DNA of 64,000 nt from Gloeobacter violaceus PCC 7421 (GTDB lineage Bacteria; Cyanobacteriota; Cyanobacteriia; Gloeobacterales; Gloeobacteraceae): contig NC_005125.1 of assembly GCF_000011385.1 (NCBI RefSeq), positions 2,356,001 to 2,420,000 on the forward strand, given 5' to 3'. This document shows positions 1 to 64,000 of this stretch, one piece after another (the first letter of the stretch is position 1; each line of letters starts with the position of its first letter). The notes beneath the pieces were generated by a model. The model worked only from the letters and a program-made list of their open reading frames with translations, was not told where the DNA came from and did no database searches. The position numbers and the translations under genes were made by a program.

Positions 1-575
1 GACCGCTTCTGGTACTGCTGGCGGCGCCGCTCGCTGTCTTTGAGCCTGCGCTCGACCCCAGGCAGTTTCTTCTCGATAAATTCGCGCAGCGTCGTGGCCC
101 GGGCGCGGTTGCTTGCGATCGTGTCGTCGATGAGCGTCTGGGCCAGGGCCGTGACGACGCTGCGGGCAATCTGGGGATCGGTGTTGGTGAAGGCCATGTC
201 CACCATGTCGGTACCCAGGACGCTTTCGATGGCGAGCCCCGAGCGCAACTCCTCGGGGGTGAACGCTTCGCCGTTCACCGGGTTGCGAAGCTTGTACTTG
301 TCGATCGCCGTGTTCAAGATGGCATGGGTCTTGACCAACTCCATCTTGTTCTCGAGCGGATCGCTGGTGCGGGTAAAGGGAGTGCCCTCGGCGAAGCCTT
401 CGAGCATCTGCATGCGCGGAGCATTGTCGAGGAAAATAAACCGCATCTGGGACTTATAGATGGGCGTGGTGACAAAGCCGACCGCCATCGCCGAGCCCAA
501 TACCGCGCAGAAAGCAAGCGCAGCCCAGAGCCAGTGGCGCTGAAAGGCCGCCAGGATCGATGAGAGTGTGGTCAT
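1..575 (-). CDS. Wzz-like polysaccharide chain-length determinant, 3' end cut by window
   Basis: The minus-strand frame opens with ATG at 575 and runs off the left edge after 191 codons. It starts MTTLSSILAAFQRHWLWAA, followed by one hydrophobic segment (about residues 14-37) and a periplasmic-type domain. A charged helix containing REFIEKKLPGVERRLKDSE follows. A short cytoplasmic start, one membrane helix and a coiled-coil-prone domain are the layout of Wzz / polysaccharide co-polymerase proteins, which set chain length in Wzy-dependent export. The second membrane helix and any kinase domain would lie outside the window. It is the last visible member of the minus-strand sugar cluster, which fits its role. 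Confidence 0.75.
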   Translation of the reverse strand, partial: MTTLSSILAAFQRHWLWAALAFCAVLGSAMAVGFVTTPIYKSQMRFIFLDNAPRMQMLEGFAEGTPFTRTSDPLENKMELVKTHAILNTAIDKYKLRNPVNGEAFTPEELRSGLAIESVLGTDMVDMAFTNTDPQIARSVVTALAQTLIDDTIASNRARATTLREFIEKKLPGVERRLKDSERRRQQYQKR

Positions 576-674
576 GGTGATTACGAAAATAAATGACGAC
601 TAGTGGAAAACGACCGGTAACAACTCCCCTGAGAGGCTGTGGGTGCCGGGGCATGGCACCCGATACTCGGAAAG

Positions 675-1982
675 CTACTCGGCAGGCTGCAAAATGCGCC
701 GGGCGGCAAGGGCGATGTTTTGCTCACGGTGGAGCCGGTCGCTCAAGCGGCCCACGGGCAACTCCACGTCCGCAAAGGTGATGGGCTGGTCGATGGCGAT
801 GTCGCGCAACAGCCGGCAGCCGTCGGTGAGACCCATGGGCAGCAGGTTCTCGGCGCGGGCCGTCCGGGCATTCTCGAGCATGCCGTAGCAGGTGAAACCG
901 CCGATGCCGTCCAGGATCTCCCCGGCTCCCAGCGGCCGTTTCGCCTGGGCGATCACTTCGCAGACCGGTTCGCCGATGGGGACGACAGCCGCGTCGCCCA
1001 GCAGCACCGCCCGCGCCACCGTCAAAGGCGCCTCCAGCGGGCTCAGGTGAAAGGGTGTGTAGAACGTATAGACCGGCCCGTCGCCCATCTTATAGAAGCG
1101 CATATAGCGCTGCTTGAGCGGGTTCTCGCTGTAACCGAGCACGAACACCCCAAAACTCGGTTGGGCACCCAGGAGGTAGTCCACCAGACCGCCGCGCATC
1201 AGCTCATCAAGGTCAAACAGACCGGGAGCTTCATCGACGTGGCCGGCGGTGGGTGCGTACATGCCACGCTTGCCGACGCCGAAGCCGGTGGCGTTGGCCA
1301 CCGTGCACATCTCCATGGCGATCTTGGTCCCGTCGGCAAAGGAGGTGACCATTTTCGTGCGCTGGAAGTTGGCCTCAGCCCAGGCTTTTTGGGTCTCGGG
1401 AGTGCGCCGACAGTCGAGCAGGCTCTTGATGTTGCCGCACAGCAAGGGCTTGAAGCCCAGGGTCCGCACGTAGCGAAACAGATTCATGATCACCCCCGGC
1501 TGGTCGCCGTCGGCGTTGGTGAACACCACCCCCGCCCGGTCGGCGTAGGCTTTGAGCACCGGCCCGAGGGTTGCATCCAGTTCGGCGTTCATCAAAATGA
1601 CGTGCTTGCCGTGCTCGATCGCCCTCAAGATCACCCGGGCGCCAAATTCGACCTCGCCGGTAATTTCGACGATGGCGTCGATGTTGCCCGCATCGCACAG
1701 CAAGAACGGGTCGTCGGTGACGGTGTAGTGCCCCTCGGCGACGGCCGTCTCCAACTGGCCGGTGGTCTCGACGGTGCGCACCTGCTCCACTCCCGCCTCG
1801 CGGTAGGCGCGTTTGGCCCCGTCGAGGGTGCGGTTGGCGATGGCCACCAGTTTCATGCCGGCCATCGACGTGACAATCTGCATCGCCAGACCGCGGCCGG
1901 CAAAACCGGCACCGACCATGCCGACGCGGATAGGCTTGCCTTCCGCTTGGCGCCGTTCAAGCATCGAATCGATAATAATCAT
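675..1982 (-). CDS. SAF-domain NAD(P)-dependent dehydrogenase (homoserine dehydrogenase-like)
   Basis: This 435-residue protein starts MIIIDSMLERR. A Rossmann dinucleotide motif GMVGAGFAG lies near residues 21-29. The middle has the homoserine-dehydrogenase-like pattern (DAIVEITGEVEFGARV, HVILMNAELDATLGPVL), and the C-terminal part (AKRPLGAGEILDGIGGF) looks like an SAF domain. It belongs to the predicted homoserine dehydrogenase family (COG4091 type), whose true substrate is generally unproven. Next to rfbF and rfbC homologues it probably oxidises or reduces a sugar-pathway intermediate; that is inference. The gene immediately upstream in transcription (2043-3356) is a clear paralogue with the same architecture. 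Confidence 0.8.
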   Translation of the reverse strand: MIIIDSMLERRQAEGKPIRVGMVGAGFAGRGLAMQIVTSMAGMKLVAIANRTLDGAKRAYREAGVEQVRTVETTGQLETAVAEGHYTVTDDPFLLCDAGNIDAIVEITGEVEFGARVILRAIEHGKHVILMNAELDATLGPVLKAYADRAGVVFTNADGDQPGVIMNLFRYVRTLGFKPLLCGNIKSLLDCRRTPETQKAWAEANFQRTKMVTSFADGTKIAMEMCTVANATGFGVGKRGMYAPTAGHVDEAPGLFDLDELMRGGLVDYLLGAQPSFGVFVLGYSENPLKQRYMRFYKMGDGPVYTFYTPFHLSPLEAPLTVARAVLLGDAAVVPIGEPVCEVIAQAKRPLGAGEILDGIGGFTCYGMLENARTARAENLLPMGLTDGCRLLRDIAIDQPITFADVELPVGRLSDRLHREQNIALAARRILQPAE

Positions 1983-2042
1983 GGCATCTCCTAGGAGTTC
2001 TCGGGGGAAGGGTAGATGAAAAGGCGGCGGGCTTGGGCCGGG

Positions 2043-3356
2043 CTAGCAGGCGGTCAGGGGCACGGCCGACCGCTGGAAGCAGGCGTCCTGCTCCGCCCGC
2101 AGCCGGTCGCAAAGCCGCCCTGGCGGCAATACGACATCGTCGTAGCACAGTACCTGGTCTTGGGCGATGTCGCGCCGCAGGCGGCAACCTTCGGCCAGCC
2201 CCATCGGCAGCAGCCGCCCGGCCGCCGCCGCTTCGGCGTTCTCGCACTGGCCGTAACTCAGGTAGTGACCGATGCCATCCAGGGTTTCCCCGGCCTCGAG
2301 GGGGCGCTTGGCCGTCGCCACTACCTCCACCACCGGGGCGCCGAGGGGGGCAAGCACGGCGTCCGCGAACAGCACCGCCCGCGCCACCGAGAAGGGCACC
2401 TCGAAGTGGCACAGGTGATAGGGCGTATAGAAGCTGTACAGCGGCCCCTCGCCCAGTTTGTACAGGTTAAGGTAGTGGCGCTGGGTCGGGTCGTCGCAGC
2501 CGGCCAGCACGAACACCCCCGGGCCGGGGGAAGCGCCGACTACGTAATCGACGATCCCTCCCCAGGCTTTGAGCTGGGCAATATCGTAAACCCGGGTCAG
2601 CTCGTCGACATGGCCCCGGTGCTCGTAGCCGAGCATGCCCCGCTGGGCTACGCCCATGCCGGTGGCGTTGGCGACGATGGCCTGCTCGAAGGAGATCTTG
2701 GTGCCGTCGGCAAAGCTGGTGACCATGTGCGGTTTTTGTCCCCAGCGGCGGGCGAAGGCCTCCTGGGTGGTGGGGTTGCGGTAGGGGTCGTGCAGGCCTT
2801 TGACGTTGCCGCAGACGAGGGGAGTCAGGCCCATCGAGCGCACGAAGCGCCACAGATTCATCTGGACGCCGGGCTGATCGCCATCGCAGGCGGTATAGAC
2901 GACGCCCGCCCGATCGGCGTAGCGCTTGAGGATCGGCCCGAGGGTGCCGTCGAGTTCGGCGTTCATCAAGACGACGTGTTTGCCGTGGGTGAAGGCGGCG
3001 AGCGCCACCTGCGCGGCGTATTCGACGGAGCCGGTGACTTCGAGGATGGCGTCGACGTTGTCCGCTTCGCACAGCAGGCAGGCGTCCTCGGTGACGGCAG
3101 GCCGGCCCTCGGCGATCGCGCGTTCGAGTTGGGCGGCTGTCTCGACCGGCACCACCTCCTCAAGGCCGGCTTGCCGGTACACGTGCACCGCACTTTCGAG
3201 GCGGCGGCCGGCGATGGCCACCAGTTCCATACCCGGGACAAATTGGACGATCTGTTGGGCGATGCCCAGCCCCATAAACCCGGCGCCGACCATGGCGACG
3301 CGCACGGGCTGGCGGCGCTCGGCGCGCAACTGTAGAGCTTTGTCGATAAGAATCAT
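2043..3356 (-). CDS. SAF-domain NAD(P)-dependent dehydrogenase, second paralogue
   Basis: The start is placed at ATG 3356 (MILIDKALQLRAERR), giving 437 residues. This fits two bases after the stop of the RmlC-like gene; a longer frame to 3440 would overlap that gene. The Rossmann motif is MVGAGFMG. The core (HGKHVVLMNAELDGTLGPIL, CDGDQPGVQMNLWRFV) and C-terminal SAF part (AKRPLEAGETLDGIGHYL) match the neighbouring 675-1982 protein segment by segment. The two are a tandem duplication with moderate divergence. Both lie in one minus-strand operon with sugar-nucleotide enzymes. Substrate unknown; each may act on a different oxidation step of the same pathway. Confidence 0.8.
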   Translation of the reverse strand: MILIDKALQLRAERRQPVRVAMVGAGFMGLGIAQQIVQFVPGMELVAIAGRRLESAVHVYRQAGLEEVVPVETAAQLERAIAEGRPAVTEDACLLCEADNVDAILEVTGSVEYAAQVALAAFTHGKHVVLMNAELDGTLGPILKRYADRAGVVYTACDGDQPGVQMNLWRFVRSMGLTPLVCGNVKGLHDPYRNPTTQEAFARRWGQKPHMVTSFADGTKISFEQAIVANATGMGVAQRGMLGYEHRGHVDELTRVYDIAQLKAWGGIVDYVVGASPGPGVFVLAGCDDPTQRHYLNLYKLGEGPLYSFYTPYHLCHFEVPFSVARAVLFADAVLAPLGAPVVEVVATAKRPLEAGETLDGIGHYLSYGQCENAEAAAAGRLLPMGLAEGCRLRRDIAQDQVLCYDDVVLPPGRLCDRLRAEQDACFQRSAVPLTAC

Positions 3357-3358
3357 GA

Positions 3359-3907
3359 CTAGTGCTGCTCCTGCATAGCGGGGGCAAGCAAGGGCCAGCC
3401 GTTGTCTTTGGTGGACAGAACACTGACCGGCAGCGGCCAATCGATGGCCAGGGCCGGGTCGTCGTAGCGCAATCCCCGTTCGTAACCCGGAGTATAAAAT
3501 TCGCCCACCTGATAGAGCACCTCGGCGCCGTCGGTGAGTGCTTGATAGCCGTGGGCGAACAGGCCCGGTACGTACAGCGCCCAGCGGTTGTCTTCGCTCA
3601 GTTCGACGCCGATGTGCTGCAGGTAAGTCCGCGAGCCGGGCCGCAGGTCGACAATCACGTCGTAAATGGCGCCGCGGGTGCAGCGGACAAGCTTGGTCTC
3701 GAGGGCGGGGGCCACCTGGTAGTGCAGGCCGCGCAGGGTGCCTGCCCGATGGTTGTACGACAGATTGCTCTGGGCGAAGGTGCCCGCGAGGCCTTGCGCT
3801 TCGAACTCGCGCGCGCAGAAGGTGCGGGCGAAAAAGCCCCGCTCGTCCTCGCGCCGCTCCAGTTCGATGATCCAGGCCCCGGCGAGTTTGGTGTTGATAA
3901 ATTGCAT
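3359..3907 (-). CDS. rfbC: dTDP-4-dehydrorhamnose 3,5-epimerase-like protein (RmlC family)
   Basis: A 182-residue cupin of normal RmlC length. The catalytic histidine is seen in TLRGLHYQ (His62). The conserved segment VPGLFAHGYQAL (His119) and Tyr132 are also present, as expected for C3/C5 epimerisation of a nucleotide 4-keto-6-deoxysugar. Because the cluster begins with a CDP-glucose-forming enzyme, the real substrate may be a CDP-linked rather than a dTDP-linked sugar. The gene follows the SDR epimerase by 7 bases and precedes the SAF dehydrogenase by 2 bases, so it is clearly co-transcribed. Confidence 0.85.
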   Translation of the reverse strand: MQFINTKLAGAWIIELERREDERGFFARTFCAREFEAQGLAGTFAQSNLSYNHRAGTLRGLHYQVAPALETKLVRCTRGAIYDVIVDLRPGSRTYLQHIGVELSEDNRWALYVPGLFAHGYQALTDGAEVLYQVGEFYTPGYERGLRYDDPALAIDWPLPVSVLSTKDNGWPLLAPAMQEQH

Positions 3908-3914
3908 CGATGGG

Positions 3915-5003
3915 TTACTCCGCTGCGGTCAAGACGGGCTGCTGAACGAGTACGCTTTTGTCCTGCTCGGTGCTGACGTACTCGGACCAAAAAAGCTCGT
4001 TGTCAATCTGGCCGGTCTCCAGCAGGTGCTGGATCTGCTTGAGGCGCGTGTGGCCGCGAAATTCGAACAGCTCCGTGTCCATGTGGATCTTCGAGAAGAT
4101 TTCTAGTAATTGCCGCGCACCCAGGGCCACATTGCGGCGGCACTGGAAGCCGGGCAGTTGGGTGTTGATCTTGTCGAAGCAAACTTTGTAATCGCGCCTG
4201 TCCGTCGGGTTGGAACCCAAACTCAGCTTGCACCCCGGGAAAGTCTCGGCGATGATCCGCGCGATGTCCTTGACCTGGTAGTTCTCGGCGTTGTCCCCGA
4301 CGTTGAAAATTTCGTTGTGCACCATCTGGCGCGGTGCTTCGAGCGCACAGTAAATCGCCTGGCACATATCGAGCACGTGCACAAACGGCCGCCAGGGGGT
4401 GCCGTCGCTCTCCATGCGGATCTCCTTGGCGGTCCAGGCAAAACCGGCCAGCGAGTTGACCACCAGGTCGAAGCGCATACGCGGTGAAGGACCGTAGGCG
4501 GTCGCGTTGCGCAAAAACGTCGGGGAGAAATTCTCGTCCGCCATCGGGGCCAAATCGCGCTCCACAAAGATTTTGCAGCGCGCGTAGGCAGTCAGCGGGT
4601 TGACTTCCGACTCTTCGGTGCTGAACTTCTCGCCGCCCGCGCCGTAGACGCTGCAGCTGGACATGTAGACGAAGCGGCTCACCCCGGCGCGCTTGGCCTT
4701 TTTGGCCAGTTCGATCGTGCCGATGTGGTTGATGTCGTAGGTAATCGTCGGGTTGAGCTGGCCGACCGGGTCGTTGGAGAGTTCCGCCAGGTGGACGATG
4801 GCGTCGTAGCCGCGCAAATCTTCTTCAGTGATGTGGCGGATGTCTTGGCGCAGGTGCAGCGGTGCCTGGCGCACGCCGTTGTAGAGCCAGCCGACTTTGT
4901 GAAAGCCGGTGTCGAGACCTGTGACCTCGTGCCCGCGCTCGAGCAGCACGCCGCCGAGCAGGGTGCCGATGTACCCTTCGGTACCGGTTGCAAGAATTTT
5001 CAT
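3915..5003 (-). CDS. NAD-dependent epimerase/dehydratase (extended SDR)
   Basis: 362 residues. The N-terminal glycine motif GTEGYIG (residues 7-13), the SSCSVYG segment and the catalytic Tyr140-x3-Lys144 pair (TAYARCK) identify an extended short-chain dehydrogenase. The segment RPFVHVLDMCQAI and a late conserved region (IFNVGDNAENYQVKDIA) are typical of nucleotide-sugar epimerase/dehydratases. It is co-directional with rfbF, lhgO and rfbC homologues at spacings of 7-14 bases. I cannot tell from sequence whether it is a 4,6-dehydratase, a 4-epimerase or a reductase. Confidence 0.85.
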   Translation of the reverse strand: MKILATGTEGYIGTLLGGVLLERGHEVTGLDTGFHKVGWLYNGVRQAPLHLRQDIRHITEEDLRGYDAIVHLAELSNDPVGQLNPTITYDINHIGTIELAKKAKRAGVSRFVYMSSCSVYGAGGEKFSTEESEVNPLTAYARCKIFVERDLAPMADENFSPTFLRNATAYGPSPRMRFDLVVNSLAGFAWTAKEIRMESDGTPWRPFVHVLDMCQAIYCALEAPRQMVHNEIFNVGDNAENYQVKDIARIIAETFPGCKLSLGSNPTDRRDYKVCFDKINTQLPGFQCRRNVALGARQLLEIFSKIHMDTELFEFRGHTRLKQIQHLLETGQIDNELFWSEYVSTEQDKSVLVQQPVLTAAE

Positions 5004-5017
5004 GGGTAGGTGGGTTC

Positions 5018-6238
5018 CTATCGTGTCAGGGTCAGCCGGCTGGTCACCGACCCGGGAATGCGCTCGACCACGGCTTTGCCGATCGGAATCGAGGCGGTGG
5101 CCGCCGGGGAGGGCGCGTTGAGTACGTGCAGAGAGTGGTTGCCCGTGGCGAACAAAAAGTCGTCCACCAGCTTGCCTTGGCGGGTGAGCGCCTGGGCTCT
5201 GACGCCGCTGCCCGCCGGCACGACATCCTCGGGCTGCACCTCCGGGATGAGCTGTTGCAAGGAGCGCACGAAGGCGGCTTTCGAAAGCGAGCGGACGATT
5301 TCTTTGAATCCTTCGCCCGCGTGGCGGGCGGCAAGTTTCCAGAAACCGCCGTAGGCCAAGACCTCGGCGGTGTCGCCCAGGTTTATCTCACCCCAGGAGT
5401 AGCCCTCCCGCGCCAGCGCCAGCACCGCATTGGGGCCCGCGTGGACGGTGCCGTCGATCATGCGCGTGAAGTGCACCCCCAGAAACGGAAAGTCCGGGTT
5501 GGGCACCGGGTAGATCAGGTGCCTGCACAGGTGGCGCTTCTCGGGAACCAGTTCGTAGTACTCGCCGCGAAAGGGCACAATCTTCGCCTCGGTCGCCAGG
5601 CCGCACAACTCGGCTACCCGATCGCAAAAAAGCCCCGCGCAGTTGATGAAGTAGCGGGTAAAGAAGCTGCCCCGGTCGGTCTCCAGGGTGATGCCGTCGG
5701 CGGCGGCGGCCAAATTCACCACGCGCGTGCCCAGCCGCACCTCGCCGCCGCGCTCAGCGACGATGCGCGCGTAGGCGGCGGCCACCTGGGCATAATTGAC
5801 GATGCCCGCGGTCGGCACGCGGATGGCGGCAAGCCCCCGCACGTGCGGCTCGATCGCGCGCAGCTGCTCAGCACCGATGCGCTCGACGGGAATACCGTTG
5901 GCCAGGCCGCGCGCCAGCAAGTTCTCCAGCTGCGGGAGTTCCCGCGATTCGGTAGCGACAATCACCTTGCCGCAGATGTCGTACTCGATGCCGTGCTTCT
6001 GGCAAAACTCGACCACCGCGCGGCGGCCGGCGGTGGCGAAGCGGGCTTTGAGGCTGCCGGGTTTGTAGTAGACTCCCGAATGGATGACGCCGCTGTTGTG
6101 GCCGGTCTGGTGGCCGGCCCAGGACGATTCTTTTTCGAGCACCAGCAGGCGGGCGCCGGGGTAGCGCTCGGTGAGGGCCATGCCCACCGAGAGCCCGACG
6201 ATGCCGCCGCCGACAATGGCAAAATCGAATGCGCTCAT
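5018..6238 (-). CDS. lhgO: L-2-hydroxyglutarate oxidase-like FAD enzyme
   Basis: The start is ATG 6238, one base after the rfbF stop, giving MSAFDFAIVGGGIVGLSVG and 406 residues; the open frame continues upstream but would run into rfbF. The GGGIVG FAD-binding motif at the N-terminus and segments HNSGVIHSGVYY, INCAGLFCDRVA and GVHFTRMIDG are those of the DadA/LhgO group. LhgO oxidises L-2-hydroxyglutarate to 2-oxoglutarate. Its position inside a nucleotide-sugar operon is odd for a housekeeping metabolite-repair enzyme, so the substrate may be a sugar-derived 2-hydroxyacid; that is inference. Confidence 0.75.
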   Translation of the reverse strand: MSAFDFAIVGGGIVGLSVGMALTERYPGARLLVLEKESSWAGHQTGHNSGVIHSGVYYKPGSLKARFATAGRRAVVEFCQKHGIEYDICGKVIVATESRELPQLENLLARGLANGIPVERIGAEQLRAIEPHVRGLAAIRVPTAGIVNYAQVAAAYARIVAERGGEVRLGTRVVNLAAAADGITLETDRGSFFTRYFINCAGLFCDRVAELCGLATEAKIVPFRGEYYELVPEKRHLCRHLIYPVPNPDFPFLGVHFTRMIDGTVHAGPNAVLALAREGYSWGEINLGDTAEVLAYGGFWKLAARHAGEGFKEIVRSLSKAAFVRSLQQLIPEVQPEDVVPAGSGVRAQALTRQGKLVDDFLFATGNHSLHVLNAPSPAATASIPIGKAVVERIPGSVTSRLTLTR

Positions 6239-6239
6239 C

Positions 6240-7013
6240 TCACCACACCTTCCACGGCGCTTTGCCGGAATTCCACAGATCTTCGAGCAACCGCTTGTCG
6301 CGCAGGGTGTCCATCGGTTGCCAGAAGCCGTCGTGACGGTAAGCCGAAAGTTGCCCCAGGTGCGCCAGTTTGGCGAGCGGCTCCTGCTCCCAGACGGTCG
6401 TGTCGTCTGCAATATAGTCGATGACCTCCGGCTCCAGCACAAAATAGCCGCCGTTGATATAGGCGCCGTCGCCGTCGGGTTTCTCCTGGAAACTGGAGAC
6501 CAGGGTCTGATCCTGCGGCAGGCGGACCGCCCCGAAGCGGCCCGGAGGCCGGGTGACCGTCATCGTGGCCAGGGTGCCGCTCGCTTTGTGCAGGGCGAGC
6601 ACCGCGCCGATATCGACGTTGGCGACGCCGTCGCCGTAGGTAAAGCAAAAAGTTTGACTGCCGATGTGCTCGCGCACGCGGCGCAACCGGCCGCCGGTCA
6701 TTGAATGCTCGCCGGTGTCGACGAGGGTGACGCGCCAGGGCTCGGCGTTGCGGCAGTGCACTTCCATGTGGTTATAGCGAATGTCGAAGGTGACATCCGA
6801 TTCGTACAAAAAATAGTTGGCGAAATACTCTTTGATGACGTGCCCGCGGTAGCCGCAGCAGATGATGAAATCGTTGATGCCGTGGGCCGAATAGATTTTC
6901 ATGATGTGCCAGAGCATGGGCCGGTTGCCGACCTCGACCATGGGCTTGGGCTTGATCTGGGTCTCTTCGCTCAGGCGGGTGCCTAGCCCGCCCGCCAGCA
7001 ACACTGCTTTCAT
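6240..7013 (-). CDS. rfbF: glucose-1-phosphate cytidylyltransferase
   Basis: The start [18 protein letters not shown] at ATG 7013 is the canonical N-terminus; the longer frame to 7091 has no family support. The protein has 257 residues, normal for RfbF. Visible motifs are the pyrophosphorylase signature GGLGTRLxEET with Lys in [21 protein letters not shown] for metal and nucleotide binding, and [17 protein letters not shown]. The enzyme makes CDP-glucose from CTP and glucose-1-phosphate, the entry to CDP-deoxysugars. It is the first gene of the minus-strand sugar operon, so the promoter should lie just above 7013. Confidence 0.92.
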
Positions 7014-7071
7014 AGATTCCTCGCTCGGTGGTATCGCTGAACGAACGCTTGCAACAATGGCCGGGGCCGAT

Positions 7072-7485
7072 TTAGTGGATCCGCTGGACACTCAAGTGCG
7101 CTTCTCTCTGGCTGAATTCGCTGACGGAGGGGTTGTATCCGGGCGGCGGAGCCACCCCGGTGGCCTGCCGCCAGTGGGCGGCGGTCACCGTCTGCAGCAA
7201 ATAACTGTCGTCCGCTTTGCGCACGTGATACCAGGTCTGTTCGTCGCAGTCGCGGCACCAAAAAGCCTCCAGCCATTCGTGCTGCAAAGGCACCGCCTTG
7301 GACACCATCAGCGAAAACTGGGCCTTGCGCTTGCTGACGCCGCGCTCGCGCAACTGCTGCAGGCTCTCGGTAAAGATCGAATACTTGCGGCTGCAGCTGC
7401 TCAAATAGCACCCATGTATCGGACAGGCGATGCGCCGCCCACCCGGGCGGGTCCGATTTCGATTGCGCTCACACCTTTTGCTCAC
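7072..7485 (-). CDS. conserved hypothetical protein with two Cys pairs
   Basis: 137 residues. The N-terminus is basic ([18 protein letters not shown]). A cysteine cluster [11 protein letters not shown] follows, and a second pair [14 protein letters not shown] lies near residue 75. The paired cysteines suggest a zinc-ribbon-like fold. I recognise it only as the kind of small hypothetical protein seen in cyanobacteria. It lies 58 bases upstream of rfbF in the same direction and may share its promoter, but nothing ties it to sugar metabolism. Confidence 0.6.
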
Positions 7486-8040
7486 TTCGGCCTCCGTCTG
7501 GGAAGAGGTTGCGTTCGGGGAGGCTGAGATTGCTGAACCGTCAAGCCCGCCCGAGGTTCCGTTTCTCGACGCTGCCCATGGCAGGCAGCCATCGAAGCAA
7601 TATGTTGATGTCTATTTGATTTAGCGAGCCAAGTATGACATCGCCAATAACGTGAGGACAATTGGTGAAAAGCCCCAAATCAGCGCATGATCAGGGCCGT
7701 TCCCAAGCGCAGATCCTTGATCAAAAGCCGACCGAAACTCGCAGAAAATAACCATAGCTAAGTAAAAACACCGGCTTGAGTTAACAACAGTACTGAGAAG
7801 TATTGTTCGTCACAATTTTAAGCTTTAACTACTTTCAACATCCTGCGGAGCTTCGAATGTAGTAAACAGCACATGAAGCCCAGGGCGCGACTTTTCAGGT
7901 GCGGACCGGCACCCGCACAAACCGTCGCGTATGCTACCAAAAATAATGCTGTTGCCCGTCGCCCCAAAAAAGGGCCTGCTGGTGCAGGCCCATCGGTTCT
8001 CAAAGTGGGTGGAGTTGGCCCACGGGCTGTGGGTGCGCTT
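7486..8040. other. intergenic region without a recognisable gene
   Basis: 555 bases between the Cys-pair protein and the NarL-type regulator. Short frames here have no family resemblance. The only clear element is the minus-strand terminator at 7966-7991. Confidence 0.6.
7966..7991 (-). terminator. intrinsic terminator of the NarL-type regulator gene
   Basis: A perfect 8-bp stem (GGGCCTGC / GCAGGCCC, 7972-7979 and 7984-7991) with a 4-base loop is followed on the minus strand by six T residues. It lies 50 bases beyond the stop of the 8041-8715 gene. Confidence 0.9.
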
Positions 8041-8715
8041 TCAGCCCACTTTTGACTCGTAGAGCAATCCGTACTCCATGGCAATGCGCACCAGCCCGGC
8101 GGTGTTGCGGGTGCCGAGCTTCTGCATCAGCCGGGCGCGGTGGGAATCGACCGTGCGGGGACTGATAAACAGCCGTTCGGCGATCTCGATATTGGTAAAC
8201 TCCTGCGAGATCAAACTTAAAATCTCGCGTTCTCTCTCGGTCAGGTGAATAGCCAGCTTGCTGTACTTGCCGGCTTCTTCCGCCAGGTGATAATTCTCGA
8301 CAATGAGCTTGGTAATCGCCCGGCCGAAGACCAGATAGCCGGAAAGCACCAATCCTACGGCATTGAGCAGTTCATGGCTTTCGACATTCTTGAGGATGCA
8401 GCCGCTCGCACCGACACGGAAAGCCTGCAGAAAGTCCTCTTCCATTTCGGTGACAATCAAGATTTTTGCCGCCGGTTCGATATTGTGCATGAGGCGGGTG
8501 ACCTCGATGCCGTCAAGTTCGGGCATGGCGGCATCGAGCAACACAAGATCCGGCTTCGACTGCCGAAACATCTGTACGGCGAGCTGGCCTTCGCAGGCTT
8601 CCTCAACCGCAAACAGGTTGCCCGCAGAGCGCAGCATGCTGCAAAACCCCCTACGCACCACGGCGTGGTCGTCGACGATCAAGATTCGGGTTGAACTGGA
8701 ATCAACATTAGACAC
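8041..8715 (-). CDS. NarL/FixJ-family response regulator
   Basis: 224 residues. The receiver domain (residues 10-125) has the acidic pair in ILIVDDHAVVRRG, phospho-acceptor Asp61 in LVLLDAAMPELDG and Lys109 in GCILKN. The C-terminal LuxR-type helix-turn-helix is plain in LTEREREILSLI and SPRTVDSHRARLMQKLG. It should be a phosphorylation-activated DNA-binding regulator. No histidine kinase is adjacent, so it is an orphan here; the kinase at 10796 is a possible but unsupported partner. Confidence 0.92.
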   Translation of the reverse strand: MSNVDSSSTRILIVDDHAVVRRGFCSMLRSAGNLFAVEEACEGQLAVQMFRQSKPDLVLLDAAMPELDGIEVTRLMHNIEPAAKILIVTEMEEDFLQAFRVGASGCILKNVESHELLNAVGLVLSGYLVFGRAITKLIVENYHLAEEAGKYSKLAIHLTEREREILSLISQEFTNIEIAERLFISPRTVDSHRARLMQKLGTRNTAGLVRIAMEYGLLYESKVG

Positions 8716-9743
8716 TGTACACCTTGCCTTTTTCTTACTGGAAGGGAAATGGGACTGTCAGAAAAGCAACCAGAAGTGCTTACAGCAGAAAAACTGTAAG
8801 TCTTGTGCTAGAACAGCCCCTTCCTGACAAAGAATCTGTGCCAATGGAAGTGGGTAAAGAGAATGGACGTAACCGTTGAACGGGTTCAAGCACGCCCGAT
8901 ATGGCTGAAAAATAGCGATGCGAGGCGGAGCGGCATGTAGCAGCATCCGAGGGTGTGAACGGGGCTTCTGAAGGCTTTTGGTCAAGGCCAAGCCTCTGGC
9001 AAGGAAAGCAGTGCTTTCCTGCGTACGTGCGCTTTTGCATATGAACCTCCGGGGGGGGATAGGTCTGGACGGAGCCAAGTCATCAGCAGGAGTCAAGTGC
9101 TAGTTTGTCACTCTATTCGTGAGATTCCTATTAGTGTAAAACCGATTTTATCCAAGAAAACGTATCCGTGGAAATACGTAATTCGGCATTTCACTACGCC
9201 TCTATGTGCCATTTACCTCAGGAGCATTACCGGTCCCATCCACTGTGGTTCCCCAAAAAGAGGGAATTTGGGCCGGTAGGCTGTGTTCTGTGTAATCTAC
9301 CAGACTCCGGATCCTTTTTTCCAGCATTTGGTAAGGTCTCCTGAATAGGAAGCTGTACATGCTGGTCTGTCGGCAGCCCGTCGATGAACACTCTGTGGAT
9401 TATAGACACGGTTCAACTGCATTATGCAGTTTTCAGAAGCAAACCGGGGAATTCACCCTATAGGGTGATCGCCCCGGATTTCACAAGCTGGCCTGCAAAG
9501 CTGATGCCAGGCTGCGAACAAACCCTCGGTGGATTGGGCCGGTTGATGGGATGGTCTTGCTCATCAGCGCTATGGGGAGCAAATCGGCGGCGGCGCGGCG
9601 ACGGTCATCCAGACACAGATATGGACCAGATACGTTCCATCGGGGTCAAAATTGTCAGCCCGGGCTGACAATAGCCGCCGCCGCCCGGCGGTGTTCAGAA
9701 TGCACCTATGGCTGCAATCTGCTTACAGCAAGACTTTCAGCAT
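8716..9743. other. 1-kb intergenic region, no supported gene
   Basis: Short frames on both strands lack family resemblance and consistent codon usage. The one ordered element is the 22-bp palindrome at 9651-9672. The region probably holds the promoter of the regulator and decayed sequence. Confidence 0.5.
9651..9672. repeat. perfect 22-bp palindrome
   Basis: ATTGTCAGCCC followed directly by its reverse complement GGGCTGACAAT, with no loop. It lies 72 bases beyond the crcB stop. There is no T-run, so it is not a classical terminator. It could be a dimeric operator or a recombination site; function unknown. Confidence 0.6.
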
Positions 9744-10121
9744 TTAAAGCGCTTTGGCGGCCAGGTAACCGGCCCAACCTGCCGCCAGCCCGCCCAGGAG
9801 ACTACCCAGCAAGTAACCCATCGCCGTCGGATAATCGCCTTTTTGCAACAGCACCAGGCACTCAATGCTCAAAGCACTGAAGGTAGTAAAACCGCCGCAA
9901 AAACCGGTGCCTGCCAACAGCAGCAATGCCGGGTCGATGCGCAGCGCAACGCTCCACGCAAACAATCCACCGAGCATAAACGAGCCGACCAGATTGACCA
10001 GCAGCGTCCCGAACAGGAAGGGCGGCGCACCGGCCCACTGTGATATCCCAAGACCGACCCAGTAGCGGGCCAGACTGCCGAGCGCTCCACCAACCATCAC
10101 CAACACCGACTCCCGCACCAC
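9744..10121 (-). CDS. crcB: fluoride ion exporter CrcB/Fluc
   Basis: The start is a GTG at 10121, chosen because AGGAGG sits 6 bases upstream; 125 residues is normal for the family. A longer ATG frame to 10199 would run through the candidate riboswitch. Family motifs are GGALGSLARYWVG at the start, GTLLVNLVGSFMLGGL (conserved Asn in TM2) and GFCGGFTTFSALSIE in TM3, with four hydrophobic segments. Fluc proteins are dual-topology fluoride channels in the inner membrane that relieve fluoride toxicity. Expression is probably controlled by the fluoride-type aptamer at 10150-10217. Confidence 0.93.
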   Translation of the reverse strand: MVRESVLVMVGGALGSLARYWVGLGISQWAGAPPFLFGTLLVNLVGSFMLGGLFAWSVALRIDPALLLLAGTGFCGGFTTFSALSIECLVLLQKGDYPTAMGYLLGSLLGGLAAGWAGYLAAKAL

Positions 10122-10149
10122 CGGATGCCTCCTACGCGTCGAACGTGCC

Positions 10150-10217
10150 TTAGAGACCGTTGGCCGGGGGGCGGTTCTTGCACCCGGATCGGGGCGCAAA
10201 GGCGGGCCTCACCGCCT
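10150..10217 (-). promoter_or_regulatory. candidate fluoride (crcB-motif) riboswitch, variant
   Basis: Reading the minus strand, a 5-bp stem AGGCG/CGCCT encloses the loop GTGAGGCC (10200-10217). Then comes an 8-bp hairpin TTGCGCCC/GGGTGCAA and, further on, GGTCTC (10153-10158). The loop GAGGCC can pair with GGTCTC with one G-U, giving the pseudoknot expected of the crcB motif. The first stem-loop differs from the Thermotoga aptamer as I remember it by little more than one A-to-G in the loop. Deviations are that A-to-G and about 19 extra bases before the pseudoknot strand. Position just upstream of crcB supports the call. Confidence 0.55.
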
Positions 10218-10223
10218 GCTTTC

Positions 10224-10253
10224 AGGGTAGAAGGCGAAACCGAGAGCCGTCAA
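10224..10253 (-). promoter_or_regulatory. possible crcB promoter
   Basis: On the minus strand TTGACG (10248-10253) is separated by 18 bases from TACCCT (10224-10229). This would start transcription at about the first base of the candidate riboswitch. The -35 match is good, the -10 match weak. Confidence 0.45.
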
Positions 10254-10325
10254 TCCGGTCTGTTGGAGCGCCCGACCCGTCCGCAGTTTTGATGCTGCGG
10301 TCCGCCAACCGGTTATTGCGCAGCA

Positions 10326-10349
10326 AAAAGGCCCCCGAAGGGGCCTTTT
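10326..10349. terminator. intrinsic terminator after tmRNA, symmetrical
   Basis: A 10-bp stem (AAAAGGCCCC / GGGGCCTTTT) with a 4-base loop is flanked by A and T runs, so it could work in both directions. On the minus strand it lies just after the coding piece of the permuted tmRNA. Confidence 0.9.
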
Positions 10350-10640
10350 GGGTAGTTTTGGTTTACAAGGTTATCTACCAACCCCGCCTTACTCAGGCCG
10401 CGACAGTAGCGCGGGCGCGAGCGAAGGGAACTACGTTGTTAGTAGCACTTGGTTTTTTGCTCTAACCGAGCAGGCTTCAGTTACGCTCTAATTGCCCTGT
10501 CGAAGCCAGTACATCCCCGAGTTGGTGGAGATGAGGGGAATCGAACCCCTGTCCAGAACAGCCGATCACGCACCCTAGTCTCCCTTTTCACGTACGTTGG
10601 GGAAAGACAAACCAACGGCAGCTTTTAAGTCTTTGCGGGA
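10350..10640 (-). ncRNA. ssrA: permuted two-piece tmRNA precursor
   Basis: On the minus strand the acceptor piece comes first: a T-arm with GGTTCGATTCC and a 3' end CATCTCCACCA finishing at 10523. After only four bases (ACTC, 10519-10522) the coding piece begins GGGGATGTACTGGCTTCGAC (10518 downward), the usual tmRNA 5' half. GGGGATG pairs with CATCTCC to form the 7-bp acceptor stem with one G-U. The tag frame is at 10393-10446, followed by the terminator at 10326-10349. This 3'-half-before-5'-half order is the circularly permuted form known from some cyanobacteria, alphaproteobacteria and betaproteobacteria. The 5' end of the acceptor piece is not defined; a -10-like TAGAAT at 10649-10654 suggests about 10640. 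Confidence 0.92.
10393..10446 (-). other. tmRNA proteolysis tag reading frame
   Basis: The frame reads ATNNVVPFARARATVAA followed by TGA. The ending VAA and the motif NNVVPFAR match cyanobacterial tmRNA tags of the type A-N-N-I-V-P-F-A-R. The alanine resume codon is GCT at 10444-10446. Confidence 0.9.
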
Positions 10641-10795
10641 CTCCCCATATTCTAACAACTCGAACAACGATGCGTCTGCTGCGAAACGTTTTTGCGCCGA
10701 TCCGGCCGCTACGCTGCCGGCGCAGAACCGGGGGCCGCCCTCTCGGTCCCGGCTATACTCTATGAGTCGGTTTGCCCGTGGGGAGCTTCGCCGCC

Positions 10796-12205
10796 ATGCT
10801 CCGCGTCGACGAGTTGCTGCGCCTGGAGGTCTTTGCGAAACTGCCGCCTTCCCGGCTGGAGTGGGTGTGTGGGCGTGTCCGGCCCGTAGTGCTGTGCGCC
10901 GGTGAAACGCTTGTCAAAGAGGGCGATCCGCCGCGGGGATTTTTCATCCTGGCTGAGGGCAAGCTGGGCATCTGGCGCCAGAGCGACGGTGTGGAGATGC
11001 CCATCGGCCGGCACGAGGCGCCGGGCTTCGTGGGGGAGGTGCCGGTGCTGACCGACGAGCCGATGCTGGTGAGCGTCCGGGCGCTCACCGACTGCCGCGT
11101 CTACGAACTGCCCGCCAGTGACTTTTTAGAACTCATTCACACCTGCCGCGATGTCGAGCGGTTGATCTTCCGGGAGGTGCACCACCGCCTGCGCGGGTTG
11201 GAATCTTTCGTGCGCACCCGCGAGAAGATGGCGGCTTTGGGCACGCTGTCGGCGGGTCTGGCCCACGAACTGAACAATCCGGCGGCAGCCCTGGTGCGCG
11301 TACTCAACAACGTCGCCCCGGCCATCGTCGAGTTGCAGCGGATGAACCTGATTTATGGCCAGAGCAACCCTGATCCCAAGCACTCCGAGCAGTGGCTGCA
11401 GGTGCGCGACGTGGGCTACGAAGCCATCGCCCATCCCACCGAGGACGCATCGGTGCGGGACGATCTCGAAGAACAACTGCTCGCCTGGCTGGAGGACTAT
11501 GGGGTCGAAGACGCCTGGAAGGTGGCCGGGCCGCTGGCGTTGGGTCGGGTGACACCCGAGACGCTTGCTGTGCTGATCGAACCCTGGCGGGATCATCCCG
11601 GCGAACTCAGGGACATGGGCATTCGCTGGCTGGCTCTTTCATTTGACGTCATGGAGATGATCCAGAGCGGTCTGCGCGGCTCGCGGCGCATCTTCGATCT
11701 GGTCCAGTCGATGAAATCGTATTCGCACGTGGATCGCGGCGCGCAGCAGATGGTGGACATCCACGAGGGCCTCGAAGATACCCTGCGGCTGCTGTCCTTT
11801 CGGATCAATTCGGGCGTAGAAGTACGGCGGTATTACCACCACAATTTGTCCCAAATCCTCGCCTACGGCAGCGAACTCAATCAAGTCTGGACCAACCTAA
11901 TCGACAATGCCTTAGACGCGCTGGAAGACCGGGGGATCATCGAGCTGACCACCGGCTGCAAAGGCGAGCATCTGTACGTTCAAATCGCCGACAACGGACC
12001 GGGCATTCCTGCGGATATCCAGTCGCGGATTTTCGAACCTTTCTATACCACCAAGCCCGTAGGTAAGGGCTCAGGTCTGGGACTCGATGTCGCCCGGCGC
12101 ATTATCGAAAATCGCCACCAGGGCACGATCGCCCTCGAATCGCAACCGGGCCGGACTGTGTTCACCATCCGGTTGCCGCTCGCACTCAATCACAATGGTG
12201 GATGA
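10796..12205 (+). CDS. cyclic-nucleotide-domain sensor histidine kinase
   Basis: 469 residues from ATG 10796; a TTG eight codons upstream is less likely. Residues 15-130 form a cNMP-binding-like domain (GETLVKEGDPPRGFFILAEG). Next is a HisKA dimerisation segment with phospho-acceptor His157 in LSAGLAHELNNPAAAL. The ATPase follows with the N-box (NQVWTNLIDNALDAL), G1 (IADNGPGIP), the F-box (FEPFYTTK) and G2 (GSGLGLDVAR). About 130 residues of uncertain fold separate the H-box from the ATPase. No membrane segment, so it is cytoplasmic. It is divergent from the tmRNA with a TATACT at 10754-10759. Ligand and partner unknown. Confidence 0.88.
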   Translation: MLRVDELLRLEVFAKLPPSRLEWVCGRVRPVVLCAGETLVKEGDPPRGFFILAEGKLGIWRQSDGVEMPIGRHEAPGFVGEVPVLTDEPMLVSVRALTDCRVYELPASDFLELIHTCRDVERLIFREVHHRLRGLESFVRTREKMAALGTLSAGLAHELNNPAAALVRVLNNVAPAIVELQRMNLIYGQSNPDPKHSEQWLQVRDVGYEAIAHPTEDASVRDDLEEQLLAWLEDYGVEDAWKVAGPLALGRVTPETLAVLIEPWRDHPGELRDMGIRWLALSFDVMEMIQSGLRGSRRIFDLVQSMKSYSHVDRGAQQMVDIHEGLEDTLRLLSFRINSGVEVRRYYHHNLSQILAYGSELNQVWTNLIDNALDALEDRGIIELTTGCKGEHLYVQIADNGPGIPADIQSRIFEPFYTTKPVGKGSGLGLDVARRIIENRHQGTIALESQPGRTVFTIRLPLALNHNGG

Positions 12206-12526
12206 TGGGCAGGCTATCTATCTCGGCGACTGGAGAAGCTACTTTTGGCGGCTGTGTGTCTGTTGCGCAACGAGCATCCATGTAGATAGGCAGCTCCGGA
12301 GGCGAGGTGCGAAATGAAAGCCCGGTCGCCAGAGGCTTGTTTGACCGCTTCGTCTTTTACTTGTATGGAACTTTGCTGTTCGAATTGGTCGCATCCAGGG
12401 TTCTAGCCCTCAGATTCGTGCAGGCATTTAGTTGATGCGTTTTTGATCGAGTGTTTCGGAATGTATTCGCGCCTTGTGCACCCGCGCGACCCTCCGCGGC
12501 GTATTGAGTTTGAGTGAGTATCAACC
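12206..12526. other. intergenic, nothing recognised
   Basis: 321 bases between the kinase and the toxin-like gene. I see no convincing frame or hairpin; it presumably holds the promoter of the toxin-like operon. Confidence 0.5.
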
Positions 12527-14728
12527 ATGGAAGAAGAACAGGGATTTTCGGCTTTTGACGACAGCGATGAAGAAGAAGGCACCTGCAACGAATTGCCCTG
12601 GGCACTTGCCGGGGCTGGGCAGGGTGAGGGGCTCGACCCGTACCCGGACTGGGGGGGCCTGCCGCCGGGCGATTGGGGCGAGGACGGCACCGGGACGGAG
12701 GTGCCGTGGCTCCCGGAAGGGGAGTTCCTGGGCGGCGGCACCTGGCTACCTCACGAGCCGCCTACCGACGACCGGGCGGACGGGTCCTTCCGGACTTGTG
12801 TCGAACCCGAGGGGTTCGCCCTGTCGGAGGATCCCACCGACCCGGGCGTTTACGACCCTGCAGGGCAGACAAACGACGCCGGATGGGAGCGCGCGATCGA
12901 TCAGACCGTGGAAGGTCTATCGGATCTGGCCCAATTTTCGACGGACCTTGTCGACGGCGTTCCCGTACTGGAACAGGCGATGGACGCGGTGGCGGGGATC
13001 GTGGAAGTGCAGGCCGAGTTTCAAGGGGGTGTCCTCAAGGGCGCGGGCGCCACGGTCGAAGGGATGATCGAGATGATTTCCCACCCCCTGGACACCGCCG
13101 CCGGCCTGCTGACGATGGCCGAACATGTTCCCGGTATGCCGGTCAACCCTCTCAAGGCCATGCACGAGTTGTACGACGTGGCGGCGGGCACCCAGTCGCT
13201 GGAGGAAGCGGCCGAGGATGTGCTCAATCCGTTGGAGTCGGCAAGTGACGATTTGGCTTTCTGGGGCGACGTTGCAGGCCATATCGTGGAGCCCTACAGC
13301 GAGGCGATAGAGGAAGGCAAGTATGCCGAAGCTGCTGGTCGGGCACTCTTCGATATCGGTGGCATCGTCTTGGGTGCCGGGGGCGGGGCCGCGGCGGAAG
13401 GTGTTGCGGGCGCGGGCCGGGTGGCCGGGATAGCCACCGAGGGAGCGCAAGCGGCCAGAGGTGCGGCGCTTGCCACCGAGGGAGCGGAGGCGGCTGCCCG
13501 GGCGGCCAAAGCGGTCGAAGCCGTCGAGGACGCGGCGAAGGCCGCCAGAACGGTAGCAGGGAGAAAGACGGCGGCAACTGCGGAGGCGGCGCAGGCATCC
13601 AAAGCCGCCGAAGGGGCGGGTAGTGCCGGGAGCGCGCCTACAGCCGCTTCCGGCGAGGCCGCCGAGGACGCCGCTCGTGCTTCAGCAGGCGGCGGAGGCT
13701 CTGGGGGCAAAGGACCTGGCGGTGAGCGGCCGGGAGGTCCTGATGGGGGCGAAGGATTCCTCCAGAACGAGTTAGCCCAGGTCAGTGGAGGCCGTGCGGA
13801 GAATTTCAAAGAAGAACACAACTGGAATGAACTTCTCATCAGAGAGAAAATCGCTCCCGGGCTTAAAGATTACGAGCTTCAGCTGCGGGGTGAGGATGCC
13901 CAGAAGGATGGTGCTCTGTGGTCGAACATCCATGAGAAGCGTACAGAAGCCTTGGAAAAACTGGTACCTAAGGCCAAGGAGGAACTGCAGGCCATCGACC
14001 TTGCCACCGAAGTCGAAAACAGGAGACAGGCGTTGCTGCTGGATAACACCGATGTGGCAGGCGTGAGCCAAAGTGTGCAAAACTACGGGCTGAGCATTCC
14101 TCCACAGCTCATCGAGGAAGTCAAAGCCTATAACTTCGATAGCGCTGGAATATACTTTGCGGCCGACAATTACACAGCCTGGAAACGCCTATCGTCCGAC
14201 CAAGGAACTATGGATGATCTGCGATATCTAGTGCACGAAGCTACAGAAATTGAAGAATTGAAGAGCTTGTCCAAGGAAAAGGACTTTGACTTCATGGGCA
14301 AGGATATACCAGCCGGTGAGGAAGCTTTAGAGTGGCGAGATAATTTTGACAAACTCTACGAGACCGCCCACAGCACAGCCCTTAACAAGGAGTACAGTTT
14401 CCTGACCGAGCAAATACGCAGAGTGACGGGAGGAGAACTCGATTTACCTCCGGAAGTGATTGCTGCCGTCGACCCTACCAGGGCCGAAGGACGTAGTTAC
14501 ATGCAGGTGGACGGCAAACCCCTCAAAGAGCATCTAAACTTCGATGAATTTGCGGAGCGGGGCTCCGAGCCGATCCAACTGGATGAAAAGACTCGAGATT
14601 GGCTGTGGCACGGTGCGGATGCTGCCAACGACGTCTTCCCTGAGAACTTCACCCTCGAAGATCTTGTCAAGTTCATAAAGAAGGCACCGCTCAAGGATCT
14701 ACCGCCGCAACTTAAGGGCAATTCGTGA
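12527..14728 (+). CDS. polymorphic-toxin-like protein
   Basis: 733 residues in distinct blocks. Residues 1-120 are acidic and Gly/Pro/Trp-rich. About 120-300 is a weakly hydrophobic helical pre-toxin-like region (LDTAAGLLTMAEHVPG, FDIGGIVLGAGGGAAAEG). About 300-400 is almost all Ala/Glu/Lys helix. A glycine-rich linker (GGGGSGGKGPGGERPGGPDG) leads into a charged C-terminal domain of about 300 residues. The C-terminal part has RYLVHEATEIEEL and ETAHSTALNKEYSFL, whose His/Glu residues could bind metal. Base composition falls at this junction, typical of exchangeable toxin tips. I do not recognise the toxin fold; the next gene is a likely immunity protein. No secretion signal is visible. Confidence 0.65.
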   Translation: MEEEQGFSAFDDSDEEEGTCNELPWALAGAGQGEGLDPYPDWGGLPPGDWGEDGTGTEVPWLPEGEFLGGGTWLPHEPPTDDRADGSFRTCVEPEGFALSEDPTDPGVYDPAGQTNDAGWERAIDQTVEGLSDLAQFSTDLVDGVPVLEQAMDAVAGIVEVQAEFQGGVLKGAGATVEGMIEMISHPLDTAAGLLTMAEHVPGMPVNPLKAMHELYDVAAGTQSLEEAAEDVLNPLESASDDLAFWGDVAGHIVEPYSEAIEEGKYAEAAGRALFDIGGIVLGAGGGAAAEGVAGAGRVAGIATEGAQAARGAALATEGAEAAARAAKAVEAVEDAAKAARTVAGRKTAATAEAAQASKAAEGAGSAGSAPTAASGEAAEDAARASAGGGGSGGKGPGGERPGGPDGGEGFLQNELAQVSGGRAENFKEEHNWNELLIREKIAPGLKDYELQLRGEDAQKDGALWSNIHEKRTEALEKLVPKAKEELQAIDLATEVENRRQALLLDNTDVAGVSQSVQNYGLSIPPQLIEEVKAYNFDSAGIYFAADNYTAWKRLSSDQGTMDDLRYLVHEATEIEELKSLSKEKDFDFMGKDIPAGEEALEWRDNFDKLYETAHSTALNKEYSFLTEQIRRVTGGELDLPPEVIAAVDPTRAEGRSYMQVDGKPLKEHLNFDEFAERGSEPIQLDEKTRDWLWHGADAANDVFPENFTLEDLVKFIKKAPLKDLPPQLKGNS

Positions 14729-14742
14729 ACAGGAGACCTCTT

Positions 14743-15219
14743 ATGCTGGCAGACAACGACCTGAACAGCCTTATTCAGGCTTTGCAGAGCAGCGACGACA
14801 ACAGGGCAGCAACGGCGCTCACCGTGCTGATCGAGCGGCCCACCGCCGACGTTCGGCTCCTTCCTCACCTCGAAGCCTTGCTCACTCGCCACTCGGCCTG
14901 CGTCATCGCCAGACCCTTTATCTTTGGCGAGTTGCGGTTGCTTGCCGCTCGGGCGCTTGCCGAAGAACGGGGAGCAGCAGGCATCCTCGAGCCGGTACAG
15001 ATCGAAGACGCAGCGCAGCCCCTGCGCACGACCGAGATCGAGCTTCTGGGTAAAGAGGCTGGCCTCAAGACCAGAGGCGGTGTAGCCGGTATCCTCGATG
15101 CCTACAACCAACTCAATGCCCTCGGAAAGCTCCCCCGCAAAGCGGTTAACTATGATCCCCAAGTACTTGCCCGAGATGCTGGGATTCGTCGCGAAATCAG
15201 GGAAAAGCGGGCCAACTGA
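14743..15219 (+). CDS. probable immunity protein for the adjacent toxin-like protein
   Basis: The start is ATG 14743 with AGGAG about 9 bases upstream; a GTG at 14725 overlapping the previous stop is possible. The 158 residues form a helical, HEAT-like pattern (LNSLIQALQSSDDNRAATAL, LLPHLEALLTRHSACVI, LRLLAARALAEERGAAG) with no membrane segment. Small size, immediate position 14 bases after a multidomain toxin-like gene, and shared direction are the usual setting of a cognate immunity gene. The family is not recognised, so function rests on context. Confidence 0.5.
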   Translation: MLADNDLNSLIQALQSSDDNRAATALTVLIERPTADVRLLPHLEALLTRHSACVIARPFIFGELRLLAARALAEERGAAGILEPVQIEDAAQPLRTTEIELLGKEAGLKTRGGVAGILDAYNQLNALGKLPRKAVNYDPQVLARDAGIRREIREKRAN

Positions 15220-15377
15220 GCACAGGACCGCTCATTTCTAGCTGTTTGCAAATCGGATTCCAGACTGGGGGAATGACGTACACCCAGTACCTGCCCAGTC
15301 TGTCCGACCGCAAGTGGTGCTGGAGGGCATTGACCGGTTTATCCCCCTACAAGCAGGGTGTCGGCAAAATTTTGCCC

Positions 15378-17207
<1,830 letters not shown>

Positions 17208-17344
17208 ACACTCCACCCCCGGAAGATTCGGATCGATTCTAAGTTAACGCCCCGGGCAAGCTACCAGTTTTTCCTCTGAATTTCGGCACCGGGCCATGGG
17301 TTTAACCTGGGCGTAGAATGACTAGAAGTGGCTACCGCGCGCCC

Positions 17345-17551
17345 ATGAAGCTCACCTGGCAAGACAGCGAAGAGATTGCCCTCGCTCTTCTGGCGGCCCA
17401 TCCCAAGGTCGACCCGCTCGCGGTGCGCTTTACCGACCTGCACCGCTGGGTCACCGAACTCGCGGATTTTAGCGACGACCCAAAACAATCGAACGAAGGC
17501 ATACTCGAAGCAATCCAGATGGCCTGGTATGAAGAGTTTCGAGATCAGTAG
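17345..17551 (+). CDS. iscX: IscX (YfhJ) Fe-S cluster assembly-associated protein
   Basis: The start ATG 17345 (MKLTWQDSEEIALAL) gives 68 residues, the usual size. The family pattern is complete: WxDSEEI, DPLAVRFTDLHRWV, DFSDDPKQSNEGILEAIQMAW. IscX is a small acidic protein that binds the cysteine desulfurase IscS and iron, modulating cluster assembly. It is best known from proteobacterial isc operons; here no isc gene is adjacent and it precedes a GNAT gene whose start overlaps its end by 23 bases. Confidence 0.88.
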   Translation: MKLTWQDSEEIALALLAAHPKVDPLAVRFTDLHRWVTELADFSDDPKQSNEGILEAIQMAWYEEFRDQ

Positions 17552-18098
17552 CGAGCAGGCGAGCGGGGTACCATTGACCGTCCGGGCGGCCGGTGCCGAG
17601 GATGCCGGGCGGGTGGCGGCCATCCTGGCCGAGTGCTTCCATCCGGTAGAGGGGCCGGTGGGCTTTTTGCAGCCCTGGATCCAGGCGAGCCTCAAGGGAG
17701 AACTGGCCAATCGCCTGCGTACGCCGCCCGCCTTTTACAGCTGCCTGGTGGCCATGGTGAACGAACACCCGGTGGGTACAGTCGAGGTGGCCATGCGTGG
17801 CCTGCCCCAACCGTGGTGGATACCCAGCTTCGGGGTGCGTGACCGTCTCGCCTACGTCTCCAATCTGGCGGTGAGCCCCGCTTTTCGCCGCCGCGGCGTT
17901 GCCCGCGGCCTGCTGGTCGAAGTCGAACATCTGGTGCGCCGCTGGAACCAGGCCACGGTCAATTTGCACGTCATGGAGCATAACCAGGGCGCTTTGCGAC
18001 TTTACCGTTCGCTAGGTTATCGGCTGGAGCGCAGCGAGCAGGAATGGCCATTTTTCGGCCCGCGCAAGCTGCTGCTCGAAAAACGCCTCGGGCCTTGA
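17529..18098 (+). CDS. GNAT-family N-acetyltransferase
   Basis: The start is ATG 17529 (MKSFEISSEQ), inside the last codons of iscX, suggesting translational coupling. 189 residues. The acetyl-CoA-binding signature is LAVSPAFRRRGVARGLLVEVE, followed by NLHVMEHNQGALRLYRSLGY, both typical of RimI-like GNAT proteins. Plastid/cyanobacterial GNATs of this layout acetylate protein N-termini or lysines, but the substrate here is unknown. Confidence 0.82.
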   Translation: MKSFEISSEQASGVPLTVRAAGAEDAGRVAAILAECFHPVEGPVGFLQPWIQASLKGELANRLRTPPAFYSCLVAMVNEHPVGTVEVAMRGLPQPWWIPSFGVRDRLAYVSNLAVSPAFRRRGVARGLLVEVEHLVRRWNQATVNLHVMEHNQGALRLYRSLGYRLERSEQEWPFFGPRKLLLEKRLGP

Positions 18099-18106
18099 GT
18101 GGGGCC

Positions 18107-18310
18107 TCACGGGCGCAGGACGAACCAGACGCTCAAAACGGCACCCAACCTGACGATGAGCCGCCGCAGGGGCAGCGGATCGAACCAGTCGGCCAGCCGC
18201 ACCGCCCCGAAGCTGCCGAACAGTCCACCGGCCATCAAGCAAGCGGCGGCGGCGGATCTACCAGCCCGCCTATCAGAGTAAAAGAGAGCGGGCTCTTCTA
18301 GGTTGCCCAC
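18107..18310 (-). pseudogene. C-terminal relic of a TauE/SafE (TSUP) membrane transporter
   Basis: The last part of this minus-strand frame, GGLFGSFGAVRLADWFDPLP followed by LRRLIVRLGAVLSVW, resembles the final two helices of TauE/SafE anion transporters (normally about 250 residues). No upstream portion is present, so it is a remnant. Confidence 0.4.
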
Positions 18311-18382
18311 ACCTACGAGCGGGTTGCCGGATGGTACGAGAAAGACGCCTGAGCGAACCTCGGCTCCCTTGCCTGCGGCGAG

Positions 18383-19531
18383 TCAACCTAGGCAAGTGCC
18401 CAGCACCCCGGCGAACTCTTCTAGAAGCTCGTAGCTGTGCTGTTGCATGATCACCGCGTGAGCCTGGTCCACCTGGACGGCAAGTTGATATTTCGCGATG
18501 ACCGGCTGCGGGGGACGCGGGAAAACGACCGTGCTCGAAAGAGGATTGAGCAGCGCCGGGAGCCCTTGGTCACTTAGCTTCTGGTGCAGGAACCGAGCCT
18601 TATCGACTATCGCTTCAGCTTCAAGGTGGAAGGTGCTTTTTCGGCGCTGGATTTCTGCCCACAGGTACAGAGGCGTATGGCCATTTCGGGAGCCCATGAT
18701 CGTCAGATCCGTCGAGCCGATGTATTCAACCTCGGCGCTGATCTCAGAGCTGAACCGGTCGGCCGTCTCTTTGTAGGTGAGCACCACACCGCAGGGGTGA
18801 GGACAGCCGATAAACTTGTGCCCGGAGATGGCGAGCGAACCGATCGGCCAGTCGAAACTAATCAGTTCGGGCCTGATGTAGCAGGCGATCATCCCGCCGA
18901 GGGCAGCGTCGACATGGATATAAACCTGATCGAGGCCAATGCCCCTACCAGTCAGGGCCTCAACAGTGCGGCCAATCTCGTCCACCGCACCGGTAAACGT
19001 CGTCCCCAGGGTCAAGTTGATGATGACGGGCTGCCCCGACTCGACGATCTCGGCCAGGTGAGCATAGTCCATTTCGCCGCTTGCCTGGGAACGGACCTTG
19101 CGGTAGGGCATGCGGAACATGCGGGCAGCTTTTCCGACCGAGTAGTGGGCGGCCTCGGAGAAGTATAAGATCCCTTCGGGCTGGGCGAGGCGGCCCAGCA
19201 GCAGTCCGTATAGGTTGCCCTCGGTCCCACAACTGCCAATGTATCCCCACCAGGGCCGCGGCTGCCGGTCGAGCCCGAAGAGTTCGGCAAAGAAGCCCAG
19301 CACCTGCCGCTCGTACTCAAGGCTGCTGATCTGGTATATGGGCGAACTGAATGGATCACCGATGTTGATGAGGGTGTAGCGCTGGTCCTGGATTGTCTCG
19401 GCTAGCTGTTCGGCATGGTCGTACTTCAGACAGAAAGGGTACCCGAGGTGGTTGCGCTTGTGGATATCCAGGGAAAGACCGTAGGTCACTAATTCATCTG
19501 CAACACTCGCGCGAATACCGGCCGTACTCAT
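18383..19531 (-). CDS. histidine decarboxylase-like PLP enzyme
   Basis: 382 residues, the size of PLP-dependent histidine decarboxylases (about 378). Diagnostic segments are GYIGSCGTEGNLYGLLLGR, the conserved Asp in VYIHVDAALGGM, and the PLP lysine in ISGHKFIGCPHPCGVV. Family members make histamine or related amines, sometimes for siderophores. It is the most downstream intact gene of a minus-strand group containing ddc and dat, so it may supply another amine to the same product. Substrate specificity cannot be fixed by eye; serine or another amino acid is possible. Confidence 0.78.
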   Translation of the reverse strand: MSTAGIRASVADELVTYGLSLDIHKRNHLGYPFCLKYDHAEQLAETIQDQRYTLINIGDPFSSPIYQISSLEYERQVLGFFAELFGLDRQPRPWWGYIGSCGTEGNLYGLLLGRLAQPEGILYFSEAAHYSVGKAARMFRMPYRKVRSQASGEMDYAHLAEIVESGQPVIINLTLGTTFTGAVDEIGRTVEALTGRGIGLDQVYIHVDAALGGMIACYIRPELISFDWPIGSLAISGHKFIGCPHPCGVVLTYKETADRFSSEISAEVEYIGSTDLTIMGSRNGHTPLYLWAEIQRRKSTFHLEAEAIVDKARFLHQKLSDQGLPALLNPLSSTVVFPRPPQPVIAKYQLAVQVDQAHAVIMQQHSYELLEEFAGVLGTCLG

Positions 19532-19717
19532 AGCTTATCCTCCGTGATGAAGTGAAATCTCTGATGTCTCCCGCCTTCGCGCGCAGGAGCAACGGGAATT
19601 CCTGCGAATCGCCGAGAATGCCATTCGGCAGAATAGAACAACCGCCCACCGAAGATGGATCGCAATCCGATGAAGAAGTCCTTCGCAGCAGGGGAACGAT
19701 TGTGTGTATCGGTTGCT

Positions 19718-20083
19718 TTACAAGCTTGGTTTCCTAACTGACAATACGTTGCGGACGACGTGCTTGATTCCGATGAACTTGGTACCGTCCAGCACTGAGC
19801 CGCCGCCCACCGCGAGCAAGAAATCGATGCGCTCCTCCTTCGCGACTTGAACGGCGTGCATTAAAGTTTCGTAGTGGGGATTGGGCTTAATGCCGCCGAA
19901 CTCAACTACCCGATGCCTGGCGAGAGCAGCCTTCACCTGATCGTACACACCGTTGGTCTTGATGCTGCCCCCACCGTAGGTCATCAAAACCTTAGCGTCC
20001 GGTGGAATCTCATGGGCGATCTCGGCGATCTGCCCCCTTCCAAATAGGATCTTCACCGGGTTTCGGAAGCTGAAGTTACGCAT
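19718..20083 (-). pseudogene. N-terminal fragment of an iron-type alcohol dehydrogenase (YqhD-like)
   Basis: The first 105 residues are excellent YqhD/BDH: FRNPVKILFGRGQIAEIAHE, VLMTYGGGSIKTNGVYDQV, LLAVGGGSVLDGTKFIG. After TKFIG the sequence is unrelated and stops at residue 121, where the family should continue for about 270 more residues including the metal ligands. The gene is truncated at a sharp boundary near 19755, pointing to deletion or insertion there. Confidence 0.85.
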
Positions 20084-20272
20084 CGAAATACTCTAGGTAA
20101 GCTAGGTCGGGCGATGCTACCCACAAGGCAACGTAATAGGGTTCGATGTGAGTCCATGTCAAAAGGCAGGAATGCGAACTGAAGCAGCCGGTCGTATCCC
20201 ACAAGACGTTACCAAGTCGCTGCCGCACTTTCGCTTATAAAGTCAGCGATTAATGTCAAAAGTGCAGGCGCG

Positions 20273-21163
20273 TCAAGCGGCGTCTAAGCCAACTGCGATC
20301 TTTGCAACAAACCGTCTACGGATCACACAGTAGTTCCTGAATCCCTGAACCGCAGCATCGATAATCGCTCGCTCTGAATACTCTAAGTTGTACTCAAGCA
20401 TACGATTTAAAGATTGCATGGCCTGATCGGCGTGAAATTGTTCCAGGCGAGCTTTCTCACATTCAGAATGAACCAAAACCCACTGCCAGGCATTAAAGCT
20501 TCTTCTGGTGCCTGCCAAAAGACCGTATTTTTCAGGAAGAACGGGATACTGTTCAAGGTACTGGTAGAGTCCTTGCGGCATATCGTCAATGCGAACAAGT
20601 TTGTCCAGTTCCTGAAATTCTTGGTCTCCGACAATCTCGCCCGCTAAATGACATCCCCAAGCTCGCACCAAGCTAAGCAGATCATTGATTTTCCCACGGT
20701 AAGCCTCGCTTAGTTCATCGGTCAAGTCATTGAACCAAGTAAAGCTCGAATTTGCTACAGCAAGACGGTGCGTCAACTCGACCTCACCAAACTCCGCTAT
20801 CCGTTCCACCAAAAGCAAGGCAAGCGAACGGCGCGAAACTTTGTACCGGGCATCTTTGTGTTCATCTATTGCCGCTGCGAATACGCCCGATGCAACCTCC
20901 ATAGAACGATCGGCCACATCGGGTATCACACCGGACTGCCGAAACAGGTGCTTAGAAAGTCCAATTGCTGCAGCTAATTGAGCAATTAGCGACCCTTCCA
21001 AATCGTTAAAGTGTGCCAGCCGAACCATAAATTCGTAAAATTTACTCGGTTCCTGGGCCGCAGAGAATGCAACATTTTTCATCTGCTTCCGGGCAAATTC
21101 AATCTCCTGGAAGCAGTGAGCCAGGATACTGTCGAATTCAACAACGCATGTGGTTGACGTCAT
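20273..21163 (-). CDS. helical protein of unknown function
   Basis: 296 residues from ATG 21163. It looks all-helical, with no membrane segment and no motif I can name. Several His/Glu-containing helices (FYEFMVRLAHFNDLEGSLIA, WVLVHSECEKARLEQFHAD) could form a di-metal or haem-oxygenase-like site, but I cannot show it. Codon usage is less GC-rich than the neighbours. Its start region and upstream sequence are duplicated in decayed form at 24908-25055, on the other side of ddc-dat. Confidence 0.6.
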   Translation of the reverse strand: MTSTTCVVEFDSILAHCFQEIEFARKQMKNVAFSAAQEPSKFYEFMVRLAHFNDLEGSLIAQLAAAIGLSKHLFRQSGVIPDVADRSMEVASGVFAAAIDEHKDARYKVSRRSLALLLVERIAEFGEVELTHRLAVANSSFTWFNDLTDELSEAYRGKINDLLSLVRAWGCHLAGEIVGDQEFQELDKLVRIDDMPQGLYQYLEQYPVLPEKYGLLAGTRRSFNAWQWVLVHSECEKARLEQFHADQAMQSLNRMLEYNLEYSERAIIDAAVQGFRNYCVIRRRFVAKIAVGLDAA

Positions 21164-21265
21164 GATTTCCTTGTATAAACAACATCCAACTCAGGCGGTC
21201 AATCTTTAGCTGAACATGCATAGAAAGACCTGAAGGCCAGGTACTCTCTGAAATTAGAGATTCAG
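21117..21265. repeat. imperfect direct repeat, copy A
   Basis: Contains the first codons of the 20273-21163 gene plus its upstream region. Long stretches recur at 24908-25055: TGAGCCAGGATACTGTCGAA, TTCAACAACGCATG, GTTGACG and CATAGAAAGAC are shared in order. Together the two copies bracket ddc and dat. Confidence 0.8.
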
Positions 21266-22852
21266 CATTGGGCTATTTGGCGCTAGACAAGATACAGTGC
21301 TCGCCGGGTCCGCTGCTACGCCCCGGGCAGCCTCTGCCCTGCCGATGGCCTTGATTTCCTGAAGCAGACCGCGGATATGGTCGACCGTGGTCAGGGGGTT
21401 GAGCAAGGTGAACTTCAGCTGGACCCGGTCTTTGAGCCGGGTCCGGGCAACGACGGCCCTTCCCCTTCGCAGCAGGGTCGCCTGGACGGTTTTATTGATC
21501 GAATCGAGTTCAAAGGCAGATAGCCCCTCTGGAGCGTAGCGGAAGACCACGGCATTGATAGCCGGGTAGCAGGCCAGTTCCAGTTCCGGGTCGTGCTCGA
21601 TGATGGTTGCAGTCGCCCGGGCCAGTTCCATCGTCGACTCGACAAGGCGGGCGAACTCGCGCCGACCAAGCGCCTGGAGGCAGATGTAGAGTTTGAGAGC
21701 GTCGAAGCGGCGGGTGGTCAGGACAGACTTGATGACAAGGTCAGGGATGCCCGCTTCCTCGGTGCCTTCGGGGTTGAGGCAGTCGGCGTGGAGCCTTAGA
21801 ACCTCGAAAGCCCGCCGGTTGCGAACTAGAAATGCCCCACAACTGATGGGCTGGTAGAACAGTTTATGGAAGTCCACGGTGATGGAGTCGGCAGCCTCGA
21901 TACCCGCGAGGAGACCGCGGTGGTGCTCGCTCAAGGCGAGTGCCCCGCCGACCGCGGCGTCGGCATGCAGCCAGAGGCCGTGGGTACGGGCGACTATCGC
22001 CAGTTCTGCCATGGCGTCGATGCTGCCGAGGTCGGTGGTCCCAGCGGTAGCTACCAGGGCGATGGGCGAGAGCCCGTCGCGCCGCAAGTCGGCAATGGCC
22101 CGCTCGACGGCAACGCCGCGGAGGCGGTAGTCCGAGTCCGGCCCGACAGGGACGACGGAGGCGCGGCCCAGGCCCAAAAGTCCTGCGGACTTCTGCACGG
22201 TGAAGTGGGCCGCCTGCGAACAGAGAATGCGCAGACGCTCCGCCCCCGGCGGCAGGCCCCGTTCCTCGCAGTTCCAGTCCAGGTGTGTGAGTGCATAGTG
22301 GTCCCTGGCCAGGAGCAGGCCCATGAAGTTGGACTGAGTACCTCCACTCGTGAAGGTACCGTCGCCCGCCTGGGCGAAGTACAACCGGCAGAGCCACTGT
22401 ACGATTTGCTGCTCGACGATCGTCGCTGCCGGGCTCTGGTCCCAGGAGTCGAGGGACTGATTGGTAGCGCTCACCACCATCTCCGCTGCGAGGGCCGGGA
22501 TCAACGGCGGACAGTGCAGGTGGGCGATGCAGTCAGGATGGGTCACCTTGACCGAGTGCTGTACGACCAGTTCCTCGACCCGTTCGAGGACTTCGCGAGT
22601 CGGCAGGCCCGCTTCCGGACAGGGGTCGCCTGCCAGAACTGCTGCCAGTTCCTGAGGGCTAGCCCCCCGGTACGGCTGCGGCTGGAGAGCGAAGCGCACG
22701 AGGATATCGGTGGCAGTCGAGACTGCCTGCCGGTAGGCAGCAGTGCCCGCCTCAGCCCCAGATAGAAACAGATGCTCAAAGGGCGGCTGTGGGCAGCGCG
22801 ATTCTTGAGTCTGGAGCGGTGCTTGTAATTCGGGTGGCTGCATGGACTGCAT
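21254..22852 (-). CDS. ddc: L-2,4-diaminobutyrate decarboxylase
   Basis: 532 residues, group II PLP decarboxylase. Motifs are SGGTQSNFMGLLLARDH, the Asp in LWLHADAAVGGALALS, and the PLP lysine in ITVDFHKLFYQPISCGAFLV. The ending VQLKFTLLNPLTTVDHI is typical of the diaminobutyrate branch. It makes 1,3-diaminopropane from L-2,4-diaminobutyrate, the product of the dat gene just upstream. The start used overlaps dat by 77 bases; only ATG 22852 and 22843 are near the end of dat, so the overlap seems real or an alternative start is used. 1,3-diaminopropane is a free polyamine or a building block of hydroxamate siderophores such as schizokinen. Confidence 0.9.
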   Translation of the reverse strand: MQSMQPPELQAPLQTQESRCPQPPFEHLFLSGAEAGTAAYRQAVSTATDILVRFALQPQPYRGASPQELAAVLAGDPCPEAGLPTREVLERVEELVVQHSVKVTHPDCIAHLHCPPLIPALAAEMVVSATNQSLDSWDQSPAATIVEQQIVQWLCRLYFAQAGDGTFTSGGTQSNFMGLLLARDHYALTHLDWNCEERGLPPGAERLRILCSQAAHFTVQKSAGLLGLGRASVVPVGPDSDYRLRGVAVERAIADLRRDGLSPIALVATAGTTDLGSIDAMAELAIVARTHGLWLHADAAVGGALALSEHHRGLLAGIEAADSITVDFHKLFYQPISCGAFLVRNRRAFEVLRLHADCLNPEGTEEAGIPDLVIKSVLTTRRFDALKLYICLQALGRREFARLVESTMELARATATIIEHDPELELACYPAINAVVFRYAPEGLSAFELDSINKTVQATLLRRGRAVVARTRLKDRVQLKFTLLNPLTTVDHIRGLLQEIKAIGRAEAARGVAADPASTVSCLAPNSPMLNL

Positions 22853-24683
22853 CGTGGAATACCTCGGCTATTGTGTCTATCTGGCTGTCGGTGACGATGA
22901 GCGGCGGCAGGAAGCGCACGACGCTGCCGTCGCGCCCGCCCACTTCGACGATGACTCCGCGCTCCAGGCACTCGGCCTGGATCCTTCGCGCCATCGCTCC
23001 TGCATGGGGGGCAATGCCCCGGTAGTCGGGCTCACCCGTTGGGTCGACGATTTCGACCCCAAGCATCAGCCCCCGCCCCCGCACTTCGCCAATCCAACTG
23101 CTGCGGATCTGGTGCAGGTGGGTGAGGAGTCGCTCGCCCATCACCTGGGCATGCTCCCACAGTCGGTGCTCCAGAATGTGACGCAGGGTAGCAAGGCCCG
23201 TCGCCATAGCCAACTGGTTCCCCCGGAACGTGCCCGCGTGGGCTCCAGGTTGCCAGCGGTCGAGGGATTCGCGGTAGACCACTACCGCCAGGGGTAGACC
23301 ACCACCGATCGCCTTCGAGAGCAGGAGCACATCTGGAACAATGCCGCTGTGCTCGAAGGCAAAGAGTTTACCCGTCCGGCCAAAGCCCGTCTGGATCTCG
23401 TCTACGATCAAGGGGATTTGCTGCTCCTGGGTGATCCGGCGCAACCCTCGCAGCCACTCGTCCGGGGCAGGAATCACCCCCCCTTCGCCCTGCACCACCT
23501 CCAGGATGATCCCTGCCGGGGAAGGGACGCCGCCCTCGGGGTCTTTGAGCAAGTTCTCGATGTAGTGCAGGCCCGTGCGGTAGCCGACTTCACCGCCCAG
23601 GCCGAAGGGACAGCGCAACTCGTAGGGATAGGGTAGGAACTGCACCTCAGGCATCAGGTTCGGCACGACCTTGGCTGCCAGGTTGCCCGTCAGGCTGAGC
23701 GAGCCGTGGGACATGCCGTGGTAGGCCCCCTGGAACGAGAGGATGCCGCGTCGTGCAGTGGCCGTTTTCACAAGCTTCAGGGCAGCCTCGACGGCATCGG
23801 TGCCGGCGGGGCTACAAAACTGGATCCGGGCGTTGCGAGCAAACTCGGCAGGCAGGCAGGCGAAGAGTTCATCGACGAATCGGTCTTTGAGGGGAGTGGG
23901 CAAGTCGAGCGTGAGCAGGGGGAACTTACCCCGGATCACGGTTTGGATGGCTTGAATAGCAACCGGGTGGTTGTGTCCTAACGGAAGCGCCCCGGCTCCG
24001 GCCAGGCAGTCGATGTATTGCTTGCCCTCGACACTTGTCAGGTAGACCCCCTCGGCCTTCTTGAAAGCGAATGGGATACGTCGGGGATAACTGCGGGCGT
24101 TGGATTCGCGCTGGGCCTGCCGCTGTAAGTAAGGACCTGATGACGCTGGTGGGTTTTCGACTCCAGGACCTTGCAAAAGCTCGCGCATTGGCCCGGCCAC
24201 CGGCCGATCGCCTGCGGCTCTGCGCACGTCTTCAACAAACGCGCGGAAGGTCTGGGCGATGTCTACGGGCTGGCCGAAGAGGCAGTGGGCCGAAACCGGG
24301 CCACCTGGACTGTTCAGGAGCATGGTATCCAGCGGGGTTTGCTCCCAAACGGCAAAGAAAACCGGCGCCTGCTTACCCATCTGGCTGTTGAAGGCGACCT
24401 CGTAGACCGGGACTGTGGCCGGACCGGTCCAGACGACTACCAGTAAATCCGCCTGCTCCAGAAGCGACAGCCGGTGGGTCTGTAGCGTCGCAAAACCGCG
24501 CTTCACTCCGGCTTGTCCGCCGTCGGGTGCCCCGACGCTGCGCTCGACAGCCAGCACCTCGATACCAAGACAGTACTGTTCGTTTACCTGCTGTATGGTT
24601 TCGACAATCTCCTGGACAATCTGCTGCCTCTCGCGAGAGAGTTCGGTTGTATCGTGGCAAAAAACTGCCTTCATGGTCGCCAT
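22776..24683 (-). CDS. dat: diaminobutyrate-2-oxoglutarate aminotransferase with extra N-terminal domain
   Basis: 635 residues, whereas the family is usually about 420-460. From residue 185 it is a standard class III aminotransferase: RESNARSYPRRIPFAF, QYIDCLAGAGALPLGHNHP, IVDEIQTGFGRTG, and the PLP lysine in LLLSKAIGGGLPLA. It forms L-2,4-diaminobutyrate from aspartate semialdehyde and glutamate. Residues 1-180 are an additional domain (MKAVFCHDTTELSRERQQIV, EQADLLVVVWTGPATVPVYE, GKQAPVFFAVWEQ). That pattern resembles an alpha/beta nucleotide- or NAD-related fold with an ADLLVVV strand. First gene of the dat-ddc pair. Confidence 0.88.
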   Translation of the reverse strand: MATMKAVFCHDTTELSRERQQIVQEIVETIQQVNEQYCLGIEVLAVERSVGAPDGGQAGVKRGFATLQTHRLSLLEQADLLVVVWTGPATVPVYEVAFNSQMGKQAPVFFAVWEQTPLDTMLLNSPGGPVSAHCLFGQPVDIAQTFRAFVEDVRRAAGDRPVAGPMRELLQGPGVENPPASSGPYLQRQAQRESNARSYPRRIPFAFKKAEGVYLTSVEGKQYIDCLAGAGALPLGHNHPVAIQAIQTVIRGKFPLLTLDLPTPLKDRFVDELFACLPAEFARNARIQFCSPAGTDAVEAALKLVKTATARRGILSFQGAYHGMSHGSLSLTGNLAAKVVPNLMPEVQFLPYPYELRCPFGLGGEVGYRTGLHYIENLLKDPEGGVPSPAGIILEVVQGEGGVIPAPDEWLRGLRRITQEQQIPLIVDEIQTGFGRTGKLFAFEHSGIVPDVLLLSKAIGGGLPLAVVVYRESLDRWQPGAHAGTFRGNQLAMATGLATLRHILEHRLWEHAQVMGERLLTHLHQIRSSWIGEVRGRGLMLGVEIVDPTGEPDYRGIAPHAGAMARRIQAECLERGVIVEVGGRDGSVVRFLPPLIVTDSQIDTIAEVFHDAVHAATRITSTAPDSRIALPTAAL

Positions 24684-26331
24684 TTCTTACCGCCTAATAA
24701 CTAGCTTGCTTGCTGTACAGTTTGACTCGTTTCATTCAAACGTGTTGAACGTCAGCTAAACCCGCAACAGACATGTTGCTATTGGGTACACAACTCTGCC
24801 CATTACAACACTAAAACCACCGAAAAATCATAAACCTGCTGGCGAGGACTACATCCATATACCAGCAATGCTAGCCCTACCAGAATCTGTTGATTGACTG
24901 ATTGACTAGTGAGCCAGGATACTGTCGAATTCAACAACGCATGCGGTTGACGCCACAATTTCCTCGTAGAATAAACAGCGTTCCATGCAGCCACTCTTAA
25001 GCTGAGCGTGCATAGAAAGACTTGACAAAGCCAGGCATTTTTTGAAATTGAGGATCCAGCTAGCCTCGTACATTACCCAACACACACACGCGCAAGGTCG
25101 AAGCCTTGCAGCAATCGAGCTTGTGCTCTTTACCTAACTAATCACCTTCCCATTCCTGCATCATGACTCTCAAACTTTATCACGAAAAAATCAAGTTATA
25201 TGTATTAAGAAACACTTTAAATATGAGGTGACTCAGTTCACTCAATCCATGAATTCTTTTGCAAAATGACAGAATCTATATGTCTTGCAAAAGTGCATTG
25301 GCGCTGTTGCCTAGTATGGTTGATAATCAGATACCAAAGAATTGACAACAGCGGACCAAGAGTCCTGGTATAAGGGCTTCAATGGCCGTCTTCGCCGTGC
25401 CGCTGGAGAACGAAGCCTTTTAGCAAGTGCTTGCGGCGGAAGGCCATCGGCAACAAAGCGCCCAGCCGCAGTTCGACGGGGTCTTTGCCGGGCCGCGGGG
25501 TACATAAAATCAGCGCGCAGCCATCGTCGCCGGACTCGACGAGCACCAATAAAAATGCAGCCATCATGCGATTCCAACGGAAGAGTAACGCACCGGAAAC
25601 ACAGAGGGAAACACAGCGCTCTTATCCTGAAAAGTTGAACCATAGAAGAATTTCTCAGTACATCGCCAGAACTAAAGACAGATTCGACCGCACTCGACAA
25701 CCAAGTCATAGCTCATTTGTTTGCGGCTGAAACCGTTTTTATCGTATGCAAAAATCAAAAGATTTCGCGTTGCCTGTTTCAAGGAGGAGATAAATTTAGC
25801 TTACGGATTTTCCATCAATAAGTCAACTAACAATTCTGGATGTTTTACACGATGTATGGATTTAAAAGCTGTGGTCATCCTGCACCAATCACAAACGCAG
25901 GCGTAAGGCAATAACTCTTGAAAGCATTGGCGCAATCTTTGAACAGCTTGCGCTCGAATACACTACACCCCAGCCGGTCAATTTTGCTGTGCGCAAGTGC
26001 CAGACGAATCCCTATCATGTTTCTGTCTGGAAGTCTCCTCTACAATATGACCTCGCAGCGTTTAATAGCTTTGCCTTTCGCTGACTCGCAACTGATAGTG
26101 TTTTTTGCTCGCAAGCATACAGCAACCTCACATGCATCCTGGATGGCCACTCCAAGCAATGCAAAATCAGCTGCCGACAGTGCAGCCTAACCATGATTAG
26201 TTTTTGCATGGATTAGTTTTTGCATGTATCGTTCCGGAATTCATGTCCAATTGCCGCCGCTGCGGGCAATGCTCGGGCCGTCTGTTCTTGAACTTACCTG
26301 GAAAGGAACGGCACTTTAGTCGGCGGGTTCG
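24684..26331. other. 1.6-kb gene-poor region
   Basis: Apart from repeat copy B (24908-25055) I see no supported gene. Much of it (25100-25300, 25730-26200) is AT-rich and has no consistent coding signal. It is probably decayed sequence next to a rearrangement, and should contain the promoter of dat in its first 150 bases. Confidence 0.5.
24908..25055. repeat. imperfect direct repeat, copy B, with gene-start relic
   Basis: The minus strand repeats the beginning of the 20273-21163 gene: VASTACVVEFDSILAH, then a stop. The upstream sequence is also retained, including CATAGAAAGAC. It is therefore a 5' relic of a second copy of that gene, not an independent gene. Confidence 0.8.
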
Positions 26332-28188
26332 TCATTTGCTGCCGAACCGCCCATCGTCTCGTGGGACAGCTTCGGCCTGGCAACTCAACTGCCCCCTGTC
26401 GCTGTCGTAAATCACCAAAATGCGCAACTGCCGCTCGCTCGCCCCCGGCCAGGCGGGCCACCCCACGCCCTCCAGTGCCGTGAGCGCCGCGAGCAAGGCA
26501 CCGTCGAGTGCCGGACCACCCGAGACAACCGTGCGAGGAGGTTGCACCAAGCGCGTGCCCTTCACTCCGGCAATAAGCGTAATTTCCAGCACCGCCGGCT
26601 GCGCAGCGCCGGGCGGCCAGTGGCCGGCCACCTGCAAAGCCTGACAGAGGTCGCGGCCGTAGGCAGCCACAACGGCTGCTGCACCGCTGCGGCTGCTTCG
26701 GAGGATCTGTTCTTGCGGGGCAGGCAGCGTTTGCGGATGGGCGGCTCCTGCCGAACCGGCGGGAATGCCGGTGTCGGCGGGCGGCTTGCCGGCCAGTATG
26801 TTAGGGGTCGGGGTGGGGACGGGCACCGTTTGCGGCAGTGCAGGCGTCGAAGCTGGCTGAGATACGGGCGGAGCTTTCTGTGGCCGGTCGGTCCCACCCA
26901 AGCCGCGCGACGGCCGAGCGGGACCAGCCGCTTTGCGCGACGGTGCCTCGACTGTTCTAACTGTCGGCTGCGGCACGCCGGAAGCTGGAGTCGACCCGGG
27001 AGACCGATGGGAAGCGGACGAACGTTCGGGCGGCCGGGCGACCAGTAGTTTGGAGGGTGGCGGTACTGGTGCTCCTGGCGGCCGCACAATTGCCAGGGTG
27101 ACCATCGCCGCCACCGCCACCGCCGCCGTGGACAGCATCAGCATCAGCGACAACGGCGGGGGAGGGGACGGCAGTGCCATTAGATGGGTCCACAATCGTT
27201 CCTCTTCGGCGTCCGGTTCCACCGGCGGTCCCGCGCTTGCCCCTGTCCACCCGCTGCTGGAGAGCAGCCGGGGCACATTCTGGGACAGCCGCTCCAGCTG
27301 CGCCTCGCAGCCGGCTTTGGGCCTGTCGGCAACCCGTTCGTGCAAAGCGGCACAAAAGCCGGTGCCGTCGCACTCCTCGAGAAACTGAGCCCCCAACACC
27401 CCGGCCAACCGCCGATAAATCTCACCGAGCTTCTGGGAAATGCGCCCCGGCGTGCGTCCCAGGGAGCGGGCTACATCCTGTTTGGCTTCCCCCCGCAGAT
27501 GGACGCGCTCCAGCAGCAGCTGGTCCGCCTCGCTCAACCCGAGCACCGCCTGCAGGAAGCGCTCCCGACAGTACTCCTCCAACAGTGCTTTTTCTGCGGC
27601 GTTGTCCACCGAACTCAATATCTCCTGCAGAGTAAATGGGTCGTCGTTGTCGGCTCCTGCTCGGGCCGGAGCGTCGAGCGATTGGGCGCGGGCGATCGCA
27701 AAAGCCTGCCGGTGCTGCCGCAGCCCCATCGCAGTGCTCGGCCTGGATTGTGCCCAGGTGGGGTTGTAACTGCGCTGCAGATCCCGGTAAATCTTCAGGA
27801 ACACGTGCTTGGCCAACCAGGTGGAAAAGCTCGCCAGGCGCGGATCGAATTGGGGCAGGCGCTCGTGCACCAGCAGCAACACTTCTTCTGCGAAGACTTC
27901 TGCCTCGAAACCGGGCTCGGCACCCTGGGTCCGGCGACCACTGCAGTAAGCGCGGCAGACTTCGCGCAGCAGCCGGTGGAAACGGGGGAGACCTGCCTGG
28001 CGCATCTGCCGCTCCAGTTGGTGCAGCTGCTCGGCCCGCTGCTGCTCATCGAGCAGCATGTCGCGGCGTAGCTGGTGCCATTGCTGCAATACCGGCTGCA
28101 GCTGCAGCGTCAGTTCTTCCAACACCTCCGCTCTGGACCGCCAGCGCAACCGCGCCACCGGGGACGCAGCGGGACTTTCGTTCGGCAT
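26332..28188 (-). CDS. ECF-type sigma factor fused to a membrane segment and TonB-C-like domain
   Basis: The start is ATG 28188 (MPNESPAASP, 618 residues), because the longer frame runs through low-GC spacer and the CHAT gene. Residues 95-145 resemble sigma region 2 (FDPRLASFSTWLAKHVFLKI). Residues 205-262 are a region-4 helix-turn-helix (GLSEADQLLLERVHLRGEAK, DVARSLGRTPGRISQKLGE). A single membrane helix spans about 346-368, then a 110-residue Pro-rich stretch. The C-terminal domain (LEITLIAGVKGTRLVQPP, ALDGALLAALTALEGVGWP) is TonB-C-like. This implies a membrane-tethered sigma factor with a periplasmic sensing or binding end. It follows the TPR-CHAT gene by 98 bases. Confidence 0.7.
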   Translation of the reverse strand: MPNESPAASPVARLRWRSRAEVLEELTLQLQPVLQQWHQLRRDMLLDEQQRAEQLHQLERQMRQAGLPRFHRLLREVCRAYCSGRRTQGAEPGFEAEVFAEEVLLLVHERLPQFDPRLASFSTWLAKHVFLKIYRDLQRSYNPTWAQSRPSTAMGLRQHRQAFAIARAQSLDAPARAGADNDDPFTLQEILSSVDNAAEKALLEEYCRERFLQAVLGLSEADQLLLERVHLRGEAKQDVARSLGRTPGRISQKLGEIYRRLAGVLGAQFLEECDGTGFCAALHERVADRPKAGCEAQLERLSQNVPRLLSSSGWTGASAGPPVEPDAEEERLWTHLMALPSPPPPLSLMLMLSTAAVAVAAMVTLAIVRPPGAPVPPPSKLLVARPPERSSASHRSPGSTPASGVPQPTVRTVEAPSRKAAGPARPSRGLGGTDRPQKAPPVSQPASTPALPQTVPVPTPTPNILAGKPPADTGIPAGSAGAAHPQTLPAPQEQILRSSRSGAAAVVAAYGRDLCQALQVAGHWPPGAAQPAVLEITLIAGVKGTRLVQPPRTVVSGGPALDGALLAALTALEGVGWPAWPGASERQLRILVIYDSDRGQLSCQAEAVPRDDGRFGSK

Positions 28189-28286
28189 TGCAAAACCCGT
28201 AATTTCTATGGCAGCTATCGGTTCATAGGGAACATATCCCAAAGCGCCAGCATTTTTAGGGCGCCAGCCGGTGCCCATCCAAAGAT

Positions 28287-31200
28287 TTAACGGGGGTAGT
28301 CTCCGTTCAGTGCAAGAGGCCGCCGGTCGCCGGTCGCGACAAACGCCGCCCACCAGTAGGGATGGGCACGTTCGCCCCCTTGCAACAGATCCAACTGCAC
28401 CCGCCGCAGCGCTTCGCTGCGGCCCCAGCCCGCCAATAGCTGCCGGTAATACGCGACCATCAGTTGCGCGGTGGCCGTGTCGCCGACTTGCCACAGACTG
28501 AACATTTGGCTTCTGGCCCCGGCGATGGACAGTGCGCGCCTCAGACCGTAGATCCCCTCGCCGCCGGCCACCTCTCCCAGCCCCGTGTCGCAGGCGGACA
28601 GCACTACCAGTTCGGTGCCCTCCAAGTCGAGGCCCATCGCCTCCAGCGCCGTGAGCACCCCGTCTTCGCCGCCGCTGGCGCGTTTGTTGAACCCGGCCAG
28701 GGCCAGCCCCGAGCGCAATAACGGGTTCTCGCCCACCCTACTGATGGGTTCGAGAAAAAAGCCGTGGGTGGCCACATGCAGCAGCAGCGGACCGTGGGCC
28801 TCCTTGAGGGCGTTCTCGGTAGCCGCAGCACCGGTGAGCGAGCGGGCGCCGGGCAACAGCGCCAGTAGGGCAGCGGCTTCTTTTGCACTACCCGGCAGCC
28901 CTTCCACACGCAACTCGGCCAGGTCTGCCGAGCGGAGGCTGGGGGCAGAACGGTGGGCGGCGTTCACAGCCGGGGGCCCGGCGTTGTCAAAGTCGGGGGC
29001 GGCAACGAGCAGCGGTCCCTGACGCGGCGGGACCGGTAGGTCGGAAAGCCGGATCAGATCGCGGCCGGAACTCAAGTAAACCAATTCAAAACGCTCCAGC
29101 AGGTAGCGGCCTTGCTCATCCACCAGCGCACCGAACGGCAGCAAGTTCAGCTGGGCGTCGGGGGCAATCCACAGGGTGTGCACATCCCCCAGCCGGGCGC
29201 GCAGCGGCTGCATCAGCAAGCTGTCCAGTTGGCGCGCCAGGGCACGCACGGCGACGACGGGGGTATCTGCGTTGGCCAGCAGAGCACGCAAATCCAGCAC
29301 CATCCGGTCGATCACAGCGGCTTCCGCCAGTTCGACGGCCCAGACCGGGCCGTCGGAGGATAGCAGGAAGGCGGCGTAGTGCTCGGGGGCAAACCGGTCG
29401 GCTTTGCGGGTGGCTGCGGGATTGAGGGGCCGGTAGCGCACCAGTTCGACCAACACGGTGCCGGCGTGCAACTGCTGCTGCACCGCATCGACGGTAACCG
29501 GCCGGGACAGAGTGCCCAACTCGGCGCCACTGGCGGCCAGGTCGGTCTCCAGCTGCCGAGTTTGCCGCTCCAAGGCGTCCAGTCGCGCCTTGTACTGTTC
29601 CGGTGTGTCCTGCTGCAGCCCGCGGAAGACAAGGGTAGCCAGTGTGGAGCGAGTTTGGGCAAGCTGGTCGAGCAGGCCCTGCTGCCCGGGAGCGAGCCGA
29701 GCGCGCAGCTGAGCCAGACCGCCGGTCAACTCGTCGAGCACACGGCTCTTCCTCTGCAGCACGGCTCCCAGGGCCAGCCGGGCGGCTGCAGGCTCTGTGG
29801 GAGCGTAGCGCAGGTGGGCTGAGACACTCAAGTCAACGCCTTCGACAAGGGTGTCTAAGTAATCGCGCTTGCGCGCCTCGTCGCCTACGGCCAGGTTGAG
29901 ACCCAGTAGGCGCTCCTGAACGTCCAGGCGCTCCTGCAGCAGACCAAGGGCCTCCGCTGGCCGCGCTTGCTTCAGCCGCAGGCTGGCGAATGTCTGGAGA
30001 ATACTGACGATTATGGGGTGCTGCAGCCTGAAAGCCTTTTGGTGGATTGCAAGGGCTTGCTCAAGCAGCGGCTCCGCCTCCCGGTAGCGGCCCAAGCTGG
30101 TGTACAGCACAGCCAAACTGTGGAGCACTTGAGCCTCATCGGGGTGCTCCGGACCGAGGGTTTTGTGGTGGATGACCAGAGCGTGCTTGAGAAGCGGTTC
30201 CGCCTCCAGATATTTGCCCTGAGCGACGTGCAGTAAAGCCAGGTTGTTGAGGTTCGCTGCCACCTGGGGGTGATCAGGACCGAGGACTTTTTGGTGAATG
30301 GCCAGGGCCCGCTCGTACAGCGGCTCCGCCTCCCGGTAGCGGCCCTGATCGACGTACAGAAAAGCCAGGTTGTTGAGCTTCACTGCCACATCAGGGTGAT
30401 CAGGACCGAGGACTTTTTGGTGAATGGCCAGGGCCCTCTCGTACAGCGGCTCCGCCTCCCGGTAGCGGCCCTGCTTTGTCTGCAAAATAGCCAGGTTGTT
30501 GAGGGTTTTGGCCACCTGGGGGTGATCAGGACCGAGGACTTTTTGGTGAATGGCCAGGGCCCGCTCGTACAGCGGCTCCGCCTCCCGGTAGCGGCCCTGA
30601 TCGACGTACAGTAAAGCCAGGTTGTTGAGGGTTTTGGCCACCTCGGGGTGCTCAGGACCGAGGACTTTTTGGTGAATGGCCAGGATCCTCTCGTACAGCG
30701 GCTCCGCCTCCCGGTAGCGGCCCTGCTTTCTAAAGAGGGCAGCCAGGTTGATGAGGGTTTTTGCCACCTCGGGGTGCTCAGGACCGAAGACCTGTTCGCG
30801 GATGGCCAGGGCCCGCTCGTACAGCGGCTCTGCCTCCCGGTAGCGGCCCTGCTTTGCCTGCAAGGCAGCCAGGTTGTTGAGGCTTGCGGCCACACTGGGG
30901 TGCTTCGAGCCGAAGACTTTTTGGCGAATGGCCAGGGCCCGCTCATACAGAAGCTCCGATCGCCCGTAATCCCCCCGATCCGCAAGCAGGTTTCCGAGGT
31001 GGTTGAGGCTCGCGGCCACATCGGGATTTTCCGGTCCCAGCAGGCGCTCGCGAACCGCCATGGCCTGCTCAGCCGGTTCAAGCGCTTGCGCGTAGTCTCC
31101 CTGCTGCCACAACTGCAAGCTCCGTTGGTGCAACCGCTCGGCCTCCGCCAGATCTCCGGCTATCGGTGCCGCCGCGGACGCGGGAGCGATCAGGGGCCAG

Positions 31201-31316
31201 GCAGTAGATAGGCACAATCCCAGCGCCAACGCCAGATTGAAGACATGCACCCACCGACAGGCAAACAAATTGGACAAGTGTAGCTCTATTTCGCAAACAA
31301 TGTGCGGTCTCATCAT
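28287..31316 (-). CDS. exported TPR-CHAT protein
   Basis: 1009 residues. A hydrophobic stretch ending LIAPASAAA (about 25-49) is a signal peptide or anchor; a GTG at 31247 is an alternative start. About nine 42-residue kinesin-light-chain-type TPRs follow (repeat unit GRYREAEPLYERALAIHQKV), then a helical linker. The CHAT domain has the catalytic His in LLHVATHGFFLEP (near 845) and Cys in VVLSACDTGLGEVAGGEGI (near 908), ending in HPYWWAAFVATGD. CHAT domains are caspase-like peptidases; the TPRs would bind a protein partner. It is paired with the sigma-factor fusion downstream, so processing or control of that protein is an attractive but unproven role. Confidence 0.9.
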   Translation of the reverse strand: MMRPHIVCEIELHLSNLFACRWVHVFNLALALGLCLSTAWPLIAPASAAAPIAGDLAEAERLHQRSLQLWQQGDYAQALEPAEQAMAVRERLLGPENPDVAASLNHLGNLLADRGDYGRSELLYERALAIRQKVFGSKHPSVAASLNNLAALQAKQGRYREAEPLYERALAIREQVFGPEHPEVAKTLINLAALFRKQGRYREAEPLYERILAIHQKVLGPEHPEVAKTLNNLALLYVDQGRYREAEPLYERALAIHQKVLGPDHPQVAKTLNNLAILQTKQGRYREAEPLYERALAIHQKVLGPDHPDVAVKLNNLAFLYVDQGRYREAEPLYERALAIHQKVLGPDHPQVAANLNNLALLHVAQGKYLEAEPLLKHALVIHHKTLGPEHPDEAQVLHSLAVLYTSLGRYREAEPLLEQALAIHQKAFRLQHPIIVSILQTFASLRLKQARPAEALGLLQERLDVQERLLGLNLAVGDEARKRDYLDTLVEGVDLSVSAHLRYAPTEPAAARLALGAVLQRKSRVLDELTGGLAQLRARLAPGQQGLLDQLAQTRSTLATLVFRGLQQDTPEQYKARLDALERQTRQLETDLAASGAELGTLSRPVTVDAVQQQLHAGTVLVELVRYRPLNPAATRKADRFAPEHYAAFLLSSDGPVWAVELAEAAVIDRMVLDLRALLANADTPVVAVRALARQLDSLLMQPLRARLGDVHTLWIAPDAQLNLLPFGALVDEQGRYLLERFELVYLSSGRDLIRLSDLPVPPRQGPLLVAAPDFDNAGPPAVNAAHRSAPSLRSADLAELRVEGLPGSAKEAAALLALLPGARSLTGAAATENALKEAHGPLLLHVATHGFFLEPISRVGENPLLRSGLALAGFNKRASGGEDGVLTALEAMGLDLEGTELVVLSACDTGLGEVAGGEGIYGLRRALSIAGARSQMFSLWQVGDTATAQLMVAYYRQLLAGWGRSEALRRVQLDLLQGGERAHPYWWAAFVATGDRRPLALNGDYPR
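30250..31000 (-). repeat. tandem 126-bp repeats encoding TPRs
   Basis: Six to seven consecutive 126-bp units inside the TPR-CHAT gene are nearly identical at the DNA level, sharing GGCTCCGCCTCCCGGTAGCG and TTTTTGGTGAATGGCCAGG with few changes. Such near-identity suggests recent unit duplication or gene conversion, so copy number may vary between strains. Confidence 0.9.
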
Positions 31317-31483
31317 GGCATCCCAGTCCCCCGTCTATGCAAGTGTTGCCGTTATCACCGGGGAAATACAGCGTAATCTGTCGCCACCGAAAATCACGGT
31401 ATCGATGAAAACACGCAACTTCAGATGAGTTCCGCGCAAAATAAGTATTACTGCTCTTCCGAGAGTGCAGCTGGGGTATCGAC

Positions 31484-31510
31484 AAAAAAAGGACCGGGTT
31501 GCCCCGGTCC
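31484..31510 (-). terminator. intrinsic terminator, no upstream protein gene
   Basis: On the minus strand GGACCGGG (31503-31510), a 4-base loop and CCCGGTCC (31491-31498) precede seven T residues. No minus-strand coding gene ends just upstream, since def is already closed by the terminator at 32008-32040. It therefore may end a small RNA. Confidence 0.85.
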
Positions 31511-31730
31511 GCCAGCTACCATCACAAAACTGTGTTCATCGTAGGCAACGCTACCGGGGCTTGCGAGCGCCTTTGCCGTACAGCCGATTGCCCAGGGGCG
31601 CACAGGCGGGTGCGCCCAAGCGCAGGGGGCTATCGGGTGCGCAGGTGGGCTCTACCCTGTGCGCCCAAGCGCACCCGCCTGTACCGGGGACAACCCTGTG
31701 GTACCCCCCGTTTCAAAAGAACAATAGGAG
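31511..31730 (-). ncRNA. candidate structured small RNA
   Basis: No protein frame is supported, but the stretch is dense in self-complementarity and ends in the terminator at 31484-31510. A 14-bp perfect inverted repeat (31602-31615 and 31669-31682) encloses 53 bases. Within it the 14-base unit TGCGCCCAAGCGCA occurs twice (31611-31624, 31660-31673), each able to fold into a small hairpin. It could be a 6S-like or unassigned RNA, or simply a palindromic repeat cluster. No match to RNase P, SRP or tmRNA signatures was found. Confidence 0.4.
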
Positions 31731-31768
31731 CACAATCCCCCAGCAATCCAGACGACCGGAGTACGCCC

Positions 31769-31984
31769 GTGACCAGCCAACGCCTCAACCGCCTCCACGC
31801 CCTTCAAATTCTCGGTGCTGCCGTGGGCACCGCCGTTCCCCTTATCGCCTGCGCCACGATGGTGCACGCGGCGACCACCGGCCAGATGCCTGTCTTTGCC
31901 ACCGGCATCCTGCCGCTGGTGCTCCTGGCGTGCACCTCGGTCCTGGGCTGCTGGCTGTGGACAGAGACCGCCGAGTTGCAGTAG
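31769..31984 (+). CDS. small two-helix membrane protein
   Basis: A GTG start at 31769 with GGAG 8 bases upstream gives 71 residues. Two hydrophobic segments are visible (LGAAVGTAVPLIACATMVHA and FATGILPLVLLACTSVLGCW), ending TETAELQ. No known family. It is followed at 24 bases by a strong terminator, supporting a real short transcript. Confidence 0.55.
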   Translation: MTSQRLNRLHALQILGAAVGTAVPLIACATMVHAATTGQMPVFATGILPLVLLACTSVLGCWLWTETAELQ

Positions 31985-32007
31985 CACCTCAGCCCATATC
32001 CCATCCC

Positions 32008-32040
32008 ATAAAAAACCAGGCTCGAAGCCTGGTTTTTTAT
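32008..32040. terminator. bidirectional terminator between the small membrane protein and def
   Basis: A 15-bp perfect stem with a 3-base loop (core ACCAGGCT/AGCCTGGT) is flanked by A6 and T6, so it can stop transcription from both converging genes. Confidence 0.93.
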
Positions 32041-32062
32041 ATCTGCAATGGCCCAAATTTGC

Positions 32063-32626
32063 TCAGGCGCGCACCTGTACGTCCCGGACGGCAAATCCTT
32101 TTTCGACCAGTTGGGGAGCGAGGGCAATCTGGTTCTCGACGCGATCGACGAACAGCACACCATCAAGGTGATCGATCTCATGCTGGATGCAGCGGGCGAG
32201 CAGGCCGGTCGCTTCGAGGGTGACCGGCCGACCGTTCAAGTCGCGGTAGGTAGCCACGACGCGCTCGGGACGGCGCACATCGGCGTAAATGCTGGGCACG
32301 CTCAGGCAGCCTTCTTGATCGACGGCCAGATCGCTGCTGAATTGCTTGATCAGCGGGTTGATGAGCACCAGCGGCGGCCGGGCGGCGTTCTCCGGGTCGA
32401 TGTCGACGACGATCATCCGCTTGTTGACGCCTACCTGGGGGGCGGCAAGGCCGATACCGTCGGCGCTGTACATCGTCTGGAGCATCTGCTGGGCGAGCTT
32501 GCGCACTTCGTCGTTGATGCCCGAGATTTGTTTGCTGCCCTGGCGCAAGACCCGGTCCCCGAGGGTGTGAATCGCCAGGGGCGGCTTGGCCAGCTTTTGC
32601 TTGGGCACCTGCAGTTGGTTCGCCAT
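32063..32626 (-). CDS. def: peptide deformylase
   Basis: 187 residues with all three family motifs: GIGLAAPQVG (57-66), EGCLSVP (105-111) and QHEIDHLDG (148-156). These supply the Cys and two His metal ligands and the catalytic Glu. It removes the formyl group from nascent proteins in the cytoplasm. The gene is 70 bases downstream of mreB in the same direction and closes at the bidirectional terminator. Confidence 0.96.
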   Translation of the reverse strand: MANQLQVPKQKLAKPPLAIHTLGDRVLRQGSKQISGINDEVRKLAQQMLQTMYSADGIGLAAPQVGVNKRMIVVDIDPENAARPPLVLINPLIKQFSSDLAVDQEGCLSVPSIYADVRRPERVVATYRDLNGRPVTLEATGLLARCIQHEIDHLDGVLFVDRVENQIALAPQLVEKGFAVRDVQVRA

Positions 32627-32696
32627 AGATACGCCGAAAAGCTCGATAGGTCCATTATGGCACCCTTGATCTCCCGACGGCGGCTGGGATCGGCCT

Positions 32697-33728
32697 TCAG
32701 ACCGCCAGTGCCTGAGCGCTCAGTACCCGGCTCCACTTCTGGGGATTTTCCAGCACCTGGCCGGTGCCGAGGGCGACGCAGGCCAGGGGCGATTCGGCGA
32801 TGTGCACGCAGATGCCCGTCTCGGCGGCGAGCAGTTCGTCGAGGCCGCGCAGCAGCGCTCCGCCCCCGCACAGCACAATGCCGCGCCGGTAGATATCGGC
32901 CACCAGTTGGGGCGGGGTGAGTTCGAGGGTGCGCCGCACCGCATCGACAATCGTGCGGATCGGTTCGCGGATACACTCGCGCACCTCGCTCTCGTGCACG
33001 ACATGGATGCGCGGCAGGCTGCTGAGCAGATCCTGGCCACACACCTCGATACTGCGATCTCCGCCGGACCCGGCGGCGGATCCGAGATCGATTTTGAGCT
33101 GTTCGGCGGTGTGCTCGCCGACGATCAGGTCGTAATGCTTGCGCAGGTACTGGGTGATGCACTCGTTCATCGCATCGCCCGCCACCCGCACCGACTGGGA
33201 GGCGACGCAGCCCTGGTGGCACAGAACCGCCACCTCGGTGGTACCGCCGCCGATATCGACGATCATCCCGCCTACCGGGGCGGTGACCGGCAGCCCGGCG
33301 CCGATGGCGGCAGCGAGCGGCTCGTCGATGAGGTGCACCGACCGCGCCCCGGCGTGGGTGGCCGTTTCGATTACCGCCCGCCGCTCGACCTCGGTCACCC
33401 CGCTGGGAATGCCCACCACCATGCGCGACACCGAGGAGGAGGTGCCCATTGCCTTGCGTACAAAGTGCTTGAGCATCACCGCCGCCGATTCAAAATCGGC
33501 GATCACCCCCTCGCGCAGAGGCCGCGAGAGCACCATGTTGGTCGGAGAGCGACCAATCAGTTGCGATGCCTCCTCGCCTGCGGCGATGAGCCGGTCTCCC
33601 CGGCATTCGAGGGCGACTACCGAAGGCTCCGCAAGCACAATTCCCTGACCGTTGCGGTAGATGAGCGTGTTTGCCGAACCGAGATCGATCCCAATTTCAC
33701 AGGCCGAACGGTTAAAGAGTCTAAACAT
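32697..33728 (-). CDS. mreB: MreB/Mbl rod-shape actin homologue
   Basis: The start is ATG 33728 (MFRLFNRSACEIGIDLGSAN), 343 residues, normal for MreB; the frame continues 55 codons upstream without family support. Actin-ATPase motifs are phosphate 1 (GIDLGSANTLIY), connect 1, phosphate 2 (GGMIVDIGGGTTEVAVL) and adenosine (GIVLCGGGALLRGLDELL). It forms membrane filaments guiding cell-wall synthesis. mreC and mreD are not adjacent here, unlike the usual operon. Confidence 0.92.
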   Translation of the reverse strand: MFRLFNRSACEIGIDLGSANTLIYRNGQGIVLAEPSVVALECRGDRLIAAGEEASQLIGRSPTNMVLSRPLREGVIADFESAAVMLKHFVRKAMGTSSSVSRMVVGIPSGVTEVERRAVIETATHAGARSVHLIDEPLAAAIGAGLPVTAPVGGMIVDIGGGTTEVAVLCHQGCVASQSVRVAGDAMNECITQYLRKHYDLIVGEHTAEQLKIDLGSAAGSGGDRSIEVCGQDLLSSLPRIHVVHESEVRECIREPIRTIVDAVRRTLELTPPQLVADIYRRGIVLCGGGALLRGLDELLAAETGICVHIAESPLACVALGTGQVLENPQKWSRVLSAQALAV

Positions 33729-34012
33729 AACCCTGTCTGCCCCCTCGCACGCGCAACGATCCGAGGTGAGGTACGGGCTTATTCTATGCGCTCGGACGGC
33801 TGCCATAGAGCCCTTTCGTCGCAAATCTTGTGCTGTCTTCTCAGCGGCCCGCCGGCGAGCGATGTGCCAGCGAACATGCAGATTAAACGGCACATTGCTA
33901 TCCCAGCTTTGGGGGAGAATTCACCCGCCATCGGCCGCGCCGCCGGACCGTTTGGGGGGTGCTTGCGTAGGCGGATAGAGTATCGAGCAAAGTGCTTGCG
34001 AGTCGCGTCGCT

Positions 34013-34591
34013 ATGGATCCCCTTGCTTGTGTACTGGAGACACCGCGTTTGTTGCTGTCGGTGCCGGGCCCAGATTTTGCACCCCGATTCGCCGCCTTCT
34101 ATCGGCACAATAGGGAGCATCTTGCTACCTGGGATCCACCCTATCCCCCGCAGTTCTACACCGAGGAGCACTGGCGCACAAAACTCGCAGACGAACAAGC
34201 AAACTATCTGGCCGGCACCCAGTTGCGCCTCGTGTTGCTCGCTCGCGCCGCCCCGGACGAACCGCTGGTCGGTTTTTGCAATTTTTCCCAGATTGTCAGA
34301 AAGGCCTTCCAGGCTTGCTATCTGGGTTACAGCCTCGACAAGCAGGCTGTGGGCCGAGGATTGATGAGCGAGGGACTTGCCGAGGCCATCGCCTACGTCT
34401 TCGGCACCCTCGGACTGCACCGGATCATGGCCAACTACCTGCCCACCAACGTGCGCAGCGGCCGGTTGCTGCGGCGCCTCGGTTTTGTGGTGGAAGGCTA
34501 CGCCCGCAATTATCTGTTTATCGACGGCCAGTGGCGCGACCACATTCTCACTTCTCTCACCAACCCCGCACCGGCTGATCCTCAGCTGTAA
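34013..34591 (+). CDS. RimJ/RimL-type GNAT acetyltransferase
   Basis: 192 residues from ATG 34013. The N-terminus LETPRLLLSVPGPDFAPRF, the middle YLGYSLDKQAVGRGLMSEGL and LHRIMANYLPTNVRSGRLLR are the hallmark of the RimJ group, which acetylates ribosomal protein N-termini or antibiotics. The acetyl-CoA loop QAVGRG is intact. Start choice is uncertain: a GTG seven codons upstream is also in frame. It is not obviously part of the yidC operon that begins 86 bases later. Confidence 0.85.
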   Translation: MDPLACVLETPRLLLSVPGPDFAPRFAAFYRHNREHLATWDPPYPPQFYTEEHWRTKLADEQANYLAGTQLRLVLLARAAPDEPLVGFCNFSQIVRKAFQACYLGYSLDKQAVGRGLMSEGLAEAIAYVFGTLGLHRIMANYLPTNVRSGRLLRRLGFVVEGYARNYLFIDGQWRDHILTSLTNPAPADPQL

Positions 34592-34676
34592 GCCTCCCTC
34601 TTTGTCAACCGGCGCAGGGAGGACAGTAGAATTGAAGGAGTGTCGCAACACTGCTTCACCAATCTTGGGAGCCGGA

Positions 34677-35786
34677 ATGGATTTCGGAGTCGGTTTTCTC
34701 ACAAACAGCGTCATGCTGCCTATCCTGGACTTTCTGTACCGGATTGTCCCCAACTACGGCGTGGGTATCGTGCTGCTGACGCTGATCGTCAAGGGGCTGT
34801 TGTGGCCGCTGACGGCCGGCTCGATCCGCAGCATGCGCAAGATGCAGGTGGTGCAACCGGAGATGCAGCGGCGCACCAAAGAGATTCAAGAAAAATACAA
34901 AAACGAGCCTGAGCGCATGCAGCAGGAGATGGCCGGCCTCTACAAAGAGTACGGCAACCCGCTGGCGGGCTGTCTGCCGCTGGTGGTGCAGATGCCGATT
35001 TTGTTTGCGCTGTTTGCCACCTTGCGCGGATCGCCCTTTGCCGACACCGTGCACATGGCCACGGTCCAGGTGAAGCCCACCAGCGAGCTGACCCGCGTCG
35101 AGACCGAGGGCAAGTCCTGGGAATACACGATCTACCTCACCGACGGCATGCAGGAGCGGCAGAAGATCACCTTCAGCCCCAACTTCGCGCGGGTGCCGGT
35201 CGGCAAGGCGGTGCAGTTTAAAGTCGATCAGGTCAACGGCCAACCTTTCACCGCCCTGTCGCCCCGCTTTGAGATCGTCGGCGGCGCCGAGAAGGGCAAA
35301 TTTCTGGCGAACGGCACCCTCGAAGCGCTCGCCCCCGGCGATGTGAACGTGCACGTCGTCGTACCGGGCATCGCCGCTGAAAAAGGCTTCTTGTTCGTCG
35401 AGAAACTGGGCCGCTCGGGTATCTCGGGCAAAGACGGCATCTACTGGGACAGCCTGCTGATGATCGTCCTGTTTGGCGTCTCGCTCTATTTTTCCCAAAA
35501 TATGACAGCCAAACACAACCCGAGCATGACCGAACAGCAGAAGCAAATCAACAAAATCACGCCGTTTATCTTCTCAGGCATGTTCGTGTTCTTCCCCCTG
35601 CCCGCCGGCGTGCTATTGTACATTTTGCTGTCGAACCTCTTTCAGATCGTTCAGACCTATTTGCTCTACCGCGAGCCGCTGCCGGAGAACATCCAGCGCA
35701 TTCTCGATCAGGCCAAGCGCAAAGAGGAGACCGACAAGCCCCTGCCCTTCGAGAACAAGCAGCGCCGCAACAAGAAAAAAGCATGA
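34677..35786 (+). CDS. yidC: membrane protein insertase YidC/Oxa1
   Basis: The start is ATG 34677 with GGGAG 6-7 bases upstream, 369 residues. The first helix YGVGIVLLTLIVKGLLWPLT, the Lys/Arg-rich cytoplasmic hairpin (RSMRKMQVVQPEMQRRTKEI) and KEYGNPLAGCLPLVVQMPIL are diagnostic. Between helices 2 and 3 is an insertion of about 130 residues, larger than in most Oxa1 proteins. The C-terminus is basic (KQRRNKKKA). It inserts inner-membrane and possibly thylakoid-type proteins. Its stop overlaps the jag-like gene start (ATGA). Confidence 0.94.
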   Translation: MDFGVGFLTNSVMLPILDFLYRIVPNYGVGIVLLTLIVKGLLWPLTAGSIRSMRKMQVVQPEMQRRTKEIQEKYKNEPERMQQEMAGLYKEYGNPLAGCLPLVVQMPILFALFATLRGSPFADTVHMATVQVKPTSELTRVETEGKSWEYTIYLTDGMQERQKITFSPNFARVPVGKAVQFKVDQVNGQPFTALSPRFEIVGGAEKGKFLANGTLEALAPGDVNVHVVVPGIAAEKGFLFVEKLGRSGISGKDGIYWDSLLMIVLFGVSLYFSQNMTAKHNPSMTEQQKQINKITPFIFSGMFVFFPLPAGVLLYILLSNLFQIVQTYLLYREPLPENIQRILDQAKRKEETDKPLPFENKQRRNKKKA

Positions 35787-36304
35787 TAGACACCCAGACC
35801 GACGACGCCCGCACCTGGCTGCAGTCTGCGCTGCAGCTGATGGGATTTCCCGACGGCGTCCAGGTGGCCGAAGCCCCGGACGACCCCGACGGCCAGCGCT
35901 GGCTGGAGATTCCCGAAGAAGCGCTCAGTCCCGCCCAAAAAGAACTGCTGCTCAACCGCGAAGGCGAAGTGCTCGATGCGCTGCAGTTTTTACTCAACAC
36001 GACGATGCATCTGCAGACCGACAGCAACCAGCCCTATACCGTCGAACTGGCCGGCCATCGCCTCAAGCGGCAGCAGCAATTGGCCGAGATGGCCCGGGAC
36101 GCTGCCGCCCAGGTGCGCTCCAGCGGTGAGGAGTTCGTCTTCGGAGCGCTGAGTGCCGCCGAGCGCCGCCAGATCCACATGCTTTTGCAGGACGAGCCGG
36201 ATCTATCCACGTTTAGCCGCGGCAAAGAACCCGAACGCCGCCTGGTGGTGCGCCCGCGCACCGCGGACGCCGCCGAGGAGAGCCCAGATGCTGCGCTCGA
36301 TTGA
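35783..36304 (+). CDS. Jag/KhpB-like KH-R3H RNA-binding protein
   Basis: 173 residues, starting inside the yidC stop. The order is a short N-terminal part, a KH-like domain (GEVLDALQFLLNTTMHLQTD) and an R3H domain (ALSAAERRQIHMLLQDEPDL) with the conserved Arg-x3-His. The acidic tail is PDAALD. YidC-Jag pairing is a conserved gene order. KhpB-type proteins bind RNA and affect envelope growth. Confidence 0.88.
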   Translation: MIDTQTDDARTWLQSALQLMGFPDGVQVAEAPDDPDGQRWLEIPEEALSPAQKELLLNREGEVLDALQFLLNTTMHLQTDSNQPYTVELAGHRLKRQQQLAEMARDAAAQVRSSGEEFVFGALSAAERRQIHMLLQDEPDLSTFSRGKEPERRLVVRPRTADAAEESPDAALD

Positions 36305-36779
36305 ACTGCGCGCCCTCGCAGCGAGCCCGACGCGCAATCTGACCATCGTCATCGACGAGCCGATCGCGGCTCTGCCGAGCCTCACGCCCGTGCAGGGCGA
36401 ACTGGCCGTCGTCCACCACGGCGATTTTCTGGAAGTCACCGGCCGCGCCCAGACGATCGTCACCCTCGCCTGCGACCGCTGCCTGCAGCATTTTAACCAT
36501 CGCCTCGTGACCGACTTCGAAGAGGTGATCTGGCTGGAGGACGCGTCTGTGGAGGTGCCCCTCGAACTGGAGGTGCCCCCCGCCCACCTCGACGAGCTAC
36601 TGCCGCGCGACGGTCGGCTCGACCCGGTCGATCTCATCTACCAGCATCTGTGCCTGGAGTTGCCCGTGCGCAACCTGTGCTCCGAGCAGTGCCAGGGGGT
36701 CAAGACCGCCCAACCCGAGGAGCAAAGCCTCGACCGGCGCTGGGCTGCTCTTGCCCGTCTGCGCGAAGAGTTGGGCTGA
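36288..36779 (+). CDS. DUF177 (YceD-like) protein
   Basis: The start is ATG 36288, overlapping the jag-like gene by 17 bases; 163 residues. The family pattern is clear: GRAQTIVTLACDRCLQHFNH with a Cys pair, VDLIYQHLCLELPVRNLC, then C-x3-C and DRRWAALARLREEL. DUF177 proteins act in 23S rRNA/ribosome assembly in plants and bacteria and normally precede rpmF. Here it is instead the third gene of the yidC-jag operon. Confidence 0.88.
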   Translation: MLRSIELRALAASPTRNLTIVIDEPIAALPSLTPVQGELAVVHHGDFLEVTGRAQTIVTLACDRCLQHFNHRLVTDFEEVIWLEDASVEVPLELEVPPAHLDELLPRDGRLDPVDLIYQHLCLELPVRNLCSEQCQGVKTAQPEEQSLDRRWAALARLREELG

Positions 36780-36847
36780 TCCGCCTCCCCCCCGCTCTTC
36801 TGGTAAGGTGGATTCCAGAAAAATGGCGCCGGTGGGGATCACAACGC

Positions 36848-37495
36848 ATGGAAACTCCAGAAGAGAAACTGGCAAGCCCGAACCTGGGCGATCGCCTCAG
36901 CGCGGTGGGTGCGCTGCGGGACATACCCGCTGAGCACTCGGTGGCGCTGTTGGTCAAAGCGGCCCAGGACGACAATGCCCGCGTGCGCTACGCCGCTGTG
37001 AGCCTGCTGGGCCAAAAAGAGGACCGCTCTGTCCTGGGCTTGCTGCGAACCTTGCTCACCTCGGACCCGGAATTTGACGTGCGCGCCGCCGCCGCCGCCG
37101 CCCTGGGCGATTTGCACGCCCAGGAAGCCTACGAAGATTTGGCCGCCGCCTTTGCCCAGGACAACGAGTGGCTGGTCAGATTCAGCATCCTGGCCGCCCT
37201 CGGCGAACTGGGCGACCGGCGGGCGGTGGACCTGCTGGTGACGGCCCTCAAGGGCGACCCGCTCATCCGCACCGTCGCTGCCGGAGCCCTCGGACAGTTG
37301 GGCGACCGGCGGGCGGTGGGCGAATTGGTGGCCTACATCGCCGACGAAGACTGGCAGCTGCGCTTTCGCATCGCCCAGGCTCTCGGCGAACTGGGCGGCG
37401 AAGAAGCGTGCTCTGCATTGCAAACTCTCGCCGCTGATCCCAACGATGCAGTCAGTTCCACGGCCCGTTCCGCCCTCGAACAGCTTGCGCAATAG
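36848..37495 (+). CDS. HEAT-repeat protein, possibly NblB/CpcE-like
   Basis: 215 residues from ATG 36848, almost entirely HEAT/PBS-lyase-type repeats of about 31 residues (VRYAAVSLLGQKEDRSVLGL, VRFSILAALGELGDRRAVDL, LRFRIAQALGELGGEEAC). In cyanobacteria such proteins include phycobilin lyase subunits and NblB, which acts in phycobilisome degradation. The length fits NblB, but repeats alone do not prove function. It follows the DUF177 gene by 68 bases. Confidence 0.8.
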   Translation: METPEEKLASPNLGDRLSAVGALRDIPAEHSVALLVKAAQDDNARVRYAAVSLLGQKEDRSVLGLLRTLLTSDPEFDVRAAAAAALGDLHAQEAYEDLAAAFAQDNEWLVRFSILAALGELGDRRAVDLLVTALKGDPLIRTVAAGALGQLGDRRAVGELVAYIADEDWQLRFRIAQALGELGGEEACSALQTLAADPNDAVSSTARSALEQLAQ

Positions 37496-37628
37496 CCTGG
37501 ACTTGTCCAAAATCCGATCTGGAAGCTTTCCTTAAATCATCCCCGAGCGCGGGCAAATGGTATTCTGCGAAACATTAGTATCTGTCACAATGCGTAAGCA
37601 TTTGTACTGGTTCTCCTTATACTCTGAC

Positions 37629-37651
37629 ACTCCCCCCAGGGGAGTTTTTTT
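37629..37651 (+). terminator. intrinsic terminator before the radical SAM gene
   Basis: ACTCCCC / GGGGAGT with a 3-base loop (37629-37645), followed by at least six T residues. It ends transcription from the yidC-HEAT group or acts as a leader attenuator for the next gene. Confidence 0.85.
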
Positions 37652-37730
37652 CTTGATGGGCGGTTGCCGTCCCCGGTATCGCCGGGCCGGGCGTGCCACG
37701 ATGGTTGGTTGTCCGTTGCCGGTGCGCGCG

Positions 37731-38681
37731 ATGGCCAGTGTCGATCTGCTGCCCTACAACCTGTTCAGTCGCCATCTGCAGGAGCGCTTTGGCGAAAAAA
37801 TCTTCAAAGTCACCCTCGATGCCGGTTTTGACTGTCCCAACCGCGACGGCACCCGGGCGCGCGGGGGCTGCACCTTCTGCGACGCCTCCGGTTCCTCAGC
37901 CCAGGTGAGCCCTCCCGCCACTCCTCTAGATGAGCAGTTGCGCCTCGGCATGGCAGGCTGGCAGCGCAAGTTCGGCGAGAAGGCCCGCAAATTCATCGCC
38001 TACTACCAGGCGTTCACCAACACCCATGCGCCGGTAGACCGGCTGCGCGAGGTCTACCGGGCCGGTATGGAGCACCCCGACTGCATAGGCATCGCCATCG
38101 GCACCCGCCCCGACTGCGTGGGGGAGCCGGTGCTCGAGTTGCTGGCCGAAATGGCCTCCCGCAAATACCTCTGGGTCGAGTACGGCCTGCAAAGCGCCCA
38201 CGACCAGACCCTGGCACGCATCAACCGCGCCCACACCGTCGCCGAATTCGTCGATGCGGTGCGGCGCACCCGGGGGCGGGGCATCGAAGTCTGCGCCCAC
38301 CTGATCCATGGCCTGCCCGGCGACACCCCGGCAATGATGCTCCAGTCGGTGGATTTGCTCGCTTCCCTCGGAGTCGAAGGCGTCAAGATCCACTCGCTGC
38401 ACATCGTCAAAGGCTCGGTCATGGCAGGGCAGTACCTGCGCGGCGAGATCCCGCTGATGAGCCGGACCGAATATGTGCAGTGGGTGTGCGACTCGCTGGA
38501 GCGCCTGCCCTGGCAGATCAAAATCCATCGCCTCACGGGCGACGCCCTGCCGCACCTGCTCATCGCCCCGGAATGGTCGCGCCACAAACTCGCCGTGCTG
38601 GGCGCCATTCAGCAGGAGATGCGCAGGCGGGGCACCCGGCAAGGTTCCGGGGTGCGCTCTCTGACACCTGACACTTATTAA
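37731..38681 (+). CDS. YhcC-type radical SAM protein (TIGR01212)
   Basis: The start is ATG 37731 (MASVDLLPYNLFSRHLQERF), 316 residues. The cluster-binding cysteines are in FDCPNRDGTRARGGCTFCD, the extended spacing typical of the YhcC/Elp3-like family. Further segments are GIAIGTRPDCVGEPVLELL, YLWVEYGLQSAHDQTLARIN and THLIHGLPGDT-like AHLIHGLPGDTPAMML. It is a conserved radical SAM enzyme of unproven substrate. Confidence 0.9.
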   Translation: MASVDLLPYNLFSRHLQERFGEKIFKVTLDAGFDCPNRDGTRARGGCTFCDASGSSAQVSPPATPLDEQLRLGMAGWQRKFGEKARKFIAYYQAFTNTHAPVDRLREVYRAGMEHPDCIGIAIGTRPDCVGEPVLELLAEMASRKYLWVEYGLQSAHDQTLARINRAHTVAEFVDAVRRTRGRGIEVCAHLIHGLPGDTPAMMLQSVDLLASLGVEGVKIHSLHIVKGSVMAGQYLRGEIPLMSRTEYVQWVCDSLERLPWQIKIHRLTGDALPHLLIAPEWSRHKLAVLGAIQQEMRRRGTRQGSGVRSLTPDTY

Positions 38682-38753
38682 GGAGTATTGCGCCCATGCG
38701 GCCAGCCCCGGCCAAAGGCGTAGGATCATCGGGACGCTCAAGGAACCGAAGCT

Positions 38754-39197
38754 ATGACCCTGGCACGCTATGTCTACACACCGGATCCGCAGGAGGGGAC
38801 GCTGCTTACCCCGGTGAACAATTCCACGGCGATCCGCTGGTTCATCGACAATCTGCCCATCAACCGGGTGGGGATGGACGAGTTTACCCGCGGGTTGGAA
38901 ATTGGCATGGCCCACGGTTACTGGCTCATCGGTCCTTTCGCGCTGCTCGGTCCTCTACGCAACACCGAACTGGGTCTGGTGGCCGGGCTGGTCTCGACCA
39001 TCGGCCTGCTGCTCATCTCGACCATTGGGCTTTCGGGTTACGCCTCGCTGGTCGAAGACGTGCCGACCGAATTCGACCGCAAGGGCTGGAGCCGGCTTGC
39101 CGGCGGTTTTCTGGTGGGCGGTGTCGGGGGGGCCATCTTCGCCTTTGCGATTTTGCAGTTTTTCCCGCTGGTCTCAGCCATCGCCCGCATCCCCTAA
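38754..39197 (+). CDS. psaL: photosystem I reaction centre subunit XI (PsaL)
   Basis: 147 residues. The N-terminal stretch TPVNNSTAIRWFIDNLP, the chlorophyll-contact segment GMAHGYWLIGPFALLGPLRN and the two later membrane helices (LVAGLVSTIGLLLISTIGLS, FLVGGVGGAIFAFAILQFFP) are those of PsaL. It holds together the PSI trimer or tetramer interface in the photosynthetic membrane, here the cytoplasmic membrane if the organism is Gloeobacter. No psaI lies next to it. This gene fixes the organism as an oxygenic phototroph. Confidence 0.95.
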   Translation: MTLARYVYTPDPQEGTLLTPVNNSTAIRWFIDNLPINRVGMDEFTRGLEIGMAHGYWLIGPFALLGPLRNTELGLVAGLVSTIGLLLISTIGLSGYASLVEDVPTEFDRKGWSRLAGGFLVGGVGGAIFAFAILQFFPLVSAIARIP

Positions 39198-39210
39198 CCG
39201 GGAGCGGGTT

Positions 39211-40737
39211 GTGAGCGGGCTTTGCGCCTGCACTCTCGTCGGTGCCGCCCAGGTGCAGCAGCTCGAAGCGGCGCTGTTTGCCGCGGGGATGCCCGTCGAA
39301 GCTTTGATGGAAAAAGCGGGCCTGCGGCTGGCGGCAGCGATTGCCGCCGACTATCCGGCCGGGGGTTATCCGCGGGTGGGGGTGCTCGTGGGTCCCGGCC
39401 ACAACGGCGGCGACGCCCTGGTGGTGGCGCGCGAACTGTGGCTGGTCGGGCGATCGGTGCAGGTCTTTTGCCCGAGACCGCCCATCAAACCCCTCGCCCG
39501 GGCGCACCTTGATTACTTTCAGTCGCTGGGGGGCAGGGTGCACACCGGTGCAGTCCCTGAGGAGCCGGGGGTGGATTTGTGGGTCGACGGCCTGTTCGGC
39601 TTTGGTCTGGAGCGGCCCGTCGCCGAACCCTACGCCGGGCTGATGGCGCAGGTGAATGCCTCGGGGGTGCCGGTGGCCGCCGTCGATCTGCCCTCGGGGC
39701 TTTCGAGCGAGACCGGTGAGGCTCTGGGCGGCCTCGCGGTGCGGGCGGCGCGCACCTACTGCCTGGGTCTGTGGAAGCGGGGGCTGTGGCAGGATGCGGC
39801 GCTCGATTGGCTCGGGGTGCCTGTGCGCCTCGAGATCGGATTTAGCGAAGCGCAGGTGCGCTCGGTTCTGGGGGAGGATCACCGCTCGGCCCGGCTGCTG
39901 TTGCCCGATGCGGCCCGCGCCGGGCTGCCGTTGGCGCGCCCGGCCACAGCCCACAAGTACAGCGTCGGCACGCTGCTCGCGGTGGCGGGATCGCGCCAGT
40001 ACGGGGGCGCTGCAACGCTGGTGGCGCTGGGGGCCCGCTCGGGCGGTCCCGGCATGCTCTATCTGGCCCTGCCCGAATCACTGGCGGACCGGGTGGCGGC
40101 GCGGCTGCCGGAGGCGATTGTTCATCCCTGCCCGCAAGCCGAAAACGGCGCCCTCGCCGATTTGCCGGGGGTAGACCTCGAAAAGTTCGATGCGGTGGTC
40201 TGCGGCCCGGGATTGGGCAAAGCCGAGCAGGCCCTGGTGCTTCGCCTGGCGCGCGAAGCAGCGGGCGCCCTGGTGCTCGACGCCGACGGTCTCAATTTGA
40301 TTGCAGGTCAACTGGAGGTGCTTGCGCAGCGCGCGGCCCCGACAGTACTCACCCCGCACCCGGGGGAATTCAAGCGGCTTTTTCCGGACATTGCCCTTGC
40401 CGATCGCCAGGGAGCCGCCCGCACCGCCGCCCTTCGCTCCCACGCCTGGATCGTGCTCAAGGGGGCGCGCACGGTGGTCGCTTCCCCAAGCGGCCAGGTG
40501 TGGGTCAATCCCGGCGGCTCCCCCGCCCTCGCCCGCGGCGGTTCGGGCGATGTGCTCGCCGGGCTTCTCGGTGCCCTGCTCGCCCAGTGCGAGAATCCAG
40601 AACCCGCCGTGCTCGGCGCCGTCTGGTGGCACGCGGCGGCGGGAGAGTGGCTTGCCGCCCGACACACCGTCCTGGGCGTCGATGCGGAGACCCTCGCGTT
40701 GGGATTGCTGCCGTTTCTGGCGGCGGACGGCCCTTAA
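39211..40737 (+). CDS. nnr: bifunctional NAD(P)H-hydrate epimerase / ADP-dependent dehydratase
   Basis: A GTG start at 39211 with GGGAG 6 bases upstream, just 13 bases after psaL; 508 residues, normal for the fused enzyme. The N-terminal YjeF_N epimerase has VGVLVGPGHNGGDALVVAR and VAAVDLPSGLSSETG. The C-terminal carbohydrate-kinase-like dehydratase has VCGPGLGKAEQA, VLDADGLNLIAGQ, TPHPGEFKRLFP and ARGGSGDVLAGLLGAL. It repairs hydrated nicotinamide cofactors. Stop overlaps that of clpS on the other strand. Confidence 0.93.
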   Translation: MSGLCACTLVGAAQVQQLEAALFAAGMPVEALMEKAGLRLAAAIAADYPAGGYPRVGVLVGPGHNGGDALVVARELWLVGRSVQVFCPRPPIKPLARAHLDYFQSLGGRVHTGAVPEEPGVDLWVDGLFGFGLERPVAEPYAGLMAQVNASGVPVAAVDLPSGLSSETGEALGGLAVRAARTYCLGLWKRGLWQDAALDWLGVPVRLEIGFSEAQVRSVLGEDHRSARLLLPDAARAGLPLARPATAHKYSVGTLLAVAGSRQYGGAATLVALGARSGGPGMLYLALPESLADRVAARLPEAIVHPCPQAENGALADLPGVDLEKFDAVVCGPGLGKAEQALVLRLAREAAGALVLDADGLNLIAGQLEVLAQRAAPTVLTPHPGEFKRLFPDIALADRQGAARTAALRSHAWIVLKGARTVVASPSGQVWVNPGGSPALARGGSGDVLAGLLGALLAQCENPEPAVLGAVWWHAAAGEWLAARHTVLGVDAETLALGLLPFLAADGP

Positions 40738-41021
40738 GCCTGCTCTAAGGGGGCCATCGTCAGTCCCTCGCGCGACAGTTGCTCGTGGTAAAGCTCCGCC
40801 TGTTCGAGCGGGCCAACCCAGACAATCGCCCGCCCTTCGCTGTGCACCTGTTGGGTCAGCTTCCAGGCGCGATCGGGGTGCATGTGGGGGATGTACTTGA
40901 CCAGGCAGTTGGCCACGTGCTGGAAAGTATTGAAGTCGTCGTTGAGGACGATGACCTTCCAGGGCTTGAGGGCCTTGACGCTGGTTTCCGGCTTGGTCGG
41001 AGTGACAGTGGCGCTCGACAT
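40734..41021 (-). CDS. clpS: ATP-dependent Clp protease adaptor ClpS
   Basis: The start is ATG 41021 (MSSATVTPTKP), 95 residues. The conserved core is WKVIVLNDDFNTFQHVANCL, followed by HPDRAWKLTQQVHSEGRAIVWVG and AELYHEQLSREGLTMAPLE. ClpS delivers N-degron substrates to ClpA/ClpC. Convergent with nnr, with the stop codons overlapping by 4 bases. Confidence 0.94.
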   Translation of the reverse strand: MSSATVTPTKPETSVKALKPWKVIVLNDDFNTFQHVANCLVKYIPHMHPDRAWKLTQQVHSEGRAIVWVGPLEQAELYHEQLSREGLTMAPLEQA

Positions 41022-41055
41022 CGCTCTTCGCTCGCTCAACGTCGGTCGTCTCAAG

Positions 41056-41235
41056 CTAGCCGTTGCCGTCGCCGTCGCCGCTGTCGCGCAGGTTCTTGGG
41101 GGTGATCTTGTTCACCCAACCGGGGGGCTCGCTGCCTTCCCAACCTGCCGGGCGCTTCGAGCTGTACCAGGCAACCGAACCGATGGTCACGCACGCCACA
41201 AAGCCGACGGCCAGCAAAGCCCAAAAAATGACCAT
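41056..41235 (-). CDS. single-helix small membrane protein, possibly Psb35-like
   Basis: The start is ATG 41235 with GGAGG 4-5 bases upstream; 59 residues. One N-terminal membrane helix (MVIFWALLAVGFVACVTIGS), then WYSSKRPAGWEGSEPPGW and a charged tail. The KRPxGWE motif after a single helix is reminiscent of a small cyanobacterial photosystem II assembly protein (Psb35), but that is from memory and low confidence. It lies 34 bases upstream of clpS and may share its transcript. Confidence 0.6.
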   Translation of the reverse strand: MVIFWALLAVGFVACVTIGSVAWYSSKRPAGWEGSEPPGWVNKITPKNLRDSGDGDGNG

Positions 41236-41371
41236 GATCCCTCCCGGTAAAACCACCGTTGGTGTCAATTTTAGAATAGATATGAAGAATAGATCTCCAT
41301 CTACGGCATCTAACCGCCTTTTGCGGCGGTTGACTAGGATGAACGAACGTCCGCAGATCCGGTGTTTAGAC

Positions 41372-42115
41372 ATGCTCGCACTGCCCACCCTGTCCCCTGT
41401 CGATCTGGCCCAGTGGATGCTCGAAGCCTTCGGCACCCAACTGCGCGTGCGCTGCGAGCGGCCCTTGCCTGCGGGCGAAGGCTGCCTGCTGGTGGTCAGC
41501 AGCCACCGCAGTTTCTTGGACGCGCCGCTGTTGGTGCGCTCGATGGGCTCACCCGTGCGCCTGGTCTGTCACCACTACCTGGGCCAGGTACCGGTAGTCA
41601 ACGAACTGGTCCGCCAGTTGGGCGGTTTTCACCTCGGTCCGGCGGGGCAGGGCTGGTCGACGCTGTTTCGCCAGGCGAGCCGCTATTTGCTGAGCGGTAC
41701 CCACGTGGCCATCTTCCCGGAGGGGGCGCAGCTGATTGCCGCCCACAGTCGGCCGGGCCAGGTGGCGACCTTCAGGCGGGGTTTTGCCCATCTGGCTTTG
41801 CGCAGCGGCATCGAGCATCTGCCGATTGTGCCGGTGGCCATCGTCTCCAAGCGCGAAGCGAGCGGTCCTCTGGTACCCCTGCGGCTTCTGAGCCTCTTCG
41901 ACGGCAGCGAACCGATGTTCCAGAAGGCGGGCTGGCATCCCTACGTGCTCTACGAACAGGTCGAATTGCGCGTCGGGGCGCCGCGCCGGATCCGCCCGGA
42001 GGAGGTTGCCCGCTACCGCGGCGGGGAGGCGGCTGTCGTCACCGCCGCCCTGGCGGCCGAGCTGGAAAATGCCGCGCGCGAGTTGACCCTCCCTGGAGGT
42101 CGCCACCCATGCTGA
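41372..42115 (+). CDS. lysophospholipid-acyltransferase-like protein
   Basis: 247 residues from ATG 41372; an in-frame ATG at 41339 is an alternative, and neither has a clear ribosome-binding site. The PlsC/DGAT signature is present: catalytic SSHRSFLDAPLL (HX4D), then GGFHLGPAGQGW and substrate-binding IFPEGAQ. Acyl transfer to glycerolipid or another alcohol is expected. Its stop overlaps the start of the hydrolase gene by 7 bases; the pairing suggests phytyl-ester or wax-ester type chemistry. Confidence 0.8.
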   Translation: MLALPTLSPVDLAQWMLEAFGTQLRVRCERPLPAGEGCLLVVSSHRSFLDAPLLVRSMGSPVRLVCHHYLGQVPVVNELVRQLGGFHLGPAGQGWSTLFRQASRYLLSGTHVAIFPEGAQLIAAHSRPGQVATFRRGFAHLALRSGIEHLPIVPVAIVSKREASGPLVPLRLLSLFDGSEPMFQKAGWHPYVLYEQVELRVGAPRRIRPEEVARYRGGEAAVVTAALAAELENAARELTLPGGRHPC

Positions 42116-42858
42116 GCGAGCGGCCTTTGCTGGTCTATTTGCCGGGCCTCGACGGCACGGGCAAGCTCTTTTTTCAGCAGGAGTTCAAGCTCGCTGCCTA
42201 CTGCGACGTCACTGCCCTGTCGATTCCGGTGGACGACCGCGGCGAGTGGCCCGACCTGATTGCCCGGGTAGACGAGCTGATTGCCGCTCACCCCGGCCGC
42301 CGAATCATTTTGTGCGGCGAATCCTTCGGCGGGTGCCTGGCGATGATCGCAGCCATCGAGCGGCCGGAGGCTTTCGATCGGCTGGTGCTGGTCAACCCGG
42401 CCACCTCCTGGCGGCGGCAGATCTGGCTGAACCAGGGCGCGCGCTGGCTGGCCCTGCTGCCGGCGGTGTCGCTGCAGGTCGCCGCTGTGGTGTTTCTGCC
42501 GTTTTTGAGCGCCACCAACCGCCTTACCCCGGAGGACCGCCGCACGCTGCTGGCCACGGTGCGCCTGGTCTCGCGCGACACGATTCTCCACCGCCTCGAA
42601 CTGATGCAGCGATGCGACTGCGACGGACAACTGCACCGGCTTTCGATGCCGACGCTGCTGTTGGGGGGACGGATGGACCGGTTGCTGCCCTCGGTACAGG
42701 AAGTGCAGTGGCTGGCCGAGCGACTGCCCGATGCGCGCGTCGAAATCTTGCCCTACAGCGGTCACGCCGCGCTGATCGAAGAAGAACTGGATCTGGGCGC
42801 TTACTTACTCAAGTATGGCTTCGTGCAAGAACCCTACGGCCGCGAGGCGCACCCGTAG
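42109..42858 (+). CDS. alpha/beta hydrolase, phytyl-ester-synthase-like half
   Basis: 249 residues. The N-terminal LLVYLPGLDGTGKLFFQQ, nucleophile elbow LCGESFGGCLAMIAA (Ser in GESFGG), acid region LGGRMDRLLPS and catalytic His in YSGHAALIEEE form a complete triad. The PLLxYLPGLDGTG opening is typical of the esterase part of plant and cyanobacterial phytyl/diacylglycerol ester synthases, where it is fused to an acyltransferase. Here the two parts are separate overlapping genes. Confidence 0.82.
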   Translation: MLSERPLLVYLPGLDGTGKLFFQQEFKLAAYCDVTALSIPVDDRGEWPDLIARVDELIAAHPGRRIILCGESFGGCLAMIAAIERPEAFDRLVLVNPATSWRRQIWLNQGARWLALLPAVSLQVAAVVFLPFLSATNRLTPEDRRTLLATVRLVSRDTILHRLELMQRCDCDGQLHRLSMPTLLLGGRMDRLLPSVQEVQWLAERLPDARVEILPYSGHAALIEEELDLGAYLLKYGFVQEPYGREAHP

Positions 42859-42881
42859 GGTCAGGTCTTTTATGTAGGTGC

Positions 42882-43502
42882 TTAAAACGAACCTGTGCGC
42901 GGCTGGATGAGGCGACCGTCGGGCAGCGTGCTCAGGTAATCGACCATCGAGCCCTCGCTGTCGAGGCGGCCACCGTGCCAGAAAAGCTCCATCACCGACA
43001 CCGAGCGCACGTCGGCCGGCAGTGACGGCAGGCGGTTGTCGAGGTTGCGCACCGTCTCGACGGCCAGTTGGGCGGTATCGAGGGGCACCGAAGTGTACTC
43101 AGGTACGACGCGGGCGTTGTAGACGTGGCCATCGGCGCCGATCTCGTAGGCGACCACGGTGTACTCCCCGGCGCTCACCCGGTCAAAGTACAGGTCGTGG
43201 TAGCGGCGGATCTGCCAGGAGAGGCGCATGTTGAAAGCCCCGAGCGCTTCGGCATCCACCGTCGGCTCCTCGGGTCTGAACAAATCCCCCACCCGGGCGG
43301 GTAGGGCCAGGGCGCTTTGGCCCCAGCGCACCAGCTTGCCCGGGTTAAAGGTCTCGCGCAATTCGGTGGAGACGGCTTTGGCCACGGCGCGGGTCGCCTG
43401 GCACGGCGTCTGGGTCGCCAGCCAATGCCCGGCGAGCGGAGTAAGGGTCAAAGCAAGACCCAGGACCAAAAACGGTTTGAAGACGGCTGGCAGATGGTTC
43501 AT
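42882..43502 (-). CDS. exported protein with TonB-C-like domain
   Basis: 206 residues. A signal peptide (MNHLPAVFKPFLVLGLALTL then PLAGHWLA) is followed by a helical spacer. The C-terminal domain (VVAYEIGADGHVYNARVVPE, PLDTAQLAVETVRNLDNRLP, VMELFWHGG) has the pattern of the TonB-C fold without a TonB membrane anchor region. It is likely periplasmic. Convergent with the hydrolase gene. Function unknown. Confidence 0.65.
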   Translation of the reverse strand: MNHLPAVFKPFLVLGLALTLTPLAGHWLATQTPCQATRAVAKAVSTELRETFNPGKLVRWGQSALALPARVGDLFRPEEPTVDAEALGAFNMRLSWQIRRYHDLYFDRVSAGEYTVVAYEIGADGHVYNARVVPEYTSVPLDTAQLAVETVRNLDNRLPSLPADVRSVSVMELFWHGGRLDSEGSMVDYLSTLPDGRLIQPRTGSF

Positions 43503-43629
43503 TGCGAGATCCCCGGCGGTAAATCAGTGGAGAGGTGAGAGTGACTCGGGCTTTTGCGCCTGTGTTGCCAGAATACTACACGCTTCTAAAGCCGTGCCCC
43601 CCGTACGGACGGGATCCCCTCGGGTATGC

Positions 43630-43657
43630 AAAAGGGGCACCCCGGACGGGATGCCCC
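43630..43657 (-). terminator. terminator of the Ser/Thr/Pro-rich secreted protein gene
   Basis: On the minus strand GGGGCATCCCG / CGGGGTGCCCC (43634-43657, one G-U, 2-base loop) is followed by four T residues, 23 bases beyond the stop of the 43681-44319 gene. Confidence 0.8.
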
Positions 43658-43680
43658 TATCAAGCCGCTCGTGTCAATCG

Positions 43681-44319
43681 CTACGGCTTGGGTTTAGGTT
43701 CGCCCGCTGGGCGGGTGGTGCTCTTGGGCTGCAAGTTCGGGTCGGTGTTGCTCACACCGGAGGGCGGATCGGCGATGACGGCGTCATTGGACCGACTCTG
43801 GCTCTCGGGCAGGTCGGTGGTACGCGTGACATCGACGCGATCGGAGCTTTTGCCCATGCCGGAAGAAGTCTTGTTCGACTTTTTCGTGGAGGTGTCGGGC
43901 TTCATCGGGTCCATCGAAGTGTTCGGGCGCTCAGCCGCGGGGGTCCCGGCGCTCGGGGTGGCGTCGGTGCGCGGCTCACTGGTCGGACCGCTCTTGTCGT
44001 TCATCGGGTTGGAACGCGGGTTGCCGCTGCTCGGGGTCGTGGGCTGCATCTTATTTTTGCTGTCCATCGAGCTACCGGGACGGGTCATCGGGTCCATCGA
44101 ACTGCCGGGGCGCTCGGCCGCGGGGGTCCCGGCGCTCGGGGTGGCGTCGGTGCGCGGCTCGGTGCTGCGCGGGCCGCTCTCGTCGGTGGTCGGGTTAGAG
44201 CGCGGGTTGCTGGGGGTGGTCGAACTGCTACCGCCGTAGGGGGTGGTCGTCTGGGCCATGCCGGGCGCAGCCGACAGCAAAAGCCCCAGAGCAAGCAGTC
44301 CGGCGATGTGCGTCTTCAT
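43681..44319 (-). CDS. secreted low-complexity Ser/Thr/Pro-rich protein
   Basis: 212 residues. A clear signal peptide (MKTHIAGLLALGLLLSAAPG-MAQ, cleavage likely after MAQ) is followed by a disordered Ser/Thr/Pro/Asp sequence. A block of about 45 residues is duplicated: NPRSNPTTDESGPRSTEPRT and NPRSNPMNDKSGPTSEPRT both lead into DATPSAGTPAAERP. No enzyme motif. It is presumably a periplasmic or surface linker-type protein; function unknown. Confidence 0.65.
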   Translation of the reverse strand: MKTHIAGLLALGLLLSAAPGMAQTTTPYGGSSSTTPSNPRSNPTTDESGPRSTEPRTDATPSAGTPAAERPGSSMDPMTRPGSSMDSKNKMQPTTPSSGNPRSNPMNDKSGPTSEPRTDATPSAGTPAAERPNTSMDPMKPDTSTKKSNKTSSGMGKSSDRVDVTRTTDLPESQSRSNDAVIADPPSGVSNTDPNLQPKSTTRPAGEPKPKP

Positions 44320-44664
44320 AAGGATCTCCAGTGAAGATGGAAACTACGTTCCTACCATGATCCAATTCTGACAAAATGAATACACTCCTCCTCAAGAAGG
44401 AGGTTTGCCCATAGCTGGTGCCCAACCTGCCTGTCTGGGGACAGATCCTCCCGCAGGACAGGGAGGCGCGTGATGCGATCGAGTGCTAGATGGATACTGG
44501 CCGACAAAAAAGGGCACGCGATTGCTCGGTCCAGCATAGTCTTTTCTTTTGTCTTCGCTTGCCGGTTGCGGTGGTATTGTTTATCCATCGCCAAGGTCAA
44601 GGGCGGCTCGATTGCATAAACAAGTTCGCACCTTGCTAAGGGTTTATGAAGATCGCTTTTGCTT
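44320..44664. other. upstream region of the STAND/caspase gene
   Basis: 345 bases between two divergent genes. No gene is supported. It must hold the promoters of both; a small hairpin CCTCCT/AGGAGG near 44390 is the only structure I see. Confidence 0.5.
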
Positions 44665-47600
44665 ATGCCGCAGGGAATCCGGGTTAGCCGCACCATCCGC
44701 GCCCTCACCACCGGCGAGGGCAAGCTCTGGCTATTGCTGGTCGGAGTCAATCAGTACCAGGACCGGGCTTTGCCGCCGTTGCGCTTTTGCGCCCCCGACT
44801 GCCAGGGTATCGGCGAAGCGCTGCTCGAAGCGACCCGCACTTTTCCGAACAAGCAGCTGTTGTGGCACCACGACTATGCAACCGACCTGCCGACGCGCAA
44901 GGCGGTCGACGCGAGCCTGGAGCGGCTCATCGCCGAGGCCGGCCCCCAGGACACGGTGCTGTTCTATTTCTGCGGCCACGGTGCCATCGACGCTGCAAGC
45001 AGGCAGGCGGTGCTCTGCCTGGCGGACACCCGCCTGGCGGATCTCTGCGGCAGCGGACTGACGATGCGGCGGTTGCTCGAAAGTCTGGGGCGCTGCCGGG
45101 CCGCCCAGCAGCTGGTCTGGCTCGACGCCTGCCACAGCGGCGGGCTGAGTTTGCGCAACCGGGAGCAGACCGCCGAGGCTCTGCCTGCCGGGACAATCTT
45201 GGGTATGGAGGAGTTGCTGCGCGAGCGTGCCGCCCAAAGCCGCGGCTTCTACGCGCTGCTAGCCTGTGAGCAATCCCAGCAGTCGTGGGAATTTCCAGGC
45301 CTGGGCCATGGGGTGTTCACTTACTTTTTGATCCGTGGCCTGCGCGGCGAGGCGGCCAACGCCCGCGGCCTCATTGAGATGGACGGGCTGTACCGCTACG
45401 TCTACCACCAGACGCTGCGCTACATCGACAACATCAACCAGCAGTCGCGCCTCGAAAATCTGCAGAAGCTGCGCCGCGGCGGCGAGTTGCACCCGGAGTA
45501 CGCCCTGCAGGTACCCAAGCGCATTGTCGAAGGGGTAGGGGAGCTGATTTTGGGCGTGCGGCCCACCGATCCGCAGCCGCTCCACCTGCGGCGGGCTCTG
45601 GTCATCAACGGACTTGCGGGAGAGGAAGAAACACCCCTCGCCCTCAGCAAGTTACTTAGTCAGCAGGGCGGCTTCGAGGTGAAGTACTGGAACCGCCGCA
45701 GCGGGGCCGATCCGGCTCAGGTGCGCGAGATGCTCCGCTCGGGTCTTCGCCTGAACTCGACTTTGCCGACTTTTGCCTCCAGCGCCGAGACGCTGCTGAT
45801 TTATTTGCGCGGGCGGCTGGAGACTAGTGCCGAGGGCGAAAGCTGGCTGGTGCTGGGCGATGGGGTGCGCGTGAGTTTGCTGTGGCTTCGCCGGCAGATG
45901 CACGGTCAGGGCGGCGGGCAGCAGCTGGTGGTGCTCGACTGTCCGGGCAGCATCGAGATTCTCGAACAATGGGTAGAAGTGCTGCGCGTCGCCCCCCAGC
46001 GCACCCAGTGCCTGATCGCCGGGGCGGCTGCCGATCCGGAGGCGTTTAGCCGAGCACTTTTGGACGCGTTGGAGGCGAGCGAGCCCCAGGGCGGTCTATC
46101 GGCGGCCAAGTGGGCCTCCCAACTACAGCAGGCGGTCGCGGGCACCGGGACAGGCTTGTTTGTGGAGCTGTCCGGGCCGCCCGGGGTGATCGAAGTATTG
46201 CCCACGAACCTGGCTGCTTCCGGCGAGGGCGTTCCCATGGACCTGGGGGTGTGCCCCTACATGGGCTTGCGCGCCTTCGGCGAGGAGGACGCCCCGTACT
46301 TCTACGGCCGCGAGACGCTTACCCAGGAATTGCTGCAGCATCTGGCGGGCGAATCGTTTCTGGCCGTGGTCGGAGCGAGCGGCTCGGGCAAGTCCTCGGT
46401 CGTCCATGCCGGGCTGGTCGCTCAACTGCGCCTGGGCAGGCAGTTACCCGGCTCCCAGAGCTGGTGGGTCCAGGGCTTCCGCCCCGGCGCCCATCCTCTC
46501 GAAGCGCTCAGTTGGCGCCTGGCGGACGCCACCGACCAGCACGAGCGGCACAGGCGGCAGCAGCAGATCGAAGGCTTGCTGCACCTGGGAGCGGACGGGC
46601 TGGTGCAGTGGCTGCGCACCCGGCCGGAGCCGATGGTGGTGCTGGTGGTCGATCAGTTCGAAGAACTTTTTACCCTCGCATCGGCTACAGACCGCCAGAT
46701 ATTTCTGGATGTGCTGCTGGGGGCACTTGCCTGTGCCGCCGACCGCTTCAAGCTGGTGATCACCGTGCGGGCGGATTTTATCGCCCCGTGCCTGGAGGTA
46801 GCCGCCCTCGCTCCGCTGGTCCAGGCGGCGAGCGCGCTGGTGCCCCCCTGTCTTAGCGAAGAAGAGTACCGCAGCCTCATCGTCAAGCCCGCCCACAAAG
46901 TTGGCCTTGGAGTCGAACCGGAACTGGTCGAGGTCCTACTGCAAGAACTCAACCAGTCGCCAGGCGAGTTGCCGCTGTTGGAATTTGTCCTGGAGCAACT
47001 CTGGGAAAAGCGCCAGAACAGTCAGCTCACCCTTAGCGCTTACCAGCAGGAAATCGGTGGCCTCAAAGGCGCCCTGGAGACCAAAGCCCAGGCGATCTAC
47101 GGCGCGCTCGGGCCCGAGGGCCAGGCTTGCGCGCGTTGGATTTTCCTGTCGCTCACCCAACTGGGAGAAGGTACCGAGGATACCCGCAGGCGAATTCTCC
47201 GCTCCGAGCTGGTCGTGGCCAGATACCCCGAACAACTGGTCTCCCAGACACTGCAGGCTCTCACGGCAGCAAAGCTGGTGGTGGTGGGTCTCAGCGAGAG
47301 CACCCCCGCCGGGCGCAGCCGCGGAAGCGCTCCGGCCGCCGAACCCGAGCCGCTCGACGCGTTCAAGCAGCAGGTGACGGTGGAGGTGGCCCACGAAGTA
47401 CTCATCCGCTACTGGTCGACACTGCGTTGGTGGCTCGAAGAAAACCGGGCGCGCCTCAGGCTTCAGCGGCAGATTGAGCAGGCTGCGGCCCTGTGGAAGC
47501 AAAGGGACCAACAGCCGGACTTTTTGCTGCGCGGTGTGCGCCTCGCGGAGGCCGAAGAAATCTACACCCATCACAGCGACGAGTTGTCGCACGAAGTTCA

Positions 47601-49830
47601 GGCTTTTATAGAAGCTTGCCTCGAGGAGAAGCACAAACAGAAACAGCAGGAGAAAAACCAACTGCGTCGGGCTCAAATGGTCGCGCTGGTAATGGTCGTG
47701 CTTGGGATCACTGCTTCAAGTTTTGCAGCCCTAGCGTACTGGCAAACGCAGAAATCACAGCTAAGTGAAATTGCAGCTCTCAATGCTTCCGCAGAGGGTT
47801 ATCTGGCCTCTCACCGTGAACTCGAATCTTTGATCGCAAGCATCAAAGCTGAAAAACTACTTCAAAAAACCATCGGAGCCAATGAGGAACTCAGAGTTCA
47901 GACAGAAAGCACGCTGCAAGGAATTTTGGGAAATATCTCTGAATTCAATCGACTGGTAGGCCACAAAAGTTGGATCAGTAGTATTGCCCATAGCCCGGAT
48001 GGCAAAGCAATCGCATCGGCAAGTGCTGACAAGACCGTTAAAATTTGGAATAGCAATGGTACTAGCTTCAAAACGCTATTCACAGATACCAGCGATGTGA
48101 GGGCTGTTAGCTACAGTCCAGACGGAAGGCTTATCGCAACAGGCAACCTGAATGGAGGTTTAAACCTTTGGCTTGCAGAAGGGAAGTGGTTGAGGTTTAT
48201 TCCAGCACATGTTCAGAGAATCACCGGTTTATCCTTTAGCCCCGACGGACAGAAAATTGTTACTTCAAGCTACGATGGCACAATCAAAGTCTGGCGAATT
48301 AATGGAAAACTTATCAAAACATTAACTGGTCACAATGACAAAGTTATTGATGTAGCATTCAGCCCCGATGGCAAATGGATTGCCTCGGCATCGGCAGATA
48401 AAACCGTCAAAGTATGGCGTGATGACGGAATACTCTCTAAAACCCTCAAGGGTCACACTGAGCAGATAGAAAGCGTAACATTCAGTCCCAACAGTCAAAT
48501 GATTGCGACTGCTAGTGTGGATAAAACAGTAAAACTCTGGCAACTAAATGGAGTTTTAATTCGCACAGTCAGAGGACATACCGATGGCGTGTATGATGTG
48601 GTGTTTAGTCAAGACGGACAAACCTTTGCCACTGGAAGTAGCGATCGAACTATCATGCTGTGGCATGTAGATGGGACACTGATAAGAACCTTGAGGGGCC
48701 ATAGTGCCTCCGTGAACAGTCTAAGCTTTGGTCGCAGCGACAGAACCCTAGTGACAGGCGGTGATGACTCGAATTTGAGAATATGGAAACTGTCCAATTT
48801 TAATACATCATTTCAGGCATTTGAGAACCCAGTCAGAAGTATTGCGCTTGGCCCCCAAGAGCAGTTTCTCATTGCAGGAGGGAGTGATGGAACTATCAAA
48901 ATATGGGGAAATAATGGAAGACAGATTTCCACACTCCGAGGGCATATCCGTACAGTCCACGATATTAGCATCAGCCCAGACAAGAAAATGATTGCCTCGG
49001 CAGGCTGGGATAAAACTATCAAGCTTTGGCACACAAGCGGAGAGTTGATTCAGACACTGCGAGAGCATTCTAGACCTGTATTTAGTGTCGCCATTAGCCC
49101 TAATGGTCAATATCTAGTCTCAGCTGGAGCTGATAAAAATATTATTGTGTGGAAAGCTGACGGTACAAAGCTTCGAGTTCTAAAAGGTCATTCTAGTGAA
49201 GTCAATAGAGTGTTTTTCACTGCCAGCGGGCAAGAAATAATTTCTGGGGGAGCAGACGGAAAACTTATTCTTTGGAACATTGATGGTTCCAAAAAAAGAA
49301 CGATCGAAGATCGCGGCAATAGCCTTAGAAGTTTAAGTATAAGCCCGGATGGTAGAATAATTGCTGTCGGTAGCGTTGATGGCCATTTCAAGTTGTGGCA
49401 CAAAGATGGAAGATTGCTTTGGCAAACTGTAGCCCACGAAACTGAGATACGCAGTATTGCGTATTCACCAGATGGAGCGTTGATCGCTACGGCCGCTGGC
49501 AATGATATCAAGCTTTGGAAGCCAAACGGTACACTTTTCCGTATTCTCAAAAGCAGAGCGGAAGCTGTGAACAGCGTACTGTTTAGCAGCAACAGCAAAA
49601 TTATTTATGCCTCCGATGAAAAAGGTCAGATTATAACTTTTTCAAACTGGGAAAGCCGACCCGATATATTAATTGAAAGAGGCTGTGAATGGTTGACCAA
49701 CTATCTTCACAGCCAGCGAATTGCTGCCAAAGGCGACGAACGACTGTGCAAAGACTCTGTTGCAAAGCAGGCAGCGCAAAGCAACCCACGTTTTGCAAGC
49801 ACAACCTTTAGGAGCAGCGCAGAATCATGA
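44665..49830 (+). CDS. caspase-STAND NTPase-WD40 sensor protein
   Basis: 1721 residues from ATG 44665 (MPQGIRVSRT). Residues 20-260 are a C14 caspase-like domain with His105 (VLFYFCGHGA) and Cys156 (LVWLDACHSGG). A STAND NTPase follows: Walker A GASGSGKSS at 570-578, Walker B LVVDQFEELF with Asp near 663, and ITVRADF. A single membrane helix lies at about 1005-1026 (MVALVMVVLGITASSFAALA). Fourteen WD40 blades (about 1096-1665) make two seven-bladed propellers, and the tail RGCEWLTNYLHSQR is typical of cyanobacterial WD40-STAND proteins. Such proteins sense a ligand through the propeller and activate an effector, here the caspase. The stop overlaps the next start (ATGA), coupling it to the small CxxK ORF. 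Confidence 0.92.
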   Translation: MPQGIRVSRTIRALTTGEGKLWLLLVGVNQYQDRALPPLRFCAPDCQGIGEALLEATRTFPNKQLLWHHDYATDLPTRKAVDASLERLIAEAGPQDTVLFYFCGHGAIDAASRQAVLCLADTRLADLCGSGLTMRRLLESLGRCRAAQQLVWLDACHSGGLSLRNREQTAEALPAGTILGMEELLRERAAQSRGFYALLACEQSQQSWEFPGLGHGVFTYFLIRGLRGEAANARGLIEMDGLYRYVYHQTLRYIDNINQQSRLENLQKLRRGGELHPEYALQVPKRIVEGVGELILGVRPTDPQPLHLRRALVINGLAGEEETPLALSKLLSQQGGFEVKYWNRRSGADPAQVREMLRSGLRLNSTLPTFASSAETLLIYLRGRLETSAEGESWLVLGDGVRVSLLWLRRQMHGQGGGQQLVVLDCPGSIEILEQWVEVLRVAPQRTQCLIAGAAADPEAFSRALLDALEASEPQGGLSAAKWASQLQQAVAGTGTGLFVELSGPPGVIEVLPTNLAASGEGVPMDLGVCPYMGLRAFGEEDAPYFYGRETLTQELLQHLAGESFLAVVGASGSGKSSVVHAGLVAQLRLGRQLPGSQSWWVQGFRPGAHPLEALSWRLADATDQHERHRRQQQIEGLLHLGADGLVQWLRTRPEPMVVLVVDQFEELFTLASATDRQIFLDVLLGALACAADRFKLVITVRADFIAPCLEVAALAPLVQAASALVPPCLSEEEYRSLIVKPAHKVGLGVEPELVEVLLQELNQSPGELPLLEFVLEQLWEKRQNSQLTLSAYQQEIGGLKGALETKAQAIYGALGPEGQACARWIFLSLTQLGEGTEDTRRRILRSELVVARYPEQLVSQTLQALTAAKLVVVGLSESTPAGRSRGSAPAAEPEPLDAFKQQVTVEVAHEVLIRYWSTLRWWLEENRARLRLQRQIEQAAALWKQRDQQPDFLLRGVRLAEAEEIYTHHSDELSHEVQAFIEACLEEKHKQKQQEKNQLRRAQMVALVMVVLGITASSFAALAYWQTQKSQLSEIAALNASAEGYLASHRELESLIASIKAEKLLQKTIGANEELRVQTESTLQGILGNISEFNRLVGHKSWISSIAHSPDGKAIASASADKTVKIWNSNGTSFKTLFTDTSDVRAVSYSPDGRLIATGNLNGGLNLWLAEGKWLRFIPAHVQRITGLSFSPDGQKIVTSSYDGTIKVWRINGKLIKTLTGHNDKVIDVAFSPDGKWIASASADKTVKVWRDDGILSKTLKGHTEQIESVTFSPNSQMIATASVDKTVKLWQLNGVLIRTVRGHTDGVYDVVFSQDGQTFATGSSDRTIMLWHVDGTLIRTLRGHSASVNSLSFGRSDRTLVTGGDDSNLRIWKLSNFNTSFQAFENPVRSIALGPQEQFLIAGGSDGTIKIWGNNGRQISTLRGHIRTVHDISISPDKKMIASAGWDKTIKLWHTSGELIQTLREHSRPVFSVAISPNGQYLVSAGADKNIIVWKADGTKLRVLKGHSSEVNRVFFTASGQEIISGGADGKLILWNIDGSKKRTIEDRGNSLRSLSISPDGRIIAVGSVDGHFKLWHKDGRLLWQTVAHETEIRSIAYSPDGALIATAAGNDIKLWKPNGTLFRILKSRAEAVNSVLFSSNSKIIYASDEKGQIITFSNWESRPDILIERGCEWLTNYLHSQRIAAKGDERLCKDSVAKQAAQSNPRFASTTFRSSAES

Positions 49831-50162
49831 AAGAGCGCGAAGCGGAACTAAGACGACGAGTAAATGAAATCGAGACGCTTACGCGAGCGGTTGGTGATGC
49901 AGATGCCTACGACAAGAATGTCGAAGAAAAACTTGAAAAGATTGCAGTCCTTCTTCGACAGGAAGATATGGACACTTACACAATTTTTGACCTGGCACCT
50001 GTGCTCAATTGCAGAGCGAAAGATGCAGTTGAAACAGATTGTAGTACGAAGGCGCGCGAACCAGAATGCAGACCTAAGCATCAGGATCAACAACCTCCTG
50101 CATGCCGCGCAAAAAATGGATCAGAAATAGATCGCTGCACTGCCAAAGACAATTCTCAGTAG
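49827..50162 (+). CDS. candidate modified-peptide precursor with five CxxK motifs
   Basis: 111 residues, starting within the stop of the STAND gene. Residues 1-60 are a charged helical leader (MKEREAELRRRVNEIETLTR, KLEKIAVLLRQEDMDTYTIF). The remainder has five cysteines, each followed two residues later by lysine: CRAK, CSTK, CRPK, CRAK, CTAK, spaced 9-12 residues apart and rich in Asp/Glu between. There is no cysteine in the leader. Leader plus repeated Cys core, followed by a radical SAM/SPASM enzyme, is the layout of RiPP precursors, notably multi-thioether peptides. I do not recognise the family. Codon usage is AT-rich, like the maturase. Confidence 0.6.
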   Translation: MKEREAELRRRVNEIETLTRAVGDADAYDKNVEEKLEKIAVLLRQEDMDTYTIFDLAPVLNCRAKDAVETDCSTKAREPECRPKHQDQQPPACRAKNGSEIDRCTAKDNSQ

Positions 50163-50209
50163 ACTTGATTGGTTACTAATTTTCTGGCTCCCAAGGAAGC
50201 TAACCAGCG

Positions 50210-51523
50210 ATGCAGCCTTCTCCATTCAATGTTTCTATCCGTCGCGGAGATAAGCACTATATATTCAACACTTTTAGTGGAAAACTTCTTCAAATTAGCC
50301 ACAAAGATAGCGAGGCGCTTGACCAATATTGTAATGGGATCGAGGCTCAAATTTCTCCCGAGCTTCTTTTGAAGCTTGTCGTCTATCGAATGTTAGTTGC
50401 AGATGGCGAAGAAGAATACGCTCTCCTGCAGAAGCGGTATCAGTCGAGCCAGCAAAATCCTCGCCACTATGCTGCAACAATAGTCACCAGCCTTGGGTGC
50501 AATTTCGACTGTCCTTACTGCTACGAAGCCAAGTCTCCTTCCATTTTAACCAAGGAAACTCAGATCGCCTTTTTGCAATTACTTGATGAAAAGCTTCCGA
50601 CTCTTAATAGCTTTAGCGTCACTTGGTTCGGCGGTGAGCCTTTGCTTGGGAAAAATGCCCTGCTCGCGTTGTCTGATCAGTTTATACATCGCTGTGAATC
50701 CGCCAATGTTGACTATAGTGCTACCCTAATTACCAATGGTTATTTACTGGATGAAAAGACCTGCTTGCAGTTGAGAGAACGAAATGTTTATCGAGCACAG
50801 GTGGGGTTAGACGGCCCCCCTGAAATTCACAATCGTATGCGCCCGCTTGCGAGTGGTAGTGGTAGCGGTACGTTTGATCGGATCATTGAGAACCTGCGGC
50901 ATGCAGTTGAGTATTTGAAAATCAGTATTCGTGTGAACATTGACCGCCACAACTTTGCTCGTGCTGAAGACCTGCTCAAGATTTTGGAAGCCAACGGATT
51001 AAGCGGCAAGCTCATGGTTTACTTGGGCCGACTCGTTTCCATTGATGATGGTATTCCTACCCCTTCTGCCGCGTATCACTCCTGTTGTTTGACCAATCAG
51101 GAATTTGCGCAGATTGAGTCAGCATTTATGGACACCGCCAGACGTTACAAATTCGCAGAATCCTGGTTGCCTAAATCCGTTGGTACACCCTGCACAGCAG
51201 TTCGCACAAACGAGATAGTTCTCGGCAGCAAAGGCGAACTTTACAAGTGTTGGGATTCAGTTGGAAATCCCCTGGAAGTTATTGGGCACATTAGTGATTA
51301 CAACAATTGCAACACCAGGCTGCAAAAATGGCTGAAGTACAATCCCTTTACCGACGCCGAATGTAGAAGTTGTTTTGCACTGCCTGTCTGTATGGGAGGG
51401 TGCGCACATTATGCAATGAACCCCAGTCATTATGATAACCGCTGTGACACTTTCCGGTACAATCACCGCGAGCGGATCCTGGCTTACATCGAAGCGCAGG
51501 AGCAAAAAGCGGCGTCCGGCTGA
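50210..51523 (+). CDS. radical SAM/SPASM peptide maturase
   Basis: 437 residues. The N-terminal 85 residues resemble a peptide-recognition region. Cys97, Cys101 and Cys104 in SLGCNFDCPYCYE bind the radical SAM cluster, with WFGGEPLLGK and ITNGYLLDE following. The SPASM region carries CWDSVGNP and a cluster CRSCFALPVCMGGCAHY then CDTFRYN, for auxiliary Fe-S clusters. Enzymes of this type install thioether or carbon-carbon crosslinks in ribosomal peptides. The small CxxK ORF 47 bases upstream is the obvious substrate candidate. Confidence 0.93.
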   Translation: MQPSPFNVSIRRGDKHYIFNTFSGKLLQISHKDSEALDQYCNGIEAQISPELLLKLVVYRMLVADGEEEYALLQKRYQSSQQNPRHYAATIVTSLGCNFDCPYCYEAKSPSILTKETQIAFLQLLDEKLPTLNSFSVTWFGGEPLLGKNALLALSDQFIHRCESANVDYSATLITNGYLLDEKTCLQLRERNVYRAQVGLDGPPEIHNRMRPLASGSGSGTFDRIIENLRHAVEYLKISIRVNIDRHNFARAEDLLKILEANGLSGKLMVYLGRLVSIDDGIPTPSAAYHSCCLTNQEFAQIESAFMDTARRYKFAESWLPKSVGTPCTAVRTNEIVLGSKGELYKCWDSVGNPLEVIGHISDYNNCNTRLQKWLKYNPFTDAECRSCFALPVCMGGCAHYAMNPSHYDNRCDTFRYNHRERILAYIEAQEQKAASG

Positions 51524-51579
51524 GAATAATGCTGGCTTCTCACGTTACGATGCAACCATGTCTCGTGGGGCGGCAAATA

Positions 51580-52077
51580 ATGGTGTATCCGCAGCGCGTT
51601 GAACCGAAACAAGGCCAGGAGTCTGTCTGGGACTATCCCCGGCCGCCCCGGCTGGAGCCCGTCGCCAAGCGGTTGCGTGCCATCCTTTGTGGCGAGACGA
51701 TCGCCGATACCACCCATGGCTACCGGGTGCTGGAGACCAGCCATCCGCCGGTCTACTACCTGCCTCCCGAAGATGTCCGCATGGAATTTCTCATCCGCAC
51801 TCCCCGCTCGTCATTTTGCGAATTTAAAGGGGTGGCCACCTACTGGACGGTCAAGGCGGGCTTCAAAACTGCCGAGGATGCGGCCTGGGGCTACGAGAAT
51901 CCGACGCCCGAATTTATGCCCATGAAGGGCTATCTGGCGTTCTATGCCAACCGCATGGACGAGTGCTACGTGGGCGACCAGAAGGTGACACCCCAGCCGG
52001 GCGGCTTCTACGGCGGCTGGATCACCAGCGACATCGTCGGTCCCTTTAAGGGCGGCGCCGGCACCTGGGGCTGGTAG
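51580..52077 (+). CDS. DUF427 domain protein
   Basis: The start is ATG 51580 (MVYPQRVEPKQGQESVWDYP), the usual beginning of the cyanobacterial family; the frame is open 17 codons further up. 165 residues. DUF427 core: IADTTHGYRVLETSHPPVYY, PPEDVRMEFL, FCEFKGVATYW and YLAFYANRMDECYVGDQKV. A cytoplasmic, single-domain protein of unknown biochemical function. It precedes the FG-GAP gene by 3 bases, suggesting an operon. Confidence 0.88.
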   Translation: MVYPQRVEPKQGQESVWDYPRPPRLEPVAKRLRAILCGETIADTTHGYRVLETSHPPVYYLPPEDVRMEFLIRTPRSSFCEFKGVATYWTVKAGFKTAEDAAWGYENPTPEFMPMKGYLAFYANRMDECYVGDQKVTPQPGGFYGGWITSDIVGPFKGGAGTWGW

Positions 52078-52080
52078 GTG

Positions 52081-53439
52081 ATGTTTATCGATCACAGCGA
52101 CCGGATCGCGGACAATCCCGCCCGGCTCCATTACGGGGTGGCGGTGTGCGACGTGAACGGCGACGGGGCTTTTGAAGCGTTTGTGGCCGGTTTCGGCTCG
52201 GCCAACCGGGTGCTCAAGTGGGACGGCTCCCATCTGGTCGATGTCGCGGACGCGGTACTGGCCGACCCGGAGCGGCAGGCCATCGGCGTGGCGGCGGGGG
52301 ACATCGACGGGGACGGGCGCGAAGAAATCTATGTGCTCAATACCGATACCTTTGCCGGCCGCAAGCGCTTTGGCGACCGGCTGTTCGCCTGCAACCACGG
52401 TGCGTGGCGGGATCTATTCGGCGAAGCGGCGAACGCGGAGGCGCTCAATTTGACGGCGGGTCGCTCGGTAGCCGCCCTCGACCGCAAGGGCGACGGCGGC
52501 TACGGCTTTTTGGTGGCCAACTACGGCGGCCCGATGCGGCTGTACGAACTGGATAAGGAGGGTCGGCTGGTCGATGTGGCCGGGGAAGCGGGAGTGGCCC
52601 TCGTTACCGGCGGCCGGGGGCTCGTCGCCGGGCCGCTGGTGGGCGAGGGACCGGACATCTTTGCGGCTAACGAGCGGGGAGCGAACTTTTTGTTTCGCCA
52701 CATCGGCGGTGGACGGTTCGCGGAAGCTGCGGACGCCTGGGGAGTGGCCGACCCGCGCGAGAACGGCCGCGGCGTGGCCGTCTTCGATGCGGGGGCGCAC
52801 TTCGGACTGATCTGGGGCAACTGGGACGGCCCCCACCGGATGATGGTGCGCGAAGCGAACGCGCCGTACCGCGACGTCACTTCCAAGGCGATGATCTGCC
52901 CATCGCTGGTGCGCACGGTGATCGCGGCGGATTTTGACAACGACGGGTACGAAGAAATTTTCTTCAACAACATCGGCCAGGAAAATCGCCTCTTCGGCCG
53001 GCGCGAGGGACAGTGGATCCCCCTCGACCCGGCAGCAGCGGCAGAACCGCTGGGACTGGGCACCGGCGCGGCGGTGGCCGACTTCGACGGCGACGGTTCT
53101 TTAGAACTGCTGGTGAGCCACGGCGAATCGGACGCCCAACCGCTGACGCTATACAAAAGCCCGGCCAATGCCAACTTCTGGCTCAGGGTACTGCCGCTCA
53201 CCCGCCAGGGTGCCCCGGCCCGGGGGGCGGTGGTGACGCTTGAAGCCGCAGGCCGCCGCCAACGCCGCCTCATCGACGGCGGCAGCGGCTATCTCTGCCA
53301 GATGGAACCCGTCGCCCATTTCGGCCTGGGAGCTGTCGGCCGTGTCGAGGGGGTCGAGGTGTGCTGGCCCGACGGCACCACCGCCGCCGTCGCCCATCCC
53401 GAACCGGGCCAGGTGCTGCGCGTGGCCTACCCGACATGA
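52081..53439 (+). CDS. FG-GAP / ASPIC-UnbV repeat protein (CRTAC1-like)
   Basis: 452 residues from ATG 52081 (GTG 52078 also possible). Calcium-binding repeats of the DxDxDG type recur: DVNGDGAFE, DIDGDGREE, DFDNDGYEE, DFDGDGSLE. The C-terminal ASPIC/UnbV-like domain follows (RGAVVTLEAAGRRQRRLIDG, GGSGYLCQMEPVAHFGLGA, GVEVCWPDGTT). Such proteins are usually extracellular beta-propellers, yet no signal peptide is visible. The stop overlaps the start of an ABC ATPase (ATGA). Confidence 0.85.
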   Translation: MFIDHSDRIADNPARLHYGVAVCDVNGDGAFEAFVAGFGSANRVLKWDGSHLVDVADAVLADPERQAIGVAAGDIDGDGREEIYVLNTDTFAGRKRFGDRLFACNHGAWRDLFGEAANAEALNLTAGRSVAALDRKGDGGYGFLVANYGGPMRLYELDKEGRLVDVAGEAGVALVTGGRGLVAGPLVGEGPDIFAANERGANFLFRHIGGGRFAEAADAWGVADPRENGRGVAVFDAGAHFGLIWGNWDGPHRMMVREANAPYRDVTSKAMICPSLVRTVIAADFDNDGYEEIFFNNIGQENRLFGRREGQWIPLDPAAAAEPLGLGTGAAVADFDGDGSLELLVSHGESDAQPLTLYKSPANANFWLRVLPLTRQGAPARGAVVTLEAAGRRQRRLIDGGSGYLCQMEPVAHFGLGAVGRVEGVEVCWPDGTTAAVAHPEPGQVLRVAYPT

Positions 53440-54173
53440 TCGACGTTCAGGCCGTCTCCAAGCGCTACGGCCAGACGGTGGCCCTCGACCCGACCAGCAT
53501 CGCGTGCGAAGCCGGCAGCACCACCGCCCTGATCGGTCCGAGCGGCTGCGGCAAATCGACGCTGCTGCGCGTCGTCGCCGGGTTGGTGATTCCCGACAGC
53601 GGCACCGTGAGCCTGGCGGGCGAGACCCTCACCGCCCAGAACAGCGAAAGGTTGCGCCAAAATCTGGGCTACGTCATCCAGGACGGGGGACTGTTTCCGC
53701 ACCTGAGCGCCCGCGACAATGTGACGCTGCTTGCGCGCTATCTCAAACAATCCCCTGTGGCCATCGACCGGCGGGTGACCGAGTTGGGCGAACTGGTGCA
53801 GATTCCGGCTACGGCACTCGCACGCTTCCCGCGCCAACTTTCCGGCGGCCAGCGCCAGCGCGTCGGGTTGATGCGCGCCCTGATGAACGACCCGCCCATC
53901 GTGCTGCTCGATGAACCCCTGGGCGCTCTCGACCCGATTACCCGCAGCGAACTGCAGACCCAACTCAAAGCGATCTTCGCCGGGCTCGGCAAAACCGTGA
54001 TTCTGGTCACCCACGACATGGGTGAGGCGGCCTACCTCGCGGGCCGCATCGCGTTGATGCGCGACGGCCGGATTGTCCAGCGGGGCAGTTTGCAGGCGCT
54101 GCTCGATGAGCCGGCCGAAGCCTACGTGGGCGACTTCATCCGCGCCCAGCGCTCACCTTTGCCTTCGCTGTAG
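53436..54173 (+). CDS. ABC transporter ATPase, osmoprotectant/OpuC-like
   Basis: The start is ATG 53436 (MIDVQAVSKRYGQTVALDPT), 245 residues. Walker A GPSGCGKST, Q-loop YVIQDGGLFPH, signature LSGGQRQRVGLMRAL, Walker B PIVLLDEPLGALDP and H-loop VTHDM are intact. The wording QDGGLFPHLSARDNV is common in OpuCA/ProV-type ATPases. It is shorter than those with CBS domains. No permease or binding protein follows: 41 bases later comes an inserted IS element, then a gene relic. Confidence 0.9.
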   Translation: MIDVQAVSKRYGQTVALDPTSIACEAGSTTALIGPSGCGKSTLLRVVAGLVIPDSGTVSLAGETLTAQNSERLRQNLGYVIQDGGLFPHLSARDNVTLLARYLKQSPVAIDRRVTELGELVQIPATALARFPRQLSGGQRQRVGLMRALMNDPPIVLLDEPLGALDPITRSELQTQLKAIFAGLGKTVILVTHDMGEAAYLAGRIALMRDGRIVQRGSLQALLDEPAEAYVGDFIRAQRSPLPSL

Positions 54174-54208
54174 GCGGTTATTTGCCTACGTACTGACTTG
54201 CCCACTCT

Positions 54209-54214
54209 GTCCAA
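54209..54214. repeat. target-site duplication, left copy
   Basis: GTCCAA, repeated exactly at 56086-56091 on the other side of the IS element. Confidence 0.85.
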
Positions 54215-56085
54215 CCCTGATTCCGCAGGTTCGGATGTGACTTTTGAAATTTCCGCTCCTGGTCCAGTCTCCAACTCTATTCGCCCTGCACTGTCCACTC
54301 ATGTGCGCCTATCAAACCACTCTGCGGCAAGCGCACTGGACAGCTTTTCTCTCCATTTTTGATAATTGTCCCTCGCTTCGCAGTGAGGTTCATGCGCTTC
54401 TCCCTCAGCCCATCAAGTAGTACTGCCCACAGGTCGGACCCAGACACTCCACGATGCGCCGACGCTCCGCGTTGAGGTTCGACACCTGCTTCACCCCTGC
54501 CACTTCCAGTAGATGCACCGCCTGAAAAACCTGAAAGATCCACCGCAGTGTCGGCGTCGCGGTGGGCTTTTTGGTCTGACTTTTGACCGTCAGCTGTGCT
54601 GCTGAGAGCGCTAAACGCAACTGCCGCTGTCCCAGACTGTAAACCAGCAGGCATAGCCCCATCACCATCGCCACCGCCTCTACCCGTTCGGGCGACTTGA
54701 GAAACACACTACTGGTGAAAAACAGTGGGTCTTTGAGAAAGCGGAAGCCTCGCTCCACTGACTGCTGGGCTTTGTACTGCGAGAGCACCTGAGCCGTAGA
54801 AAGCTGCTGCTCGTCTAACACATTCGTCGCCAGCACCAACTTGCCTGCGCTGTGCTGCTCCAGTTCGATAGCCGTCGGATTGCGCACCAGTTGTGCCGAG
54901 AGCAGCCACACGCCCGTCTTCTCGGGTTTGCTGCCCCGCGCCGGTCGCCCGGCTTTGTCATGCCGGGCTTGCTCGACGGCCCGTACTGCCCCGAGCAGAT
55001 GGAACTTCAACCCGGCCGCGAACCGCTCCGCCGCTTCCAGTGCATCCGCTTCACAGGCAAAGGCCGTCTTGCACAGCGTCGTCAGTTCCTTGCCCAGTTT
55101 GCCCTCCAACTCATTGAGTTTCTTGTCCAGGGCCGCGAGGTCGCTTTTGCGCCGCTCGTCGCTTGCCACCACGACCCAGCGCTGTTGGATATCGGCGTAA
55201 GTGCTACCTACCTCGGTGACTCGGTAGCCTGGTTGGGCAGGCGCGAACTGCTCATCGCTCAGTGCGGCCAGCAGGTGTTTCACTTCGGCGAGGGTTGAGG
55301 GTACCCGGCTCAGCCAGTGCATGGCTTGCACCGCACTCAAGTTCTGAGCACTGTAAAGGTCTGAGTCCACGACAAACAGGGCATCCACGTCCCACTGTGC
55401 CCGAAAATCCTGAATTATCTGGGCAAAGATGGCCTTGTCCGCTGCGTTGCCATTACCCACCCGCAGATACAGCGGCACATCGCCATCGCCACTGGTGATC
55501 ATCGACAACAAGAATTGCTTGAGGTCGGGGCGATGATCCCGGCTGTAGCCGTGGGTGATGACAATCGGCTGCGGTTCGTCTTCTGCTTGGGGGGCCACCC
55601 GTCCTTTTGGAGTGTACTCGCCGTCAACATGGAACGATGTCGAGTCTAGGTGCACACTGCCGGTCCGAACGCCGAAATGCCTGGCAGCCTTGAGGGCCAG
55701 ATGTACGAAGACTTTGGTGGTGCCCTGCTCGTAGAGTTTGTCGAGTACCCGGCCGAGCCGGTCATCATTAAAGTGCTCGGGCAGCACGCCTGGACCAATC
55801 AGGTGCTCGGTGGCTTTGCCAACAAAGAACTGCTCGAACAGGTACAGCGGTGCGGAGACGAAGCCGAGGCCATTGAGGATAAGGCCCTTAAGCACCTGGC
55901 CACAGGTGACAATCTCTTGGGGGTGAATGCTCAGAAGTTGGTCGACCTCCTCGACTAGGCCAAAAGCGTCGATAATGCCGGCGACGATGCCGAGGTGGTC
56001 GAGATTCTGGACCTGAATTTCAGGAGGCGGCTGGCTCATCCAACCAAAATACTTCAGACGCTCGACCTACCTGCGGAATCCCGGG
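54215..56085 (-). mobile_element. IS1634-type insertion sequence, complete
   Basis: 1871 bp. The left end reads CCCTGATTCCGCAGGT (54215-54230). The right end, read inward on the minus strand, is CCGGGATTCCGCAGGT (56070-56085). The two 16-base ends match at 14 positions. Both ends are flanked by GTCCAA, a 6-bp duplication of the size expected for this family. The single transposase gene is intact, so the element may be active. Confidence 0.9.
54405..56039 (-). CDS. IS1634/IS4-superfamily transposase
   Basis: 544 residues. The N-terminal region (HLGIVAGIIDAFGLVEEVDQ) is the DUF4277-like domain common to IS1634 transposases. The DDE triad residues can be placed in VHLDSTSFHVDG, VVDSDLYSAQ and the Glu of QSVERGFRFLKDP, the last being the YREK-like signature of the IS4 superfamily. 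The frame is uninterrupted and ends 190 bases inside the left inverted repeat. It lies opposite to the neighbouring operon. Confidence 0.95.
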   Translation of the reverse strand: MSQPPPEIQVQNLDHLGIVAGIIDAFGLVEEVDQLLSIHPQEIVTCGQVLKGLILNGLGFVSAPLYLFEQFFVGKATEHLIGPGVLPEHFNDDRLGRVLDKLYEQGTTKVFVHLALKAARHFGVRTGSVHLDSTSFHVDGEYTPKGRVAPQAEDEPQPIVITHGYSRDHRPDLKQFLLSMITSGDGDVPLYLRVGNGNAADKAIFAQIIQDFRAQWDVDALFVVDSDLYSAQNLSAVQAMHWLSRVPSTLAEVKHLLAALSDEQFAPAQPGYRVTEVGSTYADIQQRWVVVASDERRKSDLAALDKKLNELEGKLGKELTTLCKTAFACEADALEAAERFAAGLKFHLLGAVRAVEQARHDKAGRPARGSKPEKTGVWLLSAQLVRNPTAIELEQHSAGKLVLATNVLDEQQLSTAQVLSQYKAQQSVERGFRFLKDPLFFTSSVFLKSPERVEAVAMVMGLCLLVYSLGQRQLRLALSAAQLTVKSQTKKPTATPTLRWIFQVFQAVHLLEVAGVKQVSNLNAERRRIVECLGPTCGQYYLMG

Positions 56086-56091
56086 TCCAAC
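56086..56091. repeat. target-site duplication, right copy
   Basis: GTCCAA, matching 54209-54214. Confidence 0.85.
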
Positions 56092-56115
56092 TGGCCGGAG
56101 TCGGGACGCGGGCAA

Positions 56116-56303
56116 TCAGCTTGTATTTGCCTGTGCCTGACCTTCAGGGGTCAGCTGGCGTTGCGCCTTGATGTTGGCCAGATTGGCCGTGTCGGTGTCG
56201 GCCTGGTTCGGGTCGGTCTGCGGGTGGCGCATGTAGAGCACGTTCCCCCCTTTTGCAGGGTCGTCACCAGTTCCTTGCCCGACAGCAGTTCCTGTTTCTG
56301 CAT
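56116..56303 (-). pseudogene. frameshifted, truncated histidine-phosphatase relic
   Basis: One minus-strand frame gives MQKQELLSGKELVTTLQKGG. Inside a run of six G residues the homology moves to another frame: NVLYMRHPQTDPNQADTDTA then ANIKAQRQLTPEGQAQAN, with a stop at 56116. GGxVLYMRHPxTD and QRxLTPEGxAxA are the N-terminal motifs of the RHG histidine phosphatase family. The remaining 120 or more residues, including the second catalytic His, are missing. It lies just outside the IS element but was already truncated before the IS boundary. Confidence 0.75.
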
Positions 56304-56399
56304 CGACGCAGGTTCGCTAATTATACTTACTTGCACTGTGAAGTGGCAATATTTTCCCTAGGCAGCCCAGTACCAAGCCATCCAAACTGGAGGCCAACG

Positions 56400-56810
56400 A
56401 TGCCAGAAGAAACCAACGATCTCTTTACCGGTGCCATGGGCGAGTTTATGGCCCAGGGCGCAGGAGTCATCCCACCCGGCTACGAAGACATATACCAGCA
56501 GTCCATCGACGAGCAGCGAGGGGAGCCCCCTTCAGAGGGAATCGAGATGCCGCTTCCCGAAGAGACTTACGAGCAGCCCGACCCCGATGCCGAACCGCAT
56601 CCCAACCAGATGGAAATTCTTCCGGAAGAATCGTACAGGGGGAGTTCGTCTGCGGACACTGACCTCTGGATGGCCGCAATTCCCGAGGAACTTGAGCCGC
56701 AACCTTCCGGGGACGTGCCGCCGGACAGCGAGGAAACGGAGCCCTTTGATCCCTATCCAGAAGAAGAGCAATTCGACACCGACGATCCGTTTAGCGGAGA
56801 AATCAACTAA
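56400..56810 (+). CDS. short acidic protein of unknown function
   Basis: 136 residues from ATG 56400, with GGAGG 7 bases upstream, so translation is likely. The composition is extreme: no lysine, very many Glu, Asp and Pro, with repeated phrases (PLPEETYEQPDPDAEPHP, ILPEESYRG, PEEEQFDTDDPF). It is probably disordered. The acidic, Pro-rich character recalls the first 120 residues of the toxin-like protein at 12527, but I see no alignable homology. Its stop codon lies inside a perfect 34-bp palindrome. Confidence 0.6.
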   Translation: MPEETNDLFTGAMGEFMAQGAGVIPPGYEDIYQQSIDEQRGEPPSEGIEMPLPEETYEQPDPDAEPHPNQMEILPEESYRGSSSADTDLWMAAIPEELEPQPSGDVPPDSEETEPFDPYPEEEQFDTDDPFSGEIN

Positions 56811-56830
56811 GAATTCTTAGTTGATTTCTC
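56797..56830. repeat. perfect 34-bp palindrome over a stop codon
   Basis: Two 17-base arms without a loop, centred on GAATTC (56811-56816); the left arm begins GAGAAATCAAC. It contains the TAA stop of the acidic protein. No T-run follows. It could block exonucleases, act as a terminator in RNA form, or be a protein-binding or recombination site. Confidence 0.9.
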
Positions 56831-57146
56831 GACAACGCGCGCCCGTGCAAGGGCTGGCTTGCGCGGGCGCGCGGCCTTCGGCGACGGAGCGCAGTGTGCC
56901 TCGGGGGTCAGCGTTTGCGGCAGTCTTAACTCGACTCGTAAGCCAAGGCACAATCGGCCGAACCAAGGCACCGAACTCTCACCGTGACGAGGTTCGGCAG
57001 CTGAGCGGATGTTTTATGGGATCGCGAGCCTGCGGCGATGGGGAAATGCGGCGGACAAAGCTAAAATCGGCGCAAAGAGCCTGGGCTCACAGCGGCGAAC
57101 TGCCGTTAGGATATGTTTCACACTGTCTGACACCAGGTTGAACTGC
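56811..57146. other. intergenic region with two strong hairpins
   Basis: 336 bases. Besides the right arm of the palindrome it holds the hairpin 56837-56872. No gene is supported in the rest. Confidence 0.5.
56837..56872. repeat. 15-bp stem GC-rich hairpin
   Basis: GCGCGCCCGTGCAAG (56837-56851) pairs with CTTGCGCGGGCGCGC (56858-56872) with one G-U, loop of 6 bases. It lies 6 bases beyond the 34-bp palindrome. Confidence 0.85.
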
Positions 57147-57356
57147 ATGAAGATGCAACTGGCCATCGGCGACCGCGTTCGCTGCATCGACCCCAATCCA
57201 ACTCCCCCGGGCCGCCCGGCGCGCGGTTTCGGCCGCGCCCTGGTGGGCAAGACCGCGACTGTCGTCGGCTTCGGCGCCTTCGGCGGCATCACCGTTCAGG
57301 TAGACGGCTGGGAGCACACCGTCGTGGTCTCCCGGCGGGAAATCGGCAAGCTTTAA
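57147..57356 (+). CDS. small SH3-like conserved hypothetical protein
   Basis: 69 residues from ATG 57147 ([20 protein letters not shown]). The pattern of short beta strands ([31 protein letters not shown]) suggests a small SH3-like barrel, as in several cyanobacterial regulatory subunits such as PetP, but no direct match is claimed. Its stop overlaps that of dxr by 4 bases on the opposite strand. Confidence 0.6.
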
Positions 57357-58531
57357 ATCAGTACCCGCGCCGGCGAGCGCTCCACCAGCCAGCGCACGTG
57401 CTCGCGCGCCCAGCGATCGGCTCCGCACACATCGTCGAGATCGGGTTCGCCGGCGCTTTTGTGGGCTTCGAGGGTGGCTTCGAGCAGGCGCGACATCTCC
57501 AGAAAGCGGACTTTTTCTTGGAGAAACTGGGCGACGGCCTCTTCGTTGGCGGCGTTGAGCACCGTCGGGTAGGTGCCGCCGGCCCGCCCGGCCTGGTAGG
57601 CCAGCCGCATATTGGGGTAGCGCTCGTGGTCGGGCTCTTTGAAGGTGAGGGTGCCCACCCGGGCGAGATCCAGAGGCTTCCAGGGGGTGGCGAGGCGCTC
57701 GGGCCAACTGAGGGCATACAAGATCGGCAGGCGCATATCGGGCCAGCCGAGTTGGGCGACGACCGAAGTGTCGGCCAGTTCGACGAGCGAGTGCACGATG
57801 CTCTGGGGGTGGATGACGATCTCGATCCGGTCGTAGTCCAGCCCGAAGAGCCAGTGCGCCTCGATCACCTCCAGGCCCTTGTTCATCAAGGTGGCCGAAT
57901 CGACGGTGATCTTGGCTCCCATCACCCAATTGGGGTGCTTGAGGGCGTCCGCCGTGGTCGCCTCGGCCAGCTTCTCCACCGGCCAGTCGCGAAAGGCCCC
58001 GCCCGAGGCGGTGAGCAAGATGCGCTTGAGAGCGCCCTCGGGCACCCCCTGCAGACACTGGAAGATGGCCGAGTGCTCCGAATCGACCGGCAGCAGCTTC
58101 ACCCCCCGCGCGCGGATGCGCGGCATCACCACCGGTCCACCCGCCACCAGCGTCTCTTTGTTGGCGAGGGCCAGATCCCGGCCCGCATCGACGGCCGCCA
58201 GGGTGGGCATCAGCCCGGCGCAACCGACGATGCCGGTGACCACCACTTCGGCGGGAGCCTGGGAAGCGACCGTGCAGCAGCCTTTTTCGCCGACAAACAT
58301 TTCGGGCATGCCGTCAAAACCCGCCAGCAAGGCCGCCAGAGCCGCACGCCTCGCCTCGCTGCCCACCGCCACCACCTGGGGCCGGAAGCGGCGGATCTGC
58401 TCGGCCAACAGTTCCATATTGCTGTGGGCGGTCATGCCGGTCACAGCAAAGCGCTCCGGGTACTCGGCGACAATATCGAGGGTCTGGGTGCCGATCGAGC
58501 CGGTGGAGCCGAGCAGAGCGATATGCTTCAC
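57353..58531 (-). CDS. dxr: 1-deoxy-D-xylulose 5-phosphate reductoisomerase
   Basis: 392 residues, normal length. NADPH site [14 protein letters not shown] at the N-terminus, [11 protein letters not shown], the metal/substrate segment [16 protein letters not shown], and [12 protein letters not shown] and [20 protein letters not shown] for the catalytic loop. It performs the committed step of the MEP isoprenoid pathway, feeding carotenoid and chlorophyll tails. Monocistronic as far as seen. Confidence 0.97.
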
Positions 58532-58642
58532 AAAGATTTACCAGCAACTAACCGGTATTGTCCCGTGCGCGCGGATGACTGGCAAGCGGATGGGTATCGG
58601 GGTGCACTTACGGACACCGGACACATGAAACCCGAAACTGTA

Positions 58643-59854
58643 TCAGCGCTTGCGATTTTTGCGCCACAGGCCGTACATCCGCTCGGCATCGGCGGCGGCC
58701 TGGGCGCGCTCCCGGGCCAGATAAATCTCGAGTGCCTGGGAAGGTCCGTACTCCAACTCTGTCCGGCGCACCGCCCGCGCTTCGTCGCGGGCCAGGTAGG
58801 CGCTGCGCCGTGTGCGGTTGGTGGTGCGCGGTGCATCCCGTCGGGTGTTGGTGACCGGGGAGGGCTCCGACTTGAGGACCACTTTTTTGCGCGCCCGGAC
58901 CGGGGAGGCTGCAACCCTACGGCCGGAGCCGGTGTTGCGTTTGCGCAGCACCGGGGAGGGGCGGGCGGACCGGGCGGGTCTGGCGGCAGCCTCGCTGCGG
59001 GTCGCGTCCGTTTTTTCAGGGCGTGCGGGGCGGGACTTTGGCCCCCGAGGCGGTGGGATGGGGCGCACAAGCTCGCGCTTTTGGGCGGGGGGGTCGGCCG
59101 GTATCGGCGGCAAGGCGGGCGGCGTGTTCACCCGAGCCAGCCGTTCGGGTAGTGCGCCAGCGCTCCTGGCCTGCGGCTCGGTCGGCCGGTCCTGCCAGTA
59201 GCGCGCCGCTCCGGCACCCCCCAGCCCCAGCAGGCCCACGACCCCCACCGCCAGCCCGAGACGGGGCAAGGTCAACCGACGTCGCCCGGCCGGCGCAGGC
59301 GAGGCGGCCTCGGGTTGCAAGGAAGGCGCCGGTACCAGGGCCTCCGGCGGCGCGGGGATGTACAGGTGGACCAGATGGCCCTCCTCCAGCAGCCGGTGAC
59401 CGGCGGTGCGCGCCTGCGCCGGAATCATCACCCCGGGACGCTCGGGCCGGTAGCTCCACAGGTCTGGTGCGGGCACAGCTTCGATGCGCTCAGGCAAGCA
59501 GCGGCGATCGTCGATCGCTGCCGGACCCCGCTGCAGACAGGTGAAGACGTTCTCCAGCTTCGTCGCGTCGAGGGTGTCTTCGAGGTAGTAGCACAGAAAA
59601 TACGGTACATGGCCACGGCCAAATTCATCGCCGCCGTCGTCGTACAGCCACCCGAACAGCTGGTGACCGGAGCCGGCCTGGTGCAGGTAGACCGAGCGAT
59701 AACCCTGCTGGGGCAGTTCATAGGGATTCCAGTGGCGCTCGACCACCTGCTCCAAAAACACCCTGCGCACCTCCGGCGGCACCCCGGCGCTGGCGAACAA
59801 CTGAAAGCCCTGTCCGGCGACACTGGTGTAGACGAGTTGGCCAAAGGTGAGCAT
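58643..59854 (-). CDS. membrane protein with N-terminal globular and Arg/Pro-rich C-terminal parts
   Basis: The start is ATG 59854 (MLTFGQLVYTSVAGQGFQLF), 403 residues. The N-terminal 140 residues (FASAGVPPEVRRVFLEQVVE, GYRSVYLHQAGSGHQLFGWL) weakly resemble the N-terminal domain of bacterial GTPase-associated protein 1. A single helix lies near residue 210 (LGLAVGVVGLLGLGGAGAA). The rest is disordered and very rich in Arg, Pro and Ala, ending in a basic helix (ERMYGLWRKNRKR). By the positive-inside rule the charged C-terminus would stay in the cytoplasm. Function unknown. Confidence 0.6.
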   Translation of the reverse strand: MLTFGQLVYTSVAGQGFQLFASAGVPPEVRRVFLEQVVERHWNPYELPQQGYRSVYLHQAGSGHQLFGWLYDDGGDEFGRGHVPYFLCYYLEDTLDATKLENVFTCLQRGPAAIDDRRCLPERIEAVPAPDLWSYRPERPGVMIPAQARTAGHRLLEEGHLVHLYIPAPPEALVPAPSLQPEAASPAPAGRRRLTLPRLGLAVGVVGLLGLGGAGAARYWQDRPTEPQARSAGALPERLARVNTPPALPPIPADPPAQKRELVRPIPPPRGPKSRPARPEKTDATRSEAAARPARSARPSPVLRKRNTGSGRRVAASPVRARKKVVLKSEPSPVTNTRRDAPRTTNRTRRSAYLARDEARAVRRTELEYGPSQALEIYLARERAQAAADAERMYGLWRKNRKR

Positions 59855-60098
59855 AGCGGCTCGCGCGCTCCTTTGCGTGCGGATGGTGGCTTGCAATCGC
59901 GACCGGCTGTAAATTGCCGACACTTGCGATCAGAAACAGCCTTTTCCCCTAGGAATTCACAGAAATATACAACGCTTTACATTGAATGAGCGATACCCGC
60001 CGTGAAGGCCAAACTTCCATCGAGGGCGCAAGGATGGTGCAAGTGTATCCTATAAAAATGGGAAATCCACTTGCATCCACACGCAATCGAATAGTGAG

Positions 60099-60869
60099 TT
60101 ACGGAGCCGGTGGGCCGTTTGCCAGGGATTTGAGGTAACCGGTGGGTGGATAGAGGGAATATTGCACCCGCAGCCGACCGTCCTTGGCCGGCACAACACC
60201 GAGCGTGCGCAACTGGGCGAGAGCCGCTCGGCGGGTGGGTCCGTCACCGGCATTGGCGTAGATTTCCTGCCAAATAGTTCGTCGGGTCCAGTTGACGGCC
60301 GGTGCCGATTCGAGGTGCTTCGACAGTACCCACCATTGGTTGGCGAGGATCTGTCCGGCTGCACCGAAGCGGACGGCGGCCAGCCCCGCCGCGCGGCGCA
60401 AGCAGTTGACGGCAAGGGGATGATTACCGGAGTAAAGAAAGTGAACAAAGCCACGAAACTGCCAAAGGGCAATGCTGTCGGGGTTGTGGCGCAGGCCCCG
60501 GGCCAGAAGCCGCTCCGCCAAGTCGGGCCTGCCCATGCCGTAGGCCACCGATAGATTGGCGAGCAGATAGGCGGGCTCAAAGTGGGGATTCAGGCGGTTG
60601 ATGGCATCGATAAAAGTGTAGCTATCGGTGTAGCCCAGACGTTGGCGCATCCGGTGGTCGCCCAGGTACTGCACGAAGCGCAGCCACAGCCAATCGGCGG
60701 CGAGATTGCGGTGACCGAGAGCCGGCACCGAGGACACCGGCAGCGGTGGATGGTCCGTCCGAAACGCCTGGGGAACGGCACGGTTTGCCGCGAGCCTGTT
60801 CGCCTGCAAAGCGAGCATGAGCGCGCAGCAAACCGCGCCGGCGCCTAAGGCGCGAAGCGTGTTCGCCAT
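60099..60869 (-). CDS. exported or anchored TPR-like protein, pilin-operon partner
   Basis: The start is ATG 60869 (MANTLRALGAGAVCCALMLA), 256 residues, with an N-terminal hydrophobic segment. The body is helical with TPR-like features (AYLLANLSVAYGMGRPDLAE, FVHFLYSGNHPLAVNCLRRA). It begins 8 bases after the pilin stop, so the two are co-transcribed. A role in pilus assembly or an envelope complex is inferred from that only. No known family. Confidence 0.65.
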   Translation of the reverse strand: MANTLRALGAGAVCCALMLALQANRLAANRAVPQAFRTDHPPLPVSSVPALGHRNLAADWLWLRFVQYLGDHRMRQRLGYTDSYTFIDAINRLNPHFEPAYLLANLSVAYGMGRPDLAERLLARGLRHNPDSIALWQFRGFVHFLYSGNHPLAVNCLRRAAGLAAVRFGAAGQILANQWWVLSKHLESAPAVNWTRRTIWQEIYANAGDGPTRRAALAQLRTLGVVPAKDGRLRVQYSLYPPTGYLKSLANGPPAP

Positions 60870-60877
60870 GGCCCGGC

Positions 60878-61420
60878 TTAGCGGGTCGGGTTGGCGTCGA
60901 TGACGATCTTGGCGGCGGACTTGAGATAGGAAGCCGCCAGCCCGCGCACCTGGGTGCCGGCGGCGGTGGCCGCTCCGCCGTCGACGTTGATGGCAAAGTC
61001 GGTGTTGCTGTTGGCTACCGCCGTCTGGCCGCCCGCCTGGTGGGCGATGGCCCACTTGGTGCCGTCGGCGGGGGCGGCGCTCACAAAACGGGTGGCGTCG
61101 TGGCCCACTTGGATCGCAGCCTGCAGTTCGTTCAGGTCGACCCCCGTCTGGACAAGGGTGCCCCCCAGGGTATCGGCGTTGGCGGCGGGTACACCACCGG
61201 CACCCATCGTGCCGGCGGTGTAGTAGGCGCCTGTTTCGTTGAGATAAGCTTCCTGGGCGGTTTTGCCCGCGTCGATGGCGGCGGTCGCCTCGGTGGTCTT
61301 CGCTTTGCCGGTCTGGCCCAGAAAGTTGGGCAGGGCGACGGCGGCGAGGATGCCGACGATGATCACGACCACCAACAGTTCAATCAGGGTAAAGCCCCGG
61401 GGGGCGCGCTGGGATGCCAT
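60878..61420 (-). CDS. type IV pilin-like protein
   Basis: 180 residues. The leader MASQRAPRG precedes the methylation/cleavage site FTLIELLVVVIIVGILAAVA with Glu5 intact, followed by ALPNFLGQTGKAKTTEA. The globular part is rich in Gly, Ala and Thr with no cysteine pair. It would be processed by PilD and assembled into type IV pili or a pseudopilus. First gene of a two-gene operon. Confidence 0.93.
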   Translation of the reverse strand: MASQRAPRGFTLIELLVVVIIVGILAAVALPNFLGQTGKAKTTEATAAIDAGKTAQEAYLNETGAYYTAGTMGAGGVPAANADTLGGTLVQTGVDLNELQAAIQVGHDATRFVSAAPADGTKWAIAHQAGGQTAVANSNTDFAINVDGGAATAAGTQVRGLAASYLKSAAKIVIDANPTR

Positions 61421-61568
61421 GGAAAGTACTCCGGTTGCGACAAGTTCAGGGTGCCCCGCAGCAACGTATTTCTAACGCCTGCCAAAGCGCACCCGCCAAC
61501 TGTCTTTGGGTCTGCGCGCCTACAAATTTTAATGCTCTACACTTTGTAAAAATCATCCCGTCGCGCCG

Positions 61569-63128
61569 ATGACCCGCGATCCTTCCGCCGAGCCGCCCCT
61601 TGTCGAATTACCGCCCCCACCGGGCTGGGTAGGCCGGGTGCTAAACCGCGTCGAAGCGGTAGGCAACCGCCTGCCCGACCCGCTGACACTGTTTGCGCTA
61701 TTTGCCCTTGCCATGCCGGTGCTCAGTTGGCTGGCGGTCCAGAGCGGCTGGAGCGTCGTCCATCCGGTGAGCGGCAAAACCATCGAAGCGTTCAACCTGC
61801 TCACCCCCGAGGGCATCCGCCGGATGCTCACCGAGGCGATTGCAAATTTCACCGGCTTCCCGCCGTTGGGGATCGTGCTGGTGGTGCTGCTGGGCATCGG
61901 CGTGGCCGAGCGCAGCGGCCTGATCGCCGCACTGCTCACCCTGTCGGTGACGGCGGTCCCGCGCGCCTTGGTGACCCCGACGCTGGTTTTCACCGGGGTG
62001 AACGCCTCGGTCGCGGCGGACGCCGGGTTCGTGGTGCTCATTCCCCTGGGGGCGGTGCTGTACCTCGGGCTTGGCCGCCACCCGCTCGCGGGGCTCTGTG
62101 CCGCCTTCGCCGGGGTCTCCGGCGGCTTCTCGGCCAATTTGCTCATCACCTCGCTCGATCCGCTACTCGCCGGATTCACCCAGTCGGCGGCCCAGCTGTT
62201 TGATCCGGCCTACCAGGTGGCGCCGACGGCCAACTACTACTTCATGGCCGCCTCGGTCTTTTTGCTCACCGGCCTGGGCTGGTTTGTCACCGAGCGGATC
62301 GTCGAGCCGCGCCTGGGGGTGTGGCAACGCCCGACCGGCTTTCCCGACCCACCGAGCGCGGATCTGAGCGCCCGCGAGCGCCGGGCCGCCTGGATTGCCC
62401 TGGTGAGTTTCGTTGTGATCCTGGCGGTGTTCGCCTGGCAGGGACTGGCGCCAGGAGGGCTGCTCAACGGCGAAAACGGCGATCTGAAGCCCCTATTTCA
62501 GTCGCTCATTCCGATTATTGCGATTGCTTTTTTGGTGCCGGGTCTTATCTACGGCGCACTCACCGGCAGCATCCGCGACGATCGGGCGGTGGCTGCGATG
62601 ATGGCCGAGACGATGGCGACGATGGGTGCCTACATCGTGCTCGCCTTCGCCGCCGCCCAATTTATCGCCTATTTCAACTGGTCGAATCTGGGGATTATGG
62701 TCGCCATCGCCGGGGCGAATTTTCTCAAAGGCATCGGTCTGACCGGCATTGCGCTGCTGCTGCTGTTTATTCTGTTTGCCGCCCTGTTGGACCTGTTCAT
62801 CGCCTCGGCTTCTGCGAAGTGGGCGGTGATGGCCCCGATCTTCGTGCCGATGCTGATGGGTCTGGGCTACAGCCCCGAACTCACCCAGGCGGCCTACCGG
62901 GTGGCCGATTCGTTTACCAATGTGATTGCCCCGCTACTGCCCTATTTCCCGCTCATCGTCGTCTTCGCGCGCAAGTACGAACCCGATCTGCGCCTAGGAT
63001 CGCTGCTTGCCGCGATGCTTCCGTACTCGATCGCCTTTGGCCTCGGCTGGTCGGGATTGTTCGTGCTCTGGTACCTGTTCAACCTGCCCCTCGGACCGGG
63101 GGCACCGCTACTGTACGTTCCCCGATGA
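61569..63128 (+). CDS. AbgT-family transporter
   Basis: 519 residues with about 11-13 membrane segments. Starts with a cytoplasmic stretch then LNRVEAVGNRLPDPLTLFAL, the AbgT opening. Other signatures are GIVLVVLLGIGVAERSGLIA, TGVNASVAADAGFVVLIPLG, FSANLLITSLDPLLAG and SAKWAVMAPIFVPMLMGLGY. AbgT proteins import p-aminobenzoyl-glutamate or export sulfonamide-like compounds by proton coupling. Single gene, divergent from the pilin operon. Confidence 0.93.
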   Translation: MTRDPSAEPPLVELPPPPGWVGRVLNRVEAVGNRLPDPLTLFALFALAMPVLSWLAVQSGWSVVHPVSGKTIEAFNLLTPEGIRRMLTEAIANFTGFPPLGIVLVVLLGIGVAERSGLIAALLTLSVTAVPRALVTPTLVFTGVNASVAADAGFVVLIPLGAVLYLGLGRHPLAGLCAAFAGVSGGFSANLLITSLDPLLAGFTQSAAQLFDPAYQVAPTANYYFMAASVFLLTGLGWFVTERIVEPRLGVWQRPTGFPDPPSADLSARERRAAWIALVSFVVILAVFAWQGLAPGGLLNGENGDLKPLFQSLIPIIAIAFLVPGLIYGALTGSIRDDRAVAAMMAETMATMGAYIVLAFAAAQFIAYFNWSNLGIMVAIAGANFLKGIGLTGIALLLLFILFAALLDLFIASASAKWAVMAPIFVPMLMGLGYSPELTQAAYRVADSFTNVIAPLLPYFPLIVVFARKYEPDLRLGSLLAAMLPYSIAFGLGWSGLFVLWYLFNLPLGPGAPLLYVPR

Positions 63129-63286
63129 GGCCTATTGCATCCGGTTCGCCCGTCACTTCTTCTAACCAAGCACGCTTGACTTTTGCAACGCAATCGGCCA
63201 TGTTCACCCCGAATCTCCTTCGCAAAGCCGACGCGGAGGGCACCCCCTGTCCAGTTACCGTGTCCACATATACTGTTTTGTGCCCC

Positions 63287-63670
63287 ATGAGTTGCCGCAA
63301 TCCCCGGGTTCTCGTCGTCGACGATCAGCCCGACAACGTGATGTTCCTGATGCTGGCCCTGGAGATGGAGGGTCTGGAAGTGGTGGCTGCGGGCGGCGGC
63401 CGGGAGTGCCTGGAATTGGTGCACCGGCAGGCCCCGCAGCTGCTGGTGCTCGATGTGATGATGCCGGACCTCGACGGAAGGCAGGTGCTGGCCCGGTTGC
63501 GCTCGGACCCTGAATTGCCGCACTTCCCGGTGATGATGCTGACCGCCGACCGCTCGCCGTTGGAGTCGTACTCGCCCAGGCCGGACCGGCTCCTGCACAA
63601 ACCCGTGGCCCTCGATGAACTGACGGCGGCGGTGCGCGAGTTGCTGCACGCCGCCGGCCGGCCTTCGTAG
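63287..63670 (+). CDS. single-domain response regulator
   Basis: 127 residues from ATG 63287: a receiver domain alone. VLVVDDQPDNVMF supplies the acidic pair, Asp56 in LLVLDVMMPDLDG is the phosphorylation site, and Lys105 is in LLHKPVALDEL. No output domain, so it must work by protein contact. It precedes the RsbRD-type sensor gene by 172 bases in the same direction, a plausible partner. Confidence 0.92.
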   Translation: MSCRNPRVLVVDDQPDNVMFLMLALEMEGLEVVAAGGGRECLELVHRQAPQLLVLDVMMPDLDGRQVLARLRSDPELPHFPVMMLTADRSPLESYSPRPDRLLHKPVALDELTAAVRELLHAAGRPS

Positions 63671-63842
63671 GCGACTGGGGGCGGCACCGTTGCCGAACCG
63701 CTGCGATTATCCGCAGGACTTGCGGATGCAAAGGCCGTTGGTCCTCTACAATCGTGAGCATTCACGGGTGCTTGGAAGGTGCTGGGGGCGGAAGTGATTC
63801 GTCGGAACCGGTTCCTTCCACTCCACTATTGACTCGCCAGCC

Positions 63843-64000
63843 ATGGACTTCAGCAAACTACTTGCAGACCGGAGCGATGCGATCATCGAGCAGTGGATCG
63901 CGGCCGTCCGCTCCGACCGCCGGATCAGCAGCGACGACGGACTGCCCTACTCCGCCGTGCGCAACAGTTTGCCCGATGTGCTCAGGGCAATGGTCACCGT
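63843..64000 (+). CDS. RsbRD_N-type sensor protein, start only
   Basis: From ATG 63843 52 complete codons are visible before the right edge. MDFSKLLADRSDAIIEQWIA and RISSDDGLPYSAVRNSLPDV match the N-terminal RsbRD helical domain, which in cyanobacteria commonly heads sensor histidine kinases. The rest of the gene lies outside the window. Confidence 0.75.
   Translation, partial: MDFSKLLADRSDAIIEQWIAAVRSDRRISSDDGLPYSAVRNSLPDVLRAMVT

Follow-up and report, generated by a model that had tools for sequence, protein, structure and literature searches.

A conserved variant of the fluoride riboswitch aptamer with a putatively compensated core in the crcB leader of Gloeobacter violaceus

Gloeobacter violaceus PCC 7421 carries a crcB (Fluc) gene within the 64,000-nucleotide stretch of DNA analyzed here, hereafter the window. 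The coding region lies at 9744..10121 (-), with a probable GUG start codon at 10121 deduced from its spacing to the Shine-Dalgarno sequence, and its product is CrcB by both PF02537 (93 bits, E 1.5e-26) and TIGR00494 (91 bits against a cut-off of 80). From 5' to 3', the leader comprises TTGACG-N18-TACCCT, a stem (P1) with its loop, an 8-bp hairpin, GAACC, a second stem (P3), CAAC, GGUCUC, UAA and, later, AGGAGG and the GUG. The segment from P1 to residue A49, 10151..10216 (-), is a variant fluoride-type aptamer, and the Shine-Dalgarno sequence AGGAGG lies downstream of it at 10128..10133 (-). The putative -35 box TTGACG (10248..10253, -) and -10 box TACCCT (10224..10229, -), the latter matching TATAAT at 3/6 positions and ending 7 nt before P1, belong to a pattern found in all five leaders of the window's family: TTGAC(G/T), a spacer of 17-18 nt and TAC(C/G)CT, within a conserved TAC.CTGAA stretch. 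A strict promoter scan reported no promoter for the leader. Since the promoter-like pair ends 7-14 nt before P1 in these leaders (7, 7, 14, 7 and 8 nt), the transcript probably starts at the aptamer. Directly upstream of the leader, at 10330-10624 (-), lies a cyanobacterial tmRNA gene (RF01851, 177 bits; permuted-tmRNA RF04321, 122.6 bits); a tmRNA also precedes the crcB leader in the related loci L102 and L103, and none was reported in L104.

The anatomy of the aptamer is described here in T. petrophila numbering, using a mapping made in this analysis from published pairs. P1 (GGCG/CGCC, 10216-10213 paired with 10204-10201, the whole at 10201..10216, -) closes an 8-nt loop, GUGAGGCC, that can be read directly as G6 (10212), U7 (10211) and the pseudoknot 5' strand GAGGCC, G8-C13 (10210-10205). 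An additional hairpin, P2, of 8 bp with a 6-nt loop (UUGCGCCC-CGAUCC-GGGUGCAA, 10178..10199, -) is inserted in J1/3, and is followed by the junction GAACC and P3 proper, GCC-CCCC-GGC, which the Rfam alignment places at 10163..10177 (-). Core positions 38-41 read C A A C (10159..10162, -), the canonical sequence being U G A U. The pseudoknot 3' strand, GGUCUC, occupies positions 42-47 (10153..10158, -), with U44 at 10156, and forms 6 bp with GAGGCC, one of them a G-U pair. U48 (10152, -) pairs with A40 (10160) to form the linchpin; because our sequence descriptor requires both bases, their presence has no independent count.

An earlier note on this DNA had proposed a crcB-motif pseudoknot fold at 10150-10217, and its P1, 8-nt loop and GGTCTC complement are real. 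Its "P3-like hairpin" at 10199-10178 was misassigned, being the additional hairpin between P1 and P3; a register with this hairpin as P3 is ruled out because P3 falls in the next stretch both in the Rfam alignment and in the relatives. The "19 extra bases" said to separate P3 from the pseudoknot strand (GAACCGCCCCCCGGCCAAC) in fact contain the conserved AACCGC junction (GACCGC in the G003 relative), the true P3 (GCC/GGC) and positions 38-41. That a conserved loop A reads G is borne out by G6, which is not an isolated defect, being matched by the change of U38 to C.

The Rfam model of the class, RF01734, aligns to the window in this same register at 10225-10144 (-), treating the extra hairpin as an insert, with a score of 14.7 bits against a gathering threshold of 34. 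The corresponding E value is 0.16 for 401 nt and 4227 families, which, divided by 4227 by hand, becomes about 4e-5 for the single family. At the gathering threshold this family has no match in the whole 64-kb window, and nothing was reported over the organism's own genome (a single contig of 4,659,019 bases), so a plain library scan misses the aptamer. A tight descriptor consisting of P1, loop, ACCG, P3, A40, the 6-bp pseudoknot and U48 gave one match in the window and 0.1 per dinucleotide-shuffled window; since 30/300 shuffled windows held at least one match, a sequence of 64 kb is long enough for such matches not to be rare. Rescaling by hand to the roughly 150 nt that precede crcB, correct strand only, gives a chance of about 1 in 10,000.

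The reality of the element is settled by its covarying conservation in five genomes of the family, together with the wider set of aptamers described below. Homologs of crcB were sought in 10 near genomes, nine of which have one, and further crcB loci came from a search of genome contigs. Within the window's family G000-G004 carry crcB, and all five leaders (window, L102, L103 or L021, L104, L105 or L022) hold the aptamer; G005 gave no crcB match. The earlier note had staked its proposal on homologous upstream regions keeping the pairing, which the five crcB loci of the family do; four more distant crcB loci, L106, L107 and L108 from other families of the same order and L109 from the same class, are without the element by eye and with our models R2 and R3. 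In alignment A3 of the five family aptamers, the pseudoknotted structure has 99.0% of its cells paired and four pairs with double-sided changes, and its covariation score of 0.267 was equalled or exceeded in 2/500 shuffles, while control structures slid by 1-3 columns had 38-54% of cells paired and 0-1 double-change pair. Compensatory changes fall in P1, where one pair is CG, UA or UG, in the extra hairpin, and in the pseudoknot, the last pair of which reads C-G, U-G or U-A. With 97% of its cells paired and two pairs changed on both sides, the inserted hairpin is a conserved helix despite its differences in length, being compensated (G-C, C-G and U-A at one pair). It looks as if the J1/3 junction tolerates insertions, of which the Gloeobacter-family hairpin would be the extreme case. 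When the aptamers of L072 and L095 are added and the extra hairpin is left out of the rows, five pairs show double changes, three of them in the pseudoknot; the third P3 pair is CG, UA or GC in this wider set and is unpaired in L095. That a variant crcB-type aptamer precedes crcB, the central proposal of the earlier note, is thus upheld by the identity of CrcB (PF02537, TIGR00494) and by the conserved, covarying pseudoknot.

Two covariance models extended the search. R2, modeled on the Gloeobacter-family form with the extra hairpin included, recovered all five family genomes among 388 genomes of the class; its other 15 matches there (20.7-26.5 bits, including a second in G001) were judged background, five by alignment and ten by score alone. 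Over 82 loci (78 crcB loci and L106-L109), R2 picked out L072 and L095, two MAG loci that carry the identical exchange at positions 6 and 38 before crcB operons. Applied to 149 genomes of the phylum of L072, it gave matches of up to 29 bits, and the 20 inspected (L132-L151) contained no aptamer by descriptor. R3, built from seven aptamers (the five of the family, L072 and L095) with the extra hairpin omitted, was searched against 40 genomes, 332 of the phylum of L095, 296 of that of L072, 246 of that of L034 (a Planctomycetia record), 198 of the Streptomyces phylum and 267 of that of L067, all of these sets overlapping. Inspection covered 31 of the 40 places matched in the 296 genomes of the L072 phylum and 20 of the 22 in the 40-genome set. 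The 267 genomes of the phylum of G562, the Bradyrhizobiaceae MAG that is the source of L067, gave a single match, L211, which is not an aptamer. RF01734 itself scored above its cut-off in 16 out of 59 genomes searched, and 20 places from that search were taken as loci, the others being weak.

The aptamer type with C41 and U44 was found, ahead of crcB, in the Gloeobacter family and in Actinomycetota (Streptomyces, Embleya), the latter represented by L072, L172, L175, L176, L178, L212, L213 and L214. Three of these reside on PLSDB plasmids of Streptomyces sp. F8 (L212), S. nigrescens (L213) and Embleya sp. NBC_00888 (L214); they come from a survey in which five of six plasmid crcB matches were read (the sixth being Nocardia farcinica, H9) and 3/5 had the aptamer. 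The other two, L215 (Streptomyces fungicidicus) and L216 (Nonomuraea gerenzanensis), had no aptamer by descriptor or R3. The record containing L072 (1422-1992) is titled "Acidobacteria bacterium" and may be mislabeled: its genome groups with the Streptomyces phylum, where we place it because the same genomes recur in the two phylum sets. Between P1 and ACCG there are 7-8 nt in L175, L176, L178, L212, L213 and L214 and 4 nt in L072 and L172, compared with mostly 3-4 nt in canonical aptamers. All 13 C41/U44 aptamers fall below the RF01734 gathering threshold of 34 bits: besides the window, L072 scored 17.0, L172 22.9, L175 19.3, L178 16.8 and L176 15.6 bits, the plasmid loci L213, L214 and L212 scored 21.5, 19.5 and 18.2 bits, and L102, L103, L104 and L105 had no score reported. 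The earlier note had counted the lack of a significant score from the crcB covariance model against its proposal, and the score of the window does stay below the threshold; we attribute this to the make-up of that model, since it holds for all 13 aptamers of this type. The G6:C38 exchange occurs more widely, in at least three settings (the Gloeobacter family, Actinomycetota and the Patescibacteria-group locus L095) plus L202, and L095 and L202, which combine it with U41/C44, score above the cut-off at 36.8 and 44.4 bits. The L202 aptamer had no plasmid match.

The core substitutions are linked. A script that left positions 6, 38, 39 and 41 free, and constrained 44 only by its pairing with 11, extracted 56 distinct rows over all loci, from which L104 minus and L132 were dropped as non-aptamers. 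In the resulting 54 distinct aptamers, which are counts of sequences and not of evolutionary events, positions 6 and 38 are A:U in 39 and G:C in 15, with no A:C or G:U, and positions 41 and 44 are U:C in 41 and C:U in 13, with no U:U or C:C. Position 39 is A in 15/15 G:C aptamers and in 4/39 A:U aptamers. Another six aptamers, recognized by eye where the script had failed to find them (L007, L015, L016, L156, L157 and L194), all have A6, U38, U41 and C44, and no mixed combination at either pair was seen in an R3 recheck of 43 sources (34 matches). Some bias against mixed forms is possible, as the training sequences were G6:C38 aptamers for R3 and canonical ones for RF01734. L095 and L202 look like intermediates between the canonical and C41/U44 forms. 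L095 (G6/CAAT) and L171 (A6/UGAU), both of the Patescibacteria group, agree in their pseudoknot strand, are almost alike in P3 and are each followed directly by a similar MFS gene, and their CrcB proteins pair in the tree, in which the L171 row is a fragment; we regard the two as a natural swap in place at the 6:38 core. On a tree built from 27 CrcB proteins, at least two changes are required to account for the C41/U44 type; the starred branches force only one. Two origins of the type are likely, because a single C41/U44 clade is rejected, if weakly (p-AU 0.038, for a group chosen before the tree and by a small margin).

A CrcB protein was found downstream of 13/13 C41/U44 aptamers (the window counted as L101), of L095 and of 13/39 canonical aptamers; for 14 canonical cyanobacterial rows among L001-L017 the seed HMM found no CrcB within about 1.5 kb of sequence. 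The L202 aptamer is followed by a CLC channel (PF00654, E 1.9e-70) that reached the cut-off of no NCBIfam CLC model, so that it is at most a candidate fluoride-type CLC. The Saccharibacteria operon of L095 (236-1474) starts with an MFS transporter (PF07690) followed by two crcB genes. By annotation, L212 (1016-1930) and L215 (784-1942) are crcB - DUF190 - crcB operons on Streptomyces plasmids, and reading frames in L175, L176 and L178 resemble this arrangement by eye; flanked in this way by two Fluc genes, DUF190 may contribute to fluoride tolerance.

How the aptamer might control crcB was approached by folding. The Shine-Dalgarno sequence is complementary to the pseudoknot 3' strand, and when folded without constraint the two pair with a mean of 0.82 in the window and 0.74 in L102. 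Under a holo-like constraint this pairing is lost (0 in the window), and the last five Shine-Dalgarno bases are then unpaired in part (0.34-0.65). L104 and L105 differ: there the pseudoknot strand finds its partner around the GUG start, and the holo-like fold retains some of this helix. The free fold of L103 shows neither pairing (its holo-like fold was left out, the constraint being misplaced). By folding, release of the Shine-Dalgarno sequence is thus clear in 2/5 leaders and start-codon pairing is seen in two. A translational ON switch acting on crcB is plausible, given that the pairing predicted for the unconstrained leaders of the window and L102 ends under the holo-like constraint. In L095 the aptamer leads on, by eye, to a hairpin that resembles an intrinsic terminator and has the pseudoknot strand within its 5' arm.

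The Mg2+-F- cluster of fluoride riboswitches is bound through backbone phosphates near positions 6-8 and 41-42, and base identities could therefore change if geometry is kept. The tRNA Levitt pair, for example, can be A-U or G-C. In the fluoride riboswitch A6-U38 is a reversed Watson-Crick pair (PMC11586693; PMC10687018, there A10-U38) and A40-U48 a reversed Hoogsteen "linchpin" (PMC8752731). The B. cereus equivalent of U41 contacts the phosphate of 44 through N3-H and N7 of 43 through its 2'-OH (PMC8004769, numbered 3 lower). A U-turn in the neomycin riboswitch has the same contact pattern, and there U-to-C is tolerated or neutral via an N3-protonated C (PMC6061696). The B. cereus switch no longer responds to fluoride once U41 is mutated to A, a mutant that was used as the unresponsive control (PMC11077080); fluoride binding might accordingly be weaker or different with C41.

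On the evidence of sequence, the crcB leader of the window belongs to the fluoride riboswitch class as a conserved variant whose core is compensated. P1, the 8-nt loop, the 6-bp pseudoknot 3' of P3, the junction, P3, A40/U48 and the downstream crcB are all present; the A6:U38 pair, U41 and a gathering score of 34 bits are absent, three departures that keep us from classing it as a standard member of RF01734. We consider it very probable that the leader contains a fluoride-riboswitch-type aptamer, homologous to RF01734, whose core has been rewired by matched substitutions and which acts as an ON switch, and the aptamer most likely works like a standard fluoride riboswitch. G6-C38 replaces the reversed Watson-Crick A6-U38, A replaces G39, and C41/U44 replaces U41/C44; the Mg2+-F- cluster would still be bound. 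C41 would keep the U-turn-like contact by means of its amino group or of a protonated N3, and the G11-U44 wobble may shift or adjust the contacted phosphate, or the base partners may exchange donor and acceptor. Fluoride would then stabilize the pseudoknot and pull GGUCUC off the crcB ribosome-binding site (off the start-codon region in two relatives), and the freed site would permit more translation of the fluoride channel.

A more specific possibility, to which we give a low probability, is that the C41/U44 aptamers form a distinct, acid-tuned subclass that senses fluoride and pH together: if the U-turn contact depends on protonation of C41 at N3, fluoride binding would tighten as the cytoplasm acidifies, the moment at which HF enters. 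If true, such an RNA would so far be known from the Gloeobacter family and Actinomycetota, below the library cut-off. It is unlikely that the homologous aptamer instead has a different or broader ligand by now, or no longer binds fluoride tightly, leaving a crcB leader that responds to Mg2+ or pH. The residue replaced by C41 is the one at which U41A kills the fluoride response (PMC11077080), and the core change is identical in 13/13 aptamers of the type, a fixed state and not drift; against this, the C41/U44 type still precedes the fluoride exporter gene crcB, the helices are kept, and the G6:C38 intermediates pass the Rfam cut-off, one of them preceding a CLC channel. Very unlikely, in our view, is a ligand-free two-state leader regulating crcB, in which GGUCUC pairs with either the P1 loop or the junction ACCG, forming a CGGU:ACCG hairpin. 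The RNAalifold consensus does pick this helix, which is 97% paired in the five family leaders, and CGGU is fully complementary to ACCG in 11/13 C41/U44 aptamers, but the helix is without compensatory change and is broken in the two aptamers with CAGU, where U13 pairs with A42. Such a leader would also leave the linked 6:38 change unexplained, and in the unconstrained leaders of the window and L102 the strand pairs with the Shine-Dalgarno sequence instead. Chance resemblance in a G+C-rich spacer, for which the descriptor rate of 0.1 per shuffled 64-kb window and the sub-threshold Rfam score might speak, is exceedingly improbable in view of covarying conservation in five genomes, close before crcB each time and matched in Actinomycetota.

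The rewired fluoride-type aptamer makes the geometry of this riboswitch testable, through matched double substitutions at the tertiary pair 6:38 and at the core contact 41/44. U41, whose A mutant has been the unresponsive control (PMC11077080), is natively C in two bacterial groups. The C41/U44 subclass, Streptomyces sequences included, is missed by the reference model RF01734 (13/13 below the cut-off), and the published estimate that only about 15% of Fluc genes are under riboswitches (PMC11139923) may be low for that reason. The accessible portions of the literature hold no description that we could find of this variant, nor of C41 always accompanying U44. A member of the type may already have been seen in S. 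cattleya without being set apart, as this organism is said to use fluoride riboswitches (PMC11139923).

Compared with RF01734, the window aptamer is alike in P1 with its 8-nt loop, the AACCGC junction, P3, the 6-bp pseudoknot, A40, U48 and the downstream crcB, and differs in having G6:C38 rather than A6:U38, A39, C41 with U44, the J1/3 hairpin and a score below gathering. The aptamers of L095 (a Saccharibacteria MAG) and L202 (from the phylum of a Planctomycetia MAG) share with it the 6:38 swap and A39 and, unlike it, keep U41/C44, are without the extra hairpin and score above the RF01734 cut-off. The crcB leaders of Actinomycetota differ from it in having no Gloeobacter-type J1/3 hairpin and a pseudoknot strand of GGUCCC or AGUCCC, yet share the entire rewired core of G6, CAAC and U44.

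Follow-up and report, generated by a model that had tools for sequence, protein, structure and literature searches.

A family of ECF-type sigma factors, many of them membrane-anchored, often paired with TPR-CHAT genes in the Gloeobacterales

The genome of Gloeobacter violaceus PCC 7421, a single contig of 4,659,019 bp, encodes a membrane-anchored sigma factor whose gene lies beside that of a TPR-CHAT protein with a predicted export signal, and this pairing recurs among the Gloeobacterales. The sigma protein combines a well-supported sigma region 4 and a weakly matched region 2 with a single membrane helix, a stalk rich in proline and an end that resembles TolA-III and TonB-CTD, and as a CHAT-paired, membrane-anchored sigma factor it is a new variant among the fused ECF sigma factors already known. 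We favor a reading in which an ECF sigma factor is fused to its own anti-sigma module, with the exported CHAT protein as its dedicated partner and first protease and with release by a site-2 protease; as a whole, this model is tentative, and we would place its probability at roughly 40%.

The two proteins of the window pair

The window analyzed, a stretch of 64,000 nucleotides from contig NC_005125.1, carries both genes on its minus strand, as it does all of the features described below. The TPR-CHAT gene (28287..31316) is an open reading frame of 1009 codons with matches to PF13424 (TPR_12) and PF12770 (CHAT), and it is followed after 98 bp by the gene for the sigma fusion, a protein of 618 residues (26332..28188), so that the original prediction of a sigma fusion directly downstream of an exported TPR-CHAT protein describes the layout correctly. 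Translation of the sigma fusion most likely begins at the ATG at 28188, a start that is conserved in relatives, within a longer open frame of 720 residues.

The sigma fusion belongs to the sigma-70 superfamily and is of the ECF type, and would bind RNA polymerase and direct transcription. A genome search with TIGR02937 gave 46.1 bits against a cut-off of 42.9 that is reached by all five family paralogs of the genome, and the window protein scanned alone scored 42.7 bits over residues 70-262, slightly below that cut-off. A sigma protein with regions 2 and 4 had been predicted, and it is region 4 that is well supported. It occupies residues about 200-265 (27394..27591) and is identified by structure matches and by the family profile compared with the PDB; Pfam detects it in 16 of the 19 family members, and the profile of all 19 matches the structures of ECF RpoE, FliA, WhiG and SigL. 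Two AlphaFold models of the sigma fusion, from three sequences each, are of low confidence (mean pLDDT about 50), with region 4 modeled better (pLDDT up to about 84). Residues ~193-277 of the model align almost exclusively to sigma factors among the 50 matches listed, and the other structure list includes a few RcsB-type helix-turn-helix proteins among its matches. The assignment of residues 205-262 to region 4 is thus borne out by the profile and both models, in which residues ~195-270 match this region. Region 2 is placed at residues about 70-136 (27781..27981) within the TIGR02937 match, with profile matches to CnrH/SigE region 2; its PF04542 scores are weak (15-17 bits, below the Pfam cut-off), and region 2 of CnrH and RpoE is weakly matched by the family profile.

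The membrane module opens with a conserved LxxLxxxSGW segment at residues about 300-314 (27247..27291), which in family members where sigma and membrane parts are encoded by two genes is the N-terminus of the membrane protein; SGW is invariant in alignments, and of the 17 modules in which the motif was located one has SNW instead. A single transmembrane helix follows, as had been foreseen, at residues about 347-368 (27085..27150; hydropathy maximum 2.37; residues 347-366 helical in the model). Residues 369-500 (26689..27084) form a proline-rich stalk of low pLDDT, predicted to be extracytoplasmic, in which prolines account for 25 of the first 100 positions beyond the helix, and residues 501-608 (26365..26688; pLDDT mostly 72-90) form a domain with two conserved cysteines.

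Comparison of the model of this end domain with known structures gives Z scores of 9.3 and 8.3 to TolA-III and 7.7 to TonB-CTD, in alignments that cover 89-97 residues at 12-18% identity; these values are near the range that a common arrangement of elements can also produce, and we therefore call the domain TolA/TonB-like rather than a member of either family. The earlier description of a TonB-C-like end survives as a statement of resemblance in predicted fold, and the domain is structurally at least as close to TolA-III; Pfam TonB_C (PF03544) does not match the sigma fusions, either among genome matches down to an E value of 1 or in the protein scan. Pfam likewise finds no zinc-finger anti-sigma domain in the sigma fusion. 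Each of the 14 aligned modules that have the domain retains both cysteines, as expected for an oxidizing compartment.

The TPR-CHAT protein begins with what looks, by hydropathy, like a Sec-type signal peptide (residues 1-49; 31170..31316), a hydrophobic segment followed by APASAAA in a start region conserved in two relatives. Residues about 51-470 (29907..31166) form a TPR region of the kinesin-light-chain type (TPR_12, 490 bits), for which kinesin light chains are the best PDB sequence matches, and residues 692-997 (28326..29243) form the CHAT domain (PF12770, 303 bits). Its catalytic dyad is intact, with His851 in HVATHG (847-852) and Cys909 in SACDTG (907-912); the protein is a CHAT peptidase by domain and dyad, and proteolytic activity is predicted. 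A hydrophobic leader compatible with export is present in every family-adjacent CHAT protein with a readable N-terminus, as judged by hydropathy and by eye; the CHAT protein of locus L088 was left out of this reading, as its open reading frame as called starts too far upstream. The CHAT domain and the TolA/TonB-like domain are both predicted to be extracytoplasmic, in line with the proposal that they lie on one side of the membrane.

These features could also be read mechanically, with the sigma factor released or opened by a mechanical or contact signal through the TolA/TonB-like domain and with the CHAT protein acting as a non-proteolytic scaffold or as a TPR partner that binds the stalk. 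A helix, a proline-rich stalk and a TolA/TonB-like end do resemble the build of periplasm-spanning proteins, and TPRs of the kinesin-light-chain type, which bind peptides, would suit such a partner. Against this, the His and Cys motifs are present in every family-adjacent CHAT protein that we read, a conservation that points to an active enzyme, and we regard this reading as quite unlikely.

Distribution of the family and recurrence of the pair

A search profile built from five paralogs identified 19 strong family loci, all of them in Gloeobacterales and distributed over six of the nine genomes of the order; about 280 genomes of other cyanobacteria yielded no strong or close match. The full-length sigma fusion searched against about 290 cyanobacterial genomes gave only weak matches beyond its own genome. 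A scan of genome contigs gave two loci, both from Gloeobacterales (one in a MAG labeled Aphanocapsa lilacina, the other in a Gloeobacterales MAG), and a scan of viral contigs for the sigma family found none.

At ten of the 19 loci the sigma factor and its membrane extension form a single chain, and at the other nine the sigma part stands alone; the fused loci represent five ortholog groups, and the independent count is therefore small. At eight of the nine split loci the end of the sigma gene is overlapped or directly adjoined by a distinct gene for a membrane module of the kind found in the fusions; none was identified at the ninth, L090, which lies on a contig of 4.7 kb. The membrane proteins of four of the split loci (L021, L084, L087 and L089) have C-terminal ends unlike the TolA/TonB-like type. 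This layout of the split forms is reminiscent of operons that encode a sigma factor and its anti-sigma factor, and we accordingly interpret the fusion as a sigma factor carrying a membrane anti-sigma module in the same chain, whose extension would be inhibitory. It had been suggested that a tethered sigma factor here replaces the usual anti-sigma cascade; the tether is upheld, and the split versions point to a fused anti-sigma module rather than to a clear alternative.

Of the 19 loci, 13 have a TPR-CHAT gene no more than about 4 kb away, including all ten that are fused, so that within the order the two genes are not rare neighbors. Their arrangement varies. The CHAT gene is upstream on the same strand in the window and at L082 and L083, and downstream of the sigma gene at L019 (with a 4-bp overlap), L080 (16 bp apart), L086 and L088 (directly downstream); the pair is divergent at L091 and convergent at L085, and other genes intervene at L018, L021 and L084. 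An intervening gene at L018 encodes a GDSL lipase, and at L021 (3679-5806) two exported FG-GAP repeat proteins lie between a divergent split sigma pair and the TPR-CHAT gene, an arrangement conserved at L084.

In three complete genomes, a CHAT domain is encoded within 7 kb of 11 of the 14 family members, compared with 3 of the 68 sigma genes outside the family, the expectation being 0.28; the small binomial figure for this comparison overstates its significance through the separate entry of orthologs, and one of the three other sigma genes (G294 390380) is a mere neighbor of the L091 pair. In G. violaceus alone, four of the five family members are near a CHAT gene. Conversely, no CHAT gene adjoins six of the split loci, two of which are on contigs that are short or cut, and the sigma module can therefore probably work without CHAT; the same genomes contain some groups of CHAT genes with no nearby sigma gene of the membrane-module family. 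Co-occurrence across cyanobacteria, which the original prediction offered as a check, thus holds across the Gloeobacterales; no strong family match was found outside that order, and the pairing is not one shared by cyanobacteria in general. One of the split sigma pairs without a CHAT gene (L020, 34-6925) adjoins two large neighboring genes that read as psaA- and psaB-like, the second of which ends in an extra stretch resembling an OmpA-type domain.

The genes might be neighbors simply through common descent of a duplicated block, with no functional link between them. The loci are indeed paralogs inside one order and comprise few independent ortholog groups, but the pairing is present at all fused loci and in several ortholog groups despite changes of gene order, orientation and spacing. 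Moreover, the sigma and CHAT trees agree inside ortholog groups and disagree elsewhere (the L086 sigma factor clusters with the CHAT-less L020 set, and the L086 CHAT protein with those of L018 and L019), and this partial incongruence makes it unlikely that the link is one inherited block. We consider shared descent alone very unlikely to account for the pairing.

A stronger competitor places the TPR-CHAT gene under the control of the sigma factor, as its target or effector and not its regulator: the tethered sigma factor would sense the envelope through its TolA/TonB-like domain, be freed by ordinary proteases and turn on the adjoining gene for the exported protease. ECF sigma genes often adjoin their targets, and the variable orientation and distance of the pair, the exported-protein genes that intervene (GDSL lipase at L018, FG-GAP at L021) and the existence of split sigma systems without CHAT all suit this explanation. 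Aligned upstream regions, however, contain conserved blocks inside ortholog groups, with none seen in common between groups, and visual inspection revealed no promoter motif that CHAT and sigma genes share. The tight spacing at L019 and L080, where the CHAT gene overlaps the sigma gene by 4 bp or starts 16 bp behind it, fits co-expressed partners, but autoregulation would give the same arrangement, which is therefore weak evidence against a target role. On balance we judge it rather unlikely that the CHAT gene is a target or effector instead of a regulator.

A proposed pathway for release of the sigma factor

Under the favored model of a sigma/anti-sigma fusion with a CHAT partner, the SGW-bearing cytoplasmic segment and the membrane anchor would hold the sigma factor inactive at the membrane, while the proline-rich stalk would place the TolA/TonB-like domain in the periplasm, where it could report on the envelope or on a partner protein. 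The exported TPR-CHAT protein, most likely a periplasmic protease, would then make the first cut in the stalk or the C-terminal domain, a site-2 protease would free the sigma factor, and the freed sigma factor would turn on genes for the envelope or for secretion. That the CHAT protein cleaves the sigma fusion is something we infer: an exported peptidase recurs on the side of the membrane to which the stalk and end domain are assigned, and may well act on them. Its TPRs might sense envelope state, as the original prediction proposed. Peptidases of the site-2 type are present in the genome, but such proteases are near-universal and their presence does not discriminate. The more specific proposal that the exported TPR-CHAT protein directly cuts the periplasmic part of the anchored sigma factor and thereby frees it, so that CHAT-sigma control extends beyond CRISPR and the Craspase circuit is a specialized relative or a parallel, is possible though doubtful.

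Known systems and wider CHAT-sigma associations

ECF sigma factors with a C-terminal membrane anti-sigma part are known in groups ECF48, ECF52 (for example SCO4117) and ECF53 and in IutY, a fused sigma/anti-sigma hybrid activated by regulated proteolysis (PMC8999054). Like these, the sigma fusion has a sigma part, with region 2 weakly matched and region 4 well supported, ahead of an extension of inhibitory type with a membrane helix. Unlike these, its periplasmic end is TolA/TonB-CTD-like, with no zinc-finger domain by Pfam; its close members were found only in Gloeobacterales, where split forms occur beside fused ones; and a TPR-CHAT gene is near every fused form that we found. TolA and TonB themselves also have a membrane helix and a stalk that is elongated or rich in proline, and their C-terminal domains resemble its end in predicted fold, but they differ in that here a sigma factor occupies the cytoplasmic side and Pfam TonB_C is unmatched.

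The closest functional parallel is in type III-E CRISPR, in which the TPR-CHAT protease Csx29 cleaves an inhibitor of an ECF sigma factor and so relieves the sigma factor (PMC10028731). As in Craspase (Csx29, Csx30 and CASP-sigma), a TPR-CHAT gene is genetically linked here to a sigma factor of the ECF type together with its putative inhibitor; unlike in Craspase, the CHAT protein has an export signal and the sigma factor is covalently joined to a membrane module. Csx29 works in complex with Cas7-11, and no CRISPR genes, Cas7-11 included, were seen among the open reading frames listed around the window pair. A search of one literature library found no paper linking CHAT proteins to sigma factors outside type III-E CRISPR.

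Sigma factors of a different kind are also found near CHAT genes. In eight other cyanobacterial genomes a CHAT gene lies beside at least 4 of 76 ordinary sigma genes among the matches listed, compared with 2.4 expected. Operons of a long sigma factor with a DUF1822 gene are widespread in cyanobacteria and likewise place a dedicated sigma factor beside a fixed partner, with an exported CHAT protein adjoining some of them; they differ from the present family in having another, longer sigma factor, no membrane fusion and a CHAT gene at a minority of loci. Both the long sigma factor and DUF1822 are present in 18 of 20 regions, and a CHAT gene is present in four by a second profile and in one further region (G089) by position. 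CHAT is therefore not a constant partner there, and we rejected these operons as the general form of the pairing. Together these associations hint that CHAT-sigma links arose more than once, the enrichment being weak.

Several individual clusters illustrate the variety of these regions. In G. violaceus, genes for a CHAT protein, DUF928, an nSTAND/WD40 protein, DUF1822 and a long sigma factor lie on one strand (L022, 3859318-3870775), and in another cyanobacterium a serpin, an exported CHAT protein without TPRs, a long sigma factor and DUF1822 are encoded in a row (L107, 1900-7486), where the serpin is possibly an inhibitor associated with the peptidase. Elsewhere in G. violaceus (L161, 2257-3456; about 1308092-1309455), a sigma gene is followed by one for a single-helix protein of ~200 residues that carries the motif LERELPRLL and whose short C-terminal region matches TonB_C very weakly; this is probably a further pair of a sigma factor and a membrane anti-sigma protein, and sigma matches as strong as that of L161 occur in four related genomes.

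CHAT proteins are carried by 16 of the 18 cyanobacterial genomes sampled, in up to 38 copies, and the recurrent pairing of an exported TPR-CHAT protein with an anchored sigma factor offers for them a specific candidate substrate and a pathway that can be put to the test. Fused ECF sigma factors would thereby gain a caspase-like protease of the periplasm among their inputs, and the pairing could also help to explain the origin of the CHAT-sigma link in Craspase.
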